Source of the DNA: Pseudarthrobacter sp. IC2-21
GTDB lineage: Bacteria; Actinomycetota; Actinomycetes; Actinomycetales; Micrococcaceae
DNA length: 64,000 nucleotides
Direction: 5' to 3'
Assembly: GCF_034048115.1 (NCBI RefSeq)
Contig: NZ_CP139145.1
Coordinates: 3,472,001 to 3,536,000, forward strand
The first letter of the stretch is position 1. Each line of letters begins with the position of its first letter. The notes below the pieces were generated by a model. It had not been told where the DNA came from and did no database searches. It saw only the letters and a list, made by a program, of their open reading frames with translations. The position numbers were made by a program, and so were the translations under genes. Below, piece after piece: positions 1 through 64,000 of the stretch.

Positions 1-803
1 TCCTGGAGCCCGGCGGCGAGGGAGGTGGCGAGTTCCTCGTTCAGGTGCACGGTGTTGCGGGCGGTGAGCTCACCGGCGTCGTTGAAGTCACGGCCACTGG
101 CCACCTTGGCACCGTCGACGGCGGCCAGCTTGGCTTTGAAGGAGGCGGTGCCGGCGCCGAACTGGCCGGTCAGGTCCCAGTAGGACGCGGCTTTGAAGGC
201 CATGCGTTCGCGTTCCCGGTCCACCACCATGCGGGTCACCACGGACTGGACGCGCCCGGCGGACAGGCCGCGGGCCACTTTGCGCCACAGCACCGGGGAG
301 ATCTCGTACCCGTAGAGGCGGTCCAGGATCCGGCGGGTCTCCTGCGCATCCACGAGGTCCTGGTCAACGTCGCGCAGGTTTCCCATGGCGCGCTGGATGG
401 CTTCCTTGGTGATTTCACCGAACGTCATCCGGTATACGGGGACCTTGGGCTTGAGCACTTCCAGCAGGTGCCACGCGATGGCTTCGCCCTCGCGGTCCCC
501 ATCGGTTGCGAGATAAAGTTCGTCGGCATCCTTGAGCGCGGCCTTCAGCTCGGTGACCTTCTTGCGCTTGTCCGCGGACACCACGTAATAGGGCTTGAAG
601 TCGTTGTCGATGTCGACGGCGAACTTGCCCACCGAAGTCTTCTTCAGTTCTGCAGGAAGCTCCGACGGCTGCGGCAGGTCGCGGATGTGACCAATGGAGG
701 CCTCGACAATGAAGCCCTCGCCGAGGTACTTGGCGATGGTCTTGCTCTTTGCCGGAGACTCCACGATCACGAGTTTCTTGCCGGTTTTGGCCTTGCTTGG
801 CAC
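1..803 (-). CDS. topA: DNA topoisomerase I, 5' part (runs off window)
   Basis: Type IA topoisomerase, which relaxes negatively supercoiled DNA through a transient tyrosine-linked single-strand break. Only about the first 267 residues are present; the catalytic tyrosine region lies beyond position 1. The N-terminus has VIVESPAKSKTIAKYLG, the first strand of the Toprim fold, then ATDGDREGEAIAWH, the Toprim acidic metal site, then the topoisomerase core with SAGRVQS. The start is the GTG at 801-803, preceded by AGGAG with good spacing (GTAGGAGCACC-GTG). The gene upstream on the same strand is a methyltransferase, separated by about 150 bp that includes a strong hairpin, so topA probably has its own promoter. 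Identification is secure. Confidence 0.97.
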   Translation of the reverse strand, partial: MPSKAKTGKKLVIVESPAKSKTIAKYLGEGFIVEASIGHIRDLPQPSELPAELKKTSVGKFAVDIDNDFKPYYVVSADKRKKVTELKAALKDADELYLATDGDREGEAIAWHLLEVLKPKVPVYRMTFGEITKEAIQRAMGNLRDVDQDLVDAQETRRILDRLYGYEISPVLWRKVARGLSAGRVQSVVTRMVVDRERERMAFKAASYWDLTGQFGAGTASFKAKLAAVDGAKVASGRDFNDAGELTARNTVHLNEELATSLAAGLQ

Positions 804-916
804 GGTGCTCCTACAGAAAAAGGTTGCTCGGGCAGATGAGCCCATACCCGCCTAGTTCACCATATTTTGGCCGAGGATGCGCATTCAGGTGCAAAACATC
901 AGGCTGGACGGCGCAG

Positions 917-945
917 TTTGTTGGCGCTCATTTAGCGCCAACAAA
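917..945 (-). terminator. Hairpin between methyltransferase gene and topA
   Basis: A perfect 12-bp stem (left arm TTTGTTGGCGCT, 917-928; right arm 934-945) has a 5-nt loop, just past the stop of the upstream methyltransferase gene. There is no clean U-tract after the stem, although the stem base is T/A rich on both sides. It is probably a transcription terminator or 3'-end stabiliser for the methyltransferase mRNA. Confidence 0.55.
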
Positions 946-952
946 GGCCGTG

Positions 953-2644
953 TCACGGCGCCGGAAGCAGGAATCCGTCGCGGACCAGATTCCCCACTTC
1001 GGTGAGCAGCGCGGCCCGGAACGCGTCGTCGTCGAACCCATCCTCACCGGCGAGGCTCCCGCCCAGCAGCGCAGCGAGGGCGCCGATGATCTGCCCCACG
1101 GAGAGGTCGCCGTCGCACGCCGACACGAAGCCGGCCAGTTCGGTGCTCAGCAGGTTGGTCCGGCGCAGCCCGGCACCCTGGCGGAGCAGGATCACACCCG
1201 GATGCTCGGCACCGGGGCGCTGGTGGCGTTCCTCGGTGACATCGTCCGCCACCAGCAGGTGTGCGTCAGCCAGATCGTGCAGGGCAAGCCAGTCGGAACG
1301 CCCGACGGCGGCACCCAGGTGGGGACCCACCGGCTGTTCGATGGGGTAGGTGATTTCCTCGAACCGGCGGATGCCGGCCGTGGCGCCCGGGACGCCGGCG
1401 GGCCGCCGCAGCCAGATCATGCCAAAGCCGATGCCGGTCACGTTCCGCGAGGCGAAGTCCGCGAGATAGGCGGCGTAGGCCTCCTTGTAATGCTCCCGGT
1501 CGCGGGATTCGGAGGCGTCCTGCAGCCACGTTTCGGCGTACTGCTCCGGGCTGACCTGCTCACGCTGGATGAACCAGGCATCCACGTCCGGACCGGCCCA
1601 GCTTTGCGGCCGTTCCGCCCAGCCGGCGCCCGCCGGAATCTCCCAGTTGCCCAGTAACTGGGCTGTCCCGCCAGGAGCCAGGACCGAAGGCAGGTCCCCG
1701 ACCAGCGAGGACACAATCTCATCGCCCGGCAGGCCGCCGTCGCGATAGGTGAACTGGCCGGACGCCGCTTCGCCCGATGTCCGCGGCGTGATGACAAACG
1801 GCGGGTTGGAGACCACCAGCTCGAACTCCTCGCCGGCCACGGGCTCCAGCAGTGAGCCCAGCCGGAGGCTCACCCGGTCCTCAAGGTGCTCGGCATCCAG
1901 GTGCAGGGCCGGGGCGTTGAGGAGCAGGTTGAAGCGGGCGAACGCCAGGGCCCGCTCGGAGATGTCCGTTGCGGTGACATGCTCGGCGTGGTGCAGCAGG
2001 TGGAAGGACTGGATTCCGCAGCCCGTCCCCAGGTCCAGCGCCTTCGCCACGTGCCGGCGGACGGTGGTCTGCACCAGCGTGGTGGACGCCTGCCCGATGC
2101 CCAGCACATGGTCGTGACGCAGGACCCCGGCCTGCTGGTGCGCGGCGAGGTCGCTGGCCACCCAGAGCTCGGCGCCGCCGCTGCTGACAGTGTCTTCGCC
2201 TTCAGCACCTTCCCAGCCGTAGGGCCGCAGGTCCGCCTTGGCCCGCATCAGCCCGGCGTCCAGGGCTGCGGAGCCGGGCACGGGCTCCAGCAGCCCCAGC
2301 TCCACCAGCCCCGCTGCGCGGATTCCCGGCAGGGCGGCGTCGAGCGTTGCCTGCGTCTGGGGTTCCGCCAGGAGCCACAAACGTACGACGGCGGCGAGCG
2401 CGGCCGCCGTTGTCCCGCCGCTGGCGGGCAGACCCTGGGCAGCGCTTTCGGTGGCCAGCAGTGCGGGAATGATCTGGTCGCGGTTCAGCGCGTTGTAGGC
2501 TGACTCGCCGAGCAGTTCGGCCACGCCGGTCAGCGTGTAGTCCACAGCCCGCAGGTCCGCGGCGAGCGCCTTCAGGAGTTCGGGGAGGTCGCTGCGCGGG
2601 GCGTCGGGGGTGTTGCCGGCCAGGAAGAGCGTGGAATCAGTCAC
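953..2644 (-). CDS. Class I SAM-dependent methyltransferase (HemK/PrmC-like NPPF motif)
   Basis: A 563-residue protein. The methyltransferase core is in the middle: LDLGTGCGIQSFHLL (SAM-binding motif I), then VVSNPPFVITP (the NPPF/Y motif of N-methyltransferases acting on amide or exocyclic amino groups). The N-terminal ~200 residues (alpha-helical, Leu/Ala rich) and the C-terminal ~140 residues are extra compared with a minimal PrmC. This matches actinobacterial methyltransferases found next to topA, where the substrate (rRNA, protein or small molecule) is not settled. The start is the GTG at 2642-2644 with only a weak SD. The family call is firm; the substrate is unknown. Confidence 0.85.
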   Translation of the reverse strand: MTDSTLFLAGNTPDAPRSDLPELLKALAADLRAVDYTLTGVAELLGESAYNALNRDQIIPALLATESAAQGLPASGGTTAAALAAVVRLWLLAEPQTQATLDAALPGIRAAGLVELGLLEPVPGSAALDAGLMRAKADLRPYGWEGAEGEDTVSSGGAELWVASDLAAHQQAGVLRHDHVLGIGQASTTLVQTTVRRHVAKALDLGTGCGIQSFHLLHHAEHVTATDISERALAFARFNLLLNAPALHLDAEHLEDRVSLRLGSLLEPVAGEEFELVVSNPPFVITPRTSGEAASGQFTYRDGGLPGDEIVSSLVGDLPSVLAPGGTAQLLGNWEIPAGAGWAERPQSWAGPDVDAWFIQREQVSPEQYAETWLQDASESRDREHYKEAYAAYLADFASRNVTGIGFGMIWLRRPAGVPGATAGIRRFEEITYPIEQPVGPHLGAAVGRSDWLALHDLADAHLLVADDVTEERHQRPGAEHPGVILLRQGAGLRRTNLLSTELAGFVSACDGDLSVGQIIGALAALLGGSLAGEDGFDDDAFRAALLTEVGNLVRDGFLLPAP

Positions 2645-2682
2645 CGCCCCAGTCTATTTGGCGGCCCGTGCCTTGCTCGCGG

Positions 2683-3462
2683 TCACAGGTTCTCCTCGGC
2701 GTAGATCTTCAGGGCGTCCCGGACGAAGGCGGCCCCGTCCGCGCCGCCGTAGTTCCTGGCGAACCGCGGATCGGCAACGTACATCTCGCCGAGGCCGGTG
2801 ACGTACTGCTTTACAGCGCTGCCGCGGGTGTCCGTGTCGCCACGCGCGTCCGACACAGGCGTACCGGGAATGCCGGTCAGCCAGTCGACGTGCCGCCTGG
2901 CGATGGCCTGGGCATCAACACTGCCCGGTGCGATGCCGGCCGCAGCAGCAGCGATCCAATCCTGGCCCAGCTGCTGCGAGCGCTGCTTCCAGGCCGCCTT
3001 CTCGTCGGCCCCCATTCCCCGCCACCACGAGTCACCCTTTGTGTAGGCATCCTTGCCCCAGCGTTCTTCCACCTCGTCCTTGTACTGCGTGTGGTCGAAA
3101 CCGTTGAACATGTCCTCGGCCATGATGTCGCCGCCTCCTTGCACTGCGTTGATGGTTTGTGTGACTGACGCGATCTGCCGCGAAAGCCTGTCCTTTTCCT
3201 GCTTGAGCCACTCCAGATGGCCGGCGAGGGCCTTCGCGGCGTCCGTTTCGTTCTGAAGGACCTGGCCGATGACCGGCAGGCCGAGCCCGAGGCCGCGCAG
3301 GAGCAGGATCCGCTGAAGCTCCACCAGGGCAGCCTGGTTGTAGTACCGGTAACCGTTGGGGCCGGTCCGGCTCGGCTTGAGCAGCCCGATCTCGTCGTAG
3401 TGCCTTAGCGTCCTGCTGGTGGTGCCGGCGAGCCGGGCGATGTCCTGGATGGACCAGTCCAT
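2683..3462 (-). CDS. MerR-family regulator with TipAS effector domain (TipAL type)
   Basis: A 259-residue transcription activator. Residues 1-70 form the MerR winged HTH (WSIQDIARLAGTTSRTLRHY then DEIGLLKPSRTGPNGYRYY). A dimerisation helix (about 75-115) follows, and the C-terminal half from about MAEDMFNGFDHTQYKDEVEERW is the TipAS domain, which in Streptomyces TipAL binds thiopeptide-type drugs. I place the start at ATG 3462 because AGGAGGAACAC lies directly upstream; the frame stays open to a TTG at 3531, but that stretch is the promoter. It is likely autoregulated through the operator at 3501-3531. The effector is unknown; a multidrug or peptide antibiotic sensor is the family expectation. 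Confidence 0.9.
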   Translation of the reverse strand: MDWSIQDIARLAGTTSRTLRHYDEIGLLKPSRTGPNGYRYYNQAALVELQRILLLRGLGLGLPVIGQVLQNETDAAKALAGHLEWLKQEKDRLSRQIASVTQTINAVQGGGDIMAEDMFNGFDHTQYKDEVEERWGKDAYTKGDSWWRGMGADEKAAWKQRSQQLGQDWIAAAAAGIAPGSVDAQAIARRHVDWLTGIPGTPVSDARGDTDTRGSAVKQYVTGLGEMYVADPRFARNYGGADGAAFVRDALKIYAEENL

Positions 3463-3500
3463 GTGTTCCTCCTGGCTGAGCATTTCCTGCGGATGATTCC

Positions 3501-3531
3501 ACGATAGATGTTGACGCAGCGTCAAGGTCAA
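3501..3531 (-). promoter_or_regulatory. MerR-type 19-bp-spacer promoter and operator of the TipAL-like gene
   Basis: Read on the minus strand: -35 TTGACC (3526-3531), 19-bp spacer (3507-3525), -10 TATCGT (3501-3506). The spacer contains the 15-bp dyad TTGACGCTGCGTCAA (3511-3525). An over-long 19-bp spacer holding a dyad is the hallmark of MerR-family promoters, where activator binding untwists the DNA. It lies 39 bp upstream of the regulator's start, which implies autoregulation. Confidence 0.75.
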
Positions 3532-3576
3532 GGCCGCGGATCACCGAAGGCCAGAGGGTCCGGGTAAGTTTGACGC

Positions 3577-4014
3577 ATGGCTCTCTTTCCTCCCTTCCTG
3601 TCGCGTGCCCTGACCGCTTTGGCTGCCGCCGCCGTCGTCCTGGGCACCTCCGGCTGCGCCCAGCAGCTCTCTGTGGAGAACGCCGATGTGCCGGGGTGGA
3701 AGGCCACGGCGCTGCCTTCCACCGACGGCATCGTGGCCGAGGACTCGGGCAGAATCCTCAACGCCCGCCCCGTGGACCACACGGAAAACGTGGCCGCCGG
3801 CACCTACTCGCTGACGCTGGTGTGCGACGGCGGCGGCAAGGCCTTCCTCGCCGTGCGGTCCGCCGGCCAGGAGCTCGTGGATCTCGGCGCTGCCTGCTAC
3901 GGAACCCGGGAGACCACAAAACTCACCGTGGCAAAAACCGGGCCGCTGGAACTCAGCGTCTCCAGCGTGGACGCGCCGACACTCTACGCCTATCAGATTG
4001 TGCAGGCCGGCTAA
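3577..4014 (+). CDS. Putative secreted lipoprotein, unknown function
   Basis: A 145-residue protein with a signal peptide (FLSRALTALAAAAVVLGTSG) and lipobox TSGC at about residues 24-27, so it is probably lipidated and anchored on the outer face of the membrane. The mature part is a small beta-rich domain with two further cysteines (LVCDGGG and GAACYG) that could form a disulfide. No family was recognised. It overlaps the start of a second, very short lipoprotein gene (TAATG), so the two are probably translated together. Confidence 0.8.
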   Translation: MALFPPFLSRALTALAAAAVVLGTSGCAQQLSVENADVPGWKATALPSTDGIVAEDSGRILNARPVDHTENVAAGTYSLTLVCDGGGKAFLAVRSAGQELVDLGAACYGTRETTKLTVAKTGPLELSVSSVDAPTLYAYQIVQAG

Positions 4015-4139
4015 TGAGCGCGGGCCCCGGGCGTCTTATGGTGGCGGGCGGGGTATTTTTCGCAGCGGCAGCGCTGAGCGGGTGTGAGTACGCGGACGCA
4101 GGGCCGGTGCCGGCGGCCGAAACCGGGGCCGCCAGGTGA
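4014..4139 (+). CDS. Very short putative lipoprotein (41 aa), translationally coupled
   Basis: A 41-codon frame starting at the ATG that overlaps the preceding stop (TAATG at 4012-4016). The peptide has a short N-terminus with Arg, a hydrophobic stretch (LMVAGGVFFAAAALSG) and a lipobox LSGC, leaving a mature lipopeptide of about 18 residues beginning CEYADAGP. The coupling and the intact lipobox argue for a real gene. Its length is unusual and the function is unknown. Confidence 0.5.
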   Translation: MSAGPGRLMVAGGVFFAAAALSGCEYADAGPVPAAETGAAR

Positions 4140-4188
4140 TTCACGGGACGGCGAGATTGCGTTCCGGCTATTCTGCTCTGATGCTGGG

Positions 4189-5082
4189 TCAGGCAGCGCA
4201 GCCTTCCGGGCAGCGCAGCGTCTCCGGGCTGGCGGCACATTCGGAGCAGTACAGCGTGAGGGTGCGGCAGCTGAGGTTGGAGCAGTTCTCAAACTTGCTG
4301 GTGGGTGCGGCACAGCGGACGCATTGACCGATGGTCTTTGCCTCTTCGCTGAATTCCAGGTGCATGCGCTTGTCGAAAACATAGAGCGAGCCTTCCCAGA
4401 GGCCCTGGTCCTTGAAGGTTTCGCCGTAGCGGACAATGCCGCCGTCGAGCTGGTAGACCTGCTTGAAGCCGCGGTTCACCATCAGGCTGGAGAGCACCTC
4501 GCAGCGGATCCCGCCGGTGCAGTACGTGACTACGGGTTTGTCCTTCAGGGCGTCGTATTTGCCGGACTCGAGTTCCTTGATGAAGTCGTGCGTGGTGGCA
4601 ACGTCGGGGACGATTGCGTCCTTGAACTTCCCGATCTGGGCCTCGAAGGCGTTACGGCCGTCAAAGAACACCACGTCCTCCCCTGCCTGCTTCCTGGCGT
4701 CCACCAGCTCGTGCAGTTCCTCGGGCAACAGGCGTGTGCCGCCGCCCACCACCCCGTTGGCATCCACCTTGAGTTCGCCGAGAGCGCCGAAGGAGACGAT
4801 CTCGTCCCGGACCTTAACGCTCAGCCGCGGGAAGTCCTCCGCACCGCCGTCGGACCATTTCACGTCGATGCCGTGGAAACCCTTGTACTCCCGGGTGGTT
4901 TTGACGTACTGCTTGACCGCGCCGATCTCGCCGCCCACCGTGGCGTTGATGCCGTCCTTGGAGATCAGGATGCGTCCGGTCAGCCCCAGTTTCTCGCACA
5001 GCGCGCGTTGCCAGAGCCGCACCGCGTCCGGGTCGGTGATGGGGGTAAAGCCGTAAAAGAGCACAATTCTGTTCAGAGCCAC
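4189..5082 (-). CDS. trhO: tRNA uridine(34) hydroxylase (rhodanese-domain protein, YceA/TrhO family)
   Basis: Oxygen-dependent 5-hydroxylation of the wobble uridine in certain tRNAs is the known role of this family. The 297-residue protein has the N-terminal acylphosphatase-like domain ([18 protein letters not shown]), a central rhodanese domain with the active-site loop [12 protein letters not shown] near residue 190, and a C-terminal cysteine-rich segment ([14 protein letters not shown] followed by YCSECA) typical of the long forms. The start is the ATG at 5082. It is divergent from the GNAT gene at 5251 with 168 bp between them. Confidence 0.92.
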
Positions 5083-5250
5083 GTATTTAAGGGTACTGGT
5101 TGCGGCCTGCCCCGACTCCGCCGCTGCCGGACTGCACCGGCATCACCTCGCCGCCATGTCGACGTGGGCGGTGGTCACGATTGCATAAGCAAGTCAGTTC
5201 GGGGTACGGAACCCCTGTTACTTGTGGCGGGGCTGGAATAACCTCATCAC

Positions 5251-5943
5251 ATGAGTCCGGACGCCTTGGTTGAAGACATTACAAACCTTCTTGAAGTCTG
5301 GGTAACCGGTTGGGCCGGTTGCCGCGGATACCAGACATCAACGGAAGGCCGCTTCCCCGCTGTACTGCGGGCCGACACCACCGGGGACTGGGAATACTTC
5401 GCCCACGACCCCTCCGACGACGAGTTCGCGGCCCTGGTAGCGAAGACCGCGGAAGCTCCCGCCCGGATTTTGACCATTCTGACCAATGATGTCCTCCGCT
5501 ACAACCAGCTGGCCGGGAAACACGGGCTGAACATCACGTCCGCTTCCCAGGCCATGATGATCGTGGACATGGAAACCCAGGACACCGAGGATCCGTGGCT
5601 CTCGGATGACGATTTGAACCTGGTCACGTCCCAGGTGGACGGCGTCCACCACGCCGTTGTCCGCTCCGGTGAGGAGATTGCGGCCAGCGGCAGAGTGTTC
5701 GTGGTGGACGGAACGGCGGTGTTCGACAAGATTGTGGTCCAGCCCGCGTTCCAGCGCCGCGGCCTGGGCAGTTTCATCATGAAGGCCCTCGCGGCGCAAG
5801 CCATCGGCCCGGATGTGGAAAACGGCCTGTTGCTGGCTTCCCTCGATGGCCAGAAACTGTATTCCCATCTGGGCTGGTCCGTGGTGTGCCGTGTGCTGAT
5901 GCTGTCCACCTCTCAGGAGGGCGCGGACCTGTCCGTGGGCTGA
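5251..5943 (+). CDS. GNAT-family N-acetyltransferase
   Basis: A 230-residue protein. The acetyl-CoA-binding region is clear in the C-terminal half: VFVVDGTAVFDKIVVQPAFQ then RRGLGSFIMKALAAQA (motif A, Q/RxxGxG/A), followed by a C-terminal strand with LYSHLGWSVVCRVL. The N-terminal ~100 residues form an extra domain. The substrate is unknown. The ATG at 5251 is the only sensible start. The helicase gene follows 27 bp downstream on the same strand. Confidence 0.85.
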   Translation: MSPDALVEDITNLLEVWVTGWAGCRGYQTSTEGRFPAVLRADTTGDWEYFAHDPSDDEFAALVAKTAEAPARILTILTNDVLRYNQLAGKHGLNITSASQAMMIVDMETQDTEDPWLSDDDLNLVTSQVDGVHHAVVRSGEEIAASGRVFVVDGTAVFDKIVVQPAFQRRGLGSFIMKALAAQAIGPDVENGLLLASLDGQKLYSHLGWSVVCRVLMLSTSQEGADLSVG

Positions 5944-5970
5944 TTTTTCCGCGGGTGAAAGAATGTTGGG

Positions 5971-8403
5971 GTGAACCCCCATGACTCCCTGATCCCGTTG
6001 CTGGGCCGCGGCCCGGACCCGGAGCAGCTCCGTCATGTCCACACCATCCCCGCACGCCGGGCTGTCCACGAGCCGTGGCCGGATTGGGCGCACCCTGACC
6101 TCGTTGCCGCGTACGGCTCCTTGGGCATTCACGAGCCCTACCGCCACCAGATCGAGGCGGCAGACCTTGCCCACGGCGGGGAGCACGTGGTGATAGCCAC
6201 CGGGACGGCCTCCGGAAAGTCCCTTGCCTACCAGCTACCGGCGCTGGATGCCATCCACCGCTCGGAGCTTCGGGTGGTGTCCGAACCGGGGAAGATCCAC
6301 GACGACGGTGCCGTCACGCTGTATCTCTCCCCCACCAAGGCGCTGGCCGCGGACCAGCTCGCTGCCATCCGTTCTTTGAAACTGCCGACCGTTCGGGCCG
6401 AGACGTACGACGGCGACACAGATCCTGCCTCCCGGCGGTGGATCCGGGACCACGCCAACTTCATTCTCGCGAATCCGGACATGCTGCACTTCGGCATTCT
6501 CCCAAACCATGCCTGGTGGGCAAGCTTCTTCCGCCGCCTGCGCTACGTGATTGTGGACGAGGCCCACAGCTACCGCGGCGTGTTCGGTTCGCATGTGGCC
6601 AACCTGATGCGCCGGCTCCGCCGCATCTGCGCCTACTACGGTGCCGGCACCGCCCATCCAGGACCGGTGTTCATCGCCGCTTCGGCCACAGCTTCGGAGC
6701 CGGGCACCTCCTTCGGTCGCCTGATCGGGGCGCCGGTCCGGGCCGTCGCCGAGGACTGCTCCCCGCATGGCTCCACCACTGTGGCCTTCTGGGAGCCCGC
6801 GCTGACGGAGCTGAAAGGGGAAAACGGGGCGAAGGAGCGCCGCACAGCCGTTGCCGAGACGGCTGACCTGCTGGCCAACCTGGTCTCCGCCCGGATCCGG
6901 ACCATCGCCTTCATTAAGTCCCGGCGAGGCGCGGAGACCATTTCCTCGATCACCAAGCGCCTGCTGGACGAGGTGGACCCGAGCCTCCCGCAACGGGTGG
7001 CCGCGTACCGCTCCGGCTATCTGCCGGAGGAACGGCGTGCCTTGGAAAAGGCGCTCCGGTCAGGGGAGCTGCTGGGTGTGTCCAGCACCTCTGCCTTGGA
7101 ACTCGGGATAGACATCTCCGGCCTGGACGCCGTCCTGGTGGCCGGGTGGCCCGGAACCCGCGCCTCACTGTTCCAGCAGATCGGACGGGCCGGCCGTGCG
7201 GGCCAGGATGCCATCGCTGCATTTGTTGCCAGCGATGACCCCCTGGACACCTACCTGGTGAACCATCCGGAGGCGATCTTTGACGTCTCGGTCGAAGCGA
7301 CCGTGTTTGATCCCTCCAATCCTTATGTGTTGGGGCCGCATCTTTGCGCCGCAGCCGCGGAACTCCCGCTCGGCGTGGCCGAGCTGGATCTCTTCGGCAG
7401 CACGTCCGAGAAGTTGCTGGGGCAGCTGGTTGCCCAGGGCTACCTGCGGCGCCGCCCGGCAGGCTGGTTCTGGACCCACTCCCAAAGCGCCGCCGCCATG
7501 GTGAACCTCCGGGCCGACGGCGGCGGCCCCGTGAGCATCGTGGACGCCGACACGGGCTCCCTGCTGGGAACAATGGACTCGCCCCAGACGCATTACCAGG
7601 CCCACACCGGAGCTGTCTACGTTCACCAGGGAGACAGCTACGTGGTGGAGGAACTGAACGAAGACGACCACTGCGTCATGGTGCGCCGGGCCAATCCGGA
7701 CTACTACACCACGGCCCGGGACGTGACCCAGATCGAGGTCCTTGAAACCCAGCGGACTGCACAGTGGGGCGACGTCTCCGTGCACTTCGGCGACGTTAAG
7801 GTCACAACCCAGGTGGTCTCCTTTCAGCGGAAGGCCCTGATCTCGAATGAAATCCTCGGTGAGGAACCCTTGGAGCTGGGCGCCAGGGACCTGTTCACCA
7901 AGGCCGTCTGGTTTGTGGTGGAAAACCGTTCCCTCACCGGCGCGGGGCTGATCGAGGCGCAGTTCCCGGGCGCCCTTCATGCGGCCGAACACGCAGCCAT
8001 CGGGCTGCTGCCTCTGGTCGCTTCGAGTGACCGCTGGGACATCGGCGGGGTGTCCACGGCCATTCACGCCGACACCGGAGTGCCAACCATCTTTGTCTAC
8101 GACGGGCACCCCGGCGGTGCGGGCTTTGCCGAGCGAGGTTTTGATAAGGCGAAAGTCTGGCTCTCGGCCACCCGGGACGCCATCAAGGCCTGTGAGTGTG
8201 AGTCCGGCTGCCCCTCCTGTGTCCAGTCCCCCAAATGCGGGAACAAGAACAACCCCCTGGACAAGGCTGCGGCCATCACCCTGATTGATGTACTCCTCCA
8301 GGACTCGAGCGAAGCGCCGCGGCGTGACCTGGAACTGCCGGCGCATCCGCAGCGGGACCTCAACCCGGCGGCGGCTCAGGGCGGCGGTCCGGCCCGCGCA
8401 TGA
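5971..8403 (+). CDS. DEAD/DEAH-box helicase with DUF1998 Zn-binding domain (MrfA-like)
   Basis: An 810-residue SF2 helicase. Motifs in order: Q-like EPYRHQIEAA, Walker A GTASGKS (about residue 75), LYLSPTKALAAD, Walker B VDEAHSYRGVFG, motif III SATASEP, a helicase C domain with STSALELGIDISGLDAVL and QQIGRAGRAGQ, then a C-terminal DUF1998-type Cys cluster CECESGCPSCVQSPKCGNKN. Bacillus MrfA acts in mitomycin-crosslink repair; this actinobacterial group is known as the helicase next to the tad secretion genes. The start is the GTG at 5971. The 3' end overlaps the convergent TadE-like gene by 28 bp. Confidence 0.93.
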   Translation: MNPHDSLIPLLGRGPDPEQLRHVHTIPARRAVHEPWPDWAHPDLVAAYGSLGIHEPYRHQIEAADLAHGGEHVVIATGTASGKSLAYQLPALDAIHRSELRVVSEPGKIHDDGAVTLYLSPTKALAADQLAAIRSLKLPTVRAETYDGDTDPASRRWIRDHANFILANPDMLHFGILPNHAWWASFFRRLRYVIVDEAHSYRGVFGSHVANLMRRLRRICAYYGAGTAHPGPVFIAASATASEPGTSFGRLIGAPVRAVAEDCSPHGSTTVAFWEPALTELKGENGAKERRTAVAETADLLANLVSARIRTIAFIKSRRGAETISSITKRLLDEVDPSLPQRVAAYRSGYLPEERRALEKALRSGELLGVSSTSALELGIDISGLDAVLVAGWPGTRASLFQQIGRAGRAGQDAIAAFVASDDPLDTYLVNHPEAIFDVSVEATVFDPSNPYVLGPHLCAAAAELPLGVAELDLFGSTSEKLLGQLVAQGYLRRRPAGWFWTHSQSAAAMVNLRADGGGPVSIVDADTGSLLGTMDSPQTHYQAHTGAVYVHQGDSYVVEELNEDDHCVMVRRANPDYYTTARDVTQIEVLETQRTAQWGDVSVHFGDVKVTTQVVSFQRKALISNEILGEEPLELGARDLFTKAVWFVVENRSLTGAGLIEAQFPGALHAAEHAAIGLLPLVASSDRWDIGGVSTAIHADTGVPTIFVYDGHPGGAGFAERGFDKAKVWLSATRDAIKACECESGCPSCVQSPKCGNKNNPLDKAAAITLIDVLLQDSSEAPRRDLELPAHPQRDLNPAAAQGGGPARA

Positions 8404-8735
8404 CCGCTGGCCGCACCCAGCATGCCCCGGGCATTGAGCATGGTCCGGAGCTCAACTGTCTGACCGGTCCCCTCCGTGCAGCTGGTGATGAGGGCATCGT
8501 GCCGGGCCGCCACTTCAGCGGCCACGGCACACGGAGCCCCCGAGGTCAGGCCGCGCAGGGCGTCGGCCCCCGCAAGCGCGGCCAAGTCCGCGGCTGCAGC
8601 CGCCCTGCTGGCCATCACCGCTGACTGCGCCAGGAGCAGCATGAGGGTCATGGTCATGATGATCACCAAGGCCAGTCCTGCTGCCAGGATGGTCCCGGAA
8701 CCGCGTTCGGTGTGGTCCGCCGCCGGGCTGCTCAT
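8376..8735 (-). CDS. TadE-like protein of the helicase/secretion neighbourhood
   Basis: A 119-residue protein with one N-terminal membrane helix (GTILAAGLALVIIMTMTLML) preceded by a short basic/polar segment ERGSG, then an Ala-rich pseudopilin-like body (RAAAAADLAALAGADAL) and a Pro/Gly tail. It is the last gene of the tad operon and matches the TadE-like family seen beside this helicase in actinobacteria. Unlike the upstream TadE it lacks a clear Glu at +5 after the Gly. The start ATG (8733-8735) overlaps the upstream stop as ATGA, so the longer upstream reading is rejected. Confidence 0.85.
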   Translation of the reverse strand: MSSPAADHTERGSGTILAAGLALVIIMTMTLMLLLAQSAVMASRAAAAADLAALAGADALRGLTSGAPCAVAAEVAARHDALITSCTEGTGQTVELRTMLNARGMLGAASGHARAGPPP

Positions 8736-9295
8736 GCCGCGACCGTGTTCAGGTATGCCGCAACCCTTTCGAGGCACGCAACCGTCTTCAGGTTTGTCAC
8801 CGGCGTCCGTTCCTGCAACAGCGGGCCGGGCCGGGGCGGGCCGGCCGCCGTTGGCATCTCTCGCCGGGCACTGGCTTTTGCCGTAAGGGTCCACGGGAGT
8901 GTGGACGCCAGGGGCCCGCCCGCCCGGTCAGCCACCGTTACGTGCAGCCACTCACCGTCGGCGACAACGGAGACAGTGGCCGACGTTCCCGCCAATGCCC
9001 TGACGATTCCCGCAGCGGCGGACGGGTCCTCGCCACGGGCAAGGGCCCGGCCGCCGGCAAGCGCAGCCTCCTCGAGCCTGAGCTGGGTTACGCCGGCAGC
9101 TGCCCCGGACAGCAACAGGGCGAGCAGCAGCAAGACAGCCGGCAGCGCAACAGCGAACTCCGCCGTCACGGCCCCGGCCATGGTGCTCTGGACTTTTCCC
9201 GGTTCCCGCCTGTCACCACGGGAAATGCCTGCTGCGGCCTTCCTGTTCCGGACTCCCCGTGTGCCCGGGTGCAACGCTGCCGGCGCGCCACTCAT
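8732..9295 (-). CDS. TadE-family pseudopilin
   Basis: A 187-residue minor pilin-like protein. Residues ~38-62 read MAGAVTAEFAVALPAVLLLL: a prepilin-peptidase-type site (G followed by AVTAE, Glu at +5) and the hydrophobic assembly helix. A periplasm-facing body follows (GVTQLRLEEAALAGGRALARG). The long basic N-terminal leader (about 37 residues) may mean the real start is internal. ATGA overlap with the pilin gene upstream and the TadE-like gene downstream places it firmly in the tad operon. Confidence 0.88.
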   Translation of the reverse strand: MSGAPAALHPGTRGVRNRKAAAGISRGDRREPGKVQSTMAGAVTAEFAVALPAVLLLLALLLSGAAAGVTQLRLEEAALAGGRALARGEDPSAAAGIVRALAGTSATVSVVADGEWLHVTVADRAGGPLASTLPWTLTAKASARREMPTAAGPPRPGPLLQERTPVTNLKTVACLERVAAYLNTVAA

Positions 9296-9654
9296 GGCAA
9301 GGCTAGTGCTGTGCGGATGAGGTTGAGCAGGAATCCTCGTACTTCATCACTGCGGAGAATGAAGACCAAAATTCCGGCAAAGCCCACGGCGGCCAGGGTG
9401 GCAATGGCATACTCAGCTGTCGCCATACCCGCTTCCGATGCCGTGAGCCGTTGCCGCCGCTCCGTCGCCCCGCGGATAACCGGGTAGAGCTGCACAACGT
9501 TGCCGGTGGGCTGCGTCGCCTCCTGCCGCTGACAGGTGCACGCATCCCATTCGGGGCCGGCCGGCCCTGCGGAGTCCCAGCCTGTTGTGCCGACAACTCC
9601 CTTCCCGGGCTGAGGTGCCGGGGCGGGGGCAATGCTGTATTGGGTGATGGTCAT
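9292..9654 (-). CDS. DUF4244 / Flp-like pilin
   Basis: A 120-residue protein whose C-terminal half is Flp-pilin-like: RLTASEAGMATAEYAIATLA, with a prepilin-peptidase Gly followed by MATAEY (Glu +5, Tyr +6), then the hydrophobic helix and a short tail. The N-terminal ~65 residues are a long variable leader containing a Cys pair (CTCQRQ). I take ATG 9652-9654, which has GAAGGGAA about ten bases upstream; the longer frame to 9852 has no SD. It is probably the major pilin subunit. A 202-bp gap separates it from tadC, the only gap in the operon. Confidence 0.85.
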   Translation of the reverse strand: MTITQYSIAPAPAPQPGKGVVGTTGWDSAGPAGPEWDACTCQRQEATQPTGNVVQLYPVIRGATERRQRLTASEAGMATAEYAIATLAAVGFAGILVFILRSDEVRGFLLNLIRTALALP

Positions 9655-9856
9655 GGTGGTGTTTCCCTTCTGTGCTCCGGCCGAGTTGCCGGCTACTTCG
9701 ACTCTTCCGGTGTTCCAAAGCGGCGGTAAGGGCGAACCCCTGCCAAGTGGAAAAGGTGGCCATTTCCGCGCCTGTGGAGGAATGGAGAGGGCGTCTGCGG
9801 GTGCACACCGCAGTCCGCTGCCCTGAGAGCGGGCCAGCGGGCCGGCGGTCAACGCC
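9655..9856 (-). other. 202-bp gap inside the tad operon with a small hairpin
   Basis: No gene is supported here. It contains an inverted repeat CTGCGG (9795-9800) / CCGCAG (9808-9813). As the only large gap in the operon and directly ahead of the pilin gene, it may hold a separate promoter or a processing site that lets the pilin be made in excess. Confidence 0.4.
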
Positions 9857-10480
9857 TCAGGATCCGGAGGGCACCAGGGCCAGGAGAACCGGGACCACGC
9901 CCAGGCAGATGAAGGCAGGCAGTGAGCACAGGCCCAACGGAATGACCAGCTTTACGCCCAGGGAGGCGGCTCGTTTCTCGGCAGCACGGAACCTTTCCCG
10001 CCGTAACCGGGCAGCTTGGGCGTAGAGAATGGCCGATGACGGAGCGCCGGTCAGCGCAGCGAATCCGAGTGCGTCACGCAGCTCCAGGACCTCAGGCAGC
10101 CGGACTTCGGAGCTGCGCCATGCGGTCTCCCAGTCGGCACCGATAGCGAGGGCCGACACCACGGGGCGCAGTGCCTTGCTGTAATCCTTGGACGCGGAGG
10201 CCGCCACGAGCTCCAGTGAGCGGCCAATCCCTGACCCGGCGTCCAACATGGCGGCTACCAGCTCGAGCATCATGGCAGTGTCGCGAAGCCCGTCAACGGA
10301 GTCCTCGCCGCTGGCCCGGGAGCGAGCGCTGCCGGCACCCGGGCTTCTCCCTTGCCCGGCAGGCCCGTTGCTCAACCTCAGCAGCCGCTGCCGTACCCGG
10401 CCGGGCTGGGAGAAGGCCAGATAGGAGGCGAGGATAAGCACGATGACGAGCGCCGCGACGGTCATCAGAGGGGAGGTCAT
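9857..10480 (-). CDS. tadC: Type II secretion F-domain protein, TadC-like
   Basis: A 207-residue inner-membrane platform protein of the Tad system. It has an N-terminal membrane helix (VAALVIVLILASYLAFS), a cytoplasmic four-helix T2SSF domain with the typical MLELVAAMLDAGSGIGRSLE and RDALGFAALTGAPSSAILY, then two C-terminal helices (LGVKLVIPLGLCSLPAFICL and LGVVPVLLALV). The start ATG overlaps the tadB stop (ATGA at 10477-10480). It pairs with TadB to anchor the TadA motor. Confidence 0.9.
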   Translation of the reverse strand: MTSPLMTVAALVIVLILASYLAFSQPGRVRQRLLRLSNGPAGQGRSPGAGSARSRASGEDSVDGLRDTAMMLELVAAMLDAGSGIGRSLELVAASASKDYSKALRPVVSALAIGADWETAWRSSEVRLPEVLELRDALGFAALTGAPSSAILYAQAARLRRERFRAAEKRAASLGVKLVIPLGLCSLPAFICLGVVPVLLALVPSGS

Positions 10481-11406
10481 GGCGCGGCCCCTGCCGCAGC
10501 ATGCACCAGCCGGGCGGACCAGATTCTTCCCGCTATGGTCAAGGCAACTCCTGCGGCGAGCGCGGCCATTCCCAGCGGCGTACCGAACAACATGGCCAGC
10601 GGATCCACCCCCAGCGCCATGCCAAGCCCCAGTCCCATCACGGGAAGCCAGGTCAGGAGACTCACGGTGGCCTTGGGTCCGGCCAGTGCTGTTTCTCTGG
10701 CAGCGTCGGCGTCATCCTCCACTTCCAGTTGGGCCGCAAACCGGGCCAGGACCTCAGCCAGCGGACAGCCGCTGGCTTCGGCTATATCGAAGCACGCAGC
10801 CAGTTCCAGCCAGATCCGTGGCTCCCTGCCCGCTGCACGCGGAAATGCCGCCGGAGCGGAGCGCCTGATGGCTTGCGATACCGGCAGGCCGCGGAAGGCT
10901 GCTGCCCGCACAGTGCCGAGTACGGTCAGGGAGCCTGCGCTCAGGCCCGGCCTTTTCCGGGCGCCCCCTGGCTTCTGCGCGGGCGCTAAGACCTGCCCGG
11001 TCCCCTGTATCTGTGGTCTCTGTGCCGGTTCCGGTTGTTCGCCAGCGCCTTCAGACCGGCGTGGACCCGTGCCGGGGTGGCCCTGGTGGACCAGCCATAA
11101 TTCGTCCCAAAGCCTTGAGGGCGTGCGTCCGCCCTTGAGCAACGCAGCCAATTGCTGCACCACCAGTGTCAGGGACAGCTGCTCGCGGTCCTTGTCCGCA
11201 CGGTGTGCCTTGCCCCACAGGATCCATAAGCCGGTTCCAATCCCGGAACGGCGCGAGCCGGCATGCCCGGCGGTACCCCTACCGACCCCGCCCCAACGTT
11301 GGGCGGCCGGTCCGGCGGCACGACGAAAGCGGTCCGCAACGCCGCCCGGAGGCCTCAGCAACAGGATGACCGCCAGCATCAAAGTGCCGGCCAGCAGCAG
11401 TGTCAC
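10477..11406 (-). CDS. tadB: Type II secretion F-domain protein, TadB-like
   Basis: A 309-residue platform protein. It has an N-terminal helix (LLLAGTLMLAVILLLRPPGG), a long Pro/Gly/Arg-rich variable stretch (about residues 25-150) and a T2SSF helical domain (WLELAACFDIAEASGCPLAE), followed by two C-terminal membrane helices. The variable linker is long and likely disordered. ATGA overlaps on both sides tie it to tadA and tadC. Confidence 0.9.
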   Translation of the reverse strand: MTLLLAGTLMLAVILLLRPPGGVADRFRRAAGPAAQRWGGVGRGTAGHAGSRRSGIGTGLWILWGKAHRADKDREQLSLTLVVQQLAALLKGGRTPSRLWDELWLVHQGHPGTGPRRSEGAGEQPEPAQRPQIQGTGQVLAPAQKPGGARKRPGLSAGSLTVLGTVRAAAFRGLPVSQAIRRSAPAAFPRAAGREPRIWLELAACFDIAEASGCPLAEVLARFAAQLEVEDDADAARETALAGPKATVSLLTWLPVMGLGLGMALGVDPLAMLFGTPLGMAALAAGVALTIAGRIWSARLVHAAAGAAP

Positions 11407-12692
11407 GCCGCAGCACCCAGGTCCGGAGACAGGCCCAGCCGCCCTCTTAGCATTTCCCAGCCGGGACCGGTACAGGTCTCGCCGTCTCTGTTCTCCAGAG
11501 CCGGCACCACAACGAGTCCGGCCGGACCGTCCTGCACTACGCCCACGCAGGCTACCCGCCGGCCGTGGCGGGCCCGCGCAACATGGATGACAACATCGAG
11601 AGCACTGGCCGCCTGCAGCCGGACGGCGTCCGGGCCCAGGCCTGCGAGCGCACCGAGCGCCGTCAATCGTGCGGGGACCGCCGTGGCGGTGTTGGCGTGG
11701 ATGGTGCCTCCTCCACCGGTGTGGCCGGTGTTCATTGCCGTCAGGAGTTCCCGGACCTCAGCACCCCGGCACTCCCCCACCACCAGCCGGTCCGGGCGCA
11801 TCCGAAGTGCCTGCCGGACGAGCTCGCCCAGATCCACCTCGCCGCCGCCTTCCAGGTTTCCGTGCCGGGACTCAAGCGAAACAATGTGCGGATGAACGGG
11901 GTTCAGTTCAGAGGCGTCCTCGATCAGCACCAGCCGTTCCGCGGGTGAGCACAGCCCGAGCAGGGTGGAGAGCATGGTGGTCTTCCCTGAGCCTGTGGCT
12001 CCGCTGATGAGGAAACTCAGCCGATGCTCAACAATGCGTTCCAGTACCTCCTGCACCACGCCGCAGAACATGCCACCGGCGCGGAGTTCATCCATGGTGA
12101 AGACCTGTTCCCGCCGGATCCTGATGCTCAGCAGCGTGCCTGCTGTCGAAATGGGCGGCAGGATCGCATGGATGCGGTAGCCGCCGTCCAACCGGACATC
12201 AACGCAGGGCGAGCCGTCGTCCAGCCGCCTGCCGCCGGCTGCCACGAGACGGGAGGCCAGGGCCCGCACCTGGGCCTCACCGTCAAACGAGACCCCTGCG
12301 GGTTCAATGCCGCTCCCGCGGTCAATCCAGACCGAGTCCGGCGCGTTCACAAAAATGTCGGTGACCCGAACGTCCCGGGTCAGCTCCTGGAGGGGGCCGA
12401 GGCCGTTCAGTTCCGCGCTGATCCTTTCAACGGCTGCCAGCGAGCCGGCGGTTCCCAGCAGCCTACCGGTGGCCTGTACTGCCGCCGCGACACGGGAGGC
12501 CGTGACCGGGCCGGAGTCTGCCATGACTGACTCGCGGACCGTCTCCAGCAGGGCTGAATCAAGCCCCCGCCGGTCCAGCACCCGCGCCTGGCGGCGGCGG
12601 GTTCCGTTCAGCTTGTCCGGCAGCGGCGAAGCGAACTGCGGAGCGGGTGCCGGCGTTACAGGTTGCCTCCCGCCGAACGGTCCTGCAGTCAT
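11403..12692 (-). CDS. tadA: Tad secretion ATPase (TadA/CpaF family)
   Basis: A 429-residue hexameric ATPase that powers pilus assembly. Seen in order: N-terminal domain, the conserved VTDIFVNAPDSVWIDRG segment, Walker A GATGSGKTTMLSTLLGL, the Asp box LVLIEDASELNP, and the Walker B/His-box region RMRPDRLVVGECRGAEVREL with MNTGHTGGGGTIHAN. This is the helicase/secretion-neighbourhood ATPase type of actinobacteria. The start ATG overlaps the stop of the CpaE-like gene. Confidence 0.93.
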   Translation of the reverse strand: MTAGPFGGRQPVTPAPAPQFASPLPDKLNGTRRRQARVLDRRGLDSALLETVRESVMADSGPVTASRVAAAVQATGRLLGTAGSLAAVERISAELNGLGPLQELTRDVRVTDIFVNAPDSVWIDRGSGIEPAGVSFDGEAQVRALASRLVAAGGRRLDDGSPCVDVRLDGGYRIHAILPPISTAGTLLSIRIRREQVFTMDELRAGGMFCGVVQEVLERIVEHRLSFLISGATGSGKTTMLSTLLGLCSPAERLVLIEDASELNPVHPHIVSLESRHGNLEGGGEVDLGELVRQALRMRPDRLVVGECRGAEVRELLTAMNTGHTGGGGTIHANTATAVPARLTALGALAGLGPDAVRLQAASALDVVIHVARARHGRRVACVGVVQDGPAGLVVVPALENRDGETCTGPGWEMLRGRLGLSPDLGAAA

Positions 12693-13900
12693 GGCAAGTC
12701 TCCGACCGGAATTTCGCCGGCGACCAGATCAAGAACCGATGCGGCGAAGTGCCTGACGCTCCGTCGGTTGCCAAACTCAAGCAGCCGCCCGTTCTCGCCG
12801 GCGGCGGTGACGCCGCGCAGTTCGGGAACCCGGCCTTGGACCGGCAACCCCACGGCGTCGGCAATCAGGCCGCCGTCCAGAGCGGCTCCGGCCCTGCCCC
12901 GGACCAGCAGGGCCGCCTCAACCGGCGGAAGCTCATGAAGGAGCCTGGCGGTGGCCACCGCGGCCCTGAGCTGCGCCGGCACCACTACGAGGAGCCGGTC
13001 GCAGTCCCAGGCGAAGAGTTGTACCGGCTCGGCACCGCGGCCAATGTCCACCACCACGAGTTCATAACCGCGCCGGGCTGCATCCAGGACCCCGCCCGCG
13101 GTGGCGGCGTCCACCGGCGCTGTCCTGTCCCTGCTGCCGGGCCACGACAGGAAGGAAAATCCTCCGACGACCGGAAGGGAATCAGCCAACTGTTCCGGGT
13201 CGATGCTGCCGCTGGCGCCTGCAAGGTCCGGCCAGCGCAGGCCGGGCGTCTCCTCGGCCGCCAGCGCCAGTTCCAAACCGCCGCCCCAGGGGTCCCCGTC
13301 AACGAGCAATACACGCACTCCCAGGCCGGCTGCCGCCTGGGCGATCCAAATGGCGGAGGTGGTGGCACCGGCCCCGCCGCAGCCCCCGGTAATTCCCAGA
13401 ACCAGGCCGCCGGTCTCCGGCGAGCGCGATCGGCTCAGGTACTCGGCCAGCCACGCACCGGCGTCAGGAAGCACTGCCACCCGTTCGGCCCCGAGGGCCG
13501 CGGCGAGATGCCAAAGACTGTCCCCCTCACCGTTCAGACCGACGAGCACGGCAGGTGCCCGGCGCCGCGGCGGCAACTCCCGGACATCGCTTCCCACGAG
13601 CACGGCGGCGGCGGAATCCCAGTACAGGGCCGCAGCTGTGACGTCAGGCACCACCCGCAGCTGGCTCCCGGCCGCGGCCACAATCTGTTCAACCTCACCC
13701 TGCAGGACGTCGTAGCCGGTCACCAACAGCACCTCGGCGGCTGCGGAATCAGGCAGCCACGCGTTCCCTGCCGCGCCGGCACCCGGCGCACCCGCGCCAA
13801 CCGGGCCGGGCCGGGTTCCGCGCGGAGGCGACGGCCTGGCCCGGGACACGCGCGTCTCTGGCTGCTCGGAAGGGGACGGCGATAGCTGGTGCCTGCTCAT
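12689..13900 (-). CDS. CpaE-like / septum-site-determining protein homologue (Ssd)
   Basis: A 403-residue MinD/ParA-like P-loop protein heading the tad operon. Residues ~60-150 form a receiver-like domain; the NTPase part begins GGLVLGITGGCGGAGATTSA. That P-loop is deviant: the signature Lys is not present, as is usual for this CpaE-like family, while the switch region RRGYELVVVDIGRGAEPVQL is kept. The mycobacterial relative has been linked to septum placement; in Tad systems CpaE localises the pilus. I prefer ATG 13900, with GGAGAG seven bases upstream, over the ATG at 13915. Confidence 0.88.
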   Translation of the reverse strand: MSRHQLSPSPSEQPETRVSRARPSPPRGTRPGPVGAGAPGAGAAGNAWLPDSAAAEVLLVTGYDVLQGEVEQIVAAAGSQLRVVPDVTAAALYWDSAAAVLVGSDVRELPPRRRAPAVLVGLNGEGDSLWHLAAALGAERVAVLPDAGAWLAEYLSRSRSPETGGLVLGITGGCGGAGATTSAIWIAQAAAGLGVRVLLVDGDPWGGGLELALAAEETPGLRWPDLAGASGSIDPEQLADSLPVVGGFSFLSWPGSRDRTAPVDAATAGGVLDAARRGYELVVVDIGRGAEPVQLFAWDCDRLLVVVPAQLRAAVATARLLHELPPVEAALLVRGRAGAALDGGLIADAVGLPVQGRVPELRGVTAAGENGRLLEFGNRRSVRHFAASVLDLVAGEIPVGDLP

Positions 13901-13982
13901 GGAGCAACTCTCCATTGCCGCCCGTCACGGAGACAGTGCCGGGCCGCGCTATGTGGACAACTCCCGAGCGGGAAACGGCCGG

Positions 13983-14198
13983 CTACTGCTTTCCGTACTT
14001 CCGGTGCACGGCCTGCTTGCTGACTCCCAGGCAGAGGGCGATTGCCTCCCACGAGAGCCCGGCCTGCCGTGCTTTGCGGACCAGGGAGGCTTCCGTGCGG
14101 CCTACCTCCTTCTGCAGTTCCGCGACGGCGTAGAGCGCTTCAGCGGGGCCTTTCCCGTCCATCGATGCCACCAGCGTTTTCATCCGATCCACCTCCAT
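13983..14198 (-). CDS. Small helix-turn-helix protein
   Basis: A 71-residue protein: an N-terminal helical part (KTLVASMDGKGPAEALYAVA), then a compact HTH RKARQAGLSWEAIALCLGVS followed by KQAVHRKYGKQ, similar to the sigma-70 region 4 or AsnC-type HTH of small actinobacterial regulators. Two starts are possible. ATG 14198 coincides with the predicted transcription start, giving a leaderless message. ATG 14183 has GGAGG eight bases upstream. The gene sits against two GTCAACA/TGTTGAC palindromes that cover its own promoter, so autoregulation is likely. Confidence 0.75.
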   Translation of the reverse strand: MEVDRMKTLVASMDGKGPAEALYAVAELQKEVGRTEASLVRKARQAGLSWEAIALCLGVSKQAVHRKYGKQ

Positions 14199-14200
14199 GC

Positions 14201-14244
14201 GTCAACATTAGTTGACAACCCGCGGAACGTCAACACATGTTGAC
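14201..14244. promoter_or_regulatory. Two 16-bp palindromes covering divergent promoters
   Basis: GTCAACATTAGTTGAC (14201-14216) and GTCAACACATGTTGAC (14229-14244), centres 28 bp apart. On the minus strand they supply -35 TTGACG (from the distal palindrome) and -10 TAATGT (14205-14210) with a 17-bp spacer, putting the start of transcription at or next to the ATG at 14198. On the plus strand TTGACA (14212-14217) is a consensus -35 for the polymerase gene, though its -10 is weak. Operator function is inferred from symmetry and position. Confidence 0.7.
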
Positions 14245-14288
14245 GGCCGTTGCAACGCCAACCCCCTGGACAAGGCAGAATTGACCCC

Positions 14289-16001
14289 ATGTATCTGCTG
14301 CTCGCTGCCCACTCCCATGGCGCCGCCCTCCAGCAGGTCACCCAGGCGGGCGATCCGCACCCGGACCGCCCCGAACCGCGGCTGATCAGCGCAAGCGAGC
14401 TGCCCGGCTTCGTACGCCACCTTGAAACCCGGCCACGGGAGGCGGCACCCCGCTGGATCTGGCACCGCACCCAGGACTGGTATCCGGCGCTGCTCGCGGC
14501 CGGCGTGGAAGTGGAACGATGCTACGACCTGAGCCTCTGCGGCACTATCCTGGCGTATTCGGAGTTCACCGCCCACACCGAATACGCGCAGCAGGCGGAG
14601 AAAGCCCCGCTGGATGATCCCCAGGAACCGCCGCGCGCCCTTCAGCCGCCGCCTCCGCCGGCCGATCAGGGTGCCTTGTTTGAGGACGTCCGGCACCGCT
14701 CCCCCCGCCATACCCTGTCGGAACTGCGTGCGGAGTATGCCGCGCAGCAGGCCGCCCTGGCCGACGCAGATCCGCTGGAGAACAAGCGGAAACGGCTGCA
14801 GTTGCTGCTCGCCGCCGAATCCGCCGGTGCCATGATCGCCGCGGAGATGCAGCATGCAGGCGTTCCGTGGCGCGAGGACCTGCATGAGCAGATCCTGGCC
14901 GACTATCTGGGGCCGCGGCCCCAGCCGGGCCACCGGCCGGCGAAACTTGAAGCCCTGAATAATGAACTGCGGAACCTCCTCAATTCCCCCGCGCTGAACC
15001 CGGATTCCCCGCAGGACCTGATGCGTGCCCTGCACCGCAACGGCATCGAGGTCAAGAGCACGCGGCAGTGGGAACTGATGGAGTCCAGCCATCCAGCCAT
15101 CGAGCCGCTCCTGGCCTATAAGAAGCTGTCCCGCCTGCACAGCGCCAACGGCTGGGCGTGGCTGGACGCGTGGGTGAGTGACGGCCGTTTCCGGCCCGAG
15201 TATGTGGTGGGTGGCGTGGTCTCGGGGCGGTGGGCTTCCCGTGGCGGCGGTGCCCTGCAGATTCCAGGCCAAATCCGCGGCGCCGTCCATGCCGGGCCCG
15301 GCCATAAACTCATCGTCGCCGACGCATCGCAGCTGGAACCCCGGGTCCTGGTGGCCCTCGCGCAGGACTCGAAGATGGCTGCGGCCGCGCGCGACAAGGA
15401 TCTGTATGCGGGCATCGCCGCCCAGGGCTTCGGTGGCGATCGCGCCAAGGCCAAGACAGCCCTCCTGGGGGCTATCTACGGTGCCACGACCGGAGAATCC
15501 GGACGGCTCATGCCCCAACTTGCGCGGACCTACCCGCACGCCGTCGGCTTCGTGGAGCAGGCTGCCCGCGAGGGTGAAGCCGGCGGCACCGTGACCACAC
15601 GGCTGGGCCGCAGCAGCCCGCCGCCGTCGCAAGCCTGGTTCCGGAGCCAGCAGTCCGCCACCGCGGAGGAGCAGCGCCGCGCGGAATCGATCGCCCGCTC
15701 CCGCGGCCGGTTCACGCGGAACTTCGTGGTGCAGGGCTCGGCCGCTGATTGGGCGGCCTGCTGGCTGGCGGAATTACGACGGCGGCTGCGGGCGTTGCGT
15801 GCCGACGGTTCCGTTCAGGCGGAACTCGTCTTCTTCCTGCATGACGAGGTGATGGTACATGCGCCGGAGGCGGGTGTTGCCGCCTGCATCCGCGCGATCG
15901 AGGATGCCGCGGCCGCCGCCAAGGAGCTGCTGTTCGGACCAATCCCGGTGGAATTCCCGGTCAGCGTGGCCGTGGTGGACTCGTACGACAACGCCAAGTA
16001 G
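14289..16001 (+). CDS. Stand-alone family A DNA polymerase (bifunctional 3'-5' exonuclease/polymerase type)
   Basis: A 570-residue polymerase without the 5' nuclease domain of Pol I. The first ~180 residues are a short exonuclease-like domain lacking an obvious DxE motif. The polymerase part has motif A LIVADASQLEPRVLVALAQ, motif B AKTALLGAIYGATTGESG, and motif C VFFLHDEVMVHAPE, so both catalytic carboxylates are present. The usual IELR of motif A reads LEPR. The start is ATG 14289 (MYLLLAAHSHG), shortly after the palindromes. It is a likely repair or translesion enzyme; the exact role is not known to me. Confidence 0.88.
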   Translation: MYLLLAAHSHGAALQQVTQAGDPHPDRPEPRLISASELPGFVRHLETRPREAAPRWIWHRTQDWYPALLAAGVEVERCYDLSLCGTILAYSEFTAHTEYAQQAEKAPLDDPQEPPRALQPPPPPADQGALFEDVRHRSPRHTLSELRAEYAAQQAALADADPLENKRKRLQLLLAAESAGAMIAAEMQHAGVPWREDLHEQILADYLGPRPQPGHRPAKLEALNNELRNLLNSPALNPDSPQDLMRALHRNGIEVKSTRQWELMESSHPAIEPLLAYKKLSRLHSANGWAWLDAWVSDGRFRPEYVVGGVVSGRWASRGGGALQIPGQIRGAVHAGPGHKLIVADASQLEPRVLVALAQDSKMAAAARDKDLYAGIAAQGFGGDRAKAKTALLGAIYGATTGESGRLMPQLARTYPHAVGFVEQAAREGEAGGTVTTRLGRSSPPPSQAWFRSQQSATAEEQRRAESIARSRGRFTRNFVVQGSAADWAACWLAELRRRLRALRADGSVQAELVFFLHDEVMVHAPEAGVAACIRAIEDAAAAAKELLFGPIPVEFPVSVAVVDSYDNAK

Positions 16002-16125
16002 CCCAAAGTAACCTACCCGGCAGTAGCTGGCTTCCGCGCAACGGCCATGGTTACAGTCAGGGGAGCCCCGCTTATGCAGAGGGTGGGGGCTCAACGTGCA
16101 ATGACGCATACGGGAGGTCCGGAGC

Positions 16126-16323
16126 ATGCCCGGAAAATTTGAAATACACCGCGTTGGCGACGAAGCATACCGCTTCAAACTGACAGATAAGAACGGCAAA
16201 ATCGTGGCCGTATCGCCGGACTTCAAGCACCTCGGTGCGCTGAAGGACGGCATCAATGCCCTACGGGAAAACGCCGCCACTGGCGTGGTGGTGGATCTGC
16301 GCCACAAACCACATCCCAGCTAG
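16126..16323 (+). CDS. DUF1508 (YegP-like) small protein
   Basis: A 65-residue single YegP repeat: GKFEIHRVGDEAYRFKLTDK then NGKIVAVSPDFKHLGALKDGI, a small alpha/beta fold of unknown function often found as stress-related small proteins. A strong SD (GGGAGG) lies ahead of ATG 16126. A perfect 9-bp-stem terminator follows. A second DUF1508-type protein is encoded at 41860-42153. Confidence 0.88.
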   Translation: MPGKFEIHRVGDEAYRFKLTDKNGKIVAVSPDFKHLGALKDGINALRENAATGVVVDLRHKPHPS

Positions 16324-16348
16324 GGGGCCGAACCCGGCACCCGGCGGA

Positions 16349-16380
16349 GGCCCGGCCATCAGGCCGGGCCTTCGCCGTTT
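16349..16380 (+). terminator. Rho-independent-type terminator after DUF1508 gene
   Basis: A perfect 9-bp stem GGCCCGGCC (16349-16357) / GGCCGGGCC (16362-16370) with loop ATCA, followed by TTCGCCGTTT. It sits between convergent genes, so it may also serve the minus-strand NUDIX gene. Confidence 0.75.
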
Positions 16381-16434
16381 AAGCCGGCAGGCTCCGATCT
16401 AAGCCGGCAGGCTCCGATCTAAGCCGGCAGGCTC
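16381..16434. repeat. Tandem 20-bp repeat, 2.7 copies
   Basis: AAGCCGGCAGGCTCCGATCT occurs exactly at 16381-16400 and 16401-16420, and its first 14 bases at 16421-16434, where it runs into the stop codon of the NUDIX gene (TGA at 16433-16435 on the minus strand). Identical copies indicate recent slippage or duplication of the gene's 3' end. Confidence 0.9.
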
Positions 16435-17110
16435 AGAACGCCACCTCGTGTACGCGGCTTCGGTCCCATGGAACCGCCCAGCCCAGCTGTTCGAAGAGGC
16501 CGTCGAGGATGATCCCGGTGAAGCCCCATACCAGCACACCGCAGACGGCGAAGGCCGGGCTGCTGAAGGTTTTGCTGCCACGGCTGACTGTTGCCGTAAC
16601 CCGGTTGTCCGGGTCCAGAAGGTCACGGACGGGGACCCGGAAAACCTGTGCTGATTCGCCGTAGTCCACAACGCCCACGGGCGACGGCGAAGCCCACCAT
16701 CCGAGCACGGGCGTCACCAGGAAGTTGCTGCGGGCCAGTCCGAGTTCCTGCAGCGTCCCGAGGACTTCGACGCCGGACGAGTCAAGCCCCGTTTCCTCTT
16801 CCGCCTCCCGAAGGGCCGCGGCCACCGGGGTTTCGCCGTCGTCGATGCCGCCGCCGGGGAAGGCGACCTGGCCCGGGTGCGAGCCCAGGGTGTGTGCCCG
16901 TTCAAGCAGGAGCACGTCCAGGTCGGCGGCGGCCAGCGGTTTGCTCGAGGACGCCGGGACATCGTCCAGCACGCCGAACAGCATCAGAACGGCCGCCTTC
17001 CGGGCAATCGCTTCGTCCACGGTCAGCGCGGCCCACGCAGTATTCGGGGCGGTAACGTTACCGTTGTCCGATCGCTGCACCAGGTCGATCAGGTCCTGGC
17101 GGGCGCTCAC
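16433..17110 (-). CDS. NUDIX hydrolase, CoA pyrophosphatase type
   Basis: A 225-residue protein. The Nudix box is complete: [20 protein letters not shown] followed by ETGLD. It sits in the region [16 protein letters not shown] typical of CoA diphosphatases (NudL/PCD1 type), which cut CoA to 4'-phosphopantetheine and 3',5'-ADP. The GTG start (17108-17110) overlaps the nth stop. The order nth-NUDIX follows the arrangement in other actinobacteria. Confidence 0.88.
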
Positions 17111-17943
17111 GGGAGCCGCCTCTGGGATTCCATACGGATTTCCGCAGCCCGATGGGTTTCGGCCAGCAACTGTGCCAGCAGGGCTTCATTGCCGGGCGCA
17201 AGTTCGTATTTCAGCAGCTTGGCCGCCTTCCCGGGATCGGTTTCACCCAGCCCGTAGCTGGGGCACCAGTTGGCCACCGGGCACGCCCCGCATGCCGGCT
17301 TGCGTGAGTGGCACACCCGCCGCCCGTGGAACACCACCCGGTGCGAGAGCATGGTCCAGTCCTTCGGTTCGAACAGTTCGGCGACGTCGTGCTCGACCTG
17401 TACGGGATCTTCGGATTCGGTCCACCCGAACCGCCGCGCCAGCCGGCCGAAGTGCGTGTCAACGGTGATGCCGGGGATGCCGAACGCGTTACCGAGCACC
17501 ACATTCGCTGTCTTCCGGCCAACCCCGGGAAGGGTCACCAGGTCCTCCAGCCGGCCGGGCACCTCGCCGTTGTACTCATCAACCAGGCGATGGCTGAGCG
17601 CGAGCACGTTCTTCGTTTTGGCCCGGAAGAACCCGGTGGGCTGCAGGATCGCTTCCAGCTCGGCGGGCTCGGCTTCGGACATGGCCCGCGCATCCGGGTA
17701 CCGCGCAAACAGGATTTTGGTGACCTGGTTGACCAGCACATCGGTGGTCTGCGCGGACAGGACCGTGGCCACCACCAGTTCAAAGGGGTTCCGGAAATCG
17801 AGCTCGGCGTGGGCGTAGGGGTATTTCTCCGCCAGGGCTTTATTGATCCGCCGCGCCCGGCGCTTTAATGCCAGCAATGACTCTGCCGGGCGGGGTGCGG
17901 CAACTCTGGCCGGTGCGGCGCCGGCTGAACGGGAGATGGCCAC
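17107..17943 (-). CDS. nth: Endonuclease III (DNA glycosylase/AP lyase)
   Basis: A 278-residue base-excision repair enzyme removing oxidised pyrimidines. The HhH motif [20 protein letters not shown] is followed by the catalytic Asp in [15 protein letters not shown], and the [4Fe-4S] cluster ligands are in [17 protein letters not shown] (Cys-X6-Cys-X2-Cys-X5-Cys pattern). A basic N-terminal extension of about 35 residues precedes the core. The start is the GTG at 17941-17943. It is cotranscribed with the NUDIX gene. Confidence 0.95.
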
Positions 17944-17952
17944 GTGACCTGG

Positions 17953-19269
17953 CTAGCCGCGCTCGATGTTGCTGAGGTCGCGCAGGACGCCCAGACGACC
18001 GTCGGTGTGCTGGACCAGGAATTCGTGGCCACGGTCCTCCAGGGCGAGCACCCAGCCGCCGGGTTCGATCACGAATGCAGGGGCACCCGTCCGGGGATCG
18101 ACGGCGGTGCGGTGTTGCGCCACGGCAAACCAGAAAGCCTCGTGGACCGGCGCATCCGATTCTTCCGGCCGGCTGGCAGGGTCCACGGTCGCCCCGATCG
18201 GCTCTGCGCTGCGCACCTGCTGATGCACGGCCGTGGCGGCAGGTTCCGCTGCAGACTGCCGGGCAGGGGCCTGCGCGGCGCCGTCGTGCACTGGTTCGGG
18301 CGCGGCCGCGGGCGCCCCGGTGGGAGCGGCCTGATCAGCCGTCGCGGCGGCCGGGACGTCACCCATCCTGGTTTCCTCCGCGGCGGACGCGGCGCGGGCG
18401 TTTGGCTGCGGGGCTGAAGGAACGACGTCGGCGGCTTGCGTTGCCGGAGTCGGGTCACCGGCCGGGGTCCACTCCCGGACTTCCGGGGCCGAGGACACTG
18501 CCGTGGCCCCCGGGGTGGCGGTGCCGTCAGCAGTACCGGCCGCAGGCGCCGAGGCATCCGGGGCTGAAGCGGCCTGTGCGGACGGGCCGGAATGTTTGGA
18601 CGGCCACAGGCCGGCAGGGAGCCCGAAACCCCGTTTGGACCCGGCCCCGGATGCGGCAGCGGGCTTGGGCTCCTTCGGGGTATGCGGCTTGGGGAGCGGG
18701 ACCGCTGACTCGCGGGCCACCAGGTGGGCAGTGGTTTCCTCACGTCCCAGGAAGTCCCCGGCGAAGAACGGGATGAAGCGGCCCAGCACAGTCGCTCCGA
18801 AGAGGATCACGGAACCCACCAGGCCCACGAGAAGGCTCGGGACGTAGGCAGCGGCAGCGGAAACAAAGAAGAATGCCAGTGCGAAGGACGCCACCACGGA
18901 GGCGAACTGGTCAACGGAGAGCGATCCGATGCGGACCTTCGTTGCGGGGGCAAGCCGGCGGGCGGCAAAAAGTGCGGTGACGATCAGTGGCAGCACAATG
19001 CCGAGGCCGAGGAAGAACAGGCTGCCGGCGTTCCAGAGATTGAACCGGCCAAAGAAGATCGGAAGCAGCGAGGCGATCAGCAGGACCAGGGTGGCCGCGA
19101 AAACCGCGAGGTCCCGGATGGTGAAGGGACCCAGCACAGCCTGGTTGGTGGTGCCGGGTTTGGCGGAAGCAGGCCGCTGTGAACCGCTGGCGGCGCCGTC
19201 CCTTTCGGTTGCGCCAGGCCCTGCCTCCGTTGCACGGCCCGGTTTCTGGCCGACGATTTGCTGGTTCAT
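17953..19269 (-). CDS. Membrane protein with long Pro/Ala-rich cytoplasmic tail, unknown
   Basis: A 438-residue protein. The N-terminal ~45 residues are polar; then four hydrophobic segments: LAVFAATLVLLIASLLPIFF, LFFLGLGIVLPLIVTALF, VVASFALAFFFVSAAAAYV, and SLLVGLVGSVILFGATVLG. From about residue 190 to 370 it is Ala/Pro/Thr-rich and low-complexity. The final ~60 residues look folded (EAFWFAVAQHRTAVDPRTGA and FVIEPGGWVLALEDRGHEFL). No family is recognised. AGGAG precedes ATG 19269. It is nine bases upstream of nth and probably in the same transcript. Confidence 0.75.
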   Translation of the reverse strand: MNQQIVGQKPGRATEAGPGATERDGAASGSQRPASAKPGTTNQAVLGPFTIRDLAVFAATLVLLIASLLPIFFGRFNLWNAGSLFFLGLGIVLPLIVTALFAARRLAPATKVRIGSLSVDQFASVVASFALAFFFVSAAAAYVPSLLVGLVGSVILFGATVLGRFIPFFAGDFLGREETTAHLVARESAVPLPKPHTPKEPKPAAASGAGSKRGFGLPAGLWPSKHSGPSAQAASAPDASAPAAGTADGTATPGATAVSSAPEVREWTPAGDPTPATQAADVVPSAPQPNARAASAAEETRMGDVPAAATADQAAPTGAPAAAPEPVHDGAAQAPARQSAAEPAATAVHQQVRSAEPIGATVDPASRPEESDAPVHEAFWFAVAQHRTAVDPRTGAPAFVIEPGGWVLALEDRGHEFLVQHTDGRLGVLRDLSNIERG

Positions 19270-19676
19270 TCTGTTCTCCTAAGCGTGGCGGCACGGGACG
19301 GTTCCGTCCCAAAAACTGTGCCGTCCGGAACGGCGGCAGCCAGCGGTCCCGGGCAATGTTGCACCGGATCCGGCAGCTCCGTAGAAAGTCACAATCCAAT
19401 CTCAGCCTAGTCATCCGCATGGCCGATCACTAGCTGATCCGCCCCCGTGGAAGGGCGCCGGGCGCGCTTCCGTAACCATTCACCGCTAAATAAATGCCGT
19501 TCGCGGGCTGCACTGTGACAGGTGACACATCGGAACGGGCTGGGCATTAGGCTTGGTTCCGGAACAGCTGTTTGCGGAACATTCGTGACCTGCCGTGCCC
19601 CGTAATGCGCACTGCGGCGGAGTATGGCCGGGTGACGGCATGCCGCAGAAAAGACCGATGAATGATGAGGTTCACC
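19270..19676. promoter_or_regulatory. Divergent intergenic region with a Crp/GlxR-like site and a 16-bp palindrome
   Basis: A 407-bp region between the membrane-protein gene and acs; no gene is supported. GGGACGG-TT-CCGTCCC (19295-19310) is a perfect dyad 26 bp upstream of the minus-strand start. TGTGA-CAGGTG-ACACA (19514-19529) matches the Crp/GlxR consensus TGTGA-N6-TCACA at 9 of 10 positions and lies about 150 bp upstream of acs. GlxR control of acetate genes is known in Corynebacterium; here it is an inference. Confidence 0.5.
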
Positions 19677-21689
<2,013 letters not shown>

Positions 21690-21722
21690 GTCCAGGGTTT
21701 GAGGGTAGCGGGCAAGGTCCAT

Positions 21723-21752
21723 GCCCGTGCCCGTGCCCGTGCCCGTGCCCGT
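21723..21752. repeat. Hexanucleotide tandem repeat (GCCCGT)x5
   Basis: Five exact copies of GCCCGT lie immediately upstream of the inverted repeat at 21755-21844, between acs and aroQ. A perfect short tandem array of this kind is a candidate slippage (length-variable) locus. Confidence 0.9.
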
Positions 21753-21754
21753 AG

Positions 21755-21844
21755 GATTCTGCACCATCATTCACGTGCCGCTGCCGCCGGACGCCGGAAA
21801 GCAAGGCGGCACGGGCCCGGCGGGCCGAATGATGGTGCAGGATC
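21755..21844. repeat. Inverted repeat, 18-bp arms with 54-nt loop
   Basis: Left arm GATTCTGCACCATCATTC (21755-21772) and right arm GAATGATGGTGCAGGATC (21827-21844) pair at 17 of 18 positions. The GC-rich loop contains a smaller nested pair, GTGCCG (21775-21780) / CGGCAC (21807-21812). It ends 19 bp before the aroQ start. No U-tract follows, so it is not an ordinary terminator; it resembles a small intergenic mobile repeat or an mRNA leader structure. Confidence 0.8.
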
Positions 21845-21863
21845 CGACCGGTAAATTGGACCC

Positions 21864-22349
21864 ATGACTGAACACGCCACCGAAAACGTCCGGACCGGTA
21901 CCGGCACCACGGCCGGCCGGGGCACCATTCTGGTGATCAACGGCCCCAACCTCAATCTGCTCGGAACCCGCGAGCCGGAAAAGTACGGCACCTCCACGCT
22001 CGCCGACGTCGAACGGCTCGCCGCCGACGCCGCGAAAGCGCACGGGTTCAACGTCGAATGCGTCCAGTCCAACCACGAGGGGGTCCTGCTCGACGCTATC
22101 CACGCGGCCCGCACCAACGCCGTCGGGATTGTCCTGAACGCGGGCGCGTACACGCACACGTCCGTTGCGCTGCGCGACGCCCTGGCAGCGGTGCAGCTGC
22201 CCGCCGTCGAAGTGCACATCACCAACGTGCACCAGCGGGAGGAGTTCCGTCACCACTCGTTCCTGTCCCCGGTGTGCGCAGCCGTGATCGTGGGAGCCGG
22301 CGTGTTCGGCTACAAGCTCGCCATCGACTACCTGGCCGACGTCCTCTGA
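21864..22349 (+). CDS. aroQ: Type II 3-dehydroquinate dehydratase
   Basis: A 161-residue shikimate-pathway enzyme. The N-terminal ~20 residues are an extension. The core begins [18 protein letters not shown] with the catalytic Tyr on the flexible loop, continues with [16 protein letters not shown], and holds the active-site His in [19 protein letters not shown]. The length is slightly above the ~146-150 typical for the family because of the extension. It is convergent with marP. Confidence 0.95.
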
Positions 22350-22376
22350 TTCAGGCCCGCCTCCGGTCCGGGGGCG

Positions 22377-23561
22377 CTACTTCTGGATGCACTGCCCCGA
22401 TGACACGGGGGCGCTGAACCCGGCAGCCTGGGACGCCACCGGGTAGAGGTCCTCCATGGTGATCGCAAAGCCCAGTTCTGCGTCAGAGGTTGCCTTGGCG
22501 AAGATGACGCCGGCCACCTGGCCCTCAGTGGTCAGCAGCGGGCCGCCGGAGTTTCCCGGCTGGACGTCCCCGGCCAGCCGGTAGATGTCCTCAGGGGCCG
22601 GGTTCTGGCCGTAAATGTCAGGTACCAGGACCGAGGCGATGTCCTGGACGGTGGCGGGGTTGGACTTGAAGGGGCCGCCGTGAGGATAGCCGGCGAAGGC
22701 CGCCTGGCTGCCGTTGGGAAGGTCCGAGGCCAGGGCCAGCGGCTCGGACGGCAGGCCGTCAACGGCCAGGACGGCGAGGTCATGCCGGGTGTCGAAGTAG
22801 ACCACACGTCCCGGCATCGCTCCGCCGTCGGGGATCTCCACCACCGGCTGCGACACGCCCGCCACCACATGGGCGTTGGTCACAACCCGTCCCGGGGAAA
22901 CCACAAAGCCGGTGCCGGTCTGGTTCTGGCCGCACTGGTAAGCCGTTCCGGCGATTTTCAGGACCGAGTCGGCGGCCCGGTTCAGGGCCGGTGTATTAGT
23001 GCTGGCGTTAGGCACGGACACTTTTGGCCCCTGCCCCAGGCCTTCGATCAGCGTGGGGATGCCGTTGCCGATCACCGTTGAACGCAACTGCGCGAGGGTC
23101 GCCTTCACCGGGACCGGCGTCAGGCCGTCGATGTAGCGGATCACCTTGGACTCCGCCAGCTGCTGGGACACAAAGGGAACGCCCAGGGAGCTGACGCTGA
23201 AGGCCAGCATGGACATCACCAGCGCTGACACCACCACATTGACGATGCCGCCAATAAGCCGGTCCGCCGCCCGTAGCGGTTGAACCCGCACGGCACCGCG
23301 GATTTTCCGCCCGGCCATGGTCCCCACGCCATGCCCCATGGCCATCAGGACCACGGCAGCAGCCACAATCGCGGTCAGCCTCCAGCCGGAGTCTTTCACG
23401 ATCTCGCTGACCAGCGGTACGGCAAAAAAGGCAGCCACGGCGCCCGCGGCGAAGCCCGCAATTCCCCCGAGCGTGACCAGGAAGCCATTACGCAGGCCAT
23501 AGATCAGGTAAGACAGCAGGGCCAGGATCAGCGCCAGGTCCAGAACGGTCAAGCCAAACAC
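22377..23561 (-). CDS. marP: Periplasmic serine protease with CvpA membrane domain (MarP-like)
   Basis: A 394-residue protein, close in size to mycobacterial MarP (Rv3671c), an acid-resistance protease. The N-terminus has four membrane helices of the CvpA/colicin V type (VLDLALILALLSYLIYG onward). The chymotrypsin-like domain has catalytic His in VVTNAHVVAG, Asp in DTRHDLAVLAV, and Ser near residue 338 in VQPGNSGGPLL. The start is GTG 23561, with GAGGAG five bases upstream; the frame continues upstream to 23795 but that stretch has no SD or membrane signal. It is divergent from the Crp gene. Confidence 0.93.
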   Translation of the reverse strand: MFGLTVLDLALILALLSYLIYGLRNGFLVTLGGIAGFAAGAVAAFFAVPLVSEIVKDSGWRLTAIVAAAVVLMAMGHGVGTMAGRKIRGAVRVQPLRAADRLIGGIVNVVVSALVMSMLAFSVSSLGVPFVSQQLAESKVIRYIDGLTPVPVKATLAQLRSTVIGNGIPTLIEGLGQGPKVSVPNASTNTPALNRAADSVLKIAGTAYQCGQNQTGTGFVVSPGRVVTNAHVVAGVSQPVVEIPDGGAMPGRVVYFDTRHDLAVLAVDGLPSEPLALASDLPNGSQAAFAGYPHGGPFKSNPATVQDIASVLVPDIYGQNPAPEDIYRLAGDVQPGNSGGPLLTTEGQVAGVIFAKATSDAELGFAITMEDLYPVASQAAGFSAPVSSGQCIQK

Positions 23562-23814
23562 TGACGCTCCTCTAATACGGTTGAGACCCAATTCTAGTGC
23601 CGTACGCTGACGCTCTTCTGTGGGAGTGCCCGCGGCCGGCCCTTCCCGCCGCGGCAGGACGCAGAATGCTGCCCGCAGCCGCCGGCATTGGTGCGGCCGG
23701 GCCTGCACGAACCCTCCGAACGGCGTTTCCGCTGCCAAGTACGTCACAGAACGCCGAAAATTCTGAAACAATGGCACAAGCGCCACAGCCGACACTTTTT
23801 ATTTGGGAGATTTC

Positions 23815-24492
23815 ATGGACATCGAGGTACTGCGCCGAGCACCACTATTTGCCACGCTTGACGACGAAGCATTCCGGCTGCTGACCGATGAGCTGACCGA
23901 GGTGGACCTTTCCCGCGGCGCCTCGGTCTTCCGCGAAGGCGACCAGGGTGATCAGCTCTACTTCATCGTCTCCGGCAAGGTGAAGCTGGGCCGCACGTCC
24001 CCCGATGGGCGCGAATCCCTGCTCGCCATCCTGGGCCCGGGCGAACTGTTCGGCGAAATGGCGCTCTTCGATCCCAGCCCCCGGACCGCCACGGCCACCG
24101 CGGTGTCCGAGACCCGGCTGGCCGGCCTGAAGAACGAAAGCCTCAACGGCCTGCTGCGGACCCGCCCCGAGGTGTCCGCGCAGCTGCTGCAGGCTCTGGC
24201 GCGCCGCCTGCGCCGCACCAACGATTCCTTGTCCGATCTGGTCTTCTCCGATGTCCCGGGCCGTGTGGCCAAGGCCCTCCTGGACCTGGCGGACCGCTTC
24301 GGCCGCCCGGCGACCGACGGCGTCCTGGTGGCCCACGAGCTCACACAGGAAGAACTGGCCCAGCTGGTCGGCGCCTCCCGCGAGACGGTCAACAAGGCCC
24401 TGGCCGAGTTCGTCCAGCGCGGCTGGCTCCGCCTCGAGGCCCGCGCCGTAGTCATCCTGGACATGCAGCGCCTCCGCCAGCGTTCCCGCTAG
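23815..24492 (+). CDS. Crp/Fnr-family regulator (Crp/GlxR type)
   Basis: A 225-residue cAMP receptor-type regulator. The cyclic-nucleotide-binding domain has the phosphate-binding cassette GPGELFGEMALFDPSPRTAT, close to mycobacterial Crp and corynebacterial GlxR. The C-terminal winged HTH is ELTQEELAQLVGASRETVNK, with recognition helix SRETVNKALAEF. GGGAG five bases ahead of ATG 23815 decides the start over the ATG at 23803. Matching TGTGA-N6-TCACA-like sites occur in this window upstream of acs and of the ABC exporter. Confidence 0.93.
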   Translation: MDIEVLRRAPLFATLDDEAFRLLTDELTEVDLSRGASVFREGDQGDQLYFIVSGKVKLGRTSPDGRESLLAILGPGELFGEMALFDPSPRTATATAVSETRLAGLKNESLNGLLRTRPEVSAQLLQALARRLRRTNDSLSDLVFSDVPGRVAKALLDLADRFGRPATDGVLVAHELTQEELAQLVGASRETVNKALAEFVQRGWLRLEARAVVILDMQRLRQRSR

Positions 24493-24521
24493 TCCCAGTT
24501 GCGTCCGGCCCAAGGTCCGGC

Positions 24522-24624
24522 AACGCTCTCTCACTTAATGCGCGAAAACGACCGACGCTCTCTCACTTTCTTCAAGAAAGTGAGAGAGCGTCGGGGGGAA
24601 ACCCACATTAAGTGAGAGAGCGTC
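24522..24624. repeat. Nested inverted repeat built from four copies of ACGCTCTCTCACTT
   Basis: The inner palindrome has 20-bp perfect arms (24553-24572 and 24574-24593) around a single base. Outer arms AACGCTCTCTCACTTAATG (24522-24540) and its complement (24606-24624) match at 18 of 19. All four arms contain ACGCTCTCTCACTT or its near match. It lies between the convergent Crp and NUDIX genes. It could act as a bidirectional terminator, but the duplicated arm structure points to a repeat element. Confidence 0.92.
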
Positions 24625-24686
24625 CGGGGTGGGGTGGGGGGCGGCGAAGGGCCGCTGGCCGGCGGACTCAACCCAGCGGGGGTGGG

Positions 24687-25598
24687 TCAGCGTTCGCGCT
24701 GCGGGACCCCGGCTACTGTCTTGGCCGCTTCAACCTCGAGCATCAGTTTGCCGTCCTCTTCAACGAGCTTCGGCTGATAAACGTGCGGCTTGCGTTTGTA
24801 GCTGAGGTAGGCGATGCAGCCGTTCGCGGCGGCCATCTTTTCGAGCATGATCTCCGAGCCGGGCACCAGGAGCTGGCTAAGGGTGAGGCCTACGGTGTTC
24901 TCCTGGCCCACCTCGTCCCCCAGGGCGGTGGTGTCGCGTTCGGCGATGGCCTTGGTGGCGCACACCCAGCGCCCCCAGATGCCCTTGCCCTCCAGCAGGC
25001 TCGGCTGCTGATTCACCGGCACCGTAGCCGCGAAGTACCGGGTGTCGAAGCGGCGGTGGGCGAAGTCCGGGCTCCGCCAGTTGACCAGCGGCTTCAGCAG
25101 GTCCGTCCGTACCGAGAGTCCCCGCTTGGCGAGCAGCTCGGTGAAAGTCTTCTCCTGATCGGCGACGGCCACCCGGATCTTCATCCATTCGTGGCTCGAT
25201 GTGCCTTCGACCGTGTTGGACATGTCCGGTCCGGCCAGGAGCACGCCGGTTTCCTCAAAGAGCTCGCGGATGGCGCCCACCACATGGCGGCGCGCCAGCC
25301 CGACGTCGGCCGTTCCCATCTGCTCAGCCCAATGCTGCGGTGACGGGCCCAGCCAGCCGACGGCGTCGTCGTCCGACGCCTCCAAAGAACCGCCGGGGAA
25401 GGCGAGAACGCCCAGCGGCGAGGAGCCTGGCCGGTATCCCAGCCACGTCTCCAGGCCGGTGGGCGAATCGCGCAGAAGCACCACGGAGGATGCCAGGCGG
25501 GCGGCACGCGGAGTCCGCTCACCGTGTTCGAACCAGCTTCGGGCCGCCCCTTCCAGTTCCGGAGGGAGGGCGAACAAGCGTCTGGCAAGTTGAGGCAA
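24687..25598 (-). CDS. NUDIX hydrolase
   Basis: A 303-residue protein, longer than a minimal Nudix fold. The Nudix box is AFPGGSLEASDDDAVGW, then an insertion, then GAIRELFEETGVLLAG: the box is split by an insertion of about 30 residues between the glycine loop and REx2EE helix, as seen in RNU/NUDT19-type proteins. The N-terminal half includes SSVVLLRDSPTGLETWLGYR. The apparent start is TTG 25598 with AAGGA rather far upstream, so the exact start is uncertain. It follows the RidA gene by 17 bp. The substrate is unknown. Confidence 0.85.
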   Translation of the reverse strand: MPQLARRLFALPPELEGAARSWFEHGERTPRAARLASSVVLLRDSPTGLETWLGYRPGSSPLGVLAFPGGSLEASDDDAVGWLGPSPQHWAEQMGTADVGLARRHVVGAIRELFEETGVLLAGPDMSNTVEGTSSHEWMKIRVAVADQEKTFTELLAKRGLSVRTDLLKPLVNWRSPDFAHRRFDTRYFAATVPVNQQPSLLEGKGIWGRWVCATKAIAERDTTALGDEVGQENTVGLTLSQLLVPGSEIMLEKMAAANGCIAYLSYKRKPHVYQPKLVEEDGKLMLEVEAAKTVAGVPQRER

Positions 25599-25615
25599 TT
25601 GAGTGAACCGGTTCC

Positions 25616-26149
25616 TTAGCTGAATTCAGCGATCAGTTCGACTTCCACCGGAGAGTCGAGCGGGAGAACTGAAACGCCGACGGCGGAACGGGCGTGCTGC
25701 CCGGCCTCACCAAACACCTGGCCCAGCAGCTCAGAGGCGCCGTTGATGACGCCCGGCTGGCCGGTGAAGGACGGGTCCGAGGAAACGAAGCCCACCACCT
25801 TGACGATGCGCGTGATGCGGTCAAGATCACCTATGACGCTCTTCACGGCGGCCAGGGCGTTGACGGCGCAGACGGCGGCATAGGCCTTGGCGGCTTCCGG
25901 GGACACGGTGGGCTCGTCAGAAGTGCCCTCCGTGCCGGTGGAAACCTTGCCGGTTGCTTCGAGTTTGCCGTTAATAAACGGCAGCTGACCGGAGGTGTAA
26001 ACGTGGCTGCCGGTGATGACCGCCGGAACGTAGGCGGCCACGGGTGCGGCCACCTCCGGAAGGCTCAGGCCAAGCTCGGCAAGACGCTGCTCGACGGCGG
26101 AAATGGGCGCTTCTGCCGCGCCGGACGTGGTCTCTGCGGAAGTGCTCAT
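25616..26149 (-). CDS. RidA-family protein
   Basis: A 177-residue member of the YjgF/YER057c/UK114 family (enamine/imine deaminase fold). Conserved features are ITGSHVYTSGQLPFINGKL near residues 50-68, an insertion with EGTSDEPTVSPE, and AVCAVNALAAVKSVIGDLDR. The canonical catalytic Arg near the C-terminus reads ARSAVGVSVLPLDSPVEVE, with Arg present. The start ATG 26149 has GGGAGAAG upstream. Part of the crp-NUDIX-RidA-DUF4177-ponA2 block conserved in actinobacteria. Confidence 0.9.
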   Translation of the reverse strand: MSTSAETTSGAAEAPISAVEQRLAELGLSLPEVAAPVAAYVPAVITGSHVYTSGQLPFINGKLEATGKVSTGTEGTSDEPTVSPEAAKAYAAVCAVNALAAVKSVIGDLDRITRIVKVVGFVSSDPSFTGQPGVINGASELLGQVFGEAGQHARSAVGVSVLPLDSPVEVELIAEFS

Positions 26150-26151
26150 TG

Positions 26152-26307
26152 CTACTGCTTCTCCCTTTTAAGGTACGCAACCAGGCCATTGCCGTCCGGT
26201 CCGGTAACTACCTGGACGAGTTCCCAGCCGTCCTCTCCCCACTGGTCCAGGATCTGCTTGGTGGCGTGAATAATGAGCGGAATCGTCGCGTACTCCCATT
26301 TGGTCAT
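26152..26307 (-). CDS. DUF4177 small protein (51 aa)
   Basis: A 51-residue protein: TKWEYATIPLIIHATKQILD then QWGEDGWELVQVV and a short C-terminus, the usual DUF4177 pattern of a small beta-alpha-beta protein of unknown role. A similar-sized protein is encoded between RidA and ponA2 in mycobacteria. No SD precedes ATG 26307, and only 37 bp separate it from the divergent ponA start, so a leaderless message is plausible. Confidence 0.85.
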   Translation of the reverse strand: MTKWEYATIPLIIHATKQILDQWGEDGWELVQVVTGPDGNGLVAYLKREKQ

Positions 26308-26344
26308 GAGAGAAAGACTAGTCGTTGCCGGTAAAGTGGAAAAC

Positions 26345-28639
26345 ATGGTGACTCGTAAGAACCCCATTTTCGACACGGCCACTACCCTCGGAAAGATTTT
26401 TGGCTTCCTTGGCGTGAGCGCTATTTGTGGTGTCCTGGTGGCGGGCCTGCTGGTTCCGGCTGCAGCTGTTTCCGGCAGTGCAGCGAGTGGTTCGATCGAT
26501 TTCTTCGACACCCTCCCGGCGGAGCTGAAGGTGGACCCGCCCAACCAGACCACCAGGATCCTCGCCGCGGACGGCAGCCAGATCGCCAGCGTGTATTCGG
26601 AGAACCGCACCAAGGTCGGCCTGGACCAGATCTCGCCGTTCATGACCAAAGCCGTCATCGCGGTGGAGGACAGCCGTTTCTACGAGCACGGCGGCGTGGA
26701 CACCACCGGCATCATGCGTGCCCTCGTGGCCACTGCCCGGGGCAACAAGCAGGGTGCCTCCACCATCACCCAGCAGTACGTCAACAACGTCCTCAACGCC
26801 AACCTCGCTGCCGAGGGAAATGAAGAGGCCATCAAGCTCAACGGCGTCAACAAGGGCGTCGGGGACAAGCTTCGGGAGATGAAGCTGTCCATCGCCCTGG
26901 AAAAGGAGTTCTCCAAGGACCAGATCCTTGAGGGCTACCTGAACATCGTCTTCTTCAACCGTGATGCGTACGGCATCGAGGCCGCGTCCAAGTTCTTCTT
27001 CAGCACCACGGCCAAGGACCTCACCCTCCCCCAGGCCGCACTCCTGGCAGGCCTGGTGAACAGCCCGTCAGCCTTCGACCCCATCACCAATCCGGAGAAC
27101 TCGAAGGCACGCCGCGACCTCGTCCTGGGCCTGATGCTGAACCAGAACAAGATCACCCAGGCCGAGCACGACGCCGCGGTGGCAACGCCGGTGGAGACCA
27201 AGGTGACTCCCGCCCGCCAGGGCTGCGCCTACGCGTCCGCCGCCCCCTACTTTTGCGATTACGTGCTCCACCTGCTGGAGAACAACCCGGCCTACGGCGC
27301 CGAGGTCAAGGAACGCCAGCGGCTCATCTATGGCGGCGGCCTGACCATCACCACCACGCTTGATCCCGCGGCCCAGGCATCAGCCCAGGAGCAGGTGAAC
27401 GCGTCTGCCGGAGCGAACCCGGACAAGTGGGGAGCAGCGCTGGTGTCGCTTCAGCCCAACTCCGGCAAGATCGTGGCCATGGCGCAGAACACGTCGTTCC
27501 TGCCTGCCGAGGGCGGCTTCGACTCGCAGGTGAACTTCAGCGTTGACCAGCTGGACAAGAACGGCAACGACCTCAACGGCCTGGGCGGCGCCCAGCCCGG
27601 CTCCACCATGAAACCGTTCACCTTCGCGGAATGGCTCAACGAGGGCAAGTCCATGAACACCGTGGTCAACGCCTCCCAGCGCCGTTATCAGCTCGGCTAC
27701 CCGTGGAAGAACTCCTGCGGCGTGGTGACCGGCGCGTACAACACCGCCCAGAAGTCGCTTGGCGCCGCCGACGACCTGCAGAACGCCGAACCGCAGTTCT
27801 ACCGGTCCATGCCCGTCCTCTTCGGTCTGTACAACTCCATCAACACGGCCACATTTGCCTCCGCCGCGCAGCTGGACTTCTGCGGCATCCAGAAGGTGGT
27901 GGACGCCGTGGGGCTCCACAGCGGCCTGCCGTCCAAGGATGGCGAGCCCAACCCCAAGATTGACATGTCCACCCTGGCGAACCTCCTTGGTTCCACCCAG
28001 ACGTCCCCGCTGACCATGGCCAGCGCATTCGCCACCTTCGCGAACGACGGCAAGTACTGCGAAGCCATCGCCATCACCTCCGTCACGGACCAGTCCGGCA
28101 AGCAGCTGCCCGCCCAGAGCCCCAGCTGCCGGGATGCCCTCAAACCCGAGGTTGCGCGGGGCGTGAACTACGCTCTCCAGGAAGTCCTGAACGTCGGATC
28201 CGGCTCGCTGATCCAGCCGCGGCTCTCCACCAGGACCAACTTCCCGGTTGCGGCGAAGACCGGTACCTCAAACCTCAACGAATCCACCTGGGTGGTGGGC
28301 CACACCACCGGCCTTGCCACCGCAGCCTGGTTCGGCGATGCCCTGGGTGCCCAGAACCGCCCCGGCCGGAACCTGACCTTCAACGGAAAGTTCTACGAAT
28401 CCCTTGACGGTTACATGATCGCCGGCCCCATGTTCTCCAAGTACATGGCACAGATGGCGCCGGCCTACGGAACCAATCCGTTCCCGGCACCGCCGCCCGA
28501 GATGGTGAACGGTACGCAGTCCAGGACGCCCGCCGCCCCCACCGTGCCGACGTCGCCCGCCACCGCGCCCGCCCCGGCGCCGGCACCGTCCACGCCGGCG
28601 GCCGACACTCCGGGCAACGGCAATAAGAAGGACGGCTAG
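26345..28639 (+). CDS. Bifunctional class A penicillin-binding protein (PonA2-like)
   Basis: A 764-residue peptidoglycan polymerase. It has a short cytoplasmic N-terminus, one membrane helix (IFGFLGVSAICGVLVAGLLV), a GT51 glycosyltransferase with catalytic Glu about residue 108 in VIAVEDSRFYEHGG and GASTITQQYVNN, then the transpeptidase with SxxK (Ser ~420, GSTMKPF), and KTGT (Lys ~638). The tail is Pro/Ala-rich; no PASTA repeat is seen, unlike mycobacterial PonA2. I choose ATG 26345 (MVTRKNP) over upstream ATGs, as it directly precedes the membrane anchor. A metallophosphoesterase gene follows 6 bp downstream. Confidence 0.94.
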   Translation: MVTRKNPIFDTATTLGKIFGFLGVSAICGVLVAGLLVPAAAVSGSAASGSIDFFDTLPAELKVDPPNQTTRILAADGSQIASVYSENRTKVGLDQISPFMTKAVIAVEDSRFYEHGGVDTTGIMRALVATARGNKQGASTITQQYVNNVLNANLAAEGNEEAIKLNGVNKGVGDKLREMKLSIALEKEFSKDQILEGYLNIVFFNRDAYGIEAASKFFFSTTAKDLTLPQAALLAGLVNSPSAFDPITNPENSKARRDLVLGLMLNQNKITQAEHDAAVATPVETKVTPARQGCAYASAAPYFCDYVLHLLENNPAYGAEVKERQRLIYGGGLTITTTLDPAAQASAQEQVNASAGANPDKWGAALVSLQPNSGKIVAMAQNTSFLPAEGGFDSQVNFSVDQLDKNGNDLNGLGGAQPGSTMKPFTFAEWLNEGKSMNTVVNASQRRYQLGYPWKNSCGVVTGAYNTAQKSLGAADDLQNAEPQFYRSMPVLFGLYNSINTATFASAAQLDFCGIQKVVDAVGLHSGLPSKDGEPNPKIDMSTLANLLGSTQTSPLTMASAFATFANDGKYCEAIAITSVTDQSGKQLPAQSPSCRDALKPEVARGVNYALQEVLNVGSGSLIQPRLSTRTNFPVAAKTGTSNLNESTWVVGHTTGLATAAWFGDALGAQNRPGRNLTFNGKFYESLDGYMIAGPMFSKYMAQMAPAYGTNPFPAPPPEMVNGTQSRTPAAPTVPTSPATAPAPAPAPSTPAADTPGNGNKKDG

Positions 28640-28645
28640 CCAGTA

Positions 28646-29593
28646 ATGGCCGTGACTTCCAACTTGGCCAGCCGCGTCCGAAACATCGGGCGCGGCTTCG
28701 CCGTTACCGCGGCTGCAGGCACTGCAGCGGGCGTGGCCGCCTTCGGCTACGGACTATGGGAAAAGAACCAGTTTGTCCTACGCGAGGAAACGCTGCCCAT
28801 CCTGCCCGCGGGCCGTGCGCCGTTCCGGGTCCTGCACCTGAGCGATATCCACTTCGTCCCCGGTCAGGACACCAAGGCCCGGTGGCTTGAATCGCTGGCG
28901 GCCCTGCAGCCGGACCTGGTGGTCAACACGGGCGACAACCTGAGCCACGTCAAGGCCGTGGACCCGCTCCTCAAGGCCCTGCGCCCGCTGATGGAGTTCC
29001 CCGGCGTGTTCGTGCCCGGGTCCAACGATTACTACGCTCCCACCCCGAAGAACCCTGCGTCCTACCTGCTGGGCCCGTCGAAGGCCCGGCCCAAGCCGGT
29101 GGAACTGGACTGGCCACGGCTGCGCTCCGGATTTGGCATGAGCGGCTGGGTGGATCTCACCAACCGGCACCAGTCCTTGGTCCTGAAGGGGATCCGGTTC
29201 GATTTCTCCGGTGTCGATGATCCGCACCTCAAGCGGGAACGCTACGCCGGCTGGCCGCGCGGGACCCGCAACCAGGACCAGGACCCGCACGTCCGGGTGG
29301 CAGTCATCCATGCCCCGTACCAGCGGGTGCTGGACCATTTCACCGACGCCGGTGCTGACCTGCTGCTCGCAGGCCACACCCACGGCGGCCAGCTCTGCAT
29401 CCCCGGCTACGGCGCCCTCGTCGCCAACTGCGACATCCCCACGTGGCGCGCCAAGGGCCTCAATGACTGGGAAAGCAACGGACGGACGACGCCGGTCAAC
29501 GTCTCGGGCGGCATCGGCACCTCCCGTTTCGCTCCCGTCCGCATCGCGTGCAAGCCGGAGGCCGTGCTGCTGACGCTGACGTCGCCTCAATAG
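28646..29593 (+). CDS. Membrane-anchored metallophosphoesterase
   Basis: A 315-residue calcineurin-like phosphoesterase. The N-terminal helix (FAVTAAAGTAAGVAAFGYGL) is followed by metal-binding motifs LHLSDIHFVPGQ, VVNTGDNLSH, PGSNDYY (GNHD position reads GSND) and LLAGHTHGGQLCIPGYG. It resembles the YkuE/Rv3683-type proteins encoded after ponA2. The GNHD Asn-His pair is altered to Asn-Asp in GSND, a known variant in this subgroup. It is probably cotranscribed with the PBP gene. Confidence 0.92.
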   Translation: MAVTSNLASRVRNIGRGFAVTAAAGTAAGVAAFGYGLWEKNQFVLREETLPILPAGRAPFRVLHLSDIHFVPGQDTKARWLESLAALQPDLVVNTGDNLSHVKAVDPLLKALRPLMEFPGVFVPGSNDYYAPTPKNPASYLLGPSKARPKPVELDWPRLRSGFGMSGWVDLTNRHQSLVLKGIRFDFSGVDDPHLKRERYAGWPRGTRNQDQDPHVRVAVIHAPYQRVLDHFTDAGADLLLAGHTHGGQLCIPGYGALVANCDIPTWRAKGLNDWESNGRTTPVNVSGGIGTSRFAPVRIACKPEAVLLTLTSPQ

Positions 29594-29596
29594 ACG

Positions 29597-29612
29597 TGTG
29601 AATCAGCTCACG
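29597..29612. promoter_or_regulatory. Crp/GlxR-like site upstream of ABC exporter
   Basis: TGTGA-ATCAGC-TCACG matches the TGTGA-N6-TCACA consensus at 9 of 10 positions and lies 61 bp ahead of the exporter start, a good position for activation. Inferred from consensus only. Confidence 0.55.
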
Positions 29613-29672
29613 CATTAACGTAGGGTAGTTGCTAAGGGAAACTATATTCGTTGTACAGCTTGAGAAGCGGGC

Positions 29673-31487
29673 ATGGCCAAGCAAACCTCATTTTTCAGAT
29701 CCGTCAGCCGTCTCTATCCCCACGTTAGGCCGATCCTCCCCCGGCTGGTGCTGGGACTCCTCAGCGCCCTGCTGGCAAGCCTCGTGGCGCTCACCATCCC
29801 CCAGGTACTGCGCGTCCTGATCAACGAGTCGCTGAAGCCCGGCGGTGCCCGGAGCGCGGTGTGGACTGCCGCCGTCGTCATCCTGCTGCTCGGCATCGCC
29901 GAAGCCGTCCTGGTGGCGCTTCGGCGGCAGTTCGTGATCAACCCGGCCACCACCGTGGAAACCCGGATGCGGGTCTCGCTTTACGGGCACCTGCAGGAGC
30001 TCACGGTCTCCTTTCACGACCGGTGGGGCTCGGGCCAGCTGCTCTCCCGCGCCATGACGGACCTGAATTTCCTGCGCCGGTGGATGGCCTTTGGTGCCAT
30101 CATGCTGGTGGTCACCACCCTCACCGTGGTGATCGGCATTGTGGTGATGTTCTCCATGAGCTGGCAGCTGGCGCTGATTTTCATGGCCGCCGCGGTGCCC
30201 ATCATGGCCTACAGCTTCCGGTTCCGGACCCGCTTCAGCAAAGTGGCGCGCCGCAGCCAGGACCAGGCCGGCGACCTCGCCACCACCGTGGAGGAGTCCG
30301 TCCACGGCATCCGCGTTCTGAAGGCGTTTGGCCGCAGCCGCGAGGCCCTGGAGAACTTCAACGAGCAGGCCGAGGAACTCCGTCAGATTGAAATCGCCAA
30401 GGCCAAACACCAGGCCGCCTTCACCATGGTGGTCACACTGCTGCCGGAACTCGCACTGGGTGCCGGCCTGGTGGTCGGCGTGATGCTGTGCGCCGGCGGG
30501 CAGCTGAGTATCGGCGCCCTGGTGGCCTTCTTCGCCACTGCCGCGGTGGTGGCCACCCCGGTTGAGTTCTCGGGCATGCTGCTGGCCATGGCACTGACCG
30601 CCAAGACAGCCATTGACCGGCATTTCGAAGTGATGGATTCGGTCAACACCATCACCAGTCCCCCGTCCCCGCGCCACCCCGCGCATCTCAAAGGGGCCCT
30701 CAGCTTCAACAACGCCACGTTCGCTTTTGAGGACGCGCCGGACAAGCCCATCCTGCAGGACATCAACCTGGCCGTACGGCCGGGCGAAACCATGGCACTG
30801 GTAGGCATTACCGGCAGCGGCAAGAGCGCCTTGATCCAGTTGGTGCCGCGCCTGTACGACGTGACAGCCGGGTCCATCACCATCGACGGCGTGGACCTGC
30901 GCGAGTTCGACGTCGAGGACCTCCGGCGCGTCGTGGCCGTCGCGTTTGAGGACACCACACTGTTCTCCAGCTCGGTCCGGGACAACGTGCTCCTGGGGGC
31001 AACGGACCGGTCAGAGGAAGCCTTGGAGGAGGCGTTGGACGTGGCGCAGGCGCACTTCGCGTACTCGCTGCCGGACGGCGTGGACACCCTCATCGGCGAG
31101 GAGGGCCTGAGCCTGTCCGGCGGCCAGCGGCAACGGATCGCCCTGGCCCGGGCCATCGCGGCGCGGCCCCGGATACTGGTGCTGGATGACCCTCTCTCCG
31201 CCCTGGACGTGCATACCGAGGAGTTGGTGGAGACCCGGCTCCGCGCGGTCCTGAAGGACACCACCACCCTGATTGTGGCGCACCGTCCGTCCACCGTGGC
31301 GATGGCCGACCGGGTGGCGCTGCTCGAGGAAGGCCGGATCGCCGCCGTCGGAACCCACACCGACCTGCTGGCGCACAACCCCCATTACCGCTATGTCATC
31401 GCCAGCCTCGACCAGGAGCCCCGGGACCTGGATACGGAGCTGTCGGAGCTTGAGGACGCGGCAGGTGCTGAGGAAATGACCCGATGA
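29673..31487 (+). CDS. ABC exporter half-transporter with degenerate ATPase site
   Basis: A 604-residue type IV exporter half: six membrane helices in residues ~20-320, then the nucleotide-binding domain. Walker A is [12 protein letters not shown] (Lys ~384), signature [16 protein letters not shown], Walker [13 protein letters not shown]. The residue after the Walker B Asp (position ~506) is Asp instead of catalytic Glu, so its site is degenerate, as in TM287 of the TM287/288 heterodimer. The H-loop His is kept (IVAHRPSTV). The next gene encodes the partner, with an ATGA overlap. The substrate is unknown (lipid, drug or siderophore are typical). Confidence 0.93.
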
Positions 31488-33397
31488 GCAATGCAACCTT
31501 CGGCACCGCCAACGAGGACAACGCCTACCTCAGCAAGGCGGAAAGCAAAACCGTACGACGCCGGTCGCTCGCCTTGCTTGCCAAGCTGATCCGTCCGGTG
31601 CGGCTCAGGTTCTGGCTGACCATCGCCATGGTGGTCCTTTCCCAGGCCACGCGGGTGGCCGGCCCTGCGCTGATTGCCTTCGGCATCGACCATGCGCTGC
31701 CGGCCCTCCGCGCGGGTGACAATCTCCCGCTGGTGCTCACCGGCGTCGCGTACCTGCTCGCAGCGATCGCGACGGCGGGACTCACCTCCCTGTACGTCAC
31801 CTCCACCGCGCGGCTCAGCCAGGCCATGCTGCTGGACCTCCGGGTCCGGGTTTTCCGGCACACCCAGCGGCTGAGCCTGGAGTTCCACGAAAAGTACACG
31901 TCCGGCCGCATCATCGCCCGGCAGACCTCAGACTTGGAGGCCCTGCGCGAGCTGTTGGATTCCGGCGTCAGCTCGCTCGCTTCGGGCCTGCTGTTTATGG
32001 TGTTCACCGCCATCACGGTGTTTGTCCTGGACTGGCGCAGCGGGCTGATTGTGCTGGCTGCGGGCGTCCCCATGTTCTTCCTGGCGCGCTGGTACCAGAA
32101 GCATTCGCAGATCGCGTTCCGTGAATCACGTGTGGTGTCCGCCCGGCTGATTGTGCACTTTGTGGAAACCATGACCGGGATCCGTGCCGTGAAGGCGTTC
32201 CGCAAAGAGCGGGAGAACGCTGAGCAGTACGGGAAACTGTCCGAGGATTACCGGCGGGTCACAGTCCGCTCCATCAACCTCAACGGCATTTTCCAGCCCG
32301 GCCTGGTGCTGATCGGCAACGTCTGCGTGGCCGTGGTCCTGCTGTTCGGCGGGTTCCGGGTGTTGAGCGGGGACTTGGCGGTGGGCGTCCTGCTCGCGCT
32401 GATGCTGTCCACCAAACGCTTCTTCCAGCCCGTGGACCAGATGGCCATGTTCTACAACTCGTTCCAAAGCGCCCAGGCTGCCCTGGAAAAGGTGTCCGGG
32501 CTGCTGGAGGAGGTTCCCACGGTCCGGCCGCCCAAAAACGCGGTGGAACTCCCCCATGCCCGCGGCACGGTGGATTTCACGGGCGTGGAGTTCCGCTACG
32601 GCGACGGTCCGGTGGTCATTCCCACGATGGACCTGCACATTCCCGCCGGCCAGACCGTGGCCCTGGTGGGCCAGACCGGCGCCGGTAAATCGACCTTGGC
32701 CAAGCTGATCGCCCGCTTCTACGACGTCTCCGCCGGTTCCCTGACCCTGGACGGCGTAGACCTCCGCAGCCTCAGCACCACCGACCTGCGGCGGAACATC
32801 GTCATGGTCACGCAGGAGGCGTTCCTTTTCAGCGGTTCCGTGGCGGACAACATCGCCCTGGGCCGGCCGGACGCCTCCCGTGAAGAGATTGAGGACGCCG
32901 CCCGCGCCGTGGGCGCGCACGGGTTCATCACCCAGCTCCCCGAGGGCTACGACACTGACGTCAACAAGCGTGGCGGCCGCGTCTCCTCCGGCCAGCGGCA
33001 ACTGATCAGCTTCGCCCGGGCATTCCTCGCCCGGCCGGCGGTGCTGATCCTTGACGAGGCCACCTCCTCGCTGGATATCCCGTCCGAGCGTTTGGTGCAG
33101 CACGGCCTGGCGAGGCTGCTGCGCGGAACGTCCGACGGCGGCCCTGAGGCGGGTGCCCAGGGCGCCGGCGATGCGCCCGGAGGCGCCCGGGGCGGCCGCG
33201 ACAGGGGCGGCGCCGCGGCAGGTACCGGCCGGACGGCGCTGATCATCGCGCACCGGCTCTCCACGGTGGAGACCGCCGACCGGGTCCTGGTGGTCCATGA
33301 CGGCCGCATCGTGGAGGACGGCACGCCGGCGGATTTGATCGGCGGCGGTGGCCGATTCGCCGACCTCCATGGCGCCTGGAAGGACTCCCTTGTGTAG
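31484..33397 (+). CDS. ABC exporter half-transporter with consensus ATPase site
   Basis: A 637-residue partner. Six membrane helices, then Walker [13 protein letters not shown] (Lys ~402), signature [15 protein letters not shown] (SSGQ in place of LSGGQ), Walker [13 protein letters not shown] with catalytic Glu ~525. A Gly/Ala-rich insertion of about 35 residues (roughly 547-582, [17 protein letters not shown] onward) sits between the D-loop helix and the H-loop [11 protein letters not shown], which is unusual. It starts four bases inside the preceding gene. The two genes form one heterodimeric exporter. Confidence 0.93.
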
Positions 33398-33489
33398 GCG
33401 CGGGTGTAGCGGCAACGGACTCCGAAGGCAGCCGATTTCGCATCCGGGCAGGCATCCGTTATTCTTGTAAAGTTGCTTTTGCAGCGGAT

Positions 33490-33566
33490 CGGGATGTGGC
33501 GCAGCTTGGTAGCGCGCGTCGTTCGGGACGACGAGGTCGCAGGTTCAAATCCTGTCATCCCGACCA
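33490..33566 (+). tRNA. tRNA-Pro (anticodon CGG)
   Basis: A 77-nt cloverleaf: acceptor stem CGGGATG / CATCCCG, anticodon stem CGTCG / CGACG with loop TTCGGGA giving anticodon CGG (codon CCG), T-loop TTCAAAT, discriminator A and an encoded CCA (33564-33566). A strong terminator follows. It stands alone, not in a tRNA cluster. Confidence 0.96.
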
Positions 33567-33571
33567 TATGA

Positions 33572-33605
33572 AAGAGGGTCTCCCCCAGGGAGGCCCTCTT
33601 TTTTA
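33572..33605 (+). terminator. Rho-independent terminator after tRNA-Pro
   Basis: An 11-bp stem, GAGGGTCTCCC (33574-33584) and GGGAGGCCCTC (33588-33598) with one wobble pair, a 3-nt loop, then a run of six T. One of the cleanest terminators in the window. Confidence 0.93.
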
Positions 33606-33621
33606 TGCCCTGCGGTGGCAC

Positions 33622-33654
33622 AGAAAAAGCCCCGAAGCATGATGCTTCGGGGCT
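33622..33654 (-). terminator. Rho-independent terminator of the SGNWPNPM precursor gene
   Basis: 13-bp perfect arms AGCCCCGAAGCAT (33628-33640) and its complement (33642-33654) around one base. On the minus strand the stem is followed by TTTTTCTG. It lies about 22 bp past the stop of the precursor gene and isolates it from the tRNA. Confidence 0.93.
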
Positions 33655-33676
33655 CTTCGCCTCCTGCGAGGACTTC

Positions 33677-33904
33677 TTACATCGGGTTGGGCCAGTTACC
33701 GCTGAGCGTGGTGTACGTGGTGTCGGTGGTCTTCTTGCCCTTTTCGACCTTCACCTTTTCGGACATTGGGTTCGGCCAGTTACCACTGGCAACAGCTGCA
33801 CCAGCGTTATCTGAAATGGAACCGGCGGACAGGACTGCTGGGGCGGCTGCGGAGAATGCCAGGGCGCCGGCCAGGACGGCGGCTGCCGCTATCTTCTTGA
33901 ACAT
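33677..33904 (-). CDS. Secreted peptide precursor with duplicated SGNWPNPM octapeptide
   Basis: A 75-residue protein: Lys-rich start (MFKK), a hydrophobic signal sequence to about residue 27 (AAAAVLAGALAFSAAAPAVL), then a short hydrophilic body. The octapeptide SGNWPNPM occurs at residues 40-47 and at 68-75, the very C-terminus, separated by a Lys/Thr-rich linker (SEKVKVEKGKKTTDTTYTT). The two copies use different codons for Ser, the first Pro and the last Pro, yet encode the same residues. The SD is GAGGA (GAGGAACTCAT-ATG). It has its own promoter and terminator and is divergent from an HTH-TPR regulator. No known family was recognised; I infer a signalling-peptide precursor. Confidence 0.85.
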   Translation of the reverse strand: MFKKIAAAAVLAGALAFSAAAPAVLSAGSISDNAGAAVASGNWPNPMSEKVKVEKGKKTTDTTYTTLSGNWPNPM

Positions 33905-33933
33905 ATGAGTTCCTCAATGCGAGTCGGATTCGT

Positions 33934-34013
33934 TACAAAGTCAGCACGTCCTTGTTGACACTTATTGTAAAATGGATCCCACAGGGCCTGTCAAGCTTTG
34001 CGTACAAAGACAG
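33934..34013. promoter_or_regulatory. Putative operators TACAAAGTCAG and TACAAAGACAG
   Basis: Two copies in the same orientation of TACAAAGWCAG, at 33934-33944 and 34003-34013, bracket the promoter of the peptide-precursor gene; the second also lies 22 bp ahead of the regulator's start codon. They are 69 bp apart. Candidate binding sites for the adjacent HTH-TPR protein; inference from repetition and position. Confidence 0.5.
33964..33994 (-). promoter_or_regulatory. Promoter of the peptide-precursor gene, 19-bp spacer
   Basis: On the minus strand: -35 TTGACA (33989-33994, consensus), 19-bp spacer, -10 TACAAT (33964-33969, one mismatch). The predicted start is near 33957, leaving a leader of about 50 nt. 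The long spacer suggests the promoter is weak without an activator. Confidence 0.6.
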
Positions 34014-34034
34014 TCTGCAATAAGGAGGAATCCC

Positions 34035-35309
34035 GTGGGTAACGGATTCGGGGAAAAGCTTCGAGCCGAGCGACTTGAGCGCGGGCTAACGCAAGCGGAA
34101 CTCGGCAAGAACCTCTATTCCCCCAGCTACATTTCACTCCTTGAGACTGGCCGCCGCGAGCCCACCGCTGAGGTAATCGACGAACTCGCCCGTCGTTTGG
34201 AACTGGCGCCCAAGGCCCTGGAGGCCTGGAGCCAGCCCATCACAGTCAGTGACGCGGAATATGTCCTGGCCGGCCTTTACGCTCGCCAGGCCTGGGACCT
34301 CCGCGACTACGAGCTCGCCGCCAGCCACGCGGCCACAGCTGCAAAGATTGCCCTCGAGGGGAAAAACACCAGTGCCTGGTGGAATATGACCTACATGCAG
34401 GCTGAGTGCCTGGTGCGGCACGGTGATCTTGTGGAGTGCCAGCGGATCACGGAGCGCCTTATCGAGCACCCAATGGCCCGCGAGTCAGTGGGCCTCGGGG
34501 TTCGCGCGCGGCAGATGCTTGCAGCTGTATTGCAGCGACAGGGCCAGTTGTCGGCTGCAGTAGACGAAGCTTTGGAAGCCATGAAGCTTTCCGAACAACT
34601 GCCTCCAAGTTCCACAATCATTACCGGCGCGTTGCGTGTCCTCATCGGCGCCTTGGCGGAAAGCGGTCGCCTAAACGAGGCCTGGACGTATTGCCAGTTG
34701 CTCGTCAAACAGGTTGATGAAACTACCAATGCGCAGCTTGCCGGCGAGGTGGCCTGGGTCGTGGGCAATGTGGCCTTCATGCGGCATGACTATGCAGAAG
34801 GCGTTAAGGAACACGAACGGGCGGCGAAGTTGCTGTCCCCCGCCAATGACATCGAAATGTGGGCCCGGTTCAATAAAGCGTCGGCAGCCGTACGGCTGCA
34901 GGCCGGCATCGTGGAGCCGGAGACTCTGGCCTCGATTGAGCGGGCAGAGCTTGCCTTTTCGATCGTCTACGAGATGAAAAGTGATGAACTCGAAGTCGCC
35001 TTCATCCGGGCACGGTGGCTCTATCTGACCGGCGACATCGTTGCCGCCATTAACAAACTGCGGGACATCCATGCCCAGCGCGAGGCCCTCGCCAAGCACA
35101 CGGCCGGCGAGGTTTCCCTGCTGTTGGGCAAATCACTCAAAGCGGCAGGCGAAGCCGACGAGGCCCTTGTGTACTTGCAGGAAGCACAAAAGGCGTTCAG
35201 CTCCGCCGGCGCCCAGGATCTGGTCCAGCAGTCCCTGGACGCGATCCTCGAAATCCGGCTGTCCCAAGAGCGCGCCGCTGCCACGGCGAAAAACAACAAG
35301 GCCAGCTAG
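34035..35309 (+). CDS. HTH regulator with TPR-like repeat domain (RRNPP-type architecture)
   Basis: A 424-residue protein. Residues ~4-60 are an Xre/HTH_3 domain: FGEKLRAERLERGLTQAELG, then KNLYSPSYISLLETGRREPT. The remaining ~360 residues are paired amphipathic helices of TPR type (for example AEYVLAGLYARQAWDLRDYE, LGVRARQMLAAVLQRQGQLS, AGEVAWVVGNVAFMRHDYAE, HTAGEVSLLLGKSLKAAGEA). This matches the PlcR/NprR/Rgg family of cytoplasmic peptide receptors. The start is GTG 34035, with GGAGG six bases upstream. It is divergent from the SGNWPNPM precursor gene, which makes that peptide the candidate ligand. Confidence 0.88.
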   Translation: MGNGFGEKLRAERLERGLTQAELGKNLYSPSYISLLETGRREPTAEVIDELARRLELAPKALEAWSQPITVSDAEYVLAGLYARQAWDLRDYELAASHAATAAKIALEGKNTSAWWNMTYMQAECLVRHGDLVECQRITERLIEHPMARESVGLGVRARQMLAAVLQRQGQLSAAVDEALEAMKLSEQLPPSSTIITGALRVLIGALAESGRLNEAWTYCQLLVKQVDETTNAQLAGEVAWVVGNVAFMRHDYAEGVKEHERAAKLLSPANDIEMWARFNKASAAVRLQAGIVEPETLASIERAELAFSIVYEMKSDELEVAFIRARWLYLTGDIVAAINKLRDIHAQREALAKHTAGEVSLLLGKSLKAAGEADEALVYLQEAQKAFSSAGAQDLVQQSLDAILEIRLSQERAAATAKNNKAS

Positions 35310-35328
35310 CGCTGGATACGCGAACCGC

Positions 35329-36276
35329 CTAGGCGAACGTGCGGCCGGTCAGTTTCTCGTAGGCCTCGACATAACGGCTGCGAGTGCGCGCAATGACGTC
35401 CTCGGGCAGCGCCGGCGGCGGCGTGTCCGAGCTCTTGTCCCACCCTGACTCGGCCGAGGTCAGCCAGTCGCGGACATACTGTTTGTCGTAGGACGGCTGC
35501 GCCTGGCCGGGCTGGTAGGTGGCGGCATCCCAGAAGCGGGACGAATCCGGCGTGAGGACCTCATCGCCAAGGACAATGCCGCCGGAGACCGGGTCGTAGC
35601 CAAACTCCACCTTGGTGTCCGCCAGGATGATGCCCCGTTCGCGGGCAATCTTTTCAGCGGTGGAGTAAATCTTCAGGGTCAGGTCGCTCAGCCGTGCCGC
35701 GATGTCGTCGCCCACAATGCCCACCACGGCGTCGTAGGTGATGTTTTCGTCGTGGTGGCCCACCTCGGCCTTGGCGGAGGGGGTGAAGATGGGGTGTTCC
35801 AGCCGCGAACCGTCCACCAGGCCCTCGGGCAGTGGAATGGCGCAAACCGTGCCGTGCGACTTGTATTCCAGCAGGCCGGTGCCGGTGAGGTAGCCCCGGG
35901 CAATGCACTCCACCGGAAACATTTCCAGGTTCTTGCAGATCATGGCCCGGCCTTCCACGGCCGCGGGAACTCCCTCCTCCACGGTGGAGGCCAGCACGTG
36001 GTGTTCAACGTCCAACTGCCCAAACCACCACAGGCTCAGCTGGGTGAGGATGCGCCCCTTGTCCGGGATTTCACTGGTCAGGACATGGTCATAAGCGCTG
36101 ATGCGGTCGCTGGCCACCACCAGGACACAGTCCTGGCCAAGACGTTCGCGGATGGATTCGTCCACCGGCTCGTACAGGTCGCGGACCTTCCCGGAGTAGA
36201 TGTGCTTCCAGCCGGGCAGGTCAAGGGTGGCCGTGCTGAGGCCGCGCTGCGGTTCCGGTGCGGGAGTTTCAGTCAT
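35329..36276 (-). CDS. purC: Phosphoribosylaminoimidazole-succinocarboxamide synthase
   Basis: A 315-residue SAICAR synthetase, which joins aspartate to CAIR with ATP in purine synthesis. Seen: GWKHIYSGKVRDLYEP, VVASDRISAYDHVLTSEIPD, ECIARGYLTGTGLLEYKSHG and LADTKVEFGYDPVSGGIVLG with DEVLTPDSSRFW. The long, yeast-like form (~300 aa) is usual in actinobacteria. It starts two bases after purD ends, so the two genes are one transcript. Confidence 0.96.
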   Translation of the reverse strand: MTETPAPEPQRGLSTATLDLPGWKHIYSGKVRDLYEPVDESIRERLGQDCVLVVASDRISAYDHVLTSEIPDKGRILTQLSLWWFGQLDVEHHVLASTVEEGVPAAVEGRAMICKNLEMFPVECIARGYLTGTGLLEYKSHGTVCAIPLPEGLVDGSRLEHPIFTPSAKAEVGHHDENITYDAVVGIVGDDIAARLSDLTLKIYSTAEKIARERGIILADTKVEFGYDPVSGGIVLGDEVLTPDSSRFWDAATYQPGQAQPSYDKQYVRDWLTSAESGWDKSSDTPPPALPEDVIARTRSRYVEAYEKLTGRTFA

Positions 36277-36278
36277 GT

Positions 36279-37595
36279 TTATGCCTTCGCCTTCGTGACA
36301 GGCAGCGATGCCGTTGCGCGGGACGCAACCTTAATCTCGCCGCGGGCGGCCTTGCGTCCAATATCCGTCCGGAACTGGGAGCCTTCGAGCTGAACCAGTT
36401 CAACGCCGTCGTACGCCCGCTCACGGGCCTCCACCAGGTCGCTGCCGAGGGCCACCACGGCGAGCACCCGGCCGCCGGCGGAAACCACTTTGCCCTCGTC
36501 GTCGAACGCGGTGCCCGCATGGATCACATGCACCCCTTCGAGCTGATCCACTTTCTTGAGCCCGCGGATGCGATCCCCGGTGCGGGGGGTGTCCGGGTAG
36601 TTCTGGGAGGCAACGACGACGGCCACTGCGGTCTCCTTGGACCAGCGCAGCTCATCTGCCTTGTCCAGTTCACCCTTGGCGGCTGCCAGCAGCAGCGCGC
36701 CGAGCGGCGTTTTGAGGCGTGCCAGTACCGCTTGGGTTTCCGGGTCGCCGAAGCGGACATTGAATTCGATGACTCGGGTGCCGCGGGATGTCAGGGCGAG
36801 GCCAACAAACAGCACGCCCACGAAAGGGGTGCCACGGTGGGCCATTTCGTTCACGGTGGGCTGGGCCACGCGGTCAATGACTTCGTCCACCAGCCCCGGG
36901 GGTGCCCATTCAAGCGGGGTGTACGCTCCCATGCCGCCGGTGTTGGGGCCTTCATCGTTGTCGAAGATCCGTTTGAAGTCCTGTGCCGGGGACAGGGCAA
37001 CGGTGTTGTGGCCGTCGCACAGGACAAAGACGGACACTTCCGGCCCGTCCAGGAACTCTTCGATCACCACGGTGCCGCCGGCGTCGAAGCAGGTCTGCGC
37101 GTGGGCCAGGGCTTCTTCGCGGTTGTTGGTGACCACCACACCCTTGCCGGCCGCCAGGCCATCGTCCTTCACCACGTAGGGGGCGCCGAAGGTGTCCAGC
37201 GCCGACGCCGCTTCCTCAGCGTTGGTGGCCACCAGGGCCATGGCCGTGGGGACGTCCGCCGCTGCCATGACTTCCTTGGCGAAGGCCTTGGAGGCTTCCA
37301 GCTGGGCCGCGGCCTTGCTCGGACCGAAAACGGGAATTCCTGCGGCGCGCACGGCGTCGGACACGCCGGCTGCCAGCGGAGCCTCCGGGCCCACCACCAC
37401 CAGGTCCACGCCCAGCTTCGTAGCCAGGGCCGCCACGGCATCTGGATCGTTCCCGTCAATCTTGTGGGTGGGTACCAGTTTGCTGATGCCGGCGTTGCCG
37501 GGCGCTGCGTGGACCTCGGAGACGTTGGGATCGGCGAGCAGGGAGCGGACAATGGCGTGTTCGCGGCCTCCAGGGCCAATGACGAGTACCTTCAC
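36279..37595 (-). CDS. purD: Phosphoribosylamine-glycine ligase
   Basis: A 438-residue GAR synthetase, an ATP-grasp enzyme. The N-domain begins KVLVIGPGGREHAIVRSLLA. Then LVVVGPEAPLAAGVSDAVRA, GPSKAAAQLEASKAFAKEVM, the ATP-grasp glycine loop DGLAAGKGVVV, VSVFVLCDGHNTVALSPAQD, and the metal site VIEFNVRFGDPETQAVLARL. The start is GTG 37595 with GGAG close upstream; a longer reading to 37664 lacks family similarity. It is upstream of purC. Confidence 0.96.
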   Translation of the reverse strand: MKVLVIGPGGREHAIVRSLLADPNVSEVHAAPGNAGISKLVPTHKIDGNDPDAVAALATKLGVDLVVVGPEAPLAAGVSDAVRAAGIPVFGPSKAAAQLEASKAFAKEVMAAADVPTAMALVATNAEEAASALDTFGAPYVVKDDGLAAGKGVVVTNNREEALAHAQTCFDAGGTVVIEEFLDGPEVSVFVLCDGHNTVALSPAQDFKRIFDNDEGPNTGGMGAYTPLEWAPPGLVDEVIDRVAQPTVNEMAHRGTPFVGVLFVGLALTSRGTRVIEFNVRFGDPETQAVLARLKTPLGALLLAAAKGELDKADELRWSKETAVAVVVASQNYPDTPRTGDRIRGLKKVDQLEGVHVIHAGTAFDDEGKVVSAGGRVLAVVALGSDLVEARERAYDGVELVQLEGSQFRTDIGRKAARGEIKVASRATASLPVTKAKA

Positions 37596-37708
37596 AGTCT
37601 CCAAGGGTACTTTGTGCACCCCGCCGTTTCCTAAGGGCGGTTCCTCACCTTCGCGCCCGCCCACCCATCCCTAACCATCCGAAAGGCCGGCCGCGCCGAA
37701 CCCACACC

Positions 37709-39286
37709 ATGAACAAGCTCCTGAACTGGCTCAAGCAGCCCGCCGCCCTGGCCGCGTTGGCGGGTGTGGCGGCTGCCGCCGTCGTCCTTTCTGTTGCGGA
37801 GCTGATCGGCGCGTTCTTTACGGCGCGGGCCACCCCCATCCTTGCCCTCGGGTCCACCTTCATCGACTTCACACCGCTGTGGATGAAGAACTTCGCGGTG
37901 GAGACCTTTGGCACCAATGACAAGGCGGCTCTCTTCGTAGGGATGGGCCTGACCATTTTCCTGCTGGCCTGCGCCCTGGGTGTGGTGGCTTACCGCAGGT
38001 GGGCGTTGGGCGTAGCCGGCGTGCTGCTGATGGGCGTGGTTATTGTGGCCAGCGTGGTGACCCGGGCCGGCGTCCAGCCGCTGGATGCGATCCCCACGGT
38101 GCTGGGCACGGTGGCCGGGCTCGTGGTGCTGCGGCTGCTTGTTGCCCCGCTCTGGCGACTAAAGGCCTGGCCGGAGGCACCTGCGGACACGGGCGCCGAG
38201 GAACCCATCCGGCCCGCCGCCAGCCGCCGCCGTTTCTTCGCCGCCGCCGGGATCACCGTGGTGGGGGCCGGAATCGCGGCCACAGGCGGGCGCCTGCTGA
38301 GCGCAGCCCGCAGCAACATCATCCAAGCCCGCGAGGCCCTGCAGCTGCCCGTGCCTGTCAAGCCTGCAGCGGCCATCCCCGCCGGCGTGCAGTCCCCGGT
38401 GGCCGGCGTGACGCCGTGGCTGACCCCCAATGGCGACTTCTATCGCATCGACACCGCCCTGAGCGTCCCCGAAATCAATGCCGACGAGTGGGAGCTTCGC
38501 GTCCACGGCCTGGTGGAGCAGGAGGTCCGGCTAAGTTTCCAGGACCTGCTCGACGCCGACCTCATCGAATCCCACGTAACCCTCACCTGCGTGTCCAACC
38601 CGGTGGGCGGCAACCTCGCGGGCAACGCGCGCTGGCTCGGGCTGCCCATCCGCGAGGTCCTCAAGCGGGCCCGGCCCCGGGCAGGTGCAGACATGGTGCT
38701 CTCGACGTCGGTGGACGGCTTCAGCGCCTCCACCCCGCTCGAGGTTCTGCAGGATGACCGCGACGCCATGCTGGCGATCGGCATGAACGGCGAGCCGCTG
38801 CCGCTGGAACACGGCTATCCGGTGCGCATGGTGGTGCCCGGCCTCTACGGGTTCGTCTCCGCCACCAAATGGGTGGTGGACCTGGAGGTGACCCGCTTCG
38901 CCGACAACAAGGCGTACTGGACGCAGCGCGGCTGGTCGGAGCGCGGGCCCATCAAGACGATGGCCCGGGTGGAAGTCCCGAGGTCCTTCGCCAAGGTGCC
39001 GGCGGGCCGGGTGGCCATCGGTGGCACCGCGTGGGCCCAGACTCGCGGCATCACCAAGGTGGAAGTCCAGATCGACAACAACCCCTGGGCCGAAGCCGTG
39101 CTGTCCGGCGAGGCCTCCTTGATCACGTGGCGCCAGTGGTCCTTCGACTGGGATGCCACGCCCGGGCCGCACTACATCAAGGTCAGGGCCACCGACGGCG
39201 CGGGTGAGGTGCAGACGGACCGGCGGGCTGATCCTGTCCCCGACGGCGCCTCAGGCTGGCAGTCGGTGATGGTCACCGTGGAGTAG
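37709..39286 (+). CDS. Molybdopterin-dependent oxidoreductase (sulfite-oxidase family) with N-terminal membrane domain
   Basis: A 525-residue protein. The first ~160 residues carry several membrane helices, with hydrophobic runs LAALAGVAAAAVVLSVAELIG and FVGMGLTIFLLACALGVVAY. A twin-arginine-like SRRRFFAAAGITVVGAG precedes another helix. From about residue 220 it is the sulfite-oxidase Moco domain, with the molybdenum-ligand cysteine in THVTLTCVSNPVGG-type context (LTCVSNPVGGNLAGNA) and a C-terminal dimerisation domain. The catalytic domain probably faces outside. The substrate is not known; membrane-fused forms are common in actinobacteria. Confidence 0.9.
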   Translation: MNKLLNWLKQPAALAALAGVAAAAVVLSVAELIGAFFTARATPILALGSTFIDFTPLWMKNFAVETFGTNDKAALFVGMGLTIFLLACALGVVAYRRWALGVAGVLLMGVVIVASVVTRAGVQPLDAIPTVLGTVAGLVVLRLLVAPLWRLKAWPEAPADTGAEEPIRPAASRRRFFAAAGITVVGAGIAATGGRLLSAARSNIIQAREALQLPVPVKPAAAIPAGVQSPVAGVTPWLTPNGDFYRIDTALSVPEINADEWELRVHGLVEQEVRLSFQDLLDADLIESHVTLTCVSNPVGGNLAGNARWLGLPIREVLKRARPRAGADMVLSTSVDGFSASTPLEVLQDDRDAMLAIGMNGEPLPLEHGYPVRMVVPGLYGFVSATKWVVDLEVTRFADNKAYWTQRGWSERGPIKTMARVEVPRSFAKVPAGRVAIGGTAWAQTRGITKVEVQIDNNPWAEAVLSGEASLITWRQWSFDWDATPGPHYIKVRATDGAGEVQTDRRADPVPDGASGWQSVMVTVE

Positions 39287-39322
39287 CCGGGAAATCGACC
39301 CGAGCGCCCCTAGACTGGCAAC

Positions 39323-40339
39323 ATGCCGCACAACCCGCACGCCACTTTCACCGTGGACTCCGCCGTCGAACTTGCCGTCGTTGAACGCAGTGGCTTTGTG
39401 GAGTCCCGGCACATCGGCTCCGCCGTTGTCTTGTCCGCGGACGGCTCCGTTGTCACCGAACTTGGCGACATCAGGACCCCGCTTTATGCCCGGAGCTCGC
39501 TCAAACCGCTCCAGGCGCTGGCGTCCATGCAGTCCGGTGTTCCGCTGCGCGGCGCGCAGGTGGCCGTGGCCTGCGGCAGCCACGTCGGTTCCCTGGACCA
39601 CATGGATGTGGTGGAAGGGATGCTGAAGGCCGCCGGCGTGAAAGAGGAACAACTGCAGTGCCCCGCAGCGTGGCCGCAGGATGAGACGGCCCGCAACTGG
39701 CTGCTGCGCTCGGACAAGGGCCGGTCCAAGCTGGCCTTCAACTGCTCCGGCAAACACGCCGCGTTCCTGTGGGCGTGCACCGAAAACGGCTGGGATACCC
39801 ACAGCTATCTCGAGCCGAACCATCCCCTCCAGCAGCGCGTCCGCAGTGTGATTGAGGAATACAGCGGTGAGCGGATCGCCCACCTGGGCATCGACGGGTG
39901 CGGGGCTCCCGTGGCCGCCATTTCGCTGACCGGGCTGGCCCGCGCCTTTTCGATGCTGGCCAAGGCCCCGGGCGACAAGCACTCCAACGCCCGCGCCGCC
40001 ACCATCGCCACGTCCATGCTGGACTACCCTTGGGCCGTCCAGGGCCGGGGCGAAGCGAACACTGTGGTGATGGACGAACTGGGCATCATCGCCAAGATCG
40101 GCGCCGAGGGAGTCCTGGCCATGGCCACACCCCAGGGCGTCTCCGTGGCCATCAAAATTTTGGACGGCAGCCTCCGGGCCACCTCCCTGGTGGGGCTGAC
40201 CTTGCTCGCCGCCGCCGGCGCCGTGGACATCCCCGGCGTCTCCAGCGTCCTGGAAAAAGTAGTGGACCCCGTGATGGGCGGCGGTCACCCGGTGGGCAAA
40301 ATCCGCCTGGGCCCGGCCGTGTCCGCCCTCCTGGACTGA
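39323..40339 (+). CDS. Asparaginase (asparaginase II / Rhizobium type)
   Basis: A 338-residue protein of the thermolabile L-asparaginase family unrelated to the E. coli enzyme. It starts VELAVVERSGFVESRHIGSA; conserved segments are YARSSLKPLQALASM, ACGSHVGSLDHMDVVEGML, FNCSGKHAAFLWAC with the catalytic Ser-Gly-Lys-His, and GIDGCGAPVAAISLTGLARA. Ser and Lys of the active site are present. The SCP-like gene follows two bases downstream. Confidence 0.92.
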   Translation: MPHNPHATFTVDSAVELAVVERSGFVESRHIGSAVVLSADGSVVTELGDIRTPLYARSSLKPLQALASMQSGVPLRGAQVAVACGSHVGSLDHMDVVEGMLKAAGVKEEQLQCPAAWPQDETARNWLLRSDKGRSKLAFNCSGKHAAFLWACTENGWDTHSYLEPNHPLQQRVRSVIEEYSGERIAHLGIDGCGAPVAAISLTGLARAFSMLAKAPGDKHSNARAATIATSMLDYPWAVQGRGEANTVVMDELGIIAKIGAEGVLAMATPQGVSVAIKILDGSLRATSLVGLTLLAAAGAVDIPGVSSVLEKVVDPVMGGGHPVGKIRLGPAVSALLD

Positions 40340-40341
40340 GC

Positions 40342-40719
40342 ATGGCCACCGCGCGCCGCCGGATCGGCACTGAAGAAGGAACAGCGGCACTGGCCGCGTG
40401 GCGGGAAGCCGCCGCATCGCCGTCGGACGCTCCGCTCCCCCGCACTGTCACCGCAACTGCGGTGCGCTACTCGCTGGAGGAGCTGACCGCCCGCGCGCCG
40501 GGCAATTCGGTGGAAGTGCGGGTACCGCCCTTCGGCGTCACCCAGTGTGTGGAGGGTCCCCGGCACACACGCGGCACCCCGCCGAACGTGATCGAGTGCG
40601 ACGCCGCCACCTGGCTGTCGCTGGTAACCGGCCGGTTGACGTGGGCGGACGCAGTGGCGGCGCACCGGGTGGCGGCCTCCGGACTGCGGGCAGACCTCTC
40701 AGCCCTCCTGCCGCTGTAA
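40342..40719 (+). CDS. SCP-like protein (bacterial sterol carrier protein orthologue family)
   Basis: A 125-residue protein: RRRIGTEEGTAALAAWREAA, then RYSLEELTARAPGNSVEVRV, PPFGVTQCVEGPRHTRGTPP, and DAATWLSLVTGRLTWADAVA near the C-terminus, the layout of the actinobacterial SCP_3 group that frequently lies beside purine genes. Its ligand and function are unknown. The ATG (40342) follows the asparaginase stop by two bases; no strong SD, so it is probably coupled. Confidence 0.85.
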   Translation: MATARRRIGTEEGTAALAAWREAAASPSDAPLPRTVTATAVRYSLEELTARAPGNSVEVRVPPFGVTQCVEGPRHTRGTPPNVIECDAATWLSLVTGRLTWADAVAAHRVAASGLRADLSALLPL

Positions 40720-40756
40720 GGGCCGGTGGAGGTGACTAACGGGTCCGAACCGAAGA

Positions 40757-40772
40757 AGTAAGTACGCTGACT
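40757..40772. promoter_or_regulatory. Imperfect AGTAAGT dyad upstream of the 95-aa gene
   Basis: AGTAAGTACGCTGACT shares its whole left arm and 12 of 16 positions with the perfect dyad at 42212-42227. About 80 bp upstream of the 95-aa gene. Candidate shared operator or promoter element. Confidence 0.35.
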
Positions 40773-40853
40773 AATTTCCTTGTGCAGGGACAGTCCCGGA
40801 ACCTAGCGTAGGAAGGGACAGAGTGAACCGACCCACAGGGAGGAGGCGCCGCC

Positions 40854-41141
40854 ATGGCGCTGTACCAGCCGGAGCCCGTTGAGATTTCCACCCGGATGCG
40901 TCCGGGGGAATGGACCCATGCCAGCCTGGCCGAACTGGTGGCGGGCTACCGGGAGCGAATCCTGGCCATGGGCGCTACCGCTTCGGAAGTGGTGGAGGAA
41001 GTCGAAAAGTACGACGACGGGTCCGTCGCCGTGAACGTCTCCTGGGTCAAGGCCGACCTCGCCGAGGACGCCGGCTTCACCCGGGAGGACGCTGGCTTTA
41101 CCCGGCAGGACGCGGACAGCGCCGACGGCCGGCGGGCCTAG
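40854..41141 (+). CDS. Hypothetical small protein with DAGFTR tail repeat
   Basis: A 95-residue protein. The N-terminal ~65 residues are conserved-looking (EISTRMRPGEWTHASLAELV, then GYRERILAMGATASEVVEEV and KYDDGSVAVNVSWVKADL). The tail contains a tandem repeat EDAGFTR-EDAGFTR encoded by two 21-bp copies that differ synonymously, then QDADSADG. It has GGAGG ahead of ATG 40854. The last four bases overlap the convergent HAD gene. Function unknown. Confidence 0.75.
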   Translation: MALYQPEPVEISTRMRPGEWTHASLAELVAGYRERILAMGATASEVVEEVEKYDDGSVAVNVSWVKADLAEDAGFTREDAGFTRQDADSADGRRA

Positions 41142-41863
41142 GTGCCAGCCCCCGGATTCAGTGCGAGCAGCCTTCCGATGGCGCTCGCCTGCAGGTTGTC
41201 GAGCAGATCCCGAGGGCCCGAATAGACCTCCGCGGCGCCAGCGTCCAGCAACTCAGCGGCACTCCGGCCGCCGCATGTGACGCCGATGGAGGGAATACCA
41301 AGAGCCGCGGCTGCTTTCATGTCCCATACCGCGTCCCCCACATACACGGCCTCCGCGGCCGGGACCTGGACGGCCTCCAGGGCAGCTTCCAGGATGTCCG
41401 GCGCTGGCTTGCTTTCCTTGGCATCGTTGGAGCTGGTGGCCGCATGGATAAAGGCGTCCGCGGCGAGCGTCCTGCGGCTTGCTTCCAAGTCCTGCCGCCG
41501 CGCGGAGGACGCCAGGGCGACGGCGAGTCCCCCGGCGTGGCACTGCGCCAGCAGGTCCTTCGCGCCGTCAAACGCGGCCAGTGAGGGCCAGTTCAGGGCA
41601 AAGACCGCCGCATGACTGGCCATGATTTCCGCATCCGCCTCTTTGTCCCGGTCCGCCGGAAGGAGGGCGTCCACCAGCCGGTCGCCGCCCATTCCCACGC
41701 ACCAGTGGATGGCCGCCATGGGCACCTCATGGTGGTGCTCGCGGAACGCCTGCCACCACGCCACAGTGTGCAGGTACGCAGAGTCCACCAGCGTTCCGTC
41801 AATGTCGAACAGGACAGCGCCCCGCCGCCAAGCGGCGGTGCCGTGACTTTGCGGGCCCATCAC
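41138..41863 (-). CDS. HAD-superfamily hydrolase (phosphatase)
   Basis: A 241-residue HAD subfamily I phosphatase. Motif I is VLFDIDGTLVDSAYLH (nucleophile and acid/base Asp), motif II ALASSARRQDLEASR, motif III Lys in DAKESKPAPDILEAAL, motif IV VYVGDAVWDMKAAAALGI. The cap is inserted after motif I (KEADAEIMASHAAVF region), like phosphoglycolate or beta-phosphoglucomutase relatives. Either the GTG at 41863 or the ATG at 41860 may start it; both overlap the upstream stop. The substrate is unknown. Confidence 0.9.
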   Translation of the reverse strand: MMGPQSHGTAAWRRGAVLFDIDGTLVDSAYLHTVAWWQAFREHHHEVPMAAIHWCVGMGGDRLVDALLPADRDKEADAEIMASHAAVFALNWPSLAAFDGAKDLLAQCHAGGLAVALASSARRQDLEASRRTLAADAFIHAATSSNDAKESKPAPDILEAALEAVQVPAAEAVYVGDAVWDMKAAAALGIPSIGVTCGGRSAAELLDAGAAEVYSGPRDLLDNLQASAIGRLLALNPGAGT

Positions 41864-42153
41864 CCGACCGCAGTCCGCGGGGCCTTTGAAACCTTCCTGC
41901 CCCTGGAAGAGGAGGTGTCCTTTGGCGTGGACGCTGGCCGGACAAGCTCCCGGATCACTGCCCCGGCGCCCTTGCTGCTGCAGTCCCTGATCAGGCCCGT
42001 CCCCGCAATTTCGCGGGCCATGGCAATGCCCGCCACCGCGGCGCGTTTCGTGGGAAAGGTCACCGAGATCGCCATCAGGTCACCCGAGCCGTCGAGCATC
42101 CTTACCCTGTAGCCGCCGTCGGGGGCATCCACCAGTTCAAAATGTCCGGCCAT
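41860..42153 (-). CDS. DUF1508 (YegP-like) protein
   Basis: A 97-residue protein with one YegP-like repeat (GHFELVDAPDGGYRVRMLDG then SGDLMAISVTFPTKRAAVAG) and an extra basic Ser-rich tail. Its SD is GAGGAG nine bases ahead of ATG 42153. It is cotranscribed with the HAD gene (stop/start overlap). A perfect AGTAAGT/ACTTACT dyad lies about 60 bp upstream. Function unknown. Confidence 0.85.
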   Translation of the reverse strand: MAGHFELVDAPDGGYRVRMLDGSGDLMAISVTFPTKRAAVAGIAMAREIAGTGLIRDCSSKGAGAVIRELVRPASTPKDTSSSRGRKVSKAPRTAVG

Positions 42154-42211
42154 TTCTTACCACTCCTCATTCAGTCGCGGTCCTGTGCTTAGGGAACTCG
42201 CCGCGAGTATT

Positions 42212-42227
42212 AGTAAGTGTACTTACT
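42212..42227. promoter_or_regulatory. Palindrome AGTAAGT-GT-ACTTACT
   Basis: A 16-bp dyad with perfect 7-bp arms, in the promoter region of the DUF1508-HAD pair. It looks like a regulator binding site; a related imperfect copy is at 40757-40772. Confidence 0.6.
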
Positions 42228-42275
42228 TATCGGGCGGAGTTGAAGCACAAGGGCGGGCGCCCGGGAGTTACGGCC

Positions 42276-44078
42276 CTACCCTGCCTTTCGCGGCGCAATG
42301 GGGGTATCACTCCGACGCACGGTGTCCTGGTGCAGTTCCAGGGCGCTTGTCACCAGCGCGAAGTGGCTGAAGGCCTGCGGGGTGTTGCCCAGTTGCCGCT
42401 TGGCCGTCACAGCCCATTCCTCACTGAGCAGGCCCACGTCATTGCGCAGTTCCAGCAGCCGCTCGAAGAGCTCCGTGGCTTCGTCGGCCCGGCCGGCACC
42501 AAGGAGCGCCTCCACCATCCAGAAGGAGCACGCGAGGAACACGCCTTCGTCCCCCGGCAGCCCGTCGTCGCTGTCTGCCGGACGGTAGCGCAGCACGAAG
42601 CCGTCATCGGTGAGCTCGCGCTGGATCGCGTCAATGGTCCCCACCACCCGGGGATCATCGGGCGGCAGGAAACCGACCCGCGGAATCAATAACAGGCTGG
42701 CATCGAGTTCCGGCCGGCCATAGGACTGCACAAAGGTGTTGCGCGCGGCGTCGAATCCGTTGGTCATCACTTCCCGGTGGATCGTGTCGCGAAGGGCCTC
42801 CCAGCGCTCCACCGGTCCGGGGAGGCCGAAATCGCGCACGCCTTGGACCATGCGGTCCGCCGCCACCCAGGCCATCACCTTTGAATGCGTGAAGTGCCGG
42901 CGTGGCCCGCGCATCTCCCACAGCCCGTTGTCCGGCTGGTCCCAGATGGTTTCCAGATGCTGCATGAGGGCAACCTGCAAATCCCAGGACTCATCAGTGT
43001 GTTTCAGCAGGGAATTCCGGGTCAGCGACAAACAGTCAAGCACTTCGCCCCAGACGTCGAGCTGAAGTTGCGAGGCAGCGCCGTTACCCGTGCGGACCGG
43101 CTTTGAGTTCTCGTAGCCGGCCAGCCAGGGCAGTTCCATCTCCGGCAGCCTTCGCTCTCCGTGGATGCCGTACATGATCTGCAGGTCTGCCGGGTCGCCG
43201 GCAACGGCGCGGAGCAGCCAGTTCCGCCAGGCGGCAGCCTCCGCCGTATACCCCGCGGCCAGTAGCGCCTGCAGCGTCAGGGTGGCGTCACGGAGCCAGC
43301 AGTAGCGGTAATCCCAGTTGCGGGGCCCGCCGATCTGTTCGGGCAGGGAGGTGGTTACGGCGGCCACGATGCCCCCGGTTGGCGCATAGGTCAAGGCCTT
43401 CAGGATCACCAGCGAACGGGTTACCGCTTCCTCGTACTTGCCCTTGTAGCTGCACTGCGAAGCCCAGCCCCGCCAGTACGCCAGCGTGGTTCCCAGCACG
43501 TGCTCGGCGTCAACGGTGTGCGGCCGGGGAACATGGCTGGGCGCCCAGGTGAGGACGAAGGGCACGCGCTCCCCCGCCTGCACCGTGAAGTCGCTGACGG
43601 AATGCATGTTCTCGCCGTGAACGGGTGCCGTGGTGACGAAGTAGGCGGCGTCCGGACCGGCGATGGCGTGCAGGCCACGTTTGTCCTTCCGCACCCACGG
43701 GATGATGTGCCCGTAGTCGAACCGCATCGAAAGTTCGCCGTGCATCCTGACGCTTCCCGATACCCCCTCCACAATCCGGACGATGTCCGCCACTTCGTCC
43801 CGCGGCGGCATGAAGTCGATGACCTTGACGGTGCCGTCCGGGGTTTCCCACTCCGTTTCAAGAACCAGGCTGTCTTCCACGTAGCTTCGCCGGGTGCAGG
43901 CGCCGCCGCCTGCCGGCGCCAACAGCCAGCGTCCGGCGTCGGGGGTATCAACCAGGGCACTGAAACAGGCCGGGGAATCGAACCGGGGCAGGCAGAGCCA
44001 GTCGATGGAGCCTGCCGTGCTGATCAGGGCGGCGGTGTGAAGGTCGCCAACAACTGCATAATCCTCGATGCGCGCCAT
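42276..44078 (-). CDS. Glycoside hydrolase family 15 protein (trehalase/glucoamylase-like)
   Basis: A 600-residue (alpha/alpha)6-barrel enzyme. It begins RIEDYAVVGDLHTAALIS, then TAGSIDWLCLPRFDSPACFS, the typical N-terminal domain of bacterial GH15. The barrel shows SLPEQIGGPRNWDYRYCWLR, then DATLTLQALLAAGY, and NGLWEMRGPRRHFTHSKVMA further on. In mycobacteria this family includes a trehalase, so trehalose is one possible substrate. ATG 44078 has AAGGA six bases upstream; the longer frame has no signal. Cytoplasmic (no signal peptide). Confidence 0.92.
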   Translation of the reverse strand: MARIEDYAVVGDLHTAALISTAGSIDWLCLPRFDSPACFSALVDTPDAGRWLLAPAGGGACTRRSYVEDSLVLETEWETPDGTVKVIDFMPPRDEVADIVRIVEGVSGSVRMHGELSMRFDYGHIIPWVRKDKRGLHAIAGPDAAYFVTTAPVHGENMHSVSDFTVQAGERVPFVLTWAPSHVPRPHTVDAEHVLGTTLAYWRGWASQCSYKGKYEEAVTRSLVILKALTYAPTGGIVAAVTTSLPEQIGGPRNWDYRYCWLRDATLTLQALLAAGYTAEAAAWRNWLLRAVAGDPADLQIMYGIHGERRLPEMELPWLAGYENSKPVRTGNGAASQLQLDVWGEVLDCLSLTRNSLLKHTDESWDLQVALMQHLETIWDQPDNGLWEMRGPRRHFTHSKVMAWVAADRMVQGVRDFGLPGPVERWEALRDTIHREVMTNGFDAARNTFVQSYGRPELDASLLLIPRVGFLPPDDPRVVGTIDAIQRELTDDGFVLRYRPADSDDGLPGDEGVFLACSFWMVEALLGAGRADEATELFERLLELRNDVGLLSEEWAVTAKRQLGNTPQAFSHFALVTSALELHQDTVRRSDTPIAPRKAG

Positions 44079-44238
44079 GTCCTTACCCTGCCATACGGAT
44101 GGGCCGGGCGTGAGGAGGGGACCCGGACGGCAACACACCCGCCCGCCGGTCCAGTACAGCCCGGTAGCCTGAGTGCAAGGTCCGTCCCCGAACACGGAGG
44201 CTCAATCATGCACCCCTCACTCCCGGGACCGGCGTAGC

Positions 44239-44970
44239 GTGGCCGTGTACATCGGCACGTCCGGTTGGAGTTACGACCATTGGGAGGGTGTCCTGTACCC
44301 GCCGGGCCTGCCGCCCCGGGACAGGCTTCAGCACTATGTTGCCCGTTTCAGCACGGTGGAATTGAACGCCAGCTTCTACCGCTGGCCGCGCGATACCTCG
44401 TTCGCCAGCTGGCGCCGCCGGCTCCCGGACGGGTTCGCCATGTCCGTCAAGGCACCCCGCGGCCTGACCCACGGCAAGAAGCTGTATCAGCCTGAGGTCT
44501 GGCTGGAGCGGATTGCCCGATGCTGGCATGAGCTGGGGGACAAACGGGCCGTCCTGCTGGTCCAGCTCCCGCCGCAGATGGAACGCGATGATGCGCGCCT
44601 GGATTATTTCCTCGGCGCGGTCCCGTGGTGGATCCGGGTGAGCGTTGAATTCCGGCACCCCAGCTGGGACCACGAGGACGTTTACGCCCTGCTGGAACGG
44701 CACGGCGCTGCCTACTGCATCATGAGCGGCGCCCGGCTCCCCTGCATCCTGCGTGCCACGGCACCCTTCGTGTATGTCCGGCTCCACGGCCCCGACCACG
44801 AGCATCTCTACGGCGGTTCCTACTCTGACGCTGACCTGCAGTGGTGGGCCGACCGCATCCGCGAGTGGGCCGGGAGCGGCCTGGACGTCTACGCCTATTT
44901 CAACAACGACGGGGGCGGGAACGCGGTGCGGAACGCCGAGACACTGCGCTGGTTCGTTGGCGCCGGCTGA
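44239..44970 (+). CDS. DUF72 family protein (YecE-like)
   Basis: A 243-residue TIM-barrel protein of unknown function. Conserved signatures: VYIGTSGWSYDHWEGVLYP, FSTVELNASFYRWPRDTSFA, VKAPRGLTHGKKLYQPEVWL, and VYVRLHGPDHEHLYGGSYSD with AYFNNDGGGNAVRNAETL. The start is taken as GTG 44239, since the conserved region begins three residues later; the SD is not strong, so an alternative upstream start cannot be excluded. Confidence 0.9.
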   Translation: MAVYIGTSGWSYDHWEGVLYPPGLPPRDRLQHYVARFSTVELNASFYRWPRDTSFASWRRRLPDGFAMSVKAPRGLTHGKKLYQPEVWLERIARCWHELGDKRAVLLVQLPPQMERDDARLDYFLGAVPWWIRVSVEFRHPSWDHEDVYALLERHGAAYCIMSGARLPCILRATAPFVYVRLHGPDHEHLYGGSYSDADLQWWADRIREWAGSGLDVYAYFNNDGGGNAVRNAETLRWFVGAG

Positions 44971-45037
44971 TGTCACGCCCGATGGCGGTAGTGACGCAGG
45001 TGCCCTGCGCAGCGTTGCGCTGTGGCAGAGTGGAGGG

Positions 45038-46123
45038 ATGGACAGGGCTCCTCAGCACGCACCCCAGAACACCCCGCACCCGGCACAGCTTTCGGGGACG
45101 AAACTGTTCCGTCTGGCCCACCGGATCTCGGACGCCGTCAACGGAACGCGGATCCGGCTCGCGGGACGGTGGAATTTCGCACCGCAGACCATCGCCTACC
45201 AGGGCTACGGGTCATCCACAGGGTGGGTGCGTGTTCTTGGCCGTGTCCTGCTGACCAGAAGGCCCGCTCCCGGCAGCGTGGCCGAGCATGCTGCCCTCAA
45301 CGGCACCCAGAACATCCGCGGCTGGCGCGCCTTCACCAGCGTGCCCATGCAGTACACCGATGTGGAAATTACCATCGGTGATGTCACCACCCACGTCAAG
45401 GCGGACCGGGGCGGGCTGATCGACACGGTGGTGGACGTCAGGCTTTCGCCGGGCTGGCACACCGCTGTCCTGCGGGCTGACGGGACCGAACCGGTGGAAA
45501 CCCTGATCCAGGTGATCGACGCCAAGGCAAAGTTCGGCATCGTCTCCGACATCGATGACACCGTCATGGTGACCGCCCTCCCCAGGCCCTTCCTGGCGCT
45601 GTGGAACACGTTTGTGCTCAGCGAACGGGCCCGGATGGCCACGCCCGGGATGGCCGTCCTGCTGGATCGGCTCACCATTGAACACCCCGACGCCCCGGTG
45701 ATTTACCTGTCCACCGGCCCATGGAACGCGGCCCCCACCCTGAAGCGGTTCCTGAGCCGGAACATGTACCCCTCGGGCGCCCTCCTGCTCACGGACTGGG
45801 GCCTCACCCAGGACCGCTGGTTCCGCAGCGGGCAGGAGCACAAGCACCGCAACCTGGAACGCCTGGCCAAGGAGTTCCCGGATATGCGCTGGCTGCTCAT
45901 CGGCGACAACGGCCAGCACGATGAGCAGATCTACTCCGGTTTTGCCCAGGACCACGGCGACCTCGTGGCCGCCATCGCCATTCGGCAGCTGTCCGTCAGC
46001 GAGTCCGTGTTTGCTGGCGGCCACTCAGAGGACGGGGACCACACCACCTCGGTGGTGCCGTGGATCTATTCGCCGGACGGCGCCGGAATGGCCAAGCAGC
46101 TCAAGAGCCTGGACCTGCTCTAG
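45038..46123 (+). CDS. App1-family (DUF2183) phosphatase-like protein
   Basis: A 361-residue protein. The C-terminal half is the App1 catalytic domain with HAD-like IVSDIDDTVMVTALPRPFLA (DxDxT), then VIYLSTGPWNAAPTLKRFL and the acidic IGDNGQHDEQIYSGFAQ. Yeast App1 is a Mg2+-dependent phosphatidate phosphatase; the bacterial substrate is unknown. The N-terminal ~180 residues are a beta-rich domain. ATG 45038 is preceded by GGAGG with only one base between, so the exact start is uncertain. Confidence 0.88.
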   Translation: MDRAPQHAPQNTPHPAQLSGTKLFRLAHRISDAVNGTRIRLAGRWNFAPQTIAYQGYGSSTGWVRVLGRVLLTRRPAPGSVAEHAALNGTQNIRGWRAFTSVPMQYTDVEITIGDVTTHVKADRGGLIDTVVDVRLSPGWHTAVLRADGTEPVETLIQVIDAKAKFGIVSDIDDTVMVTALPRPFLALWNTFVLSERARMATPGMAVLLDRLTIEHPDAPVIYLSTGPWNAAPTLKRFLSRNMYPSGALLLTDWGLTQDRWFRSGQEHKHRNLERLAKEFPDMRWLLIGDNGQHDEQIYSGFAQDHGDLVAAIAIRQLSVSESVFAGGHSEDGDHTTSVVPWIYSPDGAGMAKQLKSLDLL

Positions 46124-46129
46124 GTCCGG

Positions 46130-47698
46130 CTAAACACCGGCCTCGTGTTCAACACCGCTGCCCTCCAGCGCATCCGGCTCCACCAGCGCGTCCGGTTCCG
46201 CCAGCGTGTCGGGTTCCATGGCCTGTGCGACGGCGGTTTCCGCCACTGTAACCAGGTTTCGTTCCTCAATCAGCTCCTGGAACCAGAAATACGAGGCTTT
46301 GGGCGTCCGCTCGAGTGTCTCGAAATTGACGTGGAGCAGGCCGAAGGGCTGTTTGTAGCCCGCGGACCATTCGAAATTGTCCAGCAGTGACCACACGTAG
46401 TAGCCGCGCAGGTCGATGGACTCAGCCTCGCCGCCCGGGCCCGTGGCCTCCAGCGCCGCCTGGATGTGGTCCGAGAGGTACTTAAGGCGCCGCTCGTCCG
46501 GGATGAACGCGGTGTTGGTGGACTTGTCCCGCACAATGATGTCCTCGAAGCTGGCACCGCCTTCGGTGATGATCACGGGAGGCAGGTTCGGGTACCGCTC
46601 GGCCATTTCCTTGAGCGCCACCTTCATGTACTCCGGTTTCACGGGCCAGCCGTAGGACGTGATGTCGGCTTCGGGCCACGTCTCCACATGGAACGGCGTG
46701 CCGCCACTGCCGGCCGCACTCAGGTCGCTTCCCATGGCCTCGGCCATGCTCGCGGGCACGGCGCCCTCACCCGGGCCCACCGCCACCTTGGTGGGCATGT
46801 AGTAGTTCAGGCCATAGAAATCCAGCGGCTGGGAAATGATCGCCATGTCTTCGTCCGGGTGCTCAAAGGAGCTGAAGAATTTCGCGGCCCGGACCAGGTC
46901 CGGGTATTTACCGGTGAGGACCGGATCCGCGTAGACCCGGTTCTGTGCGAGGTCCATCAGGCTGGCGCTGATTTTGTCCAGGGGGTTGATCGTTTTGGGA
47001 ACCATGGGCGAGTAGACGTTGGTCATGCCAATTTCCCCGGGGACTCCTGCCGCACGCAGGGCCTGCAGGGCCAGCCCGTGACCGAGCAGCTGGTGGTGAA
47101 CGGTGGGAAATGCGTTGAGCATCAGGGCCTCGCCGGGCGAGTGCAGTCCCAGGGTGTAGCCGTTGGTGGTGACGGTGGCGGGCTCGTTGATGGTGCACCA
47201 GCGCGCCACCCTGTCCCCGTAGGCCTCCGCGGCGATCGCGGCAAACTCCCCGAGCCGGTAGGCGGTGTCCCGGTTCATCCAGCCGCCGGCGTCGTCCAGG
47301 GCCAGCGGCGTGTCCCAGTGATAAAGCGTCAGCATCGGGGAAATGCCGTTGGCGAGCAGCTCATCAAGGAGCCGGTCGTAAAAAGCCAGGCCTGCGGGGT
47401 TCACCGGGCCGCTCCCGGTGGATTGGATGCGGGACCAGGACAGGGAAAACCGGTAGGAGTCGACGCCGAGTTGTTTCATCAGTGCCACATCCTGCGGCAT
47501 GCGGTGGTAGTGATCGCAGGCAACGGCGGGGCTCTGGTCCTCGACGATGGACCCTGGTTTGGCCGCAAACACATCCCAGCCGGCCGGGCCCCGGCCGTCC
47601 TCGGTGAGCGCACCCTCAATCTGGAAGGCTGCCGTGGCCACGCCCAACGTGAAGTCCGCGGGGATGAGGGCTGCCAGGTCTTTGGCGGAAATATGCAT
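46130..47698 (-). CDS. Glycoside hydrolase family 1 beta-glucosidase
   Basis: A 522-residue retaining beta-glycosidase. N-terminus FTLGVATAAFQIEGALTEDG, acid/base Glu in WCTINEPATVTTNGY, nucleophile Glu in PPVIITEGGASFED, and the C-terminal GYYVWSLLDNFEWSAGYKQ with FGLLHVNFETLERTPKAS. The last ~45 residues are an acidic extension with three EPDxL units (EPDTLAEPDALVEPDAL), outside the normal fold. Cytoplasmic. It converges on the App1 gene, six bases apart. Confidence 0.94.
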   Translation of the reverse strand: MHISAKDLAALIPADFTLGVATAAFQIEGALTEDGRGPAGWDVFAAKPGSIVEDQSPAVACDHYHRMPQDVALMKQLGVDSYRFSLSWSRIQSTGSGPVNPAGLAFYDRLLDELLANGISPMLTLYHWDTPLALDDAGGWMNRDTAYRLGEFAAIAAEAYGDRVARWCTINEPATVTTNGYTLGLHSPGEALMLNAFPTVHHQLLGHGLALQALRAAGVPGEIGMTNVYSPMVPKTINPLDKISASLMDLAQNRVYADPVLTGKYPDLVRAAKFFSSFEHPDEDMAIISQPLDFYGLNYYMPTKVAVGPGEGAVPASMAEAMGSDLSAAGSGGTPFHVETWPEADITSYGWPVKPEYMKVALKEMAERYPNLPPVIITEGGASFEDIIVRDKSTNTAFIPDERRLKYLSDHIQAALEATGPGGEAESIDLRGYYVWSLLDNFEWSAGYKQPFGLLHVNFETLERTPKASYFWFQELIEERNLVTVAETAVAQAMEPDTLAEPDALVEPDALEGSGVEHEAGV

Positions 47699-47795
47699 GG
47701 TGTCAGCCCTTAGTGATGTGAAGACGTGCGAACGGGTACCACTGAGAATGCTATACCGCGGGGTCTCTGTCGGAGCGGACTGCTAGGGTCTGGGC

Positions 47796-49274
47796 ATGGA
47801 TGAAAAACTGGGGAAGTTCATCGACAACTTTGGTGCGCTGGTACAACTGGCGCAGGCCGGAAGGCACCGGCAACAGGAAGGCCAACAACTCCTTGAGGCT
47901 TTGACGGAGCATCTGGGCGTAACTGCCGAGGGCGTCTCCGTGATCGAGGAGATGATCCCGGCACACAGGTTTGTGGACGCGGACATCGTGATGGCAGAAC
48001 TCGCCGCGCAGGACCCCGCCGGCAGGTTGACGGGGATTGGCGGCGGCGGCCAGCGCCACCACCAGTCCTTCAGCGATATGGTCCAGCAGTCCCAGCTCTT
48101 TCCCCAGTTTCCCCTTGCCCAGCCTGACTACGCCAACCTGGCGGTGGGGCCGGACAAACAGCGGCAGGCCGTGGCGTTCGGCCTCTGGCTTTTCGCCTTC
48201 GCGGGAAGCCCGCTGGCGGTGCTGCAGCGCAACGCGGAACCGCGTTCCGGCCGCCAGGCCGCCTCGCTGGAGGTGATGGCCGCCAACCCGGAAGCGGCCA
48301 CGCACTTCCTGGCGGAGTTCCGCCTCCGGATGGAAAACAACAGCGTCCTCAAGGGCCAGGTCATTTCCCTGGTGATGTCCGAGTACGGCCCCAGCACGGC
48401 GGGGGTGACGTTCCATCACCGCCCCAGCCTCCCGGCGTCGGACGTTATCCTGCCCGCGGGGCTGCTCCAGAAGGTGGTGGACCACACGGTTGGAATTGCC
48501 ACCCACCGCGAGTCGCTCCGGGACCACGGCCAGCACCTCAAACGCGGCATCCTGCTCTACGGCAGGCCGGGAACCGGAAAGACGCACACCGTGCGCCATC
48601 TGCTCAGCCTGAGTGAAGGCTCTACGGCGATCCTCCTCTCCGGCGGTTCACTGGCCCGGATCTCCGACGCCGCCCGCATGGCACGGGCGCTCCAGCCGTC
48701 CATTGTGGTGCTGGAGGACTGCGACCTCATCGCCGAGGACCGGAGCTTCGGGCACGGGCCGCAGCCGCTTTTGTTCGAAGTGCTGGATGCGATGGACGGC
48801 CTGGACCCGGACGCCGATGTGGCCTTTGTCCTCACCACCAACCGGCCCGACATGCTAGAGCGGGCACTGGCGCAACGGCCCGGCAGGGTGGACCTGGCCG
48901 TCGAGATTCCCCTGCCGGCCCACGCCGAGCGGGTCCGGTTGCTGGAGCTGTACGGCAGGCTGGTGGCTTTCAGCCCTGCGGCCCTCGACGCGGCCGCGGA
49001 ACAGACCGAGGGGACCACCGCGTCCTTTGCCCGTGAACTGGTCCGCCGCGCGGTGGTGGCCGCTGCGCTGGAAGGCGGTCCGGTGTCCGATGCCCACCTC
49101 AGCGCCGCGGTTGAGGACCTGATGGCCGACGCCGAAACACTCACCCGCAGCCTGCTGGGCAGCGGTCCGGATGCGACGGCCGGAGCGGGATCCCGCTTTC
49201 CCGGTCCGGGTTTCCAAGGCCCGCCTGTCCCCGGCTTCCCGGGTCCAGAATTCTCGGGCCCGGCCTCACTGTGA
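47796..49274 (+). CDS. AAA-family ATPase
   Basis: A 492-residue protein. The N-terminal ~245 residues are a recognition domain of unknown function. The single AAA module has Walker A LYGRPGTGKTHTVRH, Walker B VVLEDCDLIAED (ED form, as in Bcs1-like ATPases), sensor 1 VAFVLTTNRPDMLE, arginine fingers ALAQRPGRVDLAVEI, and a lid with TEGTTASFARELVRRAVVA. The C-terminal ~30 residues repeat FPGPGFQGPP-like Pro/Gly units. The 3' end overlaps a convergent hypothetical gene by nine bases. Confidence 0.88.
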   Translation: MDEKLGKFIDNFGALVQLAQAGRHRQQEGQQLLEALTEHLGVTAEGVSVIEEMIPAHRFVDADIVMAELAAQDPAGRLTGIGGGGQRHHQSFSDMVQQSQLFPQFPLAQPDYANLAVGPDKQRQAVAFGLWLFAFAGSPLAVLQRNAEPRSGRQAASLEVMAANPEAATHFLAEFRLRMENNSVLKGQVISLVMSEYGPSTAGVTFHHRPSLPASDVILPAGLLQKVVDHTVGIATHRESLRDHGQHLKRGILLYGRPGTGKTHTVRHLLSLSEGSTAILLSGGSLARISDAARMARALQPSIVVLEDCDLIAEDRSFGHGPQPLLFEVLDAMDGLDPDADVAFVLTTNRPDMLERALAQRPGRVDLAVEIPLPAHAERVRLLELYGRLVAFSPAALDAAAEQTEGTTASFARELVRRAVVAAALEGGPVSDAHLSAAVEDLMADAETLTRSLLGSGPDATAGAGSRFPGPGFQGPPVPGFPGPEFSGPASL

Positions 49275-49643
49275 TCCGAAGAGGAAATCTTTGGCGTGGG
49301 CCACGGCCTTGCGGTAGGCATCGTTCCGGAGGCTGACGAGGTGTTCGGTATCGCCGTCCGCCGGTTCGAGGTAGCCCGTGTAGCCCGGCCGCAGCACCCA
49401 GATGTCGCCGGCGGGCGGTAGGTAGAACACTCCGAATGAGCGCTGCTGACGCTCCTCCGCCGTCCACACCGGCACCACAGCCAGAGCCGCACCGGTTGCG
49501 GGGTTGATCCACTGCGCCCGCGGCAGCGGCTCTTCGTGGGCTTCGGGGTCCAGGAACGGGGCGGTGCCTTTACCCCAGCGCGCTTCGAAGCGTTCCTGGA
49601 AGGCGGGGATCAGATGGGAATCGTAGCGACGCCAATCGCTCAT
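49266..49643 (-). CDS. Hypothetical protein (125 aa)
   Basis: A 125-residue soluble protein. It begins SDWRRYDSHLIPAFQERFEA, with a central RSFGVFYLPPAGDIWVLRPG and a C-terminal SLRNDAYRKAVAHAKDFLFG. Rich in aromatic residues; no membrane segment. No family recognised. It converges with the AAA ATPase gene, overlapping nine bases, and lies upstream of nothing obviously related (the J-domain gene begins 27 bp further on the same strand). Confidence 0.7.
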   Translation of the reverse strand: MSDWRRYDSHLIPAFQERFEARWGKGTAPFLDPEAHEEPLPRAQWINPATGAALAVVPVWTAEERQQRSFGVFYLPPAGDIWVLRPGYTGYLEPADGDTEHLVSLRNDAYRKAVAHAKDFLFGSQ

Positions 49644-49669
49644 GGGTGGCTCCTCTGGTGTGCATGGGG

Positions 49670-50038
49670 CTAGGTCCAGGGCCCGCTTTCCCAGCGGACC
49701 GGGGTGATCCGGATGGTGTTGCCTGCGGGCACATGGCGCCGGTTCACCCTCCGGACCGGGATGACGACCGGACCGGAACCCTGCCCGCCTGGTGTGCTTG
49801 TTCCGGTGCGGCTTCGGTCGTAGGCCGCACGCCGGGCGGGGTCACGCAGCACCGAAAAGGCCTGCATGATCTGCAGCAACTCGGCCCGCGAGAGCTCGCC
49901 GCCGTCCGTTGCGCCGCCGTCCGCGCCGAGGTCCGGATGATGGGTGCGCATCAAGGCCCGGTAGGCGCGGGAGATCTCCTGCTGGCTTGCAGTTGGCTTC
50001 ACCCGCAGGACCTCGTAGAAATCCGGCTGACTGGTCAT
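49670..50038 (-). CDS. J-domain protein (DnaJ-like, short)
   Basis: A 122-residue co-chaperone. The J domain is complete in residues ~5-68: DFYEVLRVKPTASQQEISRA then YRALMRTHHPDLGADG, with the HPD tripeptide that stimulates DnaK. No Gly/Phe-rich or zinc-finger region follows; instead a basic C-terminal tail (VIPVRRVNRRHVPAGNTIRI). It probably recruits DnaK to a special task. It is downstream of the hsp20 gene on the same strand. Confidence 0.92.
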   Translation of the reverse strand: MTSQPDFYEVLRVKPTASQQEISRAYRALMRTHHPDLGADGGATDGGELSRAELLQIMQAFSVLRDPARRAAYDRSRTGTSTPGGQGSGPVVIPVRRVNRRHVPAGNTIRITPVRWESGPWT

Positions 50039-50112
50039 GACGGCATTCCGGCAATTATCAGTGGGGCGCAGGAGGCGCCGGCAACGGCTGCCGGCGCCCC
50101 CCGGGGGAAGGG

Positions 50113-50538
50113 CTAACCTCCGATCTCGTGCATCTGGCCCTTTGTTTCAATCTCGATCTTGCGCGGCTTGGCCTGCTCCGTCACGGGGATTCGCAGGGTC
50201 AGGACGCCCTGGTCGTAGCTGGCCTTGATGTGTTCCGTGTCCAGGGTGTCGCCGAGGATCAGTTGGCGGCTGAACACACCGCGTGGACGTTCCGAGGCCA
50301 CCAGCTCAACGTTGGGCTGGGTGGGGTCCAGGCGTTCCGCCCGCACCGTCAGGACGTTGCGCTCAACGTTCAAGTCCACGCTGTCGACTTTGACACCGGG
50401 CAGGTCGAACGCCACAACAAACTCACCGTCTTCCTGCCAGGCGTCCATGGGCATGGCAGCCGGACGGGCCGCGGTACCGAAGACCTGCTGGGTGAGCCGG
50501 TCCAGCTCACGGAACGGGTCCGTACGCATCAACATCAT
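50113..50538 (-). CDS. Hsp20/alpha-crystallin small heat-shock protein
   Basis: A 141-residue holdase. Residues begin [20 protein letters not shown]; the alpha-crystallin domain spans [20 protein letters not shown] to the conserved A-x-x-x-G-V-L strand [20 protein letters not shown], and the C-terminal anchor follows ([10 protein letters not shown]). ATG 50538 has AAGGAG upstream, so the longer frame to 50589 is rejected. It has a good sigma-70-type promoter and is divergent from hspR. Confidence 0.94.
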
Positions 50539-50619
50539 TTCCCACTCCTTCAGCAATGCAGTTGCATGATTCCGTACCATACCCGCCACCCAACTATCTA
50601 TGGCAGTGGGTATAGATTT

Positions 50620-50648
50620 TTTATAGCACCCGTGCGAAACTGGGGCAA
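50620..50648 (-). promoter_or_regulatory. Promoter of hsp20
   Basis: On the minus strand -35 TTGCCC (50643-50648), 17-bp spacer, -10 TATAAA (50620-50625), start near 50612. The spacer contains a short dyad GCACCCGTGC (50626-50635). No HAIR-type CTTGAGT-N7-ACTCAAG box was found nearby. Confidence 0.6.
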
Positions 50649-50679
50649 GACATTTTCGAGAGAAATTTTGGGAGCCGGC

Positions 50680-51000
50680 ATGAGCGAGCCACCCTCAGTA
50701 CGCGCACCGCAAGCCCCGTCCGGGCGGGCACTTTATGCCATCTCGGTGGCCGCCCAACTGGCCGGCACCGGGCAGCAGAACATCCGCCTCTACGAGACGC
50801 GCGGCCTGCTGCGGCCCGCCCGGACCTCCGGCGGGACGCGCCAGTACAGTGACGCCGATATCGCCATTCTCCTTCACATCGGAGAGCTGCTGGAGCAGGG
50901 ACTGAACCTGGCCGGCGTGGCCAAGGTCCTCGAACTTGAGGCCGCCAACGCCAAGTTGCGCCGTGCCCTCAAACGCGAACGCTCACTCCGCGAGCGCTAG
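50680..51000 (+). CDS. hspR: HspR-like MerR-family heat-shock repressor
   Basis: A 106-residue protein. The HTH is [20 protein letters not shown] followed by [20 protein letters not shown], then [20 protein letters not shown] and [20 protein letters not shown]. The GLNLAGVKxVLELE segment is characteristic of HspR, which represses chaperone operons and uses DnaK as co-repressor. The start is ATG 50680 (MSEPPSV) with GGGAG upstream. It is divergent from hsp20, which it probably controls. Confidence 0.9.
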
Positions 51001-51007
51001 CTCAGCA

Positions 51008-51805
51008 CTAGTCGCCCGGTGCGTCGGCCTTGGAAAGTTCGCCCGTGATGCGTTCGCCGGGGATCCGGGCGGTGCGCCAGGTATCCAAGGCAATGTAGGC
51101 GCCCAGGATGATGAGCGAGAGGGACAGCGAAGCGAAGGCGTCGCTGAACCAGTGGTAGCCAAGGTAGAGCCTGCTGGCAATGGCCAGCACAATGCCGATT
51201 CCCGCCCCTACAAATCCCAGCACGGCAGCCCGCGGGTTTTCCCGCCGCGAGAAGATCAGAAACGTGCCCACCAGCAGGAAGTCGCACGCCCCCAGGACGT
51301 GGCCTGAAGGAAACGAGAATGTATGGTCGGCACCAAAGAGCATCAGGTCCACCGGCGGACGGGACCGCCGGACAATTTGCAGGATGATCTGGGAGATGAT
51401 CACCCCGGTAAGCATCGCGGCGGCCAGGACAATGGGCCGCCAGGCGTGCTTTGCCGCGAAGCCCCACGCCACCGTGACCACCAGCACGATGATGGGCAAG
51501 GCGATCGGGCCGAAGAGCACAGCGAGGAAGATCATCACGGCGGTGAGCGTCTCGGAACGGGTGCCAAGCAGCCAGTCCCGGATCGGTTCGTCCGGGCCCC
51601 ACGGTGCTGTCCCGCTTTGCACCACCCCCACCAGCGCAACGACGAACGCCAGGGTGCCGACCGCCATCAGGATCACCGCTGCCCGGTACAGCCCCCTGCG
51701 TGCCGCCGGCTCTATGTAGCGTTCTTCCACCACGAACTTCTCACGGAAAGTGCGCCACCAACTCGCGCCATTCCCCGCTTTTCCCGATCCTGCCTGCTCT
51801 GCCAC
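51008..51805 (-). CDS. PAP2-family membrane phosphatase
   Basis: A 265-residue integral membrane protein with six helices. The three catalytic motifs are present: IVRRSRPPVDLML (K/RxxxxxxRP type), FSFPSGHVLGACDF (PSGH) and ASRLYLGYHWFSDAFAS (SRxxxxxHxxxD). Likely an undecaprenyl-pyrophosphate or lipid phosphate phosphatase. The active site faces outside in characterised members. The start ATG 51805 is divergent from the AlkD-like gene. Confidence 0.92.
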   Translation of the reverse strand: MAEQAGSGKAGNGASWWRTFREKFVVEERYIEPAARRGLYRAAVILMAVGTLAFVVALVGVVQSGTAPWGPDEPIRDWLLGTRSETLTAVMIFLAVLFGPIALPIIVLVVTVAWGFAAKHAWRPIVLAAAMLTGVIISQIILQIVRRSRPPVDLMLFGADHTFSFPSGHVLGACDFLLVGTFLIFSRRENPRAAVLGFVGAGIGIVLAIASRLYLGYHWFSDAFASLSLSLIILGAYIALDTWRTARIPGERITGELSKADAPGD

Positions 51806-51871
51806 GTTCGACTTCCGTCCCTGCGCTGTTAAATTTCCTTGAGATGAAGACTATCCCTGTAGCCTGACCGG

Positions 51872-52981
51872 ATGGGTGCCATGAACGAGCTGATCAACCG
51901 CGGAAATGTTCAAGCGCTTGCCGGCATCCTGGCGAACCGGGCCCCAGGCACCCGGTGGTCCAGTGTGATGGCGGTGGCATCCGGGCTCAGCGAGCTCAGC
52001 CTCCGCGGCAGGACGGACAAGGTCTCTGCTGCGCTCGTGGCCGATTTCCGCCAGATCCCCGGGAAGGATTTTTCGACGGCGGCTGTTACCTTTCGCGCCG
52101 CGCTGGCTGACCCGGGATTTACGGGCTGGGTCCTGTGGCCAGTCTCCGAGGCGGCTGTGACGCTGGCCCTCGAATCGGACAGTGGCACGGACTTCGCTGA
52201 CTGCCTGGCGCTCCTCACCGAACTGACGCCACGGCTCACCGCCGAGTTTGCCATCCGTCGGCTGATTGCCAGGGACGTGGACGCTTCCCTGCGGGCAGTC
52301 CTCGGGTGGACGGGGCACCCCGATGAACACGTCCGCCGCCTGGCTTCGGAGGGGACCCGCGCCTACCTTCCGTGGGCGGTGCGGATCCCCGCCCTGATCC
52401 AGCAGCCTGAGGCAACACTCCCCATACTCAATGCCCTCTACCGCGACCCTTCGGACTACGTCCGGCGCTCAGTCGCCAACCACCTCAACGACCTGGCCCG
52501 CCATGCGCCGGAAGCCGCAGTGTCCACCGCGGCCCACTGGCTGGCGGCCCCGGATGCCAACACGGCCTGGGTGGTGCGGCACGGCCTGCGGACGCTGATC
52601 AAAAAGGGCCATCCGGGTGCGCTGGCACTTCAAGGGTTTGCCCCGGCATCCGTGGCTGTGACGGCCCTGCGGCTGGACCGGCAGGTGGTGGCCATGCCGG
52701 CGGACCTCCGGTTCGAATTCGACATCTCCAACACTGGCGCCGCGGAGGCCCGGCTTTCGGTGGACTATGCGGTGCATTACCGCAAAGCCAACGGCAGCCA
52801 ATCCGCGAAAATCTTCAAATTGGCGGCGCTGACCCTTGCTGCGGGCGAAACACGAACGCTGGCCAAGCGCCACGCTTTCAGACCCATGACCACGCGGGTG
52901 CACCACGCCGGACTGCACGCCCTCGAACTGCAGATCAACGGCATCCGGCACGGCCACACGGAGTTCGACGTCCGGACCTGA
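51872..52981 (+). CDS. DNA alkylation repair protein (AlkD-like HEAT repeats)
   Basis: A 369-residue protein. The N-terminal ~230 residues form HEAT-like helices, with DVDASLRAVLGWTGHPDEHV and SEGTRAYLPWAVRIPALIQQ then RDPSDYVRRSVANHLNDLAR, matching AlkD/AlkC-type glycosylases that remove alkylated purines. From ~265 on there is an Ig-like beta domain (LRFEFDISNTGAAEARLSVD), the C-terminal extension of the AlkC group. The start is ATG 51872 or 51881. Catalytic activity is not proven from sequence. Confidence 0.85.
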   Translation: MGAMNELINRGNVQALAGILANRAPGTRWSSVMAVASGLSELSLRGRTDKVSAALVADFRQIPGKDFSTAAVTFRAALADPGFTGWVLWPVSEAAVTLALESDSGTDFADCLALLTELTPRLTAEFAIRRLIARDVDASLRAVLGWTGHPDEHVRRLASEGTRAYLPWAVRIPALIQQPEATLPILNALYRDPSDYVRRSVANHLNDLARHAPEAAVSTAAHWLAAPDANTAWVVRHGLRTLIKKGHPGALALQGFAPASVAVTALRLDRQVVAMPADLRFEFDISNTGAAEARLSVDYAVHYRKANGSQSAKIFKLAALTLAAGETRTLAKRHAFRPMTTRVHHAGLHALELQINGIRHGHTEFDVRT

Positions 52982-53178
52982 CGCGCGGCCACCAGGCGCG
53001 CGCTGCCCGTCTTGCGCCGCGACACACCGCGCGCCGCAACGGCTCCGTAACGTCCCTCCCCTGACAGGCAACGCCGGTACCTGTCTCACCAGACACTCCC
53101 GCAGCCGGCGAATGTGCGGTTGGCTAGTGGAACGAACGCAGTCCGTCCGTCCTGTCACTCCCGAAAGGAAACCAACCC

Positions 53179-54042
53179 ATGGCTACCTGGCTCATCACAG
53201 GCTGCTCAACCGGCCTCGGCCGCGCCCTCGCCCAGGCCGTCCTCGCGCACGGGCACAACGCCGTCGTCACGGCCCGCAACGTCACCACCGTGGAGGACAT
53301 CGCGGCGGCCCATCCGGACAGGGCGTTGGCCCTGCCCCTCGACGTCACCGATCGGGCCCGGATCACATCGGCCGTGGAGCAGGCCAAAGCCCGCTTCGGA
53401 GGGATCGACGTGCTGGTTAACAACGCCGGATACGGCTACCGCGCCGCGGTTGAAGAAGCGGACGACGCCGACATCCGGCAACTGTTCGATACAAACGTTT
53501 TTGGCACCGTGGACATGATCAAGGCCGTCCTTCCGGACATGCGGGCCAGGAGGTCCGGCGCCATCATCAACATTTCGTCCATCGGAGCCCGAATCAAGCC
53601 CGCAGGTTCCGGCTACTACTCCGCCACCAAGGCGGCTGTGGAGGGCCTGTCCGGTTCCCTGCACAAGGAGCTTCAGCCGCTCGGGATCAGCGTCACGGCC
53701 GTGGAGCCCGGCGCCTTCCGAACGGACTTCGCCGGCCGGTCACTCACCCAGTCGGCGAAGCCAATCGACGATTACGCCGAGACGGCGGGTAAACGCCGCA
53801 AGGAGAACGACACCGTTGACGGTACCCAGCCGGGAGACCCGGCCAGGGCCGCCGAAGCCATCATTGCCATTGTCGAAAGCGCCGAGCCGCCGGCTTTGCT
53901 GGTGCTGGGCACGGACGCCGTCGGCGCCTTTGCCGCCGTGGCAGAGGCAGAACGCGCCGACCTGGACCGGTGGCGCGAGCTCAGCCTCAGCACGGACATC
54001 CAGGCCAATCCGGGTCGCGGCCTCACACCAGGGCAGCGTTAG
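53179..54042 (+). CDS. Short-chain dehydrogenase/reductase (classical SDR)
   Basis: A 287-residue NAD(P)-dependent oxidoreductase. The cofactor motif is WLITGCSTGLGRALAQAVLA (TGxxxGxG), then VLVNNAGYGY (NNAG), catalytic Ser in INISSIGARI and Tyr-Lys in YYSATKAAVEG. The Arg in the first loop (TARN) fits NADP(H). The C-terminal extension varies, as in KR-like substrate domains. SD AAAGGA lies ten bases ahead of ATG 53179. The substrate is unknown. Confidence 0.92.
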   Translation: MATWLITGCSTGLGRALAQAVLAHGHNAVVTARNVTTVEDIAAAHPDRALALPLDVTDRARITSAVEQAKARFGGIDVLVNNAGYGYRAAVEEADDADIRQLFDTNVFGTVDMIKAVLPDMRARRSGAIINISSIGARIKPAGSGYYSATKAAVEGLSGSLHKELQPLGISVTAVEPGAFRTDFAGRSLTQSAKPIDDYAETAGKRRKENDTVDGTQPGDPARAAEAIIAIVESAEPPALLVLGTDAVGAFAAVAEAERADLDRWRELSLSTDIQANPGRGLTPGQR

Positions 54043-54057
54043 CGGATCCCTCTGCTC

Positions 54058-55047
54058 TCAGCGGACGGTGGCGCCGCTCTGGGTGGCGGCAAGCAAGTCC
54101 AGCTCATCCCGGCCGGGCAGCCCTTCCCAGTCCCCGGCGGTGCTGACGGCGAAAGCCCCCATCACCGCGCCGCGTTCGAGCCTCGCCGGCACGTCGCCGC
54201 CGTCAAGCACGGCGGAGAGGTAGCCGGCGGTGAATGCATCCCCGGCGCCAACAGTGTCGATGCTGGTTACGGCCACGGCGGCCGTCTCGAACCGCCCGGT
54301 GGCCGTGTGGACGCCCGCTCCGTGGGCACCCCGCTTGACTACCACTTCGCTGACCCCGCGGTCCAGGAGCTCGAGGGCAACGGTTGCCTCGGCGTCGTCG
54401 GACGTGGCGCCACCAAAGGGATGGGCACCCCGGCCAGCGGCTGCCACGAGGTCCAGTTCGTCGTCGGACGCGACCAGGATGTCCGCATGCCGGGCGAGCG
54501 GGGCCAGGACGGCACGCGCCTCGTCCCGGGTCCAGAGCCTGCTGCGGTAGTTCACGTCGAGGGAAACCAGCACGCCCTCCGCCGCGGCGCGCTCGGCCGC
54601 ATACCCGAACGCTGCCCGCGCCGCGGCGCTGAGGGCGGCGGTGATGCCGGTCAGGTGCAGGATACGCGGGCCGGCGTTCAAAGCGAGATCGACGTCGTCC
54701 CGGCTGAGCGTGGAACCGGCGGAACCGGTGCGGTAGTAGAACGCCCGGGTGAGGTCGGCCGTCCGCTGCTCCAGGAACATCACCCCGGTGCTTCGGACCG
54801 CGTCCACCCGGTGCCGGACGTGGATCCCCTCCGAGCGCAACTGCCGGAGGATGTACTCGCCATGCGGGTCCGCCCCGATGACCCCGGCCCAGCTGACGCT
54901 GTGGCCCAGGCGGGCAACCCCAACGGCCACATTCGATTCCGCACCGGCCACGTGCATGGCCAGGCTCCCGCCGGCGGACAGCGGCCCGGCGGAGCGCAGC
55001 GAGACCATGGACTCGCCGAAGGTCAGAAGGTCGACGCCGGAACTCAC
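54058..55047 (-). CDS. PfkB-family sugar kinase, 2-keto-3-deoxy-sugar-acid type
   Basis: A 329-residue ribokinase-like kinase. N-terminus VDLLTFGESMVSLRS, the GG-type site AGAESNVAVGVARLGHSVSW, and the PfkB signature 2 DTVGAGDAFTAGYLSAVLDG with the catalytic Asp. Lying after the KDPG-type aldolase and galactonate dehydratase genes, it most likely phosphorylates 2-keto-3-deoxygalactonate or -gluconate. The GTG start (55045-55047) overlaps the aldolase stop as GTGA; the upstream open frame is antisense noise from the aldolase region. Confidence 0.88.
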   Translation of the reverse strand: MSSGVDLLTFGESMVSLRSAGPLSAGGSLAMHVAGAESNVAVGVARLGHSVSWAGVIGADPHGEYILRQLRSEGIHVRHRVDAVRSTGVMFLEQRTADLTRAFYYRTGSAGSTLSRDDVDLALNAGPRILHLTGITAALSAAARAAFGYAAERAAAEGVLVSLDVNYRSRLWTRDEARAVLAPLARHADILVASDDELDLVAAAGRGAHPFGGATSDDAEATVALELLDRGVSEVVVKRGAHGAGVHTATGRFETAAVAVTSIDTVGAGDAFTAGYLSAVLDGGDVPARLERGAVMGAFAVSTAGDWEGLPGRDELDLLAATQSGATVR

Positions 55048-55739
55048 CGTGTGCCTGCTCCCGCCGCGCCTGCGGCGGCCCGGCGGTTGAAAGCGGCTGC
55101 GAGATCCACAAACGCCCGGGCACGCTCCCGCATGGGCGCGAGGTCGCCGCCGGAGCCGGCGGTACCAAACAGCGGCCCGCCGAGCCCGACGGCGACCGCT
55201 CCCGTTTCCCAATATCCTGCAGCTTCATCGAGGCCCACCCCGCCCACCGGGATAAAGGGGATTCCGGGGAACGGGTCGCGCAGGGCCTTCAGGTAACCGG
55301 GGCCGCCGATGGACGCGGGAAACATTTTGACCGCCGTGGCGCCGCGGTTCATCGCCTCGTACGCCTCACTCGGGGTGAGGGCGCCGGCCAGGACGGGAAT
55401 CCCCTGCCGGGCGGACTCGGCGATAGATGCGGCCAGCGCCGGCGTCACCATGAACTGGCCGCCCGCCTCTGCCACGTTGTCCACGTCCCGCGCCGTCAGC
55501 ACCGTTCCCCCGCCGACGTAGCAGCCGGCGGGCGCCGCGGCCCGTACCTCACGGATCGCGTCAAGGGCACCGGGCGTGGTCAGGGCGATTTCGACGAACC
55601 GGAAGCCTTCCTCCATCGCGGCGAGGGCCGCCTTCGCGGCGGCCGCACCGGCCGTGCCCCGGACGATGGCCACGAGCCTGGCCTCCTTGATTCCGGCGAG
55701 CAGGGTTTCGGGGCTGACAGCATTCATGTGGTTCACCAT
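55044..55739 (-). CDS. 2-dehydro-3-deoxy-phosphosugar aldolase (KDPG/KDPGal type)
   Basis: A 231-residue class I aldolase. Schiff-base Lys in GATAVKMFPASIGGPGYL (about residue 138), catalytic Glu in EEGFRFVEIALTTPG, and the phosphate-binding GGVGLDEAAGYWETGA. It cleaves KDPG or KDPGal to pyruvate and glyceraldehyde 3-phosphate. The start overlaps the dehydratase stop by seven bases. The pairing with a DgoD-like dehydratase favours KDPGal. Confidence 0.9.
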   Translation of the reverse strand: MVNHMNAVSPETLLAGIKEARLVAIVRGTAGAAAAKAALAAMEEGFRFVEIALTTPGALDAIREVRAAAPAGCYVGGGTVLTARDVDNVAEAGGQFMVTPALAASIAESARQGIPVLAGALTPSEAYEAMNRGATAVKMFPASIGGPGYLKALRDPFPGIPFIPVGGVGLDEAAGYWETGAVAVGLGGPLFGTAGSGGDLAPMRERARAFVDLAAAFNRRAAAGAAGAGTR

Positions 55740-56881
55740 TCTGCAAAGGCTCCGTCCGCGTGGCGCCAGACCGGCCCGCGCCAGGCGTGGCCGCGCTTGT
55801 CCGCGGCGCGGACCACCGCTTCGTCGATTTCGATGCCGAGGCCCGGTCCGGTCAGCCGTTCAATGTGGCCATCCACGAACTTCAGCGGGGTCTTGTCCAC
55901 CACGTAGTCCAGCACTTCGGCGCCCTTGTTGTAGTGGATGCCGATGCTTTGTTCCTGGATCAGAAAGTTGGGCGTGGCGAAGCCAACCTGCAGGCAGGCC
56001 GCCAGGGCCAGGGGGCCGAGCGGGCAGTGCGGGGCGAGCTGGACGTCGTAGATTTCCGCGAGCGAGGCGATCTTGCGCACCTCCGTGATGCCGCCGGCGT
56101 GGGAGAGATCCGGCTGTGCCACGGCGATGCCGGCCTGCAGCGCCGGCAGGAATTCCTGCCGGTTGTATAGCCGCTCACCGGTGGAAACCGGTGTGGTGGT
56201 GGAGGAGGTGAATTCGCGCAGCAGGTGCGTGTTCTCCGGCACCACCGGCTCCTCAAGGAAGAACGGCCGGTACGGCTCCAGCAGCGGCGCCACCCGCCGG
56301 GCGTTGGCCAGGCTGAAGCGGCCGTGGAAATCCACTGCCACGTCGCGGTGCTCCCCCAGCACTTCGCGGGCCGCGGCAACACGGCGGATGACGCCGTCGA
56401 TCTCTGCCACCGAGGCGACCGGACTCATCCGGCCGCTGGCGTTCATCTTGACGGCGGTGAGGCCCACTTCCAGCTGGGCGCTGATCTGGTCCGCCACCTC
56501 GTTGGGCTCATCCCCGCCCACCCAGCCGTACATCCGGATCCGGTCGCGGACATGGCCGCCCAGGAGCTGATGCACCGGGGTGTTGAAGTGCTTGCCGGCG
56601 ATGTCCCATAGTGCCTGGTCCAGCCCGGAAACCGCGCTGGCCAGGATGGGCCCGCCCCGGTAGAAGGAGCCCTTGGTCATGACCTGCCAGTGGTCCTCGA
56701 TCCGGAGGGCATCGTTGCCGATCAGCAGCTCCGAGAGCTGTTCGACGGCGGTGCGCACCGTTTCGCTGCGCCCCTCGCAGGTTGCCTCGCCCCAGCCGAC
56801 GATTCCGCTGTCCGTCTCGATCCGCACAAACAGCCACCGGGGTGCGACCAGGAAGGTTTCGATTCTGCTGATGATGGTCAT
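55733..56881 (-). CDS. dgoD: D-galactonate dehydratase (enolase superfamily)
   Basis: A 382-residue Mg2+ enzyme. The N-terminal capping domain is TIISRIETFLVAPRWLFVRI. The barrel shows DVAVDFHGRFSLANARRVAP (Asp, His), PFFLEEPVVPENTHLLREF (metal Glu), STGERLYNRQEFLPALQAG (metal Glu), QPDLSHAGGITEVRKIASLA and LAPHCPLGPLALAACLQVGF (His), the DgoD pattern. It yields 2-keto-3-deoxygalactonate. Six bases separate it from the permease gene upstream. The substrate could be a related aldonate. Confidence 0.9.
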   Translation of the reverse strand: MTIISRIETFLVAPRWLFVRIETDSGIVGWGEATCEGRSETVRTAVEQLSELLIGNDALRIEDHWQVMTKGSFYRGGPILASAVSGLDQALWDIAGKHFNTPVHQLLGGHVRDRIRMYGWVGGDEPNEVADQISAQLEVGLTAVKMNASGRMSPVASVAEIDGVIRRVAAAREVLGEHRDVAVDFHGRFSLANARRVAPLLEPYRPFFLEEPVVPENTHLLREFTSSTTTPVSTGERLYNRQEFLPALQAGIAVAQPDLSHAGGITEVRKIASLAEIYDVQLAPHCPLGPLALAACLQVGFATPNFLIQEQSIGIHYNKGAEVLDYVVDKTPLKFVDGHIERLTGPGLGIEIDEAVVRAADKRGHAWRGPVWRHADGAFAEW

Positions 56882-56887
56882 CTTGGC

Positions 56888-57763
56888 CTAGCCCTTGGTG
56901 GCGCCGGCGGTCATGCCGGACACGATGTATTTCTGCGTGAAGAGCGCAATGATCATGATGGGGATGGTCACCACGGTGGCCGCCGCCATGAGTCCACCCC
57001 AGTCGATGCTGGCGTAGGAGACGAAGTCGAAGATGGCCACGGGCAGCGTCTTGGTCTTGGACCCGGACAACACCAGGGCGAACATGAAGTTGTTCCACGA
57101 GAATATGAAGCTCAGGATGCCCGCGGTGGCCATACCCGCGACCGAGAGCGGCAGCGTGATGCGCTGGAACGCGCCGATGGGGGTGAGACCGTCCACCTGG
57201 GCCGATTCCTCCAGTTCCAGCGGGAGGGAATCGAAGTAGCTCATCATGATGTACACGATCAGAGGCAGCGCCACGAACATGTGGCTGAGGATCAGCACCT
57301 CGAAGCCGCCCACCATTTTCAGGTTGGAGAACACGTAGTACCAGGGCACCAACAGCGAAACGCCGGGAATGACGCGGGCCATCAGGACCACCAGGGCGGA
57401 ACGGTGCATGGTGAACCGGCTCATGGCGTACGCGGCCGGGACGCCCAGCACCAGCGAGAGGGCCGTGGAAACGAACGCCACCCAGAAACTGTTGAAGATG
57501 AAGACGAAGTAGTTGTTGCGCTGGAGGACGTTCGCGTAATTCTCGAACGTGGGGCTGAAGATGAACGATTTGGCGGTGTCGTAAATGTCCACATTGGTCT
57601 TCAGCGAGGCGAGCAGCATCCAGATCAGGGGTGCGATCAGGAACAGGACCACAGCGATCAGCGCCACCACGCGGAACACCTTGTAGGCACGGGTCCCGAG
57701 GGGTTTCCTGGGGCGGCGGAGCGGCTGCCCCGCGGACGTCTGGTTTTGGGTCAGGACGCTCAT
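56888..57763 (-). CDS. Carbohydrate ABC transporter permease (MalG/CUT1 type)
   Basis: A 291-residue permease with six membrane helices (first: VFRVVALIAVVLFLIAPLIW). The cytoplasmic coupling helix EAA loop is EESAQVDGLTPIGAFQRITLP. The start ATG 57763 overlaps the stop of the partner permease gene (ATGA). It forms the sugar-acid importer with the partner and the binding protein; no ATPase gene is in this operon, so a shared MsiK-type ATPase elsewhere is likely. Confidence 0.92.
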   Translation of the reverse strand: MSVLTQNQTSAGQPLRRPRKPLGTRAYKVFRVVALIAVVLFLIAPLIWMLLASLKTNVDIYDTAKSFIFSPTFENYANVLQRNNYFVFIFNSFWVAFVSTALSLVLGVPAAYAMSRFTMHRSALVVLMARVIPGVSLLVPWYYVFSNLKMVGGFEVLILSHMFVALPLIVYIMMSYFDSLPLELEESAQVDGLTPIGAFQRITLPLSVAGMATAGILSFIFSWNNFMFALVLSGSKTKTLPVAIFDFVSYASIDWGGLMAAATVVTIPIMIIALFTQKYIVSGMTAGATKG

Positions 57764-58710
57764 TTGCTTACCGCTTTCTTGCGCATGGTCAGCAGCCACA
57801 TGGAGCCGATGATGATCATGAAGAACAGGATCAGCACCGCGGAGGACAGCCCGTACTGGTTGTAGTCGAAGCTCAGGCCATAGGCGTAGACGTTCAGGGT
57901 CTCCACCTCGTGGAAGGAGCCGCCGCCCTTGCCCTTGGTGGCGTACAGGATGTCAAAGGTCTTCAGGGCGTCGATGCCCCGGAGCAGGATGGCCACGATC
58001 ACCGTGGGCATCATGAGGGGAAGGGTGATGAAGAAGAAGCGCTGGAACGCGTTGGCGCCGTCCATCCGGGCCGCCTCATCGGGCTCCTCGGAGAGCGACG
58101 TCAGGCCGGCCAGCAGGATGAGGACCACCATGGGGGTCCATTGCCACACGTCCATGAAGATGGTGGTGCCCAGCGCGGTGTCCTGGCCTGAGAGCCAGGG
58201 CTGCGCCGGAATTCCCACGGCGGCGAGCAGCTGGTTCGCGAAGCCGATGTTGGGATCGAAGATCAGCCGCCACATCATGCCCACGGCCACCGGCGTTGCC
58301 ACGAGCGGCAGCAGGATGGCCACGCGCACCCACTTCTCGCCGCGGAACGGCCGCCAGAGCAGCAGCGCGATGCCCATGCCCAGAACCACTTCGCAGACCA
58401 GGGCAATGCCGGTGAAGGTCAGGGTGCGGCCCACCGCGGGCCAGAAGCGTTCGACGTCGGACAGGACGGTCAGGTAGTTTTCCAGGCCGATGAACTCGGT
58501 GGCCGCCCGGACGGATCCCTGCGAGTCGGTGAGGCTCAGGTACAGGGTCCAGGCCAGCGGGAACACGATCAGGACGCCCACGAAGGCCATGGCCGGGGCG
58601 GCGAATAGCCATTTCCGGTGTGCGTTGGCCCAGTCGGAGAATTTTTCGCGGCCGTTGGGGGCACGGCCTGAATTCCGGGCTGCGCTGCGGGGAGAAGTCA
58701 TTACAGACAT
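57760..58710 (-). CDS. Carbohydrate ABC transporter permease (MalF/CUT1 type)
   Basis: A 316-residue permease. Cytoplasmic N-terminus, then helices from WLFAAPAMAFVGVLIVFPLA onward; the EAA loop is EEPDEAARMDGANAFQRFFF then ITLPLMMP. ATG 58710 has GAGG six bases upstream; an upstream extension of the frame runs through the intergenic hairpin and is rejected. It pairs with the MalG-type permease downstream. Confidence 0.92.
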   Translation of the reverse strand: MSVMTSPRSAARNSGRAPNGREKFSDWANAHRKWLFAAPAMAFVGVLIVFPLAWTLYLSLTDSQGSVRAATEFIGLENYLTVLSDVERFWPAVGRTLTFTGIALVCEVVLGMGIALLLWRPFRGEKWVRVAILLPLVATPVAVGMMWRLIFDPNIGFANQLLAAVGIPAQPWLSGQDTALGTTIFMDVWQWTPMVVLILLAGLTSLSEEPDEAARMDGANAFQRFFFITLPLMMPTVIVAILLRGIDALKTFDILYATKGKGGGSFHEVETLNVYAYGLSFDYNQYGLSSAVLILFFMIIIGSMWLLTMRKKAVSK

Positions 58711-58743
58711 GGTTCGCCTCAAGAGTTGGGGTGGTGAAGTGCG

Positions 58744-58784
58744 GCCGGGGCGGGAGGGCAGCGTCGCTGCCGTCCCGCCCCGGC
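58744..58784 (-). terminator. Strong hairpin between binding-protein and permease genes
   Basis: Arms GCCGGGGCGGGA... (58744-58763) and ...TCCCGCCCCGGC (58764-58784) form an almost perfect ~19-bp GC-rich stem with a tiny loop and no U-run. It is typical of the partial terminator or RNA-stabilising hairpin that raises the yield of the binding protein over the permeases. Confidence 0.75.
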
Positions 58785-58831
58785 TGGGTGGTGCACCGGG
58801 GTGGGGTGCCCGCGTTGGTGCACCGGGTGCG

Positions 58832-60124
58832 TTACTTCTTTTCGCTGTCCAGGAACTTCTGGAAGGCCTCGTGGGCCGAGTCAGCGGCAGCGGAAGCGTC
58901 CGCGCCGGTGATGCTGGCAACGATCGGCTCGCCAACGATTTCACGTGCCTTGCCCACCGTGACTACCTGGGGACGGTCGTGGCCGACGCCGTTCTTGGCG
59001 CTGACTGCGATGGCCTCGGCAAGGTCCTTCGGGTACGTGGACGTGCCTTCAGAGTTGGCCCAAACAGAGGCGCGGGGTCCGGGGACGCCGGCCTTCTGCG
59101 CCGCGAGGGTGCGTTCCTTGCTGGTGGCCCATTCGATGAACTTCCAGGCGTTGTCCTGGTTGGCCGAAGCCTGGTTGACTGCGAGGCCCCATGACGGGAT
59201 GTTGTACGGCTTGGAACCGGCGGGGCCGGCGGGCAGGGCAGCGAACCCAACCGAATCAGCAACCTTGGACTTGGCCGGGTCGGTGGCGTTCTTGTAGAGC
59301 GAATCAGCCTCGGTGTAGAAGGCCGCCTTGCCCTGGGTGAAGATGGCCATGGCCTCGGGCCAGCTCATGTCGGTGCTGACATTGGCCGGGCCGTAGTTCT
59401 TGATCAGTCCGCCGTAGAAGGCGTAGGCCTTCTTGGCAGCATCCGAATTGACGGTGGATTTGCCGCTGGAATCGGTGAAATCGCCACCGAAGCTGTAGAG
59501 GAAGCTGGAGAACTGGGTGACGGCCGCGGACTTGCCGGTGCGGGCCACGAATCCGGCGGTGTCCGGGTTTGCTGCCTTGATGGCCTTGGCGGCCGCTTCG
59601 AGCTCTTCCATCGTCTTGGGAACTTCAAGGCCGGCGGCCTTCAGCAGGTCCTTGCGGTAGTAAAGGACCTCACGCTCGGTGATGATGGGGACACCCACCA
59701 CCTTGCCGTCAGCAGTGGTGGCCTTGACCGGGCCCTCCTGGTAGTCCTTCCAGTCCCAGTTGGAATCCGAGGACACCTTGCTGGTCAGGTCCGCGAGGTA
59801 GCCGTTCTTAGCGAACGCCTTGCCTTCCTGGAGCGGACGATACATCATCACGTCGATCTCGTCGCTGCCGGCGTTGAGCTTGACGTTGTACTGGTCCGAG
59901 AGCTGGTCTTCACCGAGCTGGGTCAGCTCGACCTTGAGGCCGCTGGACTTCTCAAATTCGGGGATGGCTGCCTTGATGCCTTCGGTCCAGACGTGGTTGG
60001 CCAGCGTCACGCGGACTGTTCCCGATCCCTTTGCGTCGCTGCTGCCGCTGCCGCCGCAGGCTGTCAGCCCCAGCGAGAGCGCGGCGGCCACTGCCGCATA
60101 CTTCACTACTGAACGTCGCTTCAT
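58832..60124 (-). CDS. Extracellular sugar-binding lipoprotein (ABC importer)
   Basis: A 430-residue solute-binding protein (family 1). Signal peptide VVKYAAVAAALSLGLTACGG with lipobox LTAC (Cys ~22). The mature fold has SSGLKVELTQLGEDQLSDQY, IDVMMYRPLQEGKAFAKNGY and ITEREVLYYRKDLLKAAGLE, the hinge region of CUT1 binding proteins. AAGGAG lies five bases ahead of ATG 60124. First gene of the operon, followed by the permease and catabolic genes. The ligand is inferred to be D-galactonate or a related aldonate/oligosaccharide. Confidence 0.92.
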   Translation of the reverse strand: MKRRSVVKYAAVAAALSLGLTACGGSGSSDAKGSGTVRVTLANHVWTEGIKAAIPEFEKSSGLKVELTQLGEDQLSDQYNVKLNAGSDEIDVMMYRPLQEGKAFAKNGYLADLTSKVSSDSNWDWKDYQEGPVKATTADGKVVGVPIITEREVLYYRKDLLKAAGLEVPKTMEELEAAAKAIKAANPDTAGFVARTGKSAAVTQFSSFLYSFGGDFTDSSGKSTVNSDAAKKAYAFYGGLIKNYGPANVSTDMSWPEAMAIFTQGKAAFYTEADSLYKNATDPAKSKVADSVGFAALPAGPAGSKPYNIPSWGLAVNQASANQDNAWKFIEWATSKERTLAAQKAGVPGPRASVWANSEGTSTYPKDLAEAIAVSAKNGVGHDRPQVVTVGKAREIVGEPIVASITGADASAAADSAHEAFQKFLDSEKK

Positions 60125-60201
60125 AACGACTCCTTGCTTTTCCGGGCTGACGTCACTGTCCAGCCACATACAAATGCCTCTTTACATCTGCTCTGGAGAA
60201 G

Positions 60202-60231
60202 AGCATAGGTAAATAAGGCAGACTTAAACAA
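60202..60231 (-). promoter_or_regulatory. Promoter of the galactonate-type operon
   Basis: On the minus strand -35 TTGTTT (60226-60231), 18-bp spacer, -10 TATGCT (60202-60207). The predicted start is about 70 bp upstream of the binding-protein gene. The candidate operator at 60212-60239 overlaps the -35. Confidence 0.6.
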
Positions 60232-60239
60232 CCCTTATT
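60212..60239. promoter_or_regulatory. Candidate operator AATAAGG-N14-CCTTATT
   Basis: Inverted repeat with perfect 7-bp arms (60212-60218 and 60233-60239) spanning the -35 box of the operon promoter and close to the divergent regulator's start. Likely bound by the FadR-family protein; inferred from position and symmetry. Confidence 0.55.
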
Positions 60240-60261
60240 GGGTAACGAGTATGATTTAGCC

Positions 60262-61077
60262 ATGAAAACCCCAAAGGCGGAGTCTCCCATCGACCGGCAT
60301 GCAGCGTTGGTTCAGAGCCTGGGACTCGCCATTGCCGAGGGGTCGCTGGCGCCGCATTCGATCGTCCGGCTGGATGAGCTGGAGGCGCAGCACGGCGTGT
60401 CCCGTTCCGTGGTCCGGGAAGCGGCGAGGGTCCTGTCGTCCAAGGGCATGCTGGCGTCGCGGCGCCGGTTTGGCACCGTGGTGCAGCCGGAAGAGGAATG
60501 GAACCTCTACGACCCCCAGGTGATCCGTTGGCGGCTGGCCTCATCCCGGCGCCTGGAGCAACTCCAGGCGCTGAATGAACTGCGCGGCGCCATCGAGCCG
60601 CAGGCCGCCCGGCTCGCCGCTGAGCGTGCCTCCTGGGACGCCGGCAGCGAGCTGGTTTCGCTGGCAGCGCGCCTATGGTCCGCCGGCCAGCGCGGAGACC
60701 AGGAGGAATTCCTCCGGCTTGATGTTGAATTCCATGCCGCGGTGCTTGGGGCTTCCGGCAACGCCATGTTTTCCCAGCTCCAGAACCTGGTGGCCGAAGT
60801 TCTGACCGGCAGGGCCGAGCACGGCCTCATGCCGCATTTGCCGCACCACGAAGCGTTGCAGCTGCACGTTGATGTGGCCAGTTCCATCCAGCGGGGCGAG
60901 GCCGGCGCCGCCCATGCAGCCATGAGCAGGATCGTGGAACAGTTCGCCGAAGAGGTGGGGCACATCTGGTCCGAGCACCACGCGGGCGCAGACCAGGACC
61001 CGTCCCGGCAGGCGGGAGAGCCCGACGACGCCCCCCAGCGGCCGCCGTCGGACTCCCGTTCCCAACCGCCCGCTTAA
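60262..61077 (+). CDS. FadR/GntR-family regulator of the galactonate-type operon
   Basis: A 271-residue repressor. The N-terminal wHTH is HSIVRLDELEAQHGVSRSVV then REAARVLSSKGMLASRRRFG. The C-terminal FCD domain has LNELRGAIEPQAARLAAERA and metal-site residues in FLRLDVEFHAAVLGASGNAM and LPHHEALQLHVDVASSIQRG. It probably senses an aldonate or keto-deoxy acid, like DgoR. ATG 60262 has no SD, and a TATGAT -10 at 60250-60255 would start transcription at this ATG, so a leaderless message is likely. Confidence 0.9.
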   Translation: MKTPKAESPIDRHAALVQSLGLAIAEGSLAPHSIVRLDELEAQHGVSRSVVREAARVLSSKGMLASRRRFGTVVQPEEEWNLYDPQVIRWRLASSRRLEQLQALNELRGAIEPQAARLAAERASWDAGSELVSLAARLWSAGQRGDQEEFLRLDVEFHAAVLGASGNAMFSQLQNLVAEVLTGRAEHGLMPHLPHHEALQLHVDVASSIQRGEAGAAHAAMSRIVEQFAEEVGHIWSEHHAGADQDPSRQAGEPDDAPQRPPSDSRSQPPA

Positions 61078-61106
61078 GGCGGTCCCATGGCGAACTGCCT
61101 GGTCGC

Positions 61107-61979
61107 TCAGTCCTCGGTCGGCGTGCGGCGGCTCGGGTGGTACGAACGCCATGAATGTTCGGGTTTGAATCCGAGCAGCCGTTTGGCCTTGTCGATGGAG
61201 AGCAAGGTCTCGTGCTCGCCCAGTTCCCTGGTCACCTGCACGTTGGGGAACACCTCCGCCACGAGGCTGGCGCTGGACCGGGACATCACAGTGTCTGCGT
61301 TGGCTACGATGAACGCTTCAAAACCCGGCTTGCCGTGTTCCAGCGCCCTTGCTACCGCCTGGGCCCCGTCGCGTCCGTCAATGTACCCCCAGAGATTCCA
61401 CTTCCGGGAGGCGGCGTCCGCGTCGAACTCCGGGAACCGTTCGTAGTCCTCCGGGTCCATCACGTTGGAAAACCGCAGGCCGGTGATGCTCAGATCGGGA
61501 TCCCACCGGGTCAGCTGGATGGCCATCTGCTCCTCAAGGTGCTTGACCAGGGAGTAGGTGCTTTCGGGCCGGGCAGGGTACTCCTCATCCACCGGGATGT
61601 AGGGCGGGTCAACGTCGAAAGGCAGCCCCAGCACGGTCTCGCTCGAGGCGTAAACCACCTTCTTGATGCCAGCCCGCCGTGCCGCCTGGAAGACGTTATA
61701 GGTGGAGAGCATGTTGTTCTCGAACGTGGCGGCGTCCGGAATGATGCCCGGCGCCGGGATCGCCCCCAGATGGACGACGGCGTCGAACCCGTTGTGCCTG
61801 TCGTCCAGGCCCAGCAGCACATCCAATACCTGGCCGTAGTCTCGCAGGTCCACGATGGCGAGTCCCGGGTTCCTTTCACCTGTCCGGTCCAGGTTGAGGA
61901 CCTGGTGTCCGTCATCATTGAGCCTGCGGACCACATGCCGCCCGAGCTTTCCGCTTCCACCGGTTACTGCAATTCTCAT
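61107..61979 (-). CDS. NAD-dependent epimerase/dehydratase family protein
   Basis: A 290-residue extended SDR. Cofactor motif RIAVTGGSGKLGRHVVRRLN, Asp at the end of beta-2 (NLDRTGERN, NAD-type), VVHLGAIPAPG, and active-site Tyr-Lys in STYSLVKHLEEQMA with Ser in VYASSETVLG. Relatives include uronate dehydrogenases and sugar epimerases. It overlaps the adenylate kinase gene (ATGA) and converges on the FadR gene. The substrate is unknown; a sugar-acid role is suggested by neighbours. Confidence 0.88.
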   Translation of the reverse strand: MRIAVTGGSGKLGRHVVRRLNDDGHQVLNLDRTGERNPGLAIVDLRDYGQVLDVLLGLDDRHNGFDAVVHLGAIPAPGIIPDAATFENNMLSTYNVFQAARRAGIKKVVYASSETVLGLPFDVDPPYIPVDEEYPARPESTYSLVKHLEEQMAIQLTRWDPDLSITGLRFSNVMDPEDYERFPEFDADAASRKWNLWGYIDGRDGAQAVARALEHGKPGFEAFIVANADTVMSRSSASLVAEVFPNVQVTRELGEHETLLSIDKAKRLLGFKPEHSWRSYHPSRRTPTED

Positions 61980-62566
61980 GGTGCTACTCCTGCTGCAAGG
62001 AACTTTTCGACGGCGGCAATTGCCCGTTCGGTAATGGCACCGGGCTCCCCGCTGCCGTCCACCGATACCACCATGCCCCGACCGGCATAAACCGACACCA
62101 CTTCGTGGGTTTCGCGGTGGTACAGTTCCAGCCGGCGCCGGAACACGTCCACGGTGTCATCCTTGCGCCCCTGTTCCTTGGCGCGCTGGATCATCCGCTG
62201 CTCGAGTTCGGAATCCGGGGCGCGGAGTTCAACAACCGCGTCAAGCCGGTGGCCGAGCGAGGCGAGCATGTTGTCCAGTTCCATGACCTGAGGTGCCGTG
62301 CGGGGATACCCATCCAGCAGGAACCCGGGCCGGACGTCGCTGTCACGCAGACGCTCCCGGACCAGCGCGTTGGTGAGATGATCGGGGACAAAAGCGCCGT
62401 CGTCGAGATACTGCGCTGCCTCCTGGCCCAGCGGCGTCTCCGCGCTGACATTGGTCCTGAAGATTTCGCCCGTGGATACGGCAGGGACCTTGAAATGCCT
62501 GGCGATGTGGACCGCCTGAGTTCCCTTGCCGGAGCCGGGCGGCCCGATGATGAGCAGTCTGGTCAT
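61976..62566 (-). CDS. adk: Adenylate kinase (short-LID form)
   Basis: A 196-residue nucleotide kinase. P-loop LLIIGPPGSGKGTQAVHIAR, AMP-site VSTGEIFRTNVSAETPLGQE, GFLLDGYPRTAPQ, and DDTVDVFRRRLELYHRET near the C-terminus. The LID is short without the zinc-finger insertion, as in actinobacterial Adk. The usual adk of actinobacteria lies in the ribosomal-protein (secY) operon, so this may be a second copy; it is coupled to an NAD epimerase gene, an unusual pairing. Confidence 0.9.
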   Translation of the reverse strand: MTRLLIIGPPGSGKGTQAVHIARHFKVPAVSTGEIFRTNVSAETPLGQEAAQYLDDGAFVPDHLTNALVRERLRDSDVRPGFLLDGYPRTAPQVMELDNMLASLGHRLDAVVELRAPDSELEQRMIQRAKEQGRKDDTVDVFRRRLELYHRETHEVVSVYAGRGMVVSVDGSGEPGAITERAIAAVEKFLAAGVAP

Positions 62567-62849
62567 AGCTGTCCCTCCGCGGCGTTATGGCCGGTTGGCT
62601 TCGGGTGAACCGCCGGCAGCGCCAACGTGAGCTACATTCTGCCCGCAAGTGGCCGCACAACGCCAGAGTCCGCGCCGTCCGGCAGGGCCCCTGAATGTGA
62701 CATTTGCTCTGGCCAGGGCTGTATATACTTCTGGTTATCGGTTTAGCAGCAGGCCGTTGGACAGTTCGTCGATCCAGCGATTCCTGCCACGCTCAAGCCG
62801 TCACGGCAGGATGTGCGCCGGGATTGCCGGGTCGTCTTGACCTGAGTGA

Positions 62850-63608
62850 ATGGCACCAAGAACCGTGGCCGGCGAGTCGACAGCAAATACAGCTCCATCA
62901 ATTACTGATCACCTGCATGAAGAACTCCTCAACAGCACCGATGTTGAGGAGTTCCTGGCCGAACTGGCGCGCGTATCAGCGCGCACCCTTTGCGTGCCCG
63001 GTGACGAAGTGCTGTGCGGCATTACTCTCCTGCGCCAGCGCAAGGCCGCCACGGTGGCAAGCAGCGCTGATCCCGCCCAAGTGATCAGCCAGCTGGAGTA
63101 CCAGTCCAGCGACAGCCCCGGCATCACTGCGGCCGAGGGCCACCGCACCGTCCATGTCCCCGACCTGGGAGACGAGGACCGCTGGCCCGGGTACTCCGCA
63201 GCGGTGCTGGCCCATGGCGTCCGGTCCGTGCTGGCGATTCCCTTCGAGCTGGAGGGCGAAACCAAAGCCACCCTGCTCCTGTACTCCCACCGTGCCGGCC
63301 GCTTTGAGGGCCGCATCCTCGAAACCGCCGAGGACTTTGTCCGCCAGACGTCCCTGGCCCTGCGCCTGGCGGTCCGTTTCGCGCATTACAGTGACACCGC
63401 GGCCCACCTGCGTGCCACCCTTGAGAGCCGCACCGTGATCGACGTGGCTGTGGGCATCATCATGGCCCAAAACCGGTGCAGCCAGCAGGCGGCTTTCAGT
63501 CTTCTCAAGGCCGCCTCCAGCACCCGCAACTCCAAGCTGCACACCGTCGCCGCCGCCGTGGTCAACGCCCTGGGACACGGCCCTGCGGAAACCCACTATG
63601 ACGAGTAA
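62850..63608 (+). CDS. GAF-ANTAR domain protein (RNA-binding antiterminator type)
   Basis: A 252-residue protein. A GAF domain (~35-175: TDVEEFLAELARVSARTLCV and VRSVLAIPFELEGETKATLL then LLYSHRAGRFE) is followed by a C-terminal ANTAR domain (LESRTVIDVAVGIIMAQNRC and SQQAAFSLLKAASSTRNSKL), with the conserved aromatic/Ala helices that bind paired hairpins in nascent RNA. It probably senses a small molecule and controls termination elsewhere. The start is ATG 62850; the 283 bp upstream hold no gene, only a TATACT -10-like element near 62725. Confidence 0.9.
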   Translation: MAPRTVAGESTANTAPSITDHLHEELLNSTDVEEFLAELARVSARTLCVPGDEVLCGITLLRQRKAATVASSADPAQVISQLEYQSSDSPGITAAEGHRTVHVPDLGDEDRWPGYSAAVLAHGVRSVLAIPFELEGETKATLLLYSHRAGRFEGRILETAEDFVRQTSLALRLAVRFAHYSDTAAHLRATLESRTVIDVAVGIIMAQNRCSQQAAFSLLKAASSTRNSKLHTVAAAVVNALGHGPAETHYDE

Positions 63609-63617
63609 CCGGCGGCA

Positions 63618-64000
63618 CTAGGTCCCGGCGTCGTAAACCAGTTCGCTCCCGTTGACCCGCACGCCGGAGGTGGGCTGGTGGGGCGCCAGTCTTCCGCCGG
63701 GCATCACGTGCCGCACGTCCACGTGGCGGAGGAGCAGCACGTGGTCAGAGATGAGCCGGCGGTGACACCGCCACCACACGGTCTCGCTGCACATGATGGC
63801 CACGGGCTCCTGTGCTGCCTGTGCCAGGAGCTCGTCAAGGGCCAGGGAAAATTCCGGCGACCGCATGTACGCGGCGTAGGCCCGGAACGATTCGTTGCGC
63901 AGTGCCACGTCCGGGGAATCCGGTGGCAGCTTGCGGAATCCGCCGAGCCGCTGCTCCCAACGGTAGGACACGCCCGCCTCTGGCAGCCATTGCGTCAGCA
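63618..64000 (-). CDS. DUF488 family protein, 3' part (runs off window)
   Basis: Residues run from the window edge (LTQWLPEAGVSYRWEQRLGG) to the stop at 63618; the reading frame is open past 64000, so the true start is outside. The C-terminal signature is VAIMCSETVWWRCHRRLISD, then HVLLLRHVDVRHVMPGG, diagnostic for DUF488, with conserved Cys and Arg-His pair. Function unknown. It converges on the GAF-ANTAR gene, nine bases apart. Confidence 0.88.
   Translation of the reverse strand, partial: LTQWLPEAGVSYRWEQRLGGFRKLPPDSPDVALRNESFRAYAAYMRSPEFSLALDELLAQAAQEPVAIMCSETVWWRCHRRLISDHVLLLRHVDVRHVMPGGRLAPHQPTSGVRVNGSELVYDAGT

Follow-up and report, generated by a model that had tools for sequence, protein, structure and literature searches.

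Do two divergent genes of Pseudarthrobacter sp. IC2-21, one encoding a small repeat peptide and the other an HTH-TPR protein, form a peptide-pheromone pair of the RRNPP type? The genes lie in a window of 64,000 nucleotides (NZ_CP139145.1, positions 3,472,001 to 3,536,000), which is the whole stretch of DNA analysed here. As far as the accessible parts of two papers go, actinobacterial signals are mainly small molecules, such as gamma-butyrolactones, and re-imported peptides sensed by TPR proteins are a matter of the Bacillota (PMC4748050, PMC10075063). An earlier note on this DNA had proposed an RRNPP-type system in Micrococcaceae. The observation behind it is real and larger than first described, and the proposal itself is supported, at the level of sequence and structure model, by conservation, adjacency, the HTH-TPR fold and a profile match to PlcR.

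The precursor gene and its divergent neighbour

The precursor gene is located on the minus strand (33677..33904), and its 75-aa open reading frame was confirmed. The product starts with Lys-Lys followed by a hydrophobic run (MFKKIAAAAVLAGALAFSAAAPAVLSA), and this N-terminus is a predicted Sec-type signal, as judged by hydropathy and backed by conservation. The octapeptide SGNWPNPM follows twice, as the earlier note had described. The first copy spans residues 40-47 (33764..33787, minus strand) and the second spans residues 68-75 (33680..33703, minus strand), which are the exact C-terminus; both were read directly from the sequence. The terminator that had been ascribed to this gene was found by folding at about 33624..33653 (minus strand), a hairpin plus U-tract with an MFE of -33.2 kcal/mol and a z of -4.96 in a 62-nt fold. 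This hairpin was absent from the output of a consensus terminator scan. A protein search with the precursor yielded 277 homologues at E<=1, and the names among the 120 matches listed were hypothetical, low-complexity or stray labels.

The divergent gene (34035..35309, plus strand) begins 130 bp away and encodes a protein of 424 aa, a predicted cytoplasmic peptide receptor and regulator according to Pfam, homologues and a structure model. Its start codon is GTG, preceded by AAGGAGG. A longer, ATG-started reading (33972) has no support, as the homologues begin at MGNGFGEK or alike. The N-terminal HTH domain described before was recovered by Pfam (HTH_31, E 2.4e-11; HTH_3, E 4.5e-11) and the model at residues 1-66 (34035..34232, plus strand). 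The TPR-like helices form a modelled superhelix of eight helical pairs (pLDDT 90.9) at residues 71-391 (34245..35207, plus strand), a part in which the Pfam matches fall under the cut-offs. Seven residues on the first helices of pairs, W116, W241, N245, W276, N280, R325 and W328, were invariant among 64 aligned rows.

We compared the pair with the RRNPP signature as given in the accessible part of PMC10075063. The precursor of 75 aa is inside the propeptide range of 10-100 aa, the receptor is inside the range of 250-500 aa, and the distance of 130 bp is inside the direct-neighbour range of -60 to 400 bp. The TPR domain is provided by the model, and a Lys plus a long hydrophobic stretch, the Sec-type signal by hydropathy, was present in 81/81 precursors (the window and its 80 closest loci, see below). 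In a profile comparison, the receptor matched PlcR (2qfc) with an E of 1.6e-4, or 1e-14 when profile A4 (see below) was used. The match covers the HTH and the first TPRs, and a fold match to the PlcR peptide-DNA complex was also obtained. Since generic TPR proteins score as well, the PlcR match is suggestive and not proof of descent. The profile matches to ComR, among those listed, were HTH-sized chains. PrgX and AimR were absent among the fold matches listed, which carries no weight either way.

Conservation of the peptide and the shared promoter

A species-level genome collection was scanned with the receptor; 121 relatives were confirmed, and the best 80 of the 121 were used. Their receptors are 76-98% identical, with Pseudarthrobacter sulfonivorans as the nearest named relative. 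A divergent small repeat-peptide ORF was present in 80/80 of these loci, and the gap between precursor and receptor was 124-146 bp across the 81 loci that include the window. Another 31/31 loci from other genomes (L112-L140, L143, L145) carried a partner with GNWPDPM or GNWPDPA. The 81 precursors hold 203 peptide copies, 1 to 4 each, and in 78/81 the exact end of the precursor is a peptide copy. The octapeptide is thus conserved: G2, W4, P5 and P7 are invariant in 203/203 copies, and N3 and D6 are each kept in 198/203. Residue 6 is Asp, Asn or Tyr, and residue 8 is Met in 179 copies, Ala in 18 and Val in 6. Because every GGN and CCN codon is used for the Gly and Pro residues of the copies, selection appears to act on the peptide as protein and not on the DNA. 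The last seven residues are identical among the copies of 75/81 precursors; four of the 75 hold one copy only, so the telling figure is 71/77. The natural variants at residues 8 and 6 are ready pherotype tests. On the receptor tree, residue 8 changed at least five times, with three origins of Ala. No receptor column tracked all three Ala origins in a covariation analysis, and V195 and I202 tracked two of the three.

Some minor observations belong here. Three precursors (L008, L018, L025) end after the first peptide copy and are possibly frameshifted. A scan with the peptide pattern gave a match in 30/396 genomes, with at least two matches in 10/10 sampled genomes of the window's genus. One match (L146) was rejected as chance, being a single copy in a short ORF of a genome in which the homologue search found no receptor. 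In L142, a second ORF (about 4525-4735, minus strand) bears four IGNWPDPM copies separated by RGR, SGR and SGL and has no signal peptide. The regular pair of that genome is ~124 kb away, and the 10 kb examined around the second ORF did not contain the exact box described below.

The gap between the two genes contains a conserved box, TTGACA-N3-ATTGTAA (33955..33970, plus strand), which is a predicted operator. A second conserved arm reads TGTCAA on the plus strand and TTGACA on the minus strand (33989..33994, minus strand) and is the predicted -35 of the precursor promoter. On the minus strand, the ATTGTA of the box reads TACAAT, the predicted -10. Toward the precursor, the predicted promoter would therefore be TTGACA-N19-TACAAT, with a 19-bp spacer. 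Such a -35/-10 spacing usually requires an activator, as at MerR-type promoters, so the precursor promoter would want one. A standard promoter scan, which accepts spacers of 16-18 bp only, gave no site.

The box was present in 80/80 close loci and 11/11 of the more distant loci L148-L158, and the second arm lay at a constant offset from it in 89/92 sequences. A longer form of the box, with one mismatch allowed, was found exactly once per genome in 61/61 genomes of the genus, and the 20 copies examined for position were all 74-90 bp upstream of the receptor. In this genus, the HTH-TPR protein thus seems, from its sequence context, to be a regulator whose operator is private and serves the gene of its own peptide; no further target can be named. 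In the neighbouring genus g10, the box is altered in 8/8 loci (L135-L140, L143, L145) although IGNWPDPM is kept; the nearest match has 2 to 4 differences and mostly reads TTGACA-N3-xxxAGTAA. This change of box with the same peptide is a natural test of co-change between operator and HTH.

Distant relatives in Micrococcaceae and other families

Receptor homologues were found in 144/295 Micrococcaceae genomes (E 1e-10 or better). From these, 60 distant homologues (L148-L207) were selected by hand so as to cover a range of genera. Nine had been included because they seemed to lack the HTH, but one of these (L202) turned out to have it, leaving eight HTH-less proteins. A matching divergent ORF for a signal-bearing peptide was beside 26/60 (18 HTH-bearing and 8 HTH-less). 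The peptides of the HTH-bearing loci include VGNWPDPx in four copies, VGNWPDAV in five, TGNWPN and PGIWPD, as well as VGEWPH, VGDWPH or VGNWPH in six to eight copies, and some of the distant precursors are longer than 100 aa. Judged from these sequences, a core near G-x-W-P-[DNHY], flanked by ends that vary, describes the conserved signal better than the octapeptide does; VWIWPD, IDDWPH and GNWPA are exceptions. The earlier note had named SGNWPNPM, or a trimmed form of it, as the signal: its conservation stood, and its C-terminal position proved not to be general. As the last copy is internal in many distant relatives, its release there would take a cut at either end. The three loci L148-L150 have four copies per precursor, with residue 8 varying among S, A, T and F; in these loci the second Pro may be the last residue of the mature peptide. 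With a strict motif, the peptide was beside the receptor in 105/140 loci, and none of the 564 remaining ORFs with a signal in these loci had it. The strict count omits L158, whose core is the variant VWIWPD, and simple filters also missed L154 and L193 because of ORF length or overlap. A narrower partner filter on 36 loci found none.

No adjacent precursor was found beside the other 34/60 hand-picked homologues. In 17 of these 34 loci, all in other genera, purC is near the receptor, as it is in the window; since purC adjoins, these look like orthologues without a precursor. An adjacent precursor, which the earlier note expected of orthologous receptors, is therefore a rule among the 80/80 close and 31/31 further loci and does not extend to these 17. 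By the earlier note's own standard, this counts in part against its proposal, as do the 34/60 homologues with no precursor beside them. Among the 52 HTH-bearing distant homologues, 11 had both box and peptide, none had the box only, seven had the peptide only and 34 had neither (Fisher 5e-7, kinship ignored). Three loci (L170, L175, L177) retain only the ATTGTAA of the box, and the box was not found in the HTH-less loci or in the loci without a peptide.

We also looked for distant precursors in 10 genomes with a neighbourless receptor and in G000, G406 and G600 (13 in total), using a pattern of two copies 12-42 bases apart; the two copies of the window lie too far from each other to match it. 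One of the 10 neighbourless genomes, G571, contained a real distant precursor. In the nine others no convincing one was found, the matches being ordinary sequence as judged by letters alone. The G571 ORF (L352 / L368, C1 about 113770) is short, ends in three VGEWPH copies and has no signal peptide. It is ~330 kb from the receptor L178, which has no adjacent precursor; beside the receptor L170, which is 72% identical to L178, VGEWPH is again the peptide encoded.

The eight HTH-less proteins (L199-L201, L203-L207) have their first residue at about position 70 of the receptor in the window. An in-frame upstream HTH was not seen, and Pfam detected no HTH in the four proteins searched. All eight have a matching peptide partner, with peptides such as IGWWPN, VGWWPH, TGIWPY and MGNWPH, at the exact C-terminus in 7/8. 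Given that these eight keep their partner, it appears to be the TPR domain with which the peptide is paired. The model of one HTH-less relative (P0310) consists of TPR helices only (pLDDT 93.0); generic TPR proteins lead its fold matches, and a Rap appears at rank 43. In some genomes of the window's genus, an HTH-less paralogue with its own peptide gene is present in addition to the regular pair; only one match was found in the genome of the window itself.

Outside the family, the receptor profile matched 32 of 394 sampled Actinomycetes genomes (E 1e-15) and a wider profile matched 102 (E 1e-35). Neighbours in other families include GGSWPT in three copies (L212) and DIEWP, DIGWP and DISWP repeats (L215, L216, L220). 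In several actinobacterial families (L258-L287, L288-L325), signal-bearing peptides ending in Cys-Cys are encoded divergently from HTH-TPR genes. The class-wide set comprised 89 loci, namely the 29 strongest and 60 more of roughly 140 listed for the wider profile. A divergent signal-bearing ORF ended exactly in CC at 26/89 loci; at 37/89 (23/29 of the strongest) the ORF had either CC among its last six residues or a WP motif, and at 52/89 neither form was seen. Among 67 further ORFs with a signal in these loci, one had an exact CC end, two had CC near the end and three had WP. In the Micrococcaceae comparison (140 loci), 1/644 signal-bearing ORFs ended in CC. The wider profile, A4, was built from 17 loci chosen for a candidate peptide, 16 of them among the 29 strongest. 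For this reason, the fair figure is that of the 73 loci outside the building set: an exact CC end at 19 of them, and CC close to the end or a WP motif at 22.

We lean towards an actinobacteria-wide class of PlcR-like HTH-TPR receptors, including an HTH-less, Rap-like branch, whose exported pheromones would come in two linked dialects. One would be the repeated G-x-W-P or x-x-W-P found in Micrococcaceae and in two or more further families, and the other the single Cys-Cys-ending peptides, such as ...GIWCC and ...GMCC. The two appear to be linked because four peptides of the class-wide set carry both a CC end and WP (NWPKCC, NWPTMCC, DWPGMCC, QWPGMCC).

A proposed signalling circuit and its alternatives

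We consider it probable that the precursor and the HTH-TPR protein are a pheromone pair working like PlcR-PapR, through a re-imported peptide; it is the anatomy of the locus and its conservation from which this role is inferred. The precursor would be exported through Sec, and extracellular proteases would release GNWPNPM-like peptides, several identical copies giving more signal per chain. An Opp-type permease would re-import the peptide; the genome has seven OppA-type proteins, none tied to the locus. Inside the cell, the peptide would settle in the TPR superhelix groove, where the invariant Asn and Trp residues are its likely contacts, and the loaded receptor would act via its HTH on the private box between both genes. 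The most likely outcome would be that the precursor promoter is switched on and the signal amplified.

Three other readings were weighed. The peptide may itself be the product, an antimicrobial, surface or metal-binding one, with the HTH-TPR protein as a local regulator that senses something else. This would fit the single box per genome over the precursor itself, with no other target seen, and the column conservation of the receptor, which overall is not concentrated on the groove helices. We regard it as unlikely, since the HTH-less paralogues could not act as ordinary local repressors and yet keep a matching peptide in the eight examined, WP-type peptides accompany the receptor family in other actinobacterial families, and inspection of the neighbouring ORFs by eye revealed neither a modification enzyme nor an immunity gene. 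Even less probable is a peptide signal that a different receptor senses on the outside of the cell, with the HTH-TPR protein responding indirectly. Peptide import is a proposal only, and other Gram-positive peptide systems employ membrane kinases; however, no kinase was recognised next door by eye, and it is the HTH-TPR gene that the strict-motif peptide accompanies in the 105/140 loci. A toxin-antitoxin-like pair of small hydrophobic toxin and HTH repressor, suggested by a short ORF with a hydrophobic stretch adjoining an Xre-type HTH gene, is hardly credible, as the strictly conserved repeat, in 1-4 copies (up to 8 in relatives), has no evident role there and the HTH-less paralogues do not fit.

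The preferred reading, a PlcR-like pheromone pair, was compared with known systems. PlcR-PapR of the Bacillus cereus group (RRNPP) shares the HTH and TPR receptor and the small exported precursor adjoining it. The present pair differs in belonging to Actinobacteria, in its eight modelled helical pairs, and in its divergent precursor with identical repeats and a G-x-W-P core; PlcR has a large regulon, whereas a single recognisable box per genome is seen here. In Rgg-SHP and ComR-ComS, too, a small peptide gene lies close to that of an HTH-TPR receptor and is sometimes divergent from it, and ComS pheromones contain Trp. SHP are taken to exit via PptAB and not Sec, according to the accessible part of PMC10075063, in contrast to the predicted Sec-type signal of the window-locus precursor. 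The repeat peptides without a signal sequence in two relatives resemble the leaderless communication peptides of LCP-RopB, as far as described in the accessible part of PMC10518010, but are side cases here, the main precursors having a signal. The AimR-AimP arbitrium is phage-carried, whereas the window locus is chromosomal, and neither a scan of IMG/VR nor one of 50,697 phage records gave a relative. Rap phosphatases have no HTH and an N-terminal three-helix bundle; the window receptor has an HTH and is hence not of this kind. Rap-Phr is alike in its exported precursor, and the HTH-less paralogues here also lack a DNA-binding domain. In the accessible parts of the respective papers, Rap-Phr precursors hold several identical pheromone copies, up to 8 (PMC11343458), and a conserved receptor Asn, Asn225 of RapJ, holds the peptide main chain (PMC3601965).

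GNWPDP, GNWPDPM, GNWPDPA and SGNWPNPM were not found in the literature searched, and no RRNPP-type system in Actinobacteria was described in the titles and abstract starts among the matches listed; bioRxiv and most subscription papers lay outside both searches. A word search of PMC9765709, PMC12700828 and PMC11343458 gave no mention of actinobacteria or actinomycetes. If the proposal is true, bacterial peptide chatter, described in the partly accessible literature found for relatives of Bacillus and Streptococcus only, also occurs in Arthrobacter-type soil bacteria. Peptide quorum sensing in the phylum would become directly testable, as the system needs a single octapeptide and a single receptor and, within this genus, has one predicted operator per genome.

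The surroundings of the locus add a few observations. On the far side of the receptor are purC and purD, identified from their translations. A tRNA-Pro gene (33490-33566) is on the precursor side, and beyond it are two exporter-type ABC-transporter genes (29673-33397, by translations), the second of which is present in 80/80 close loci.
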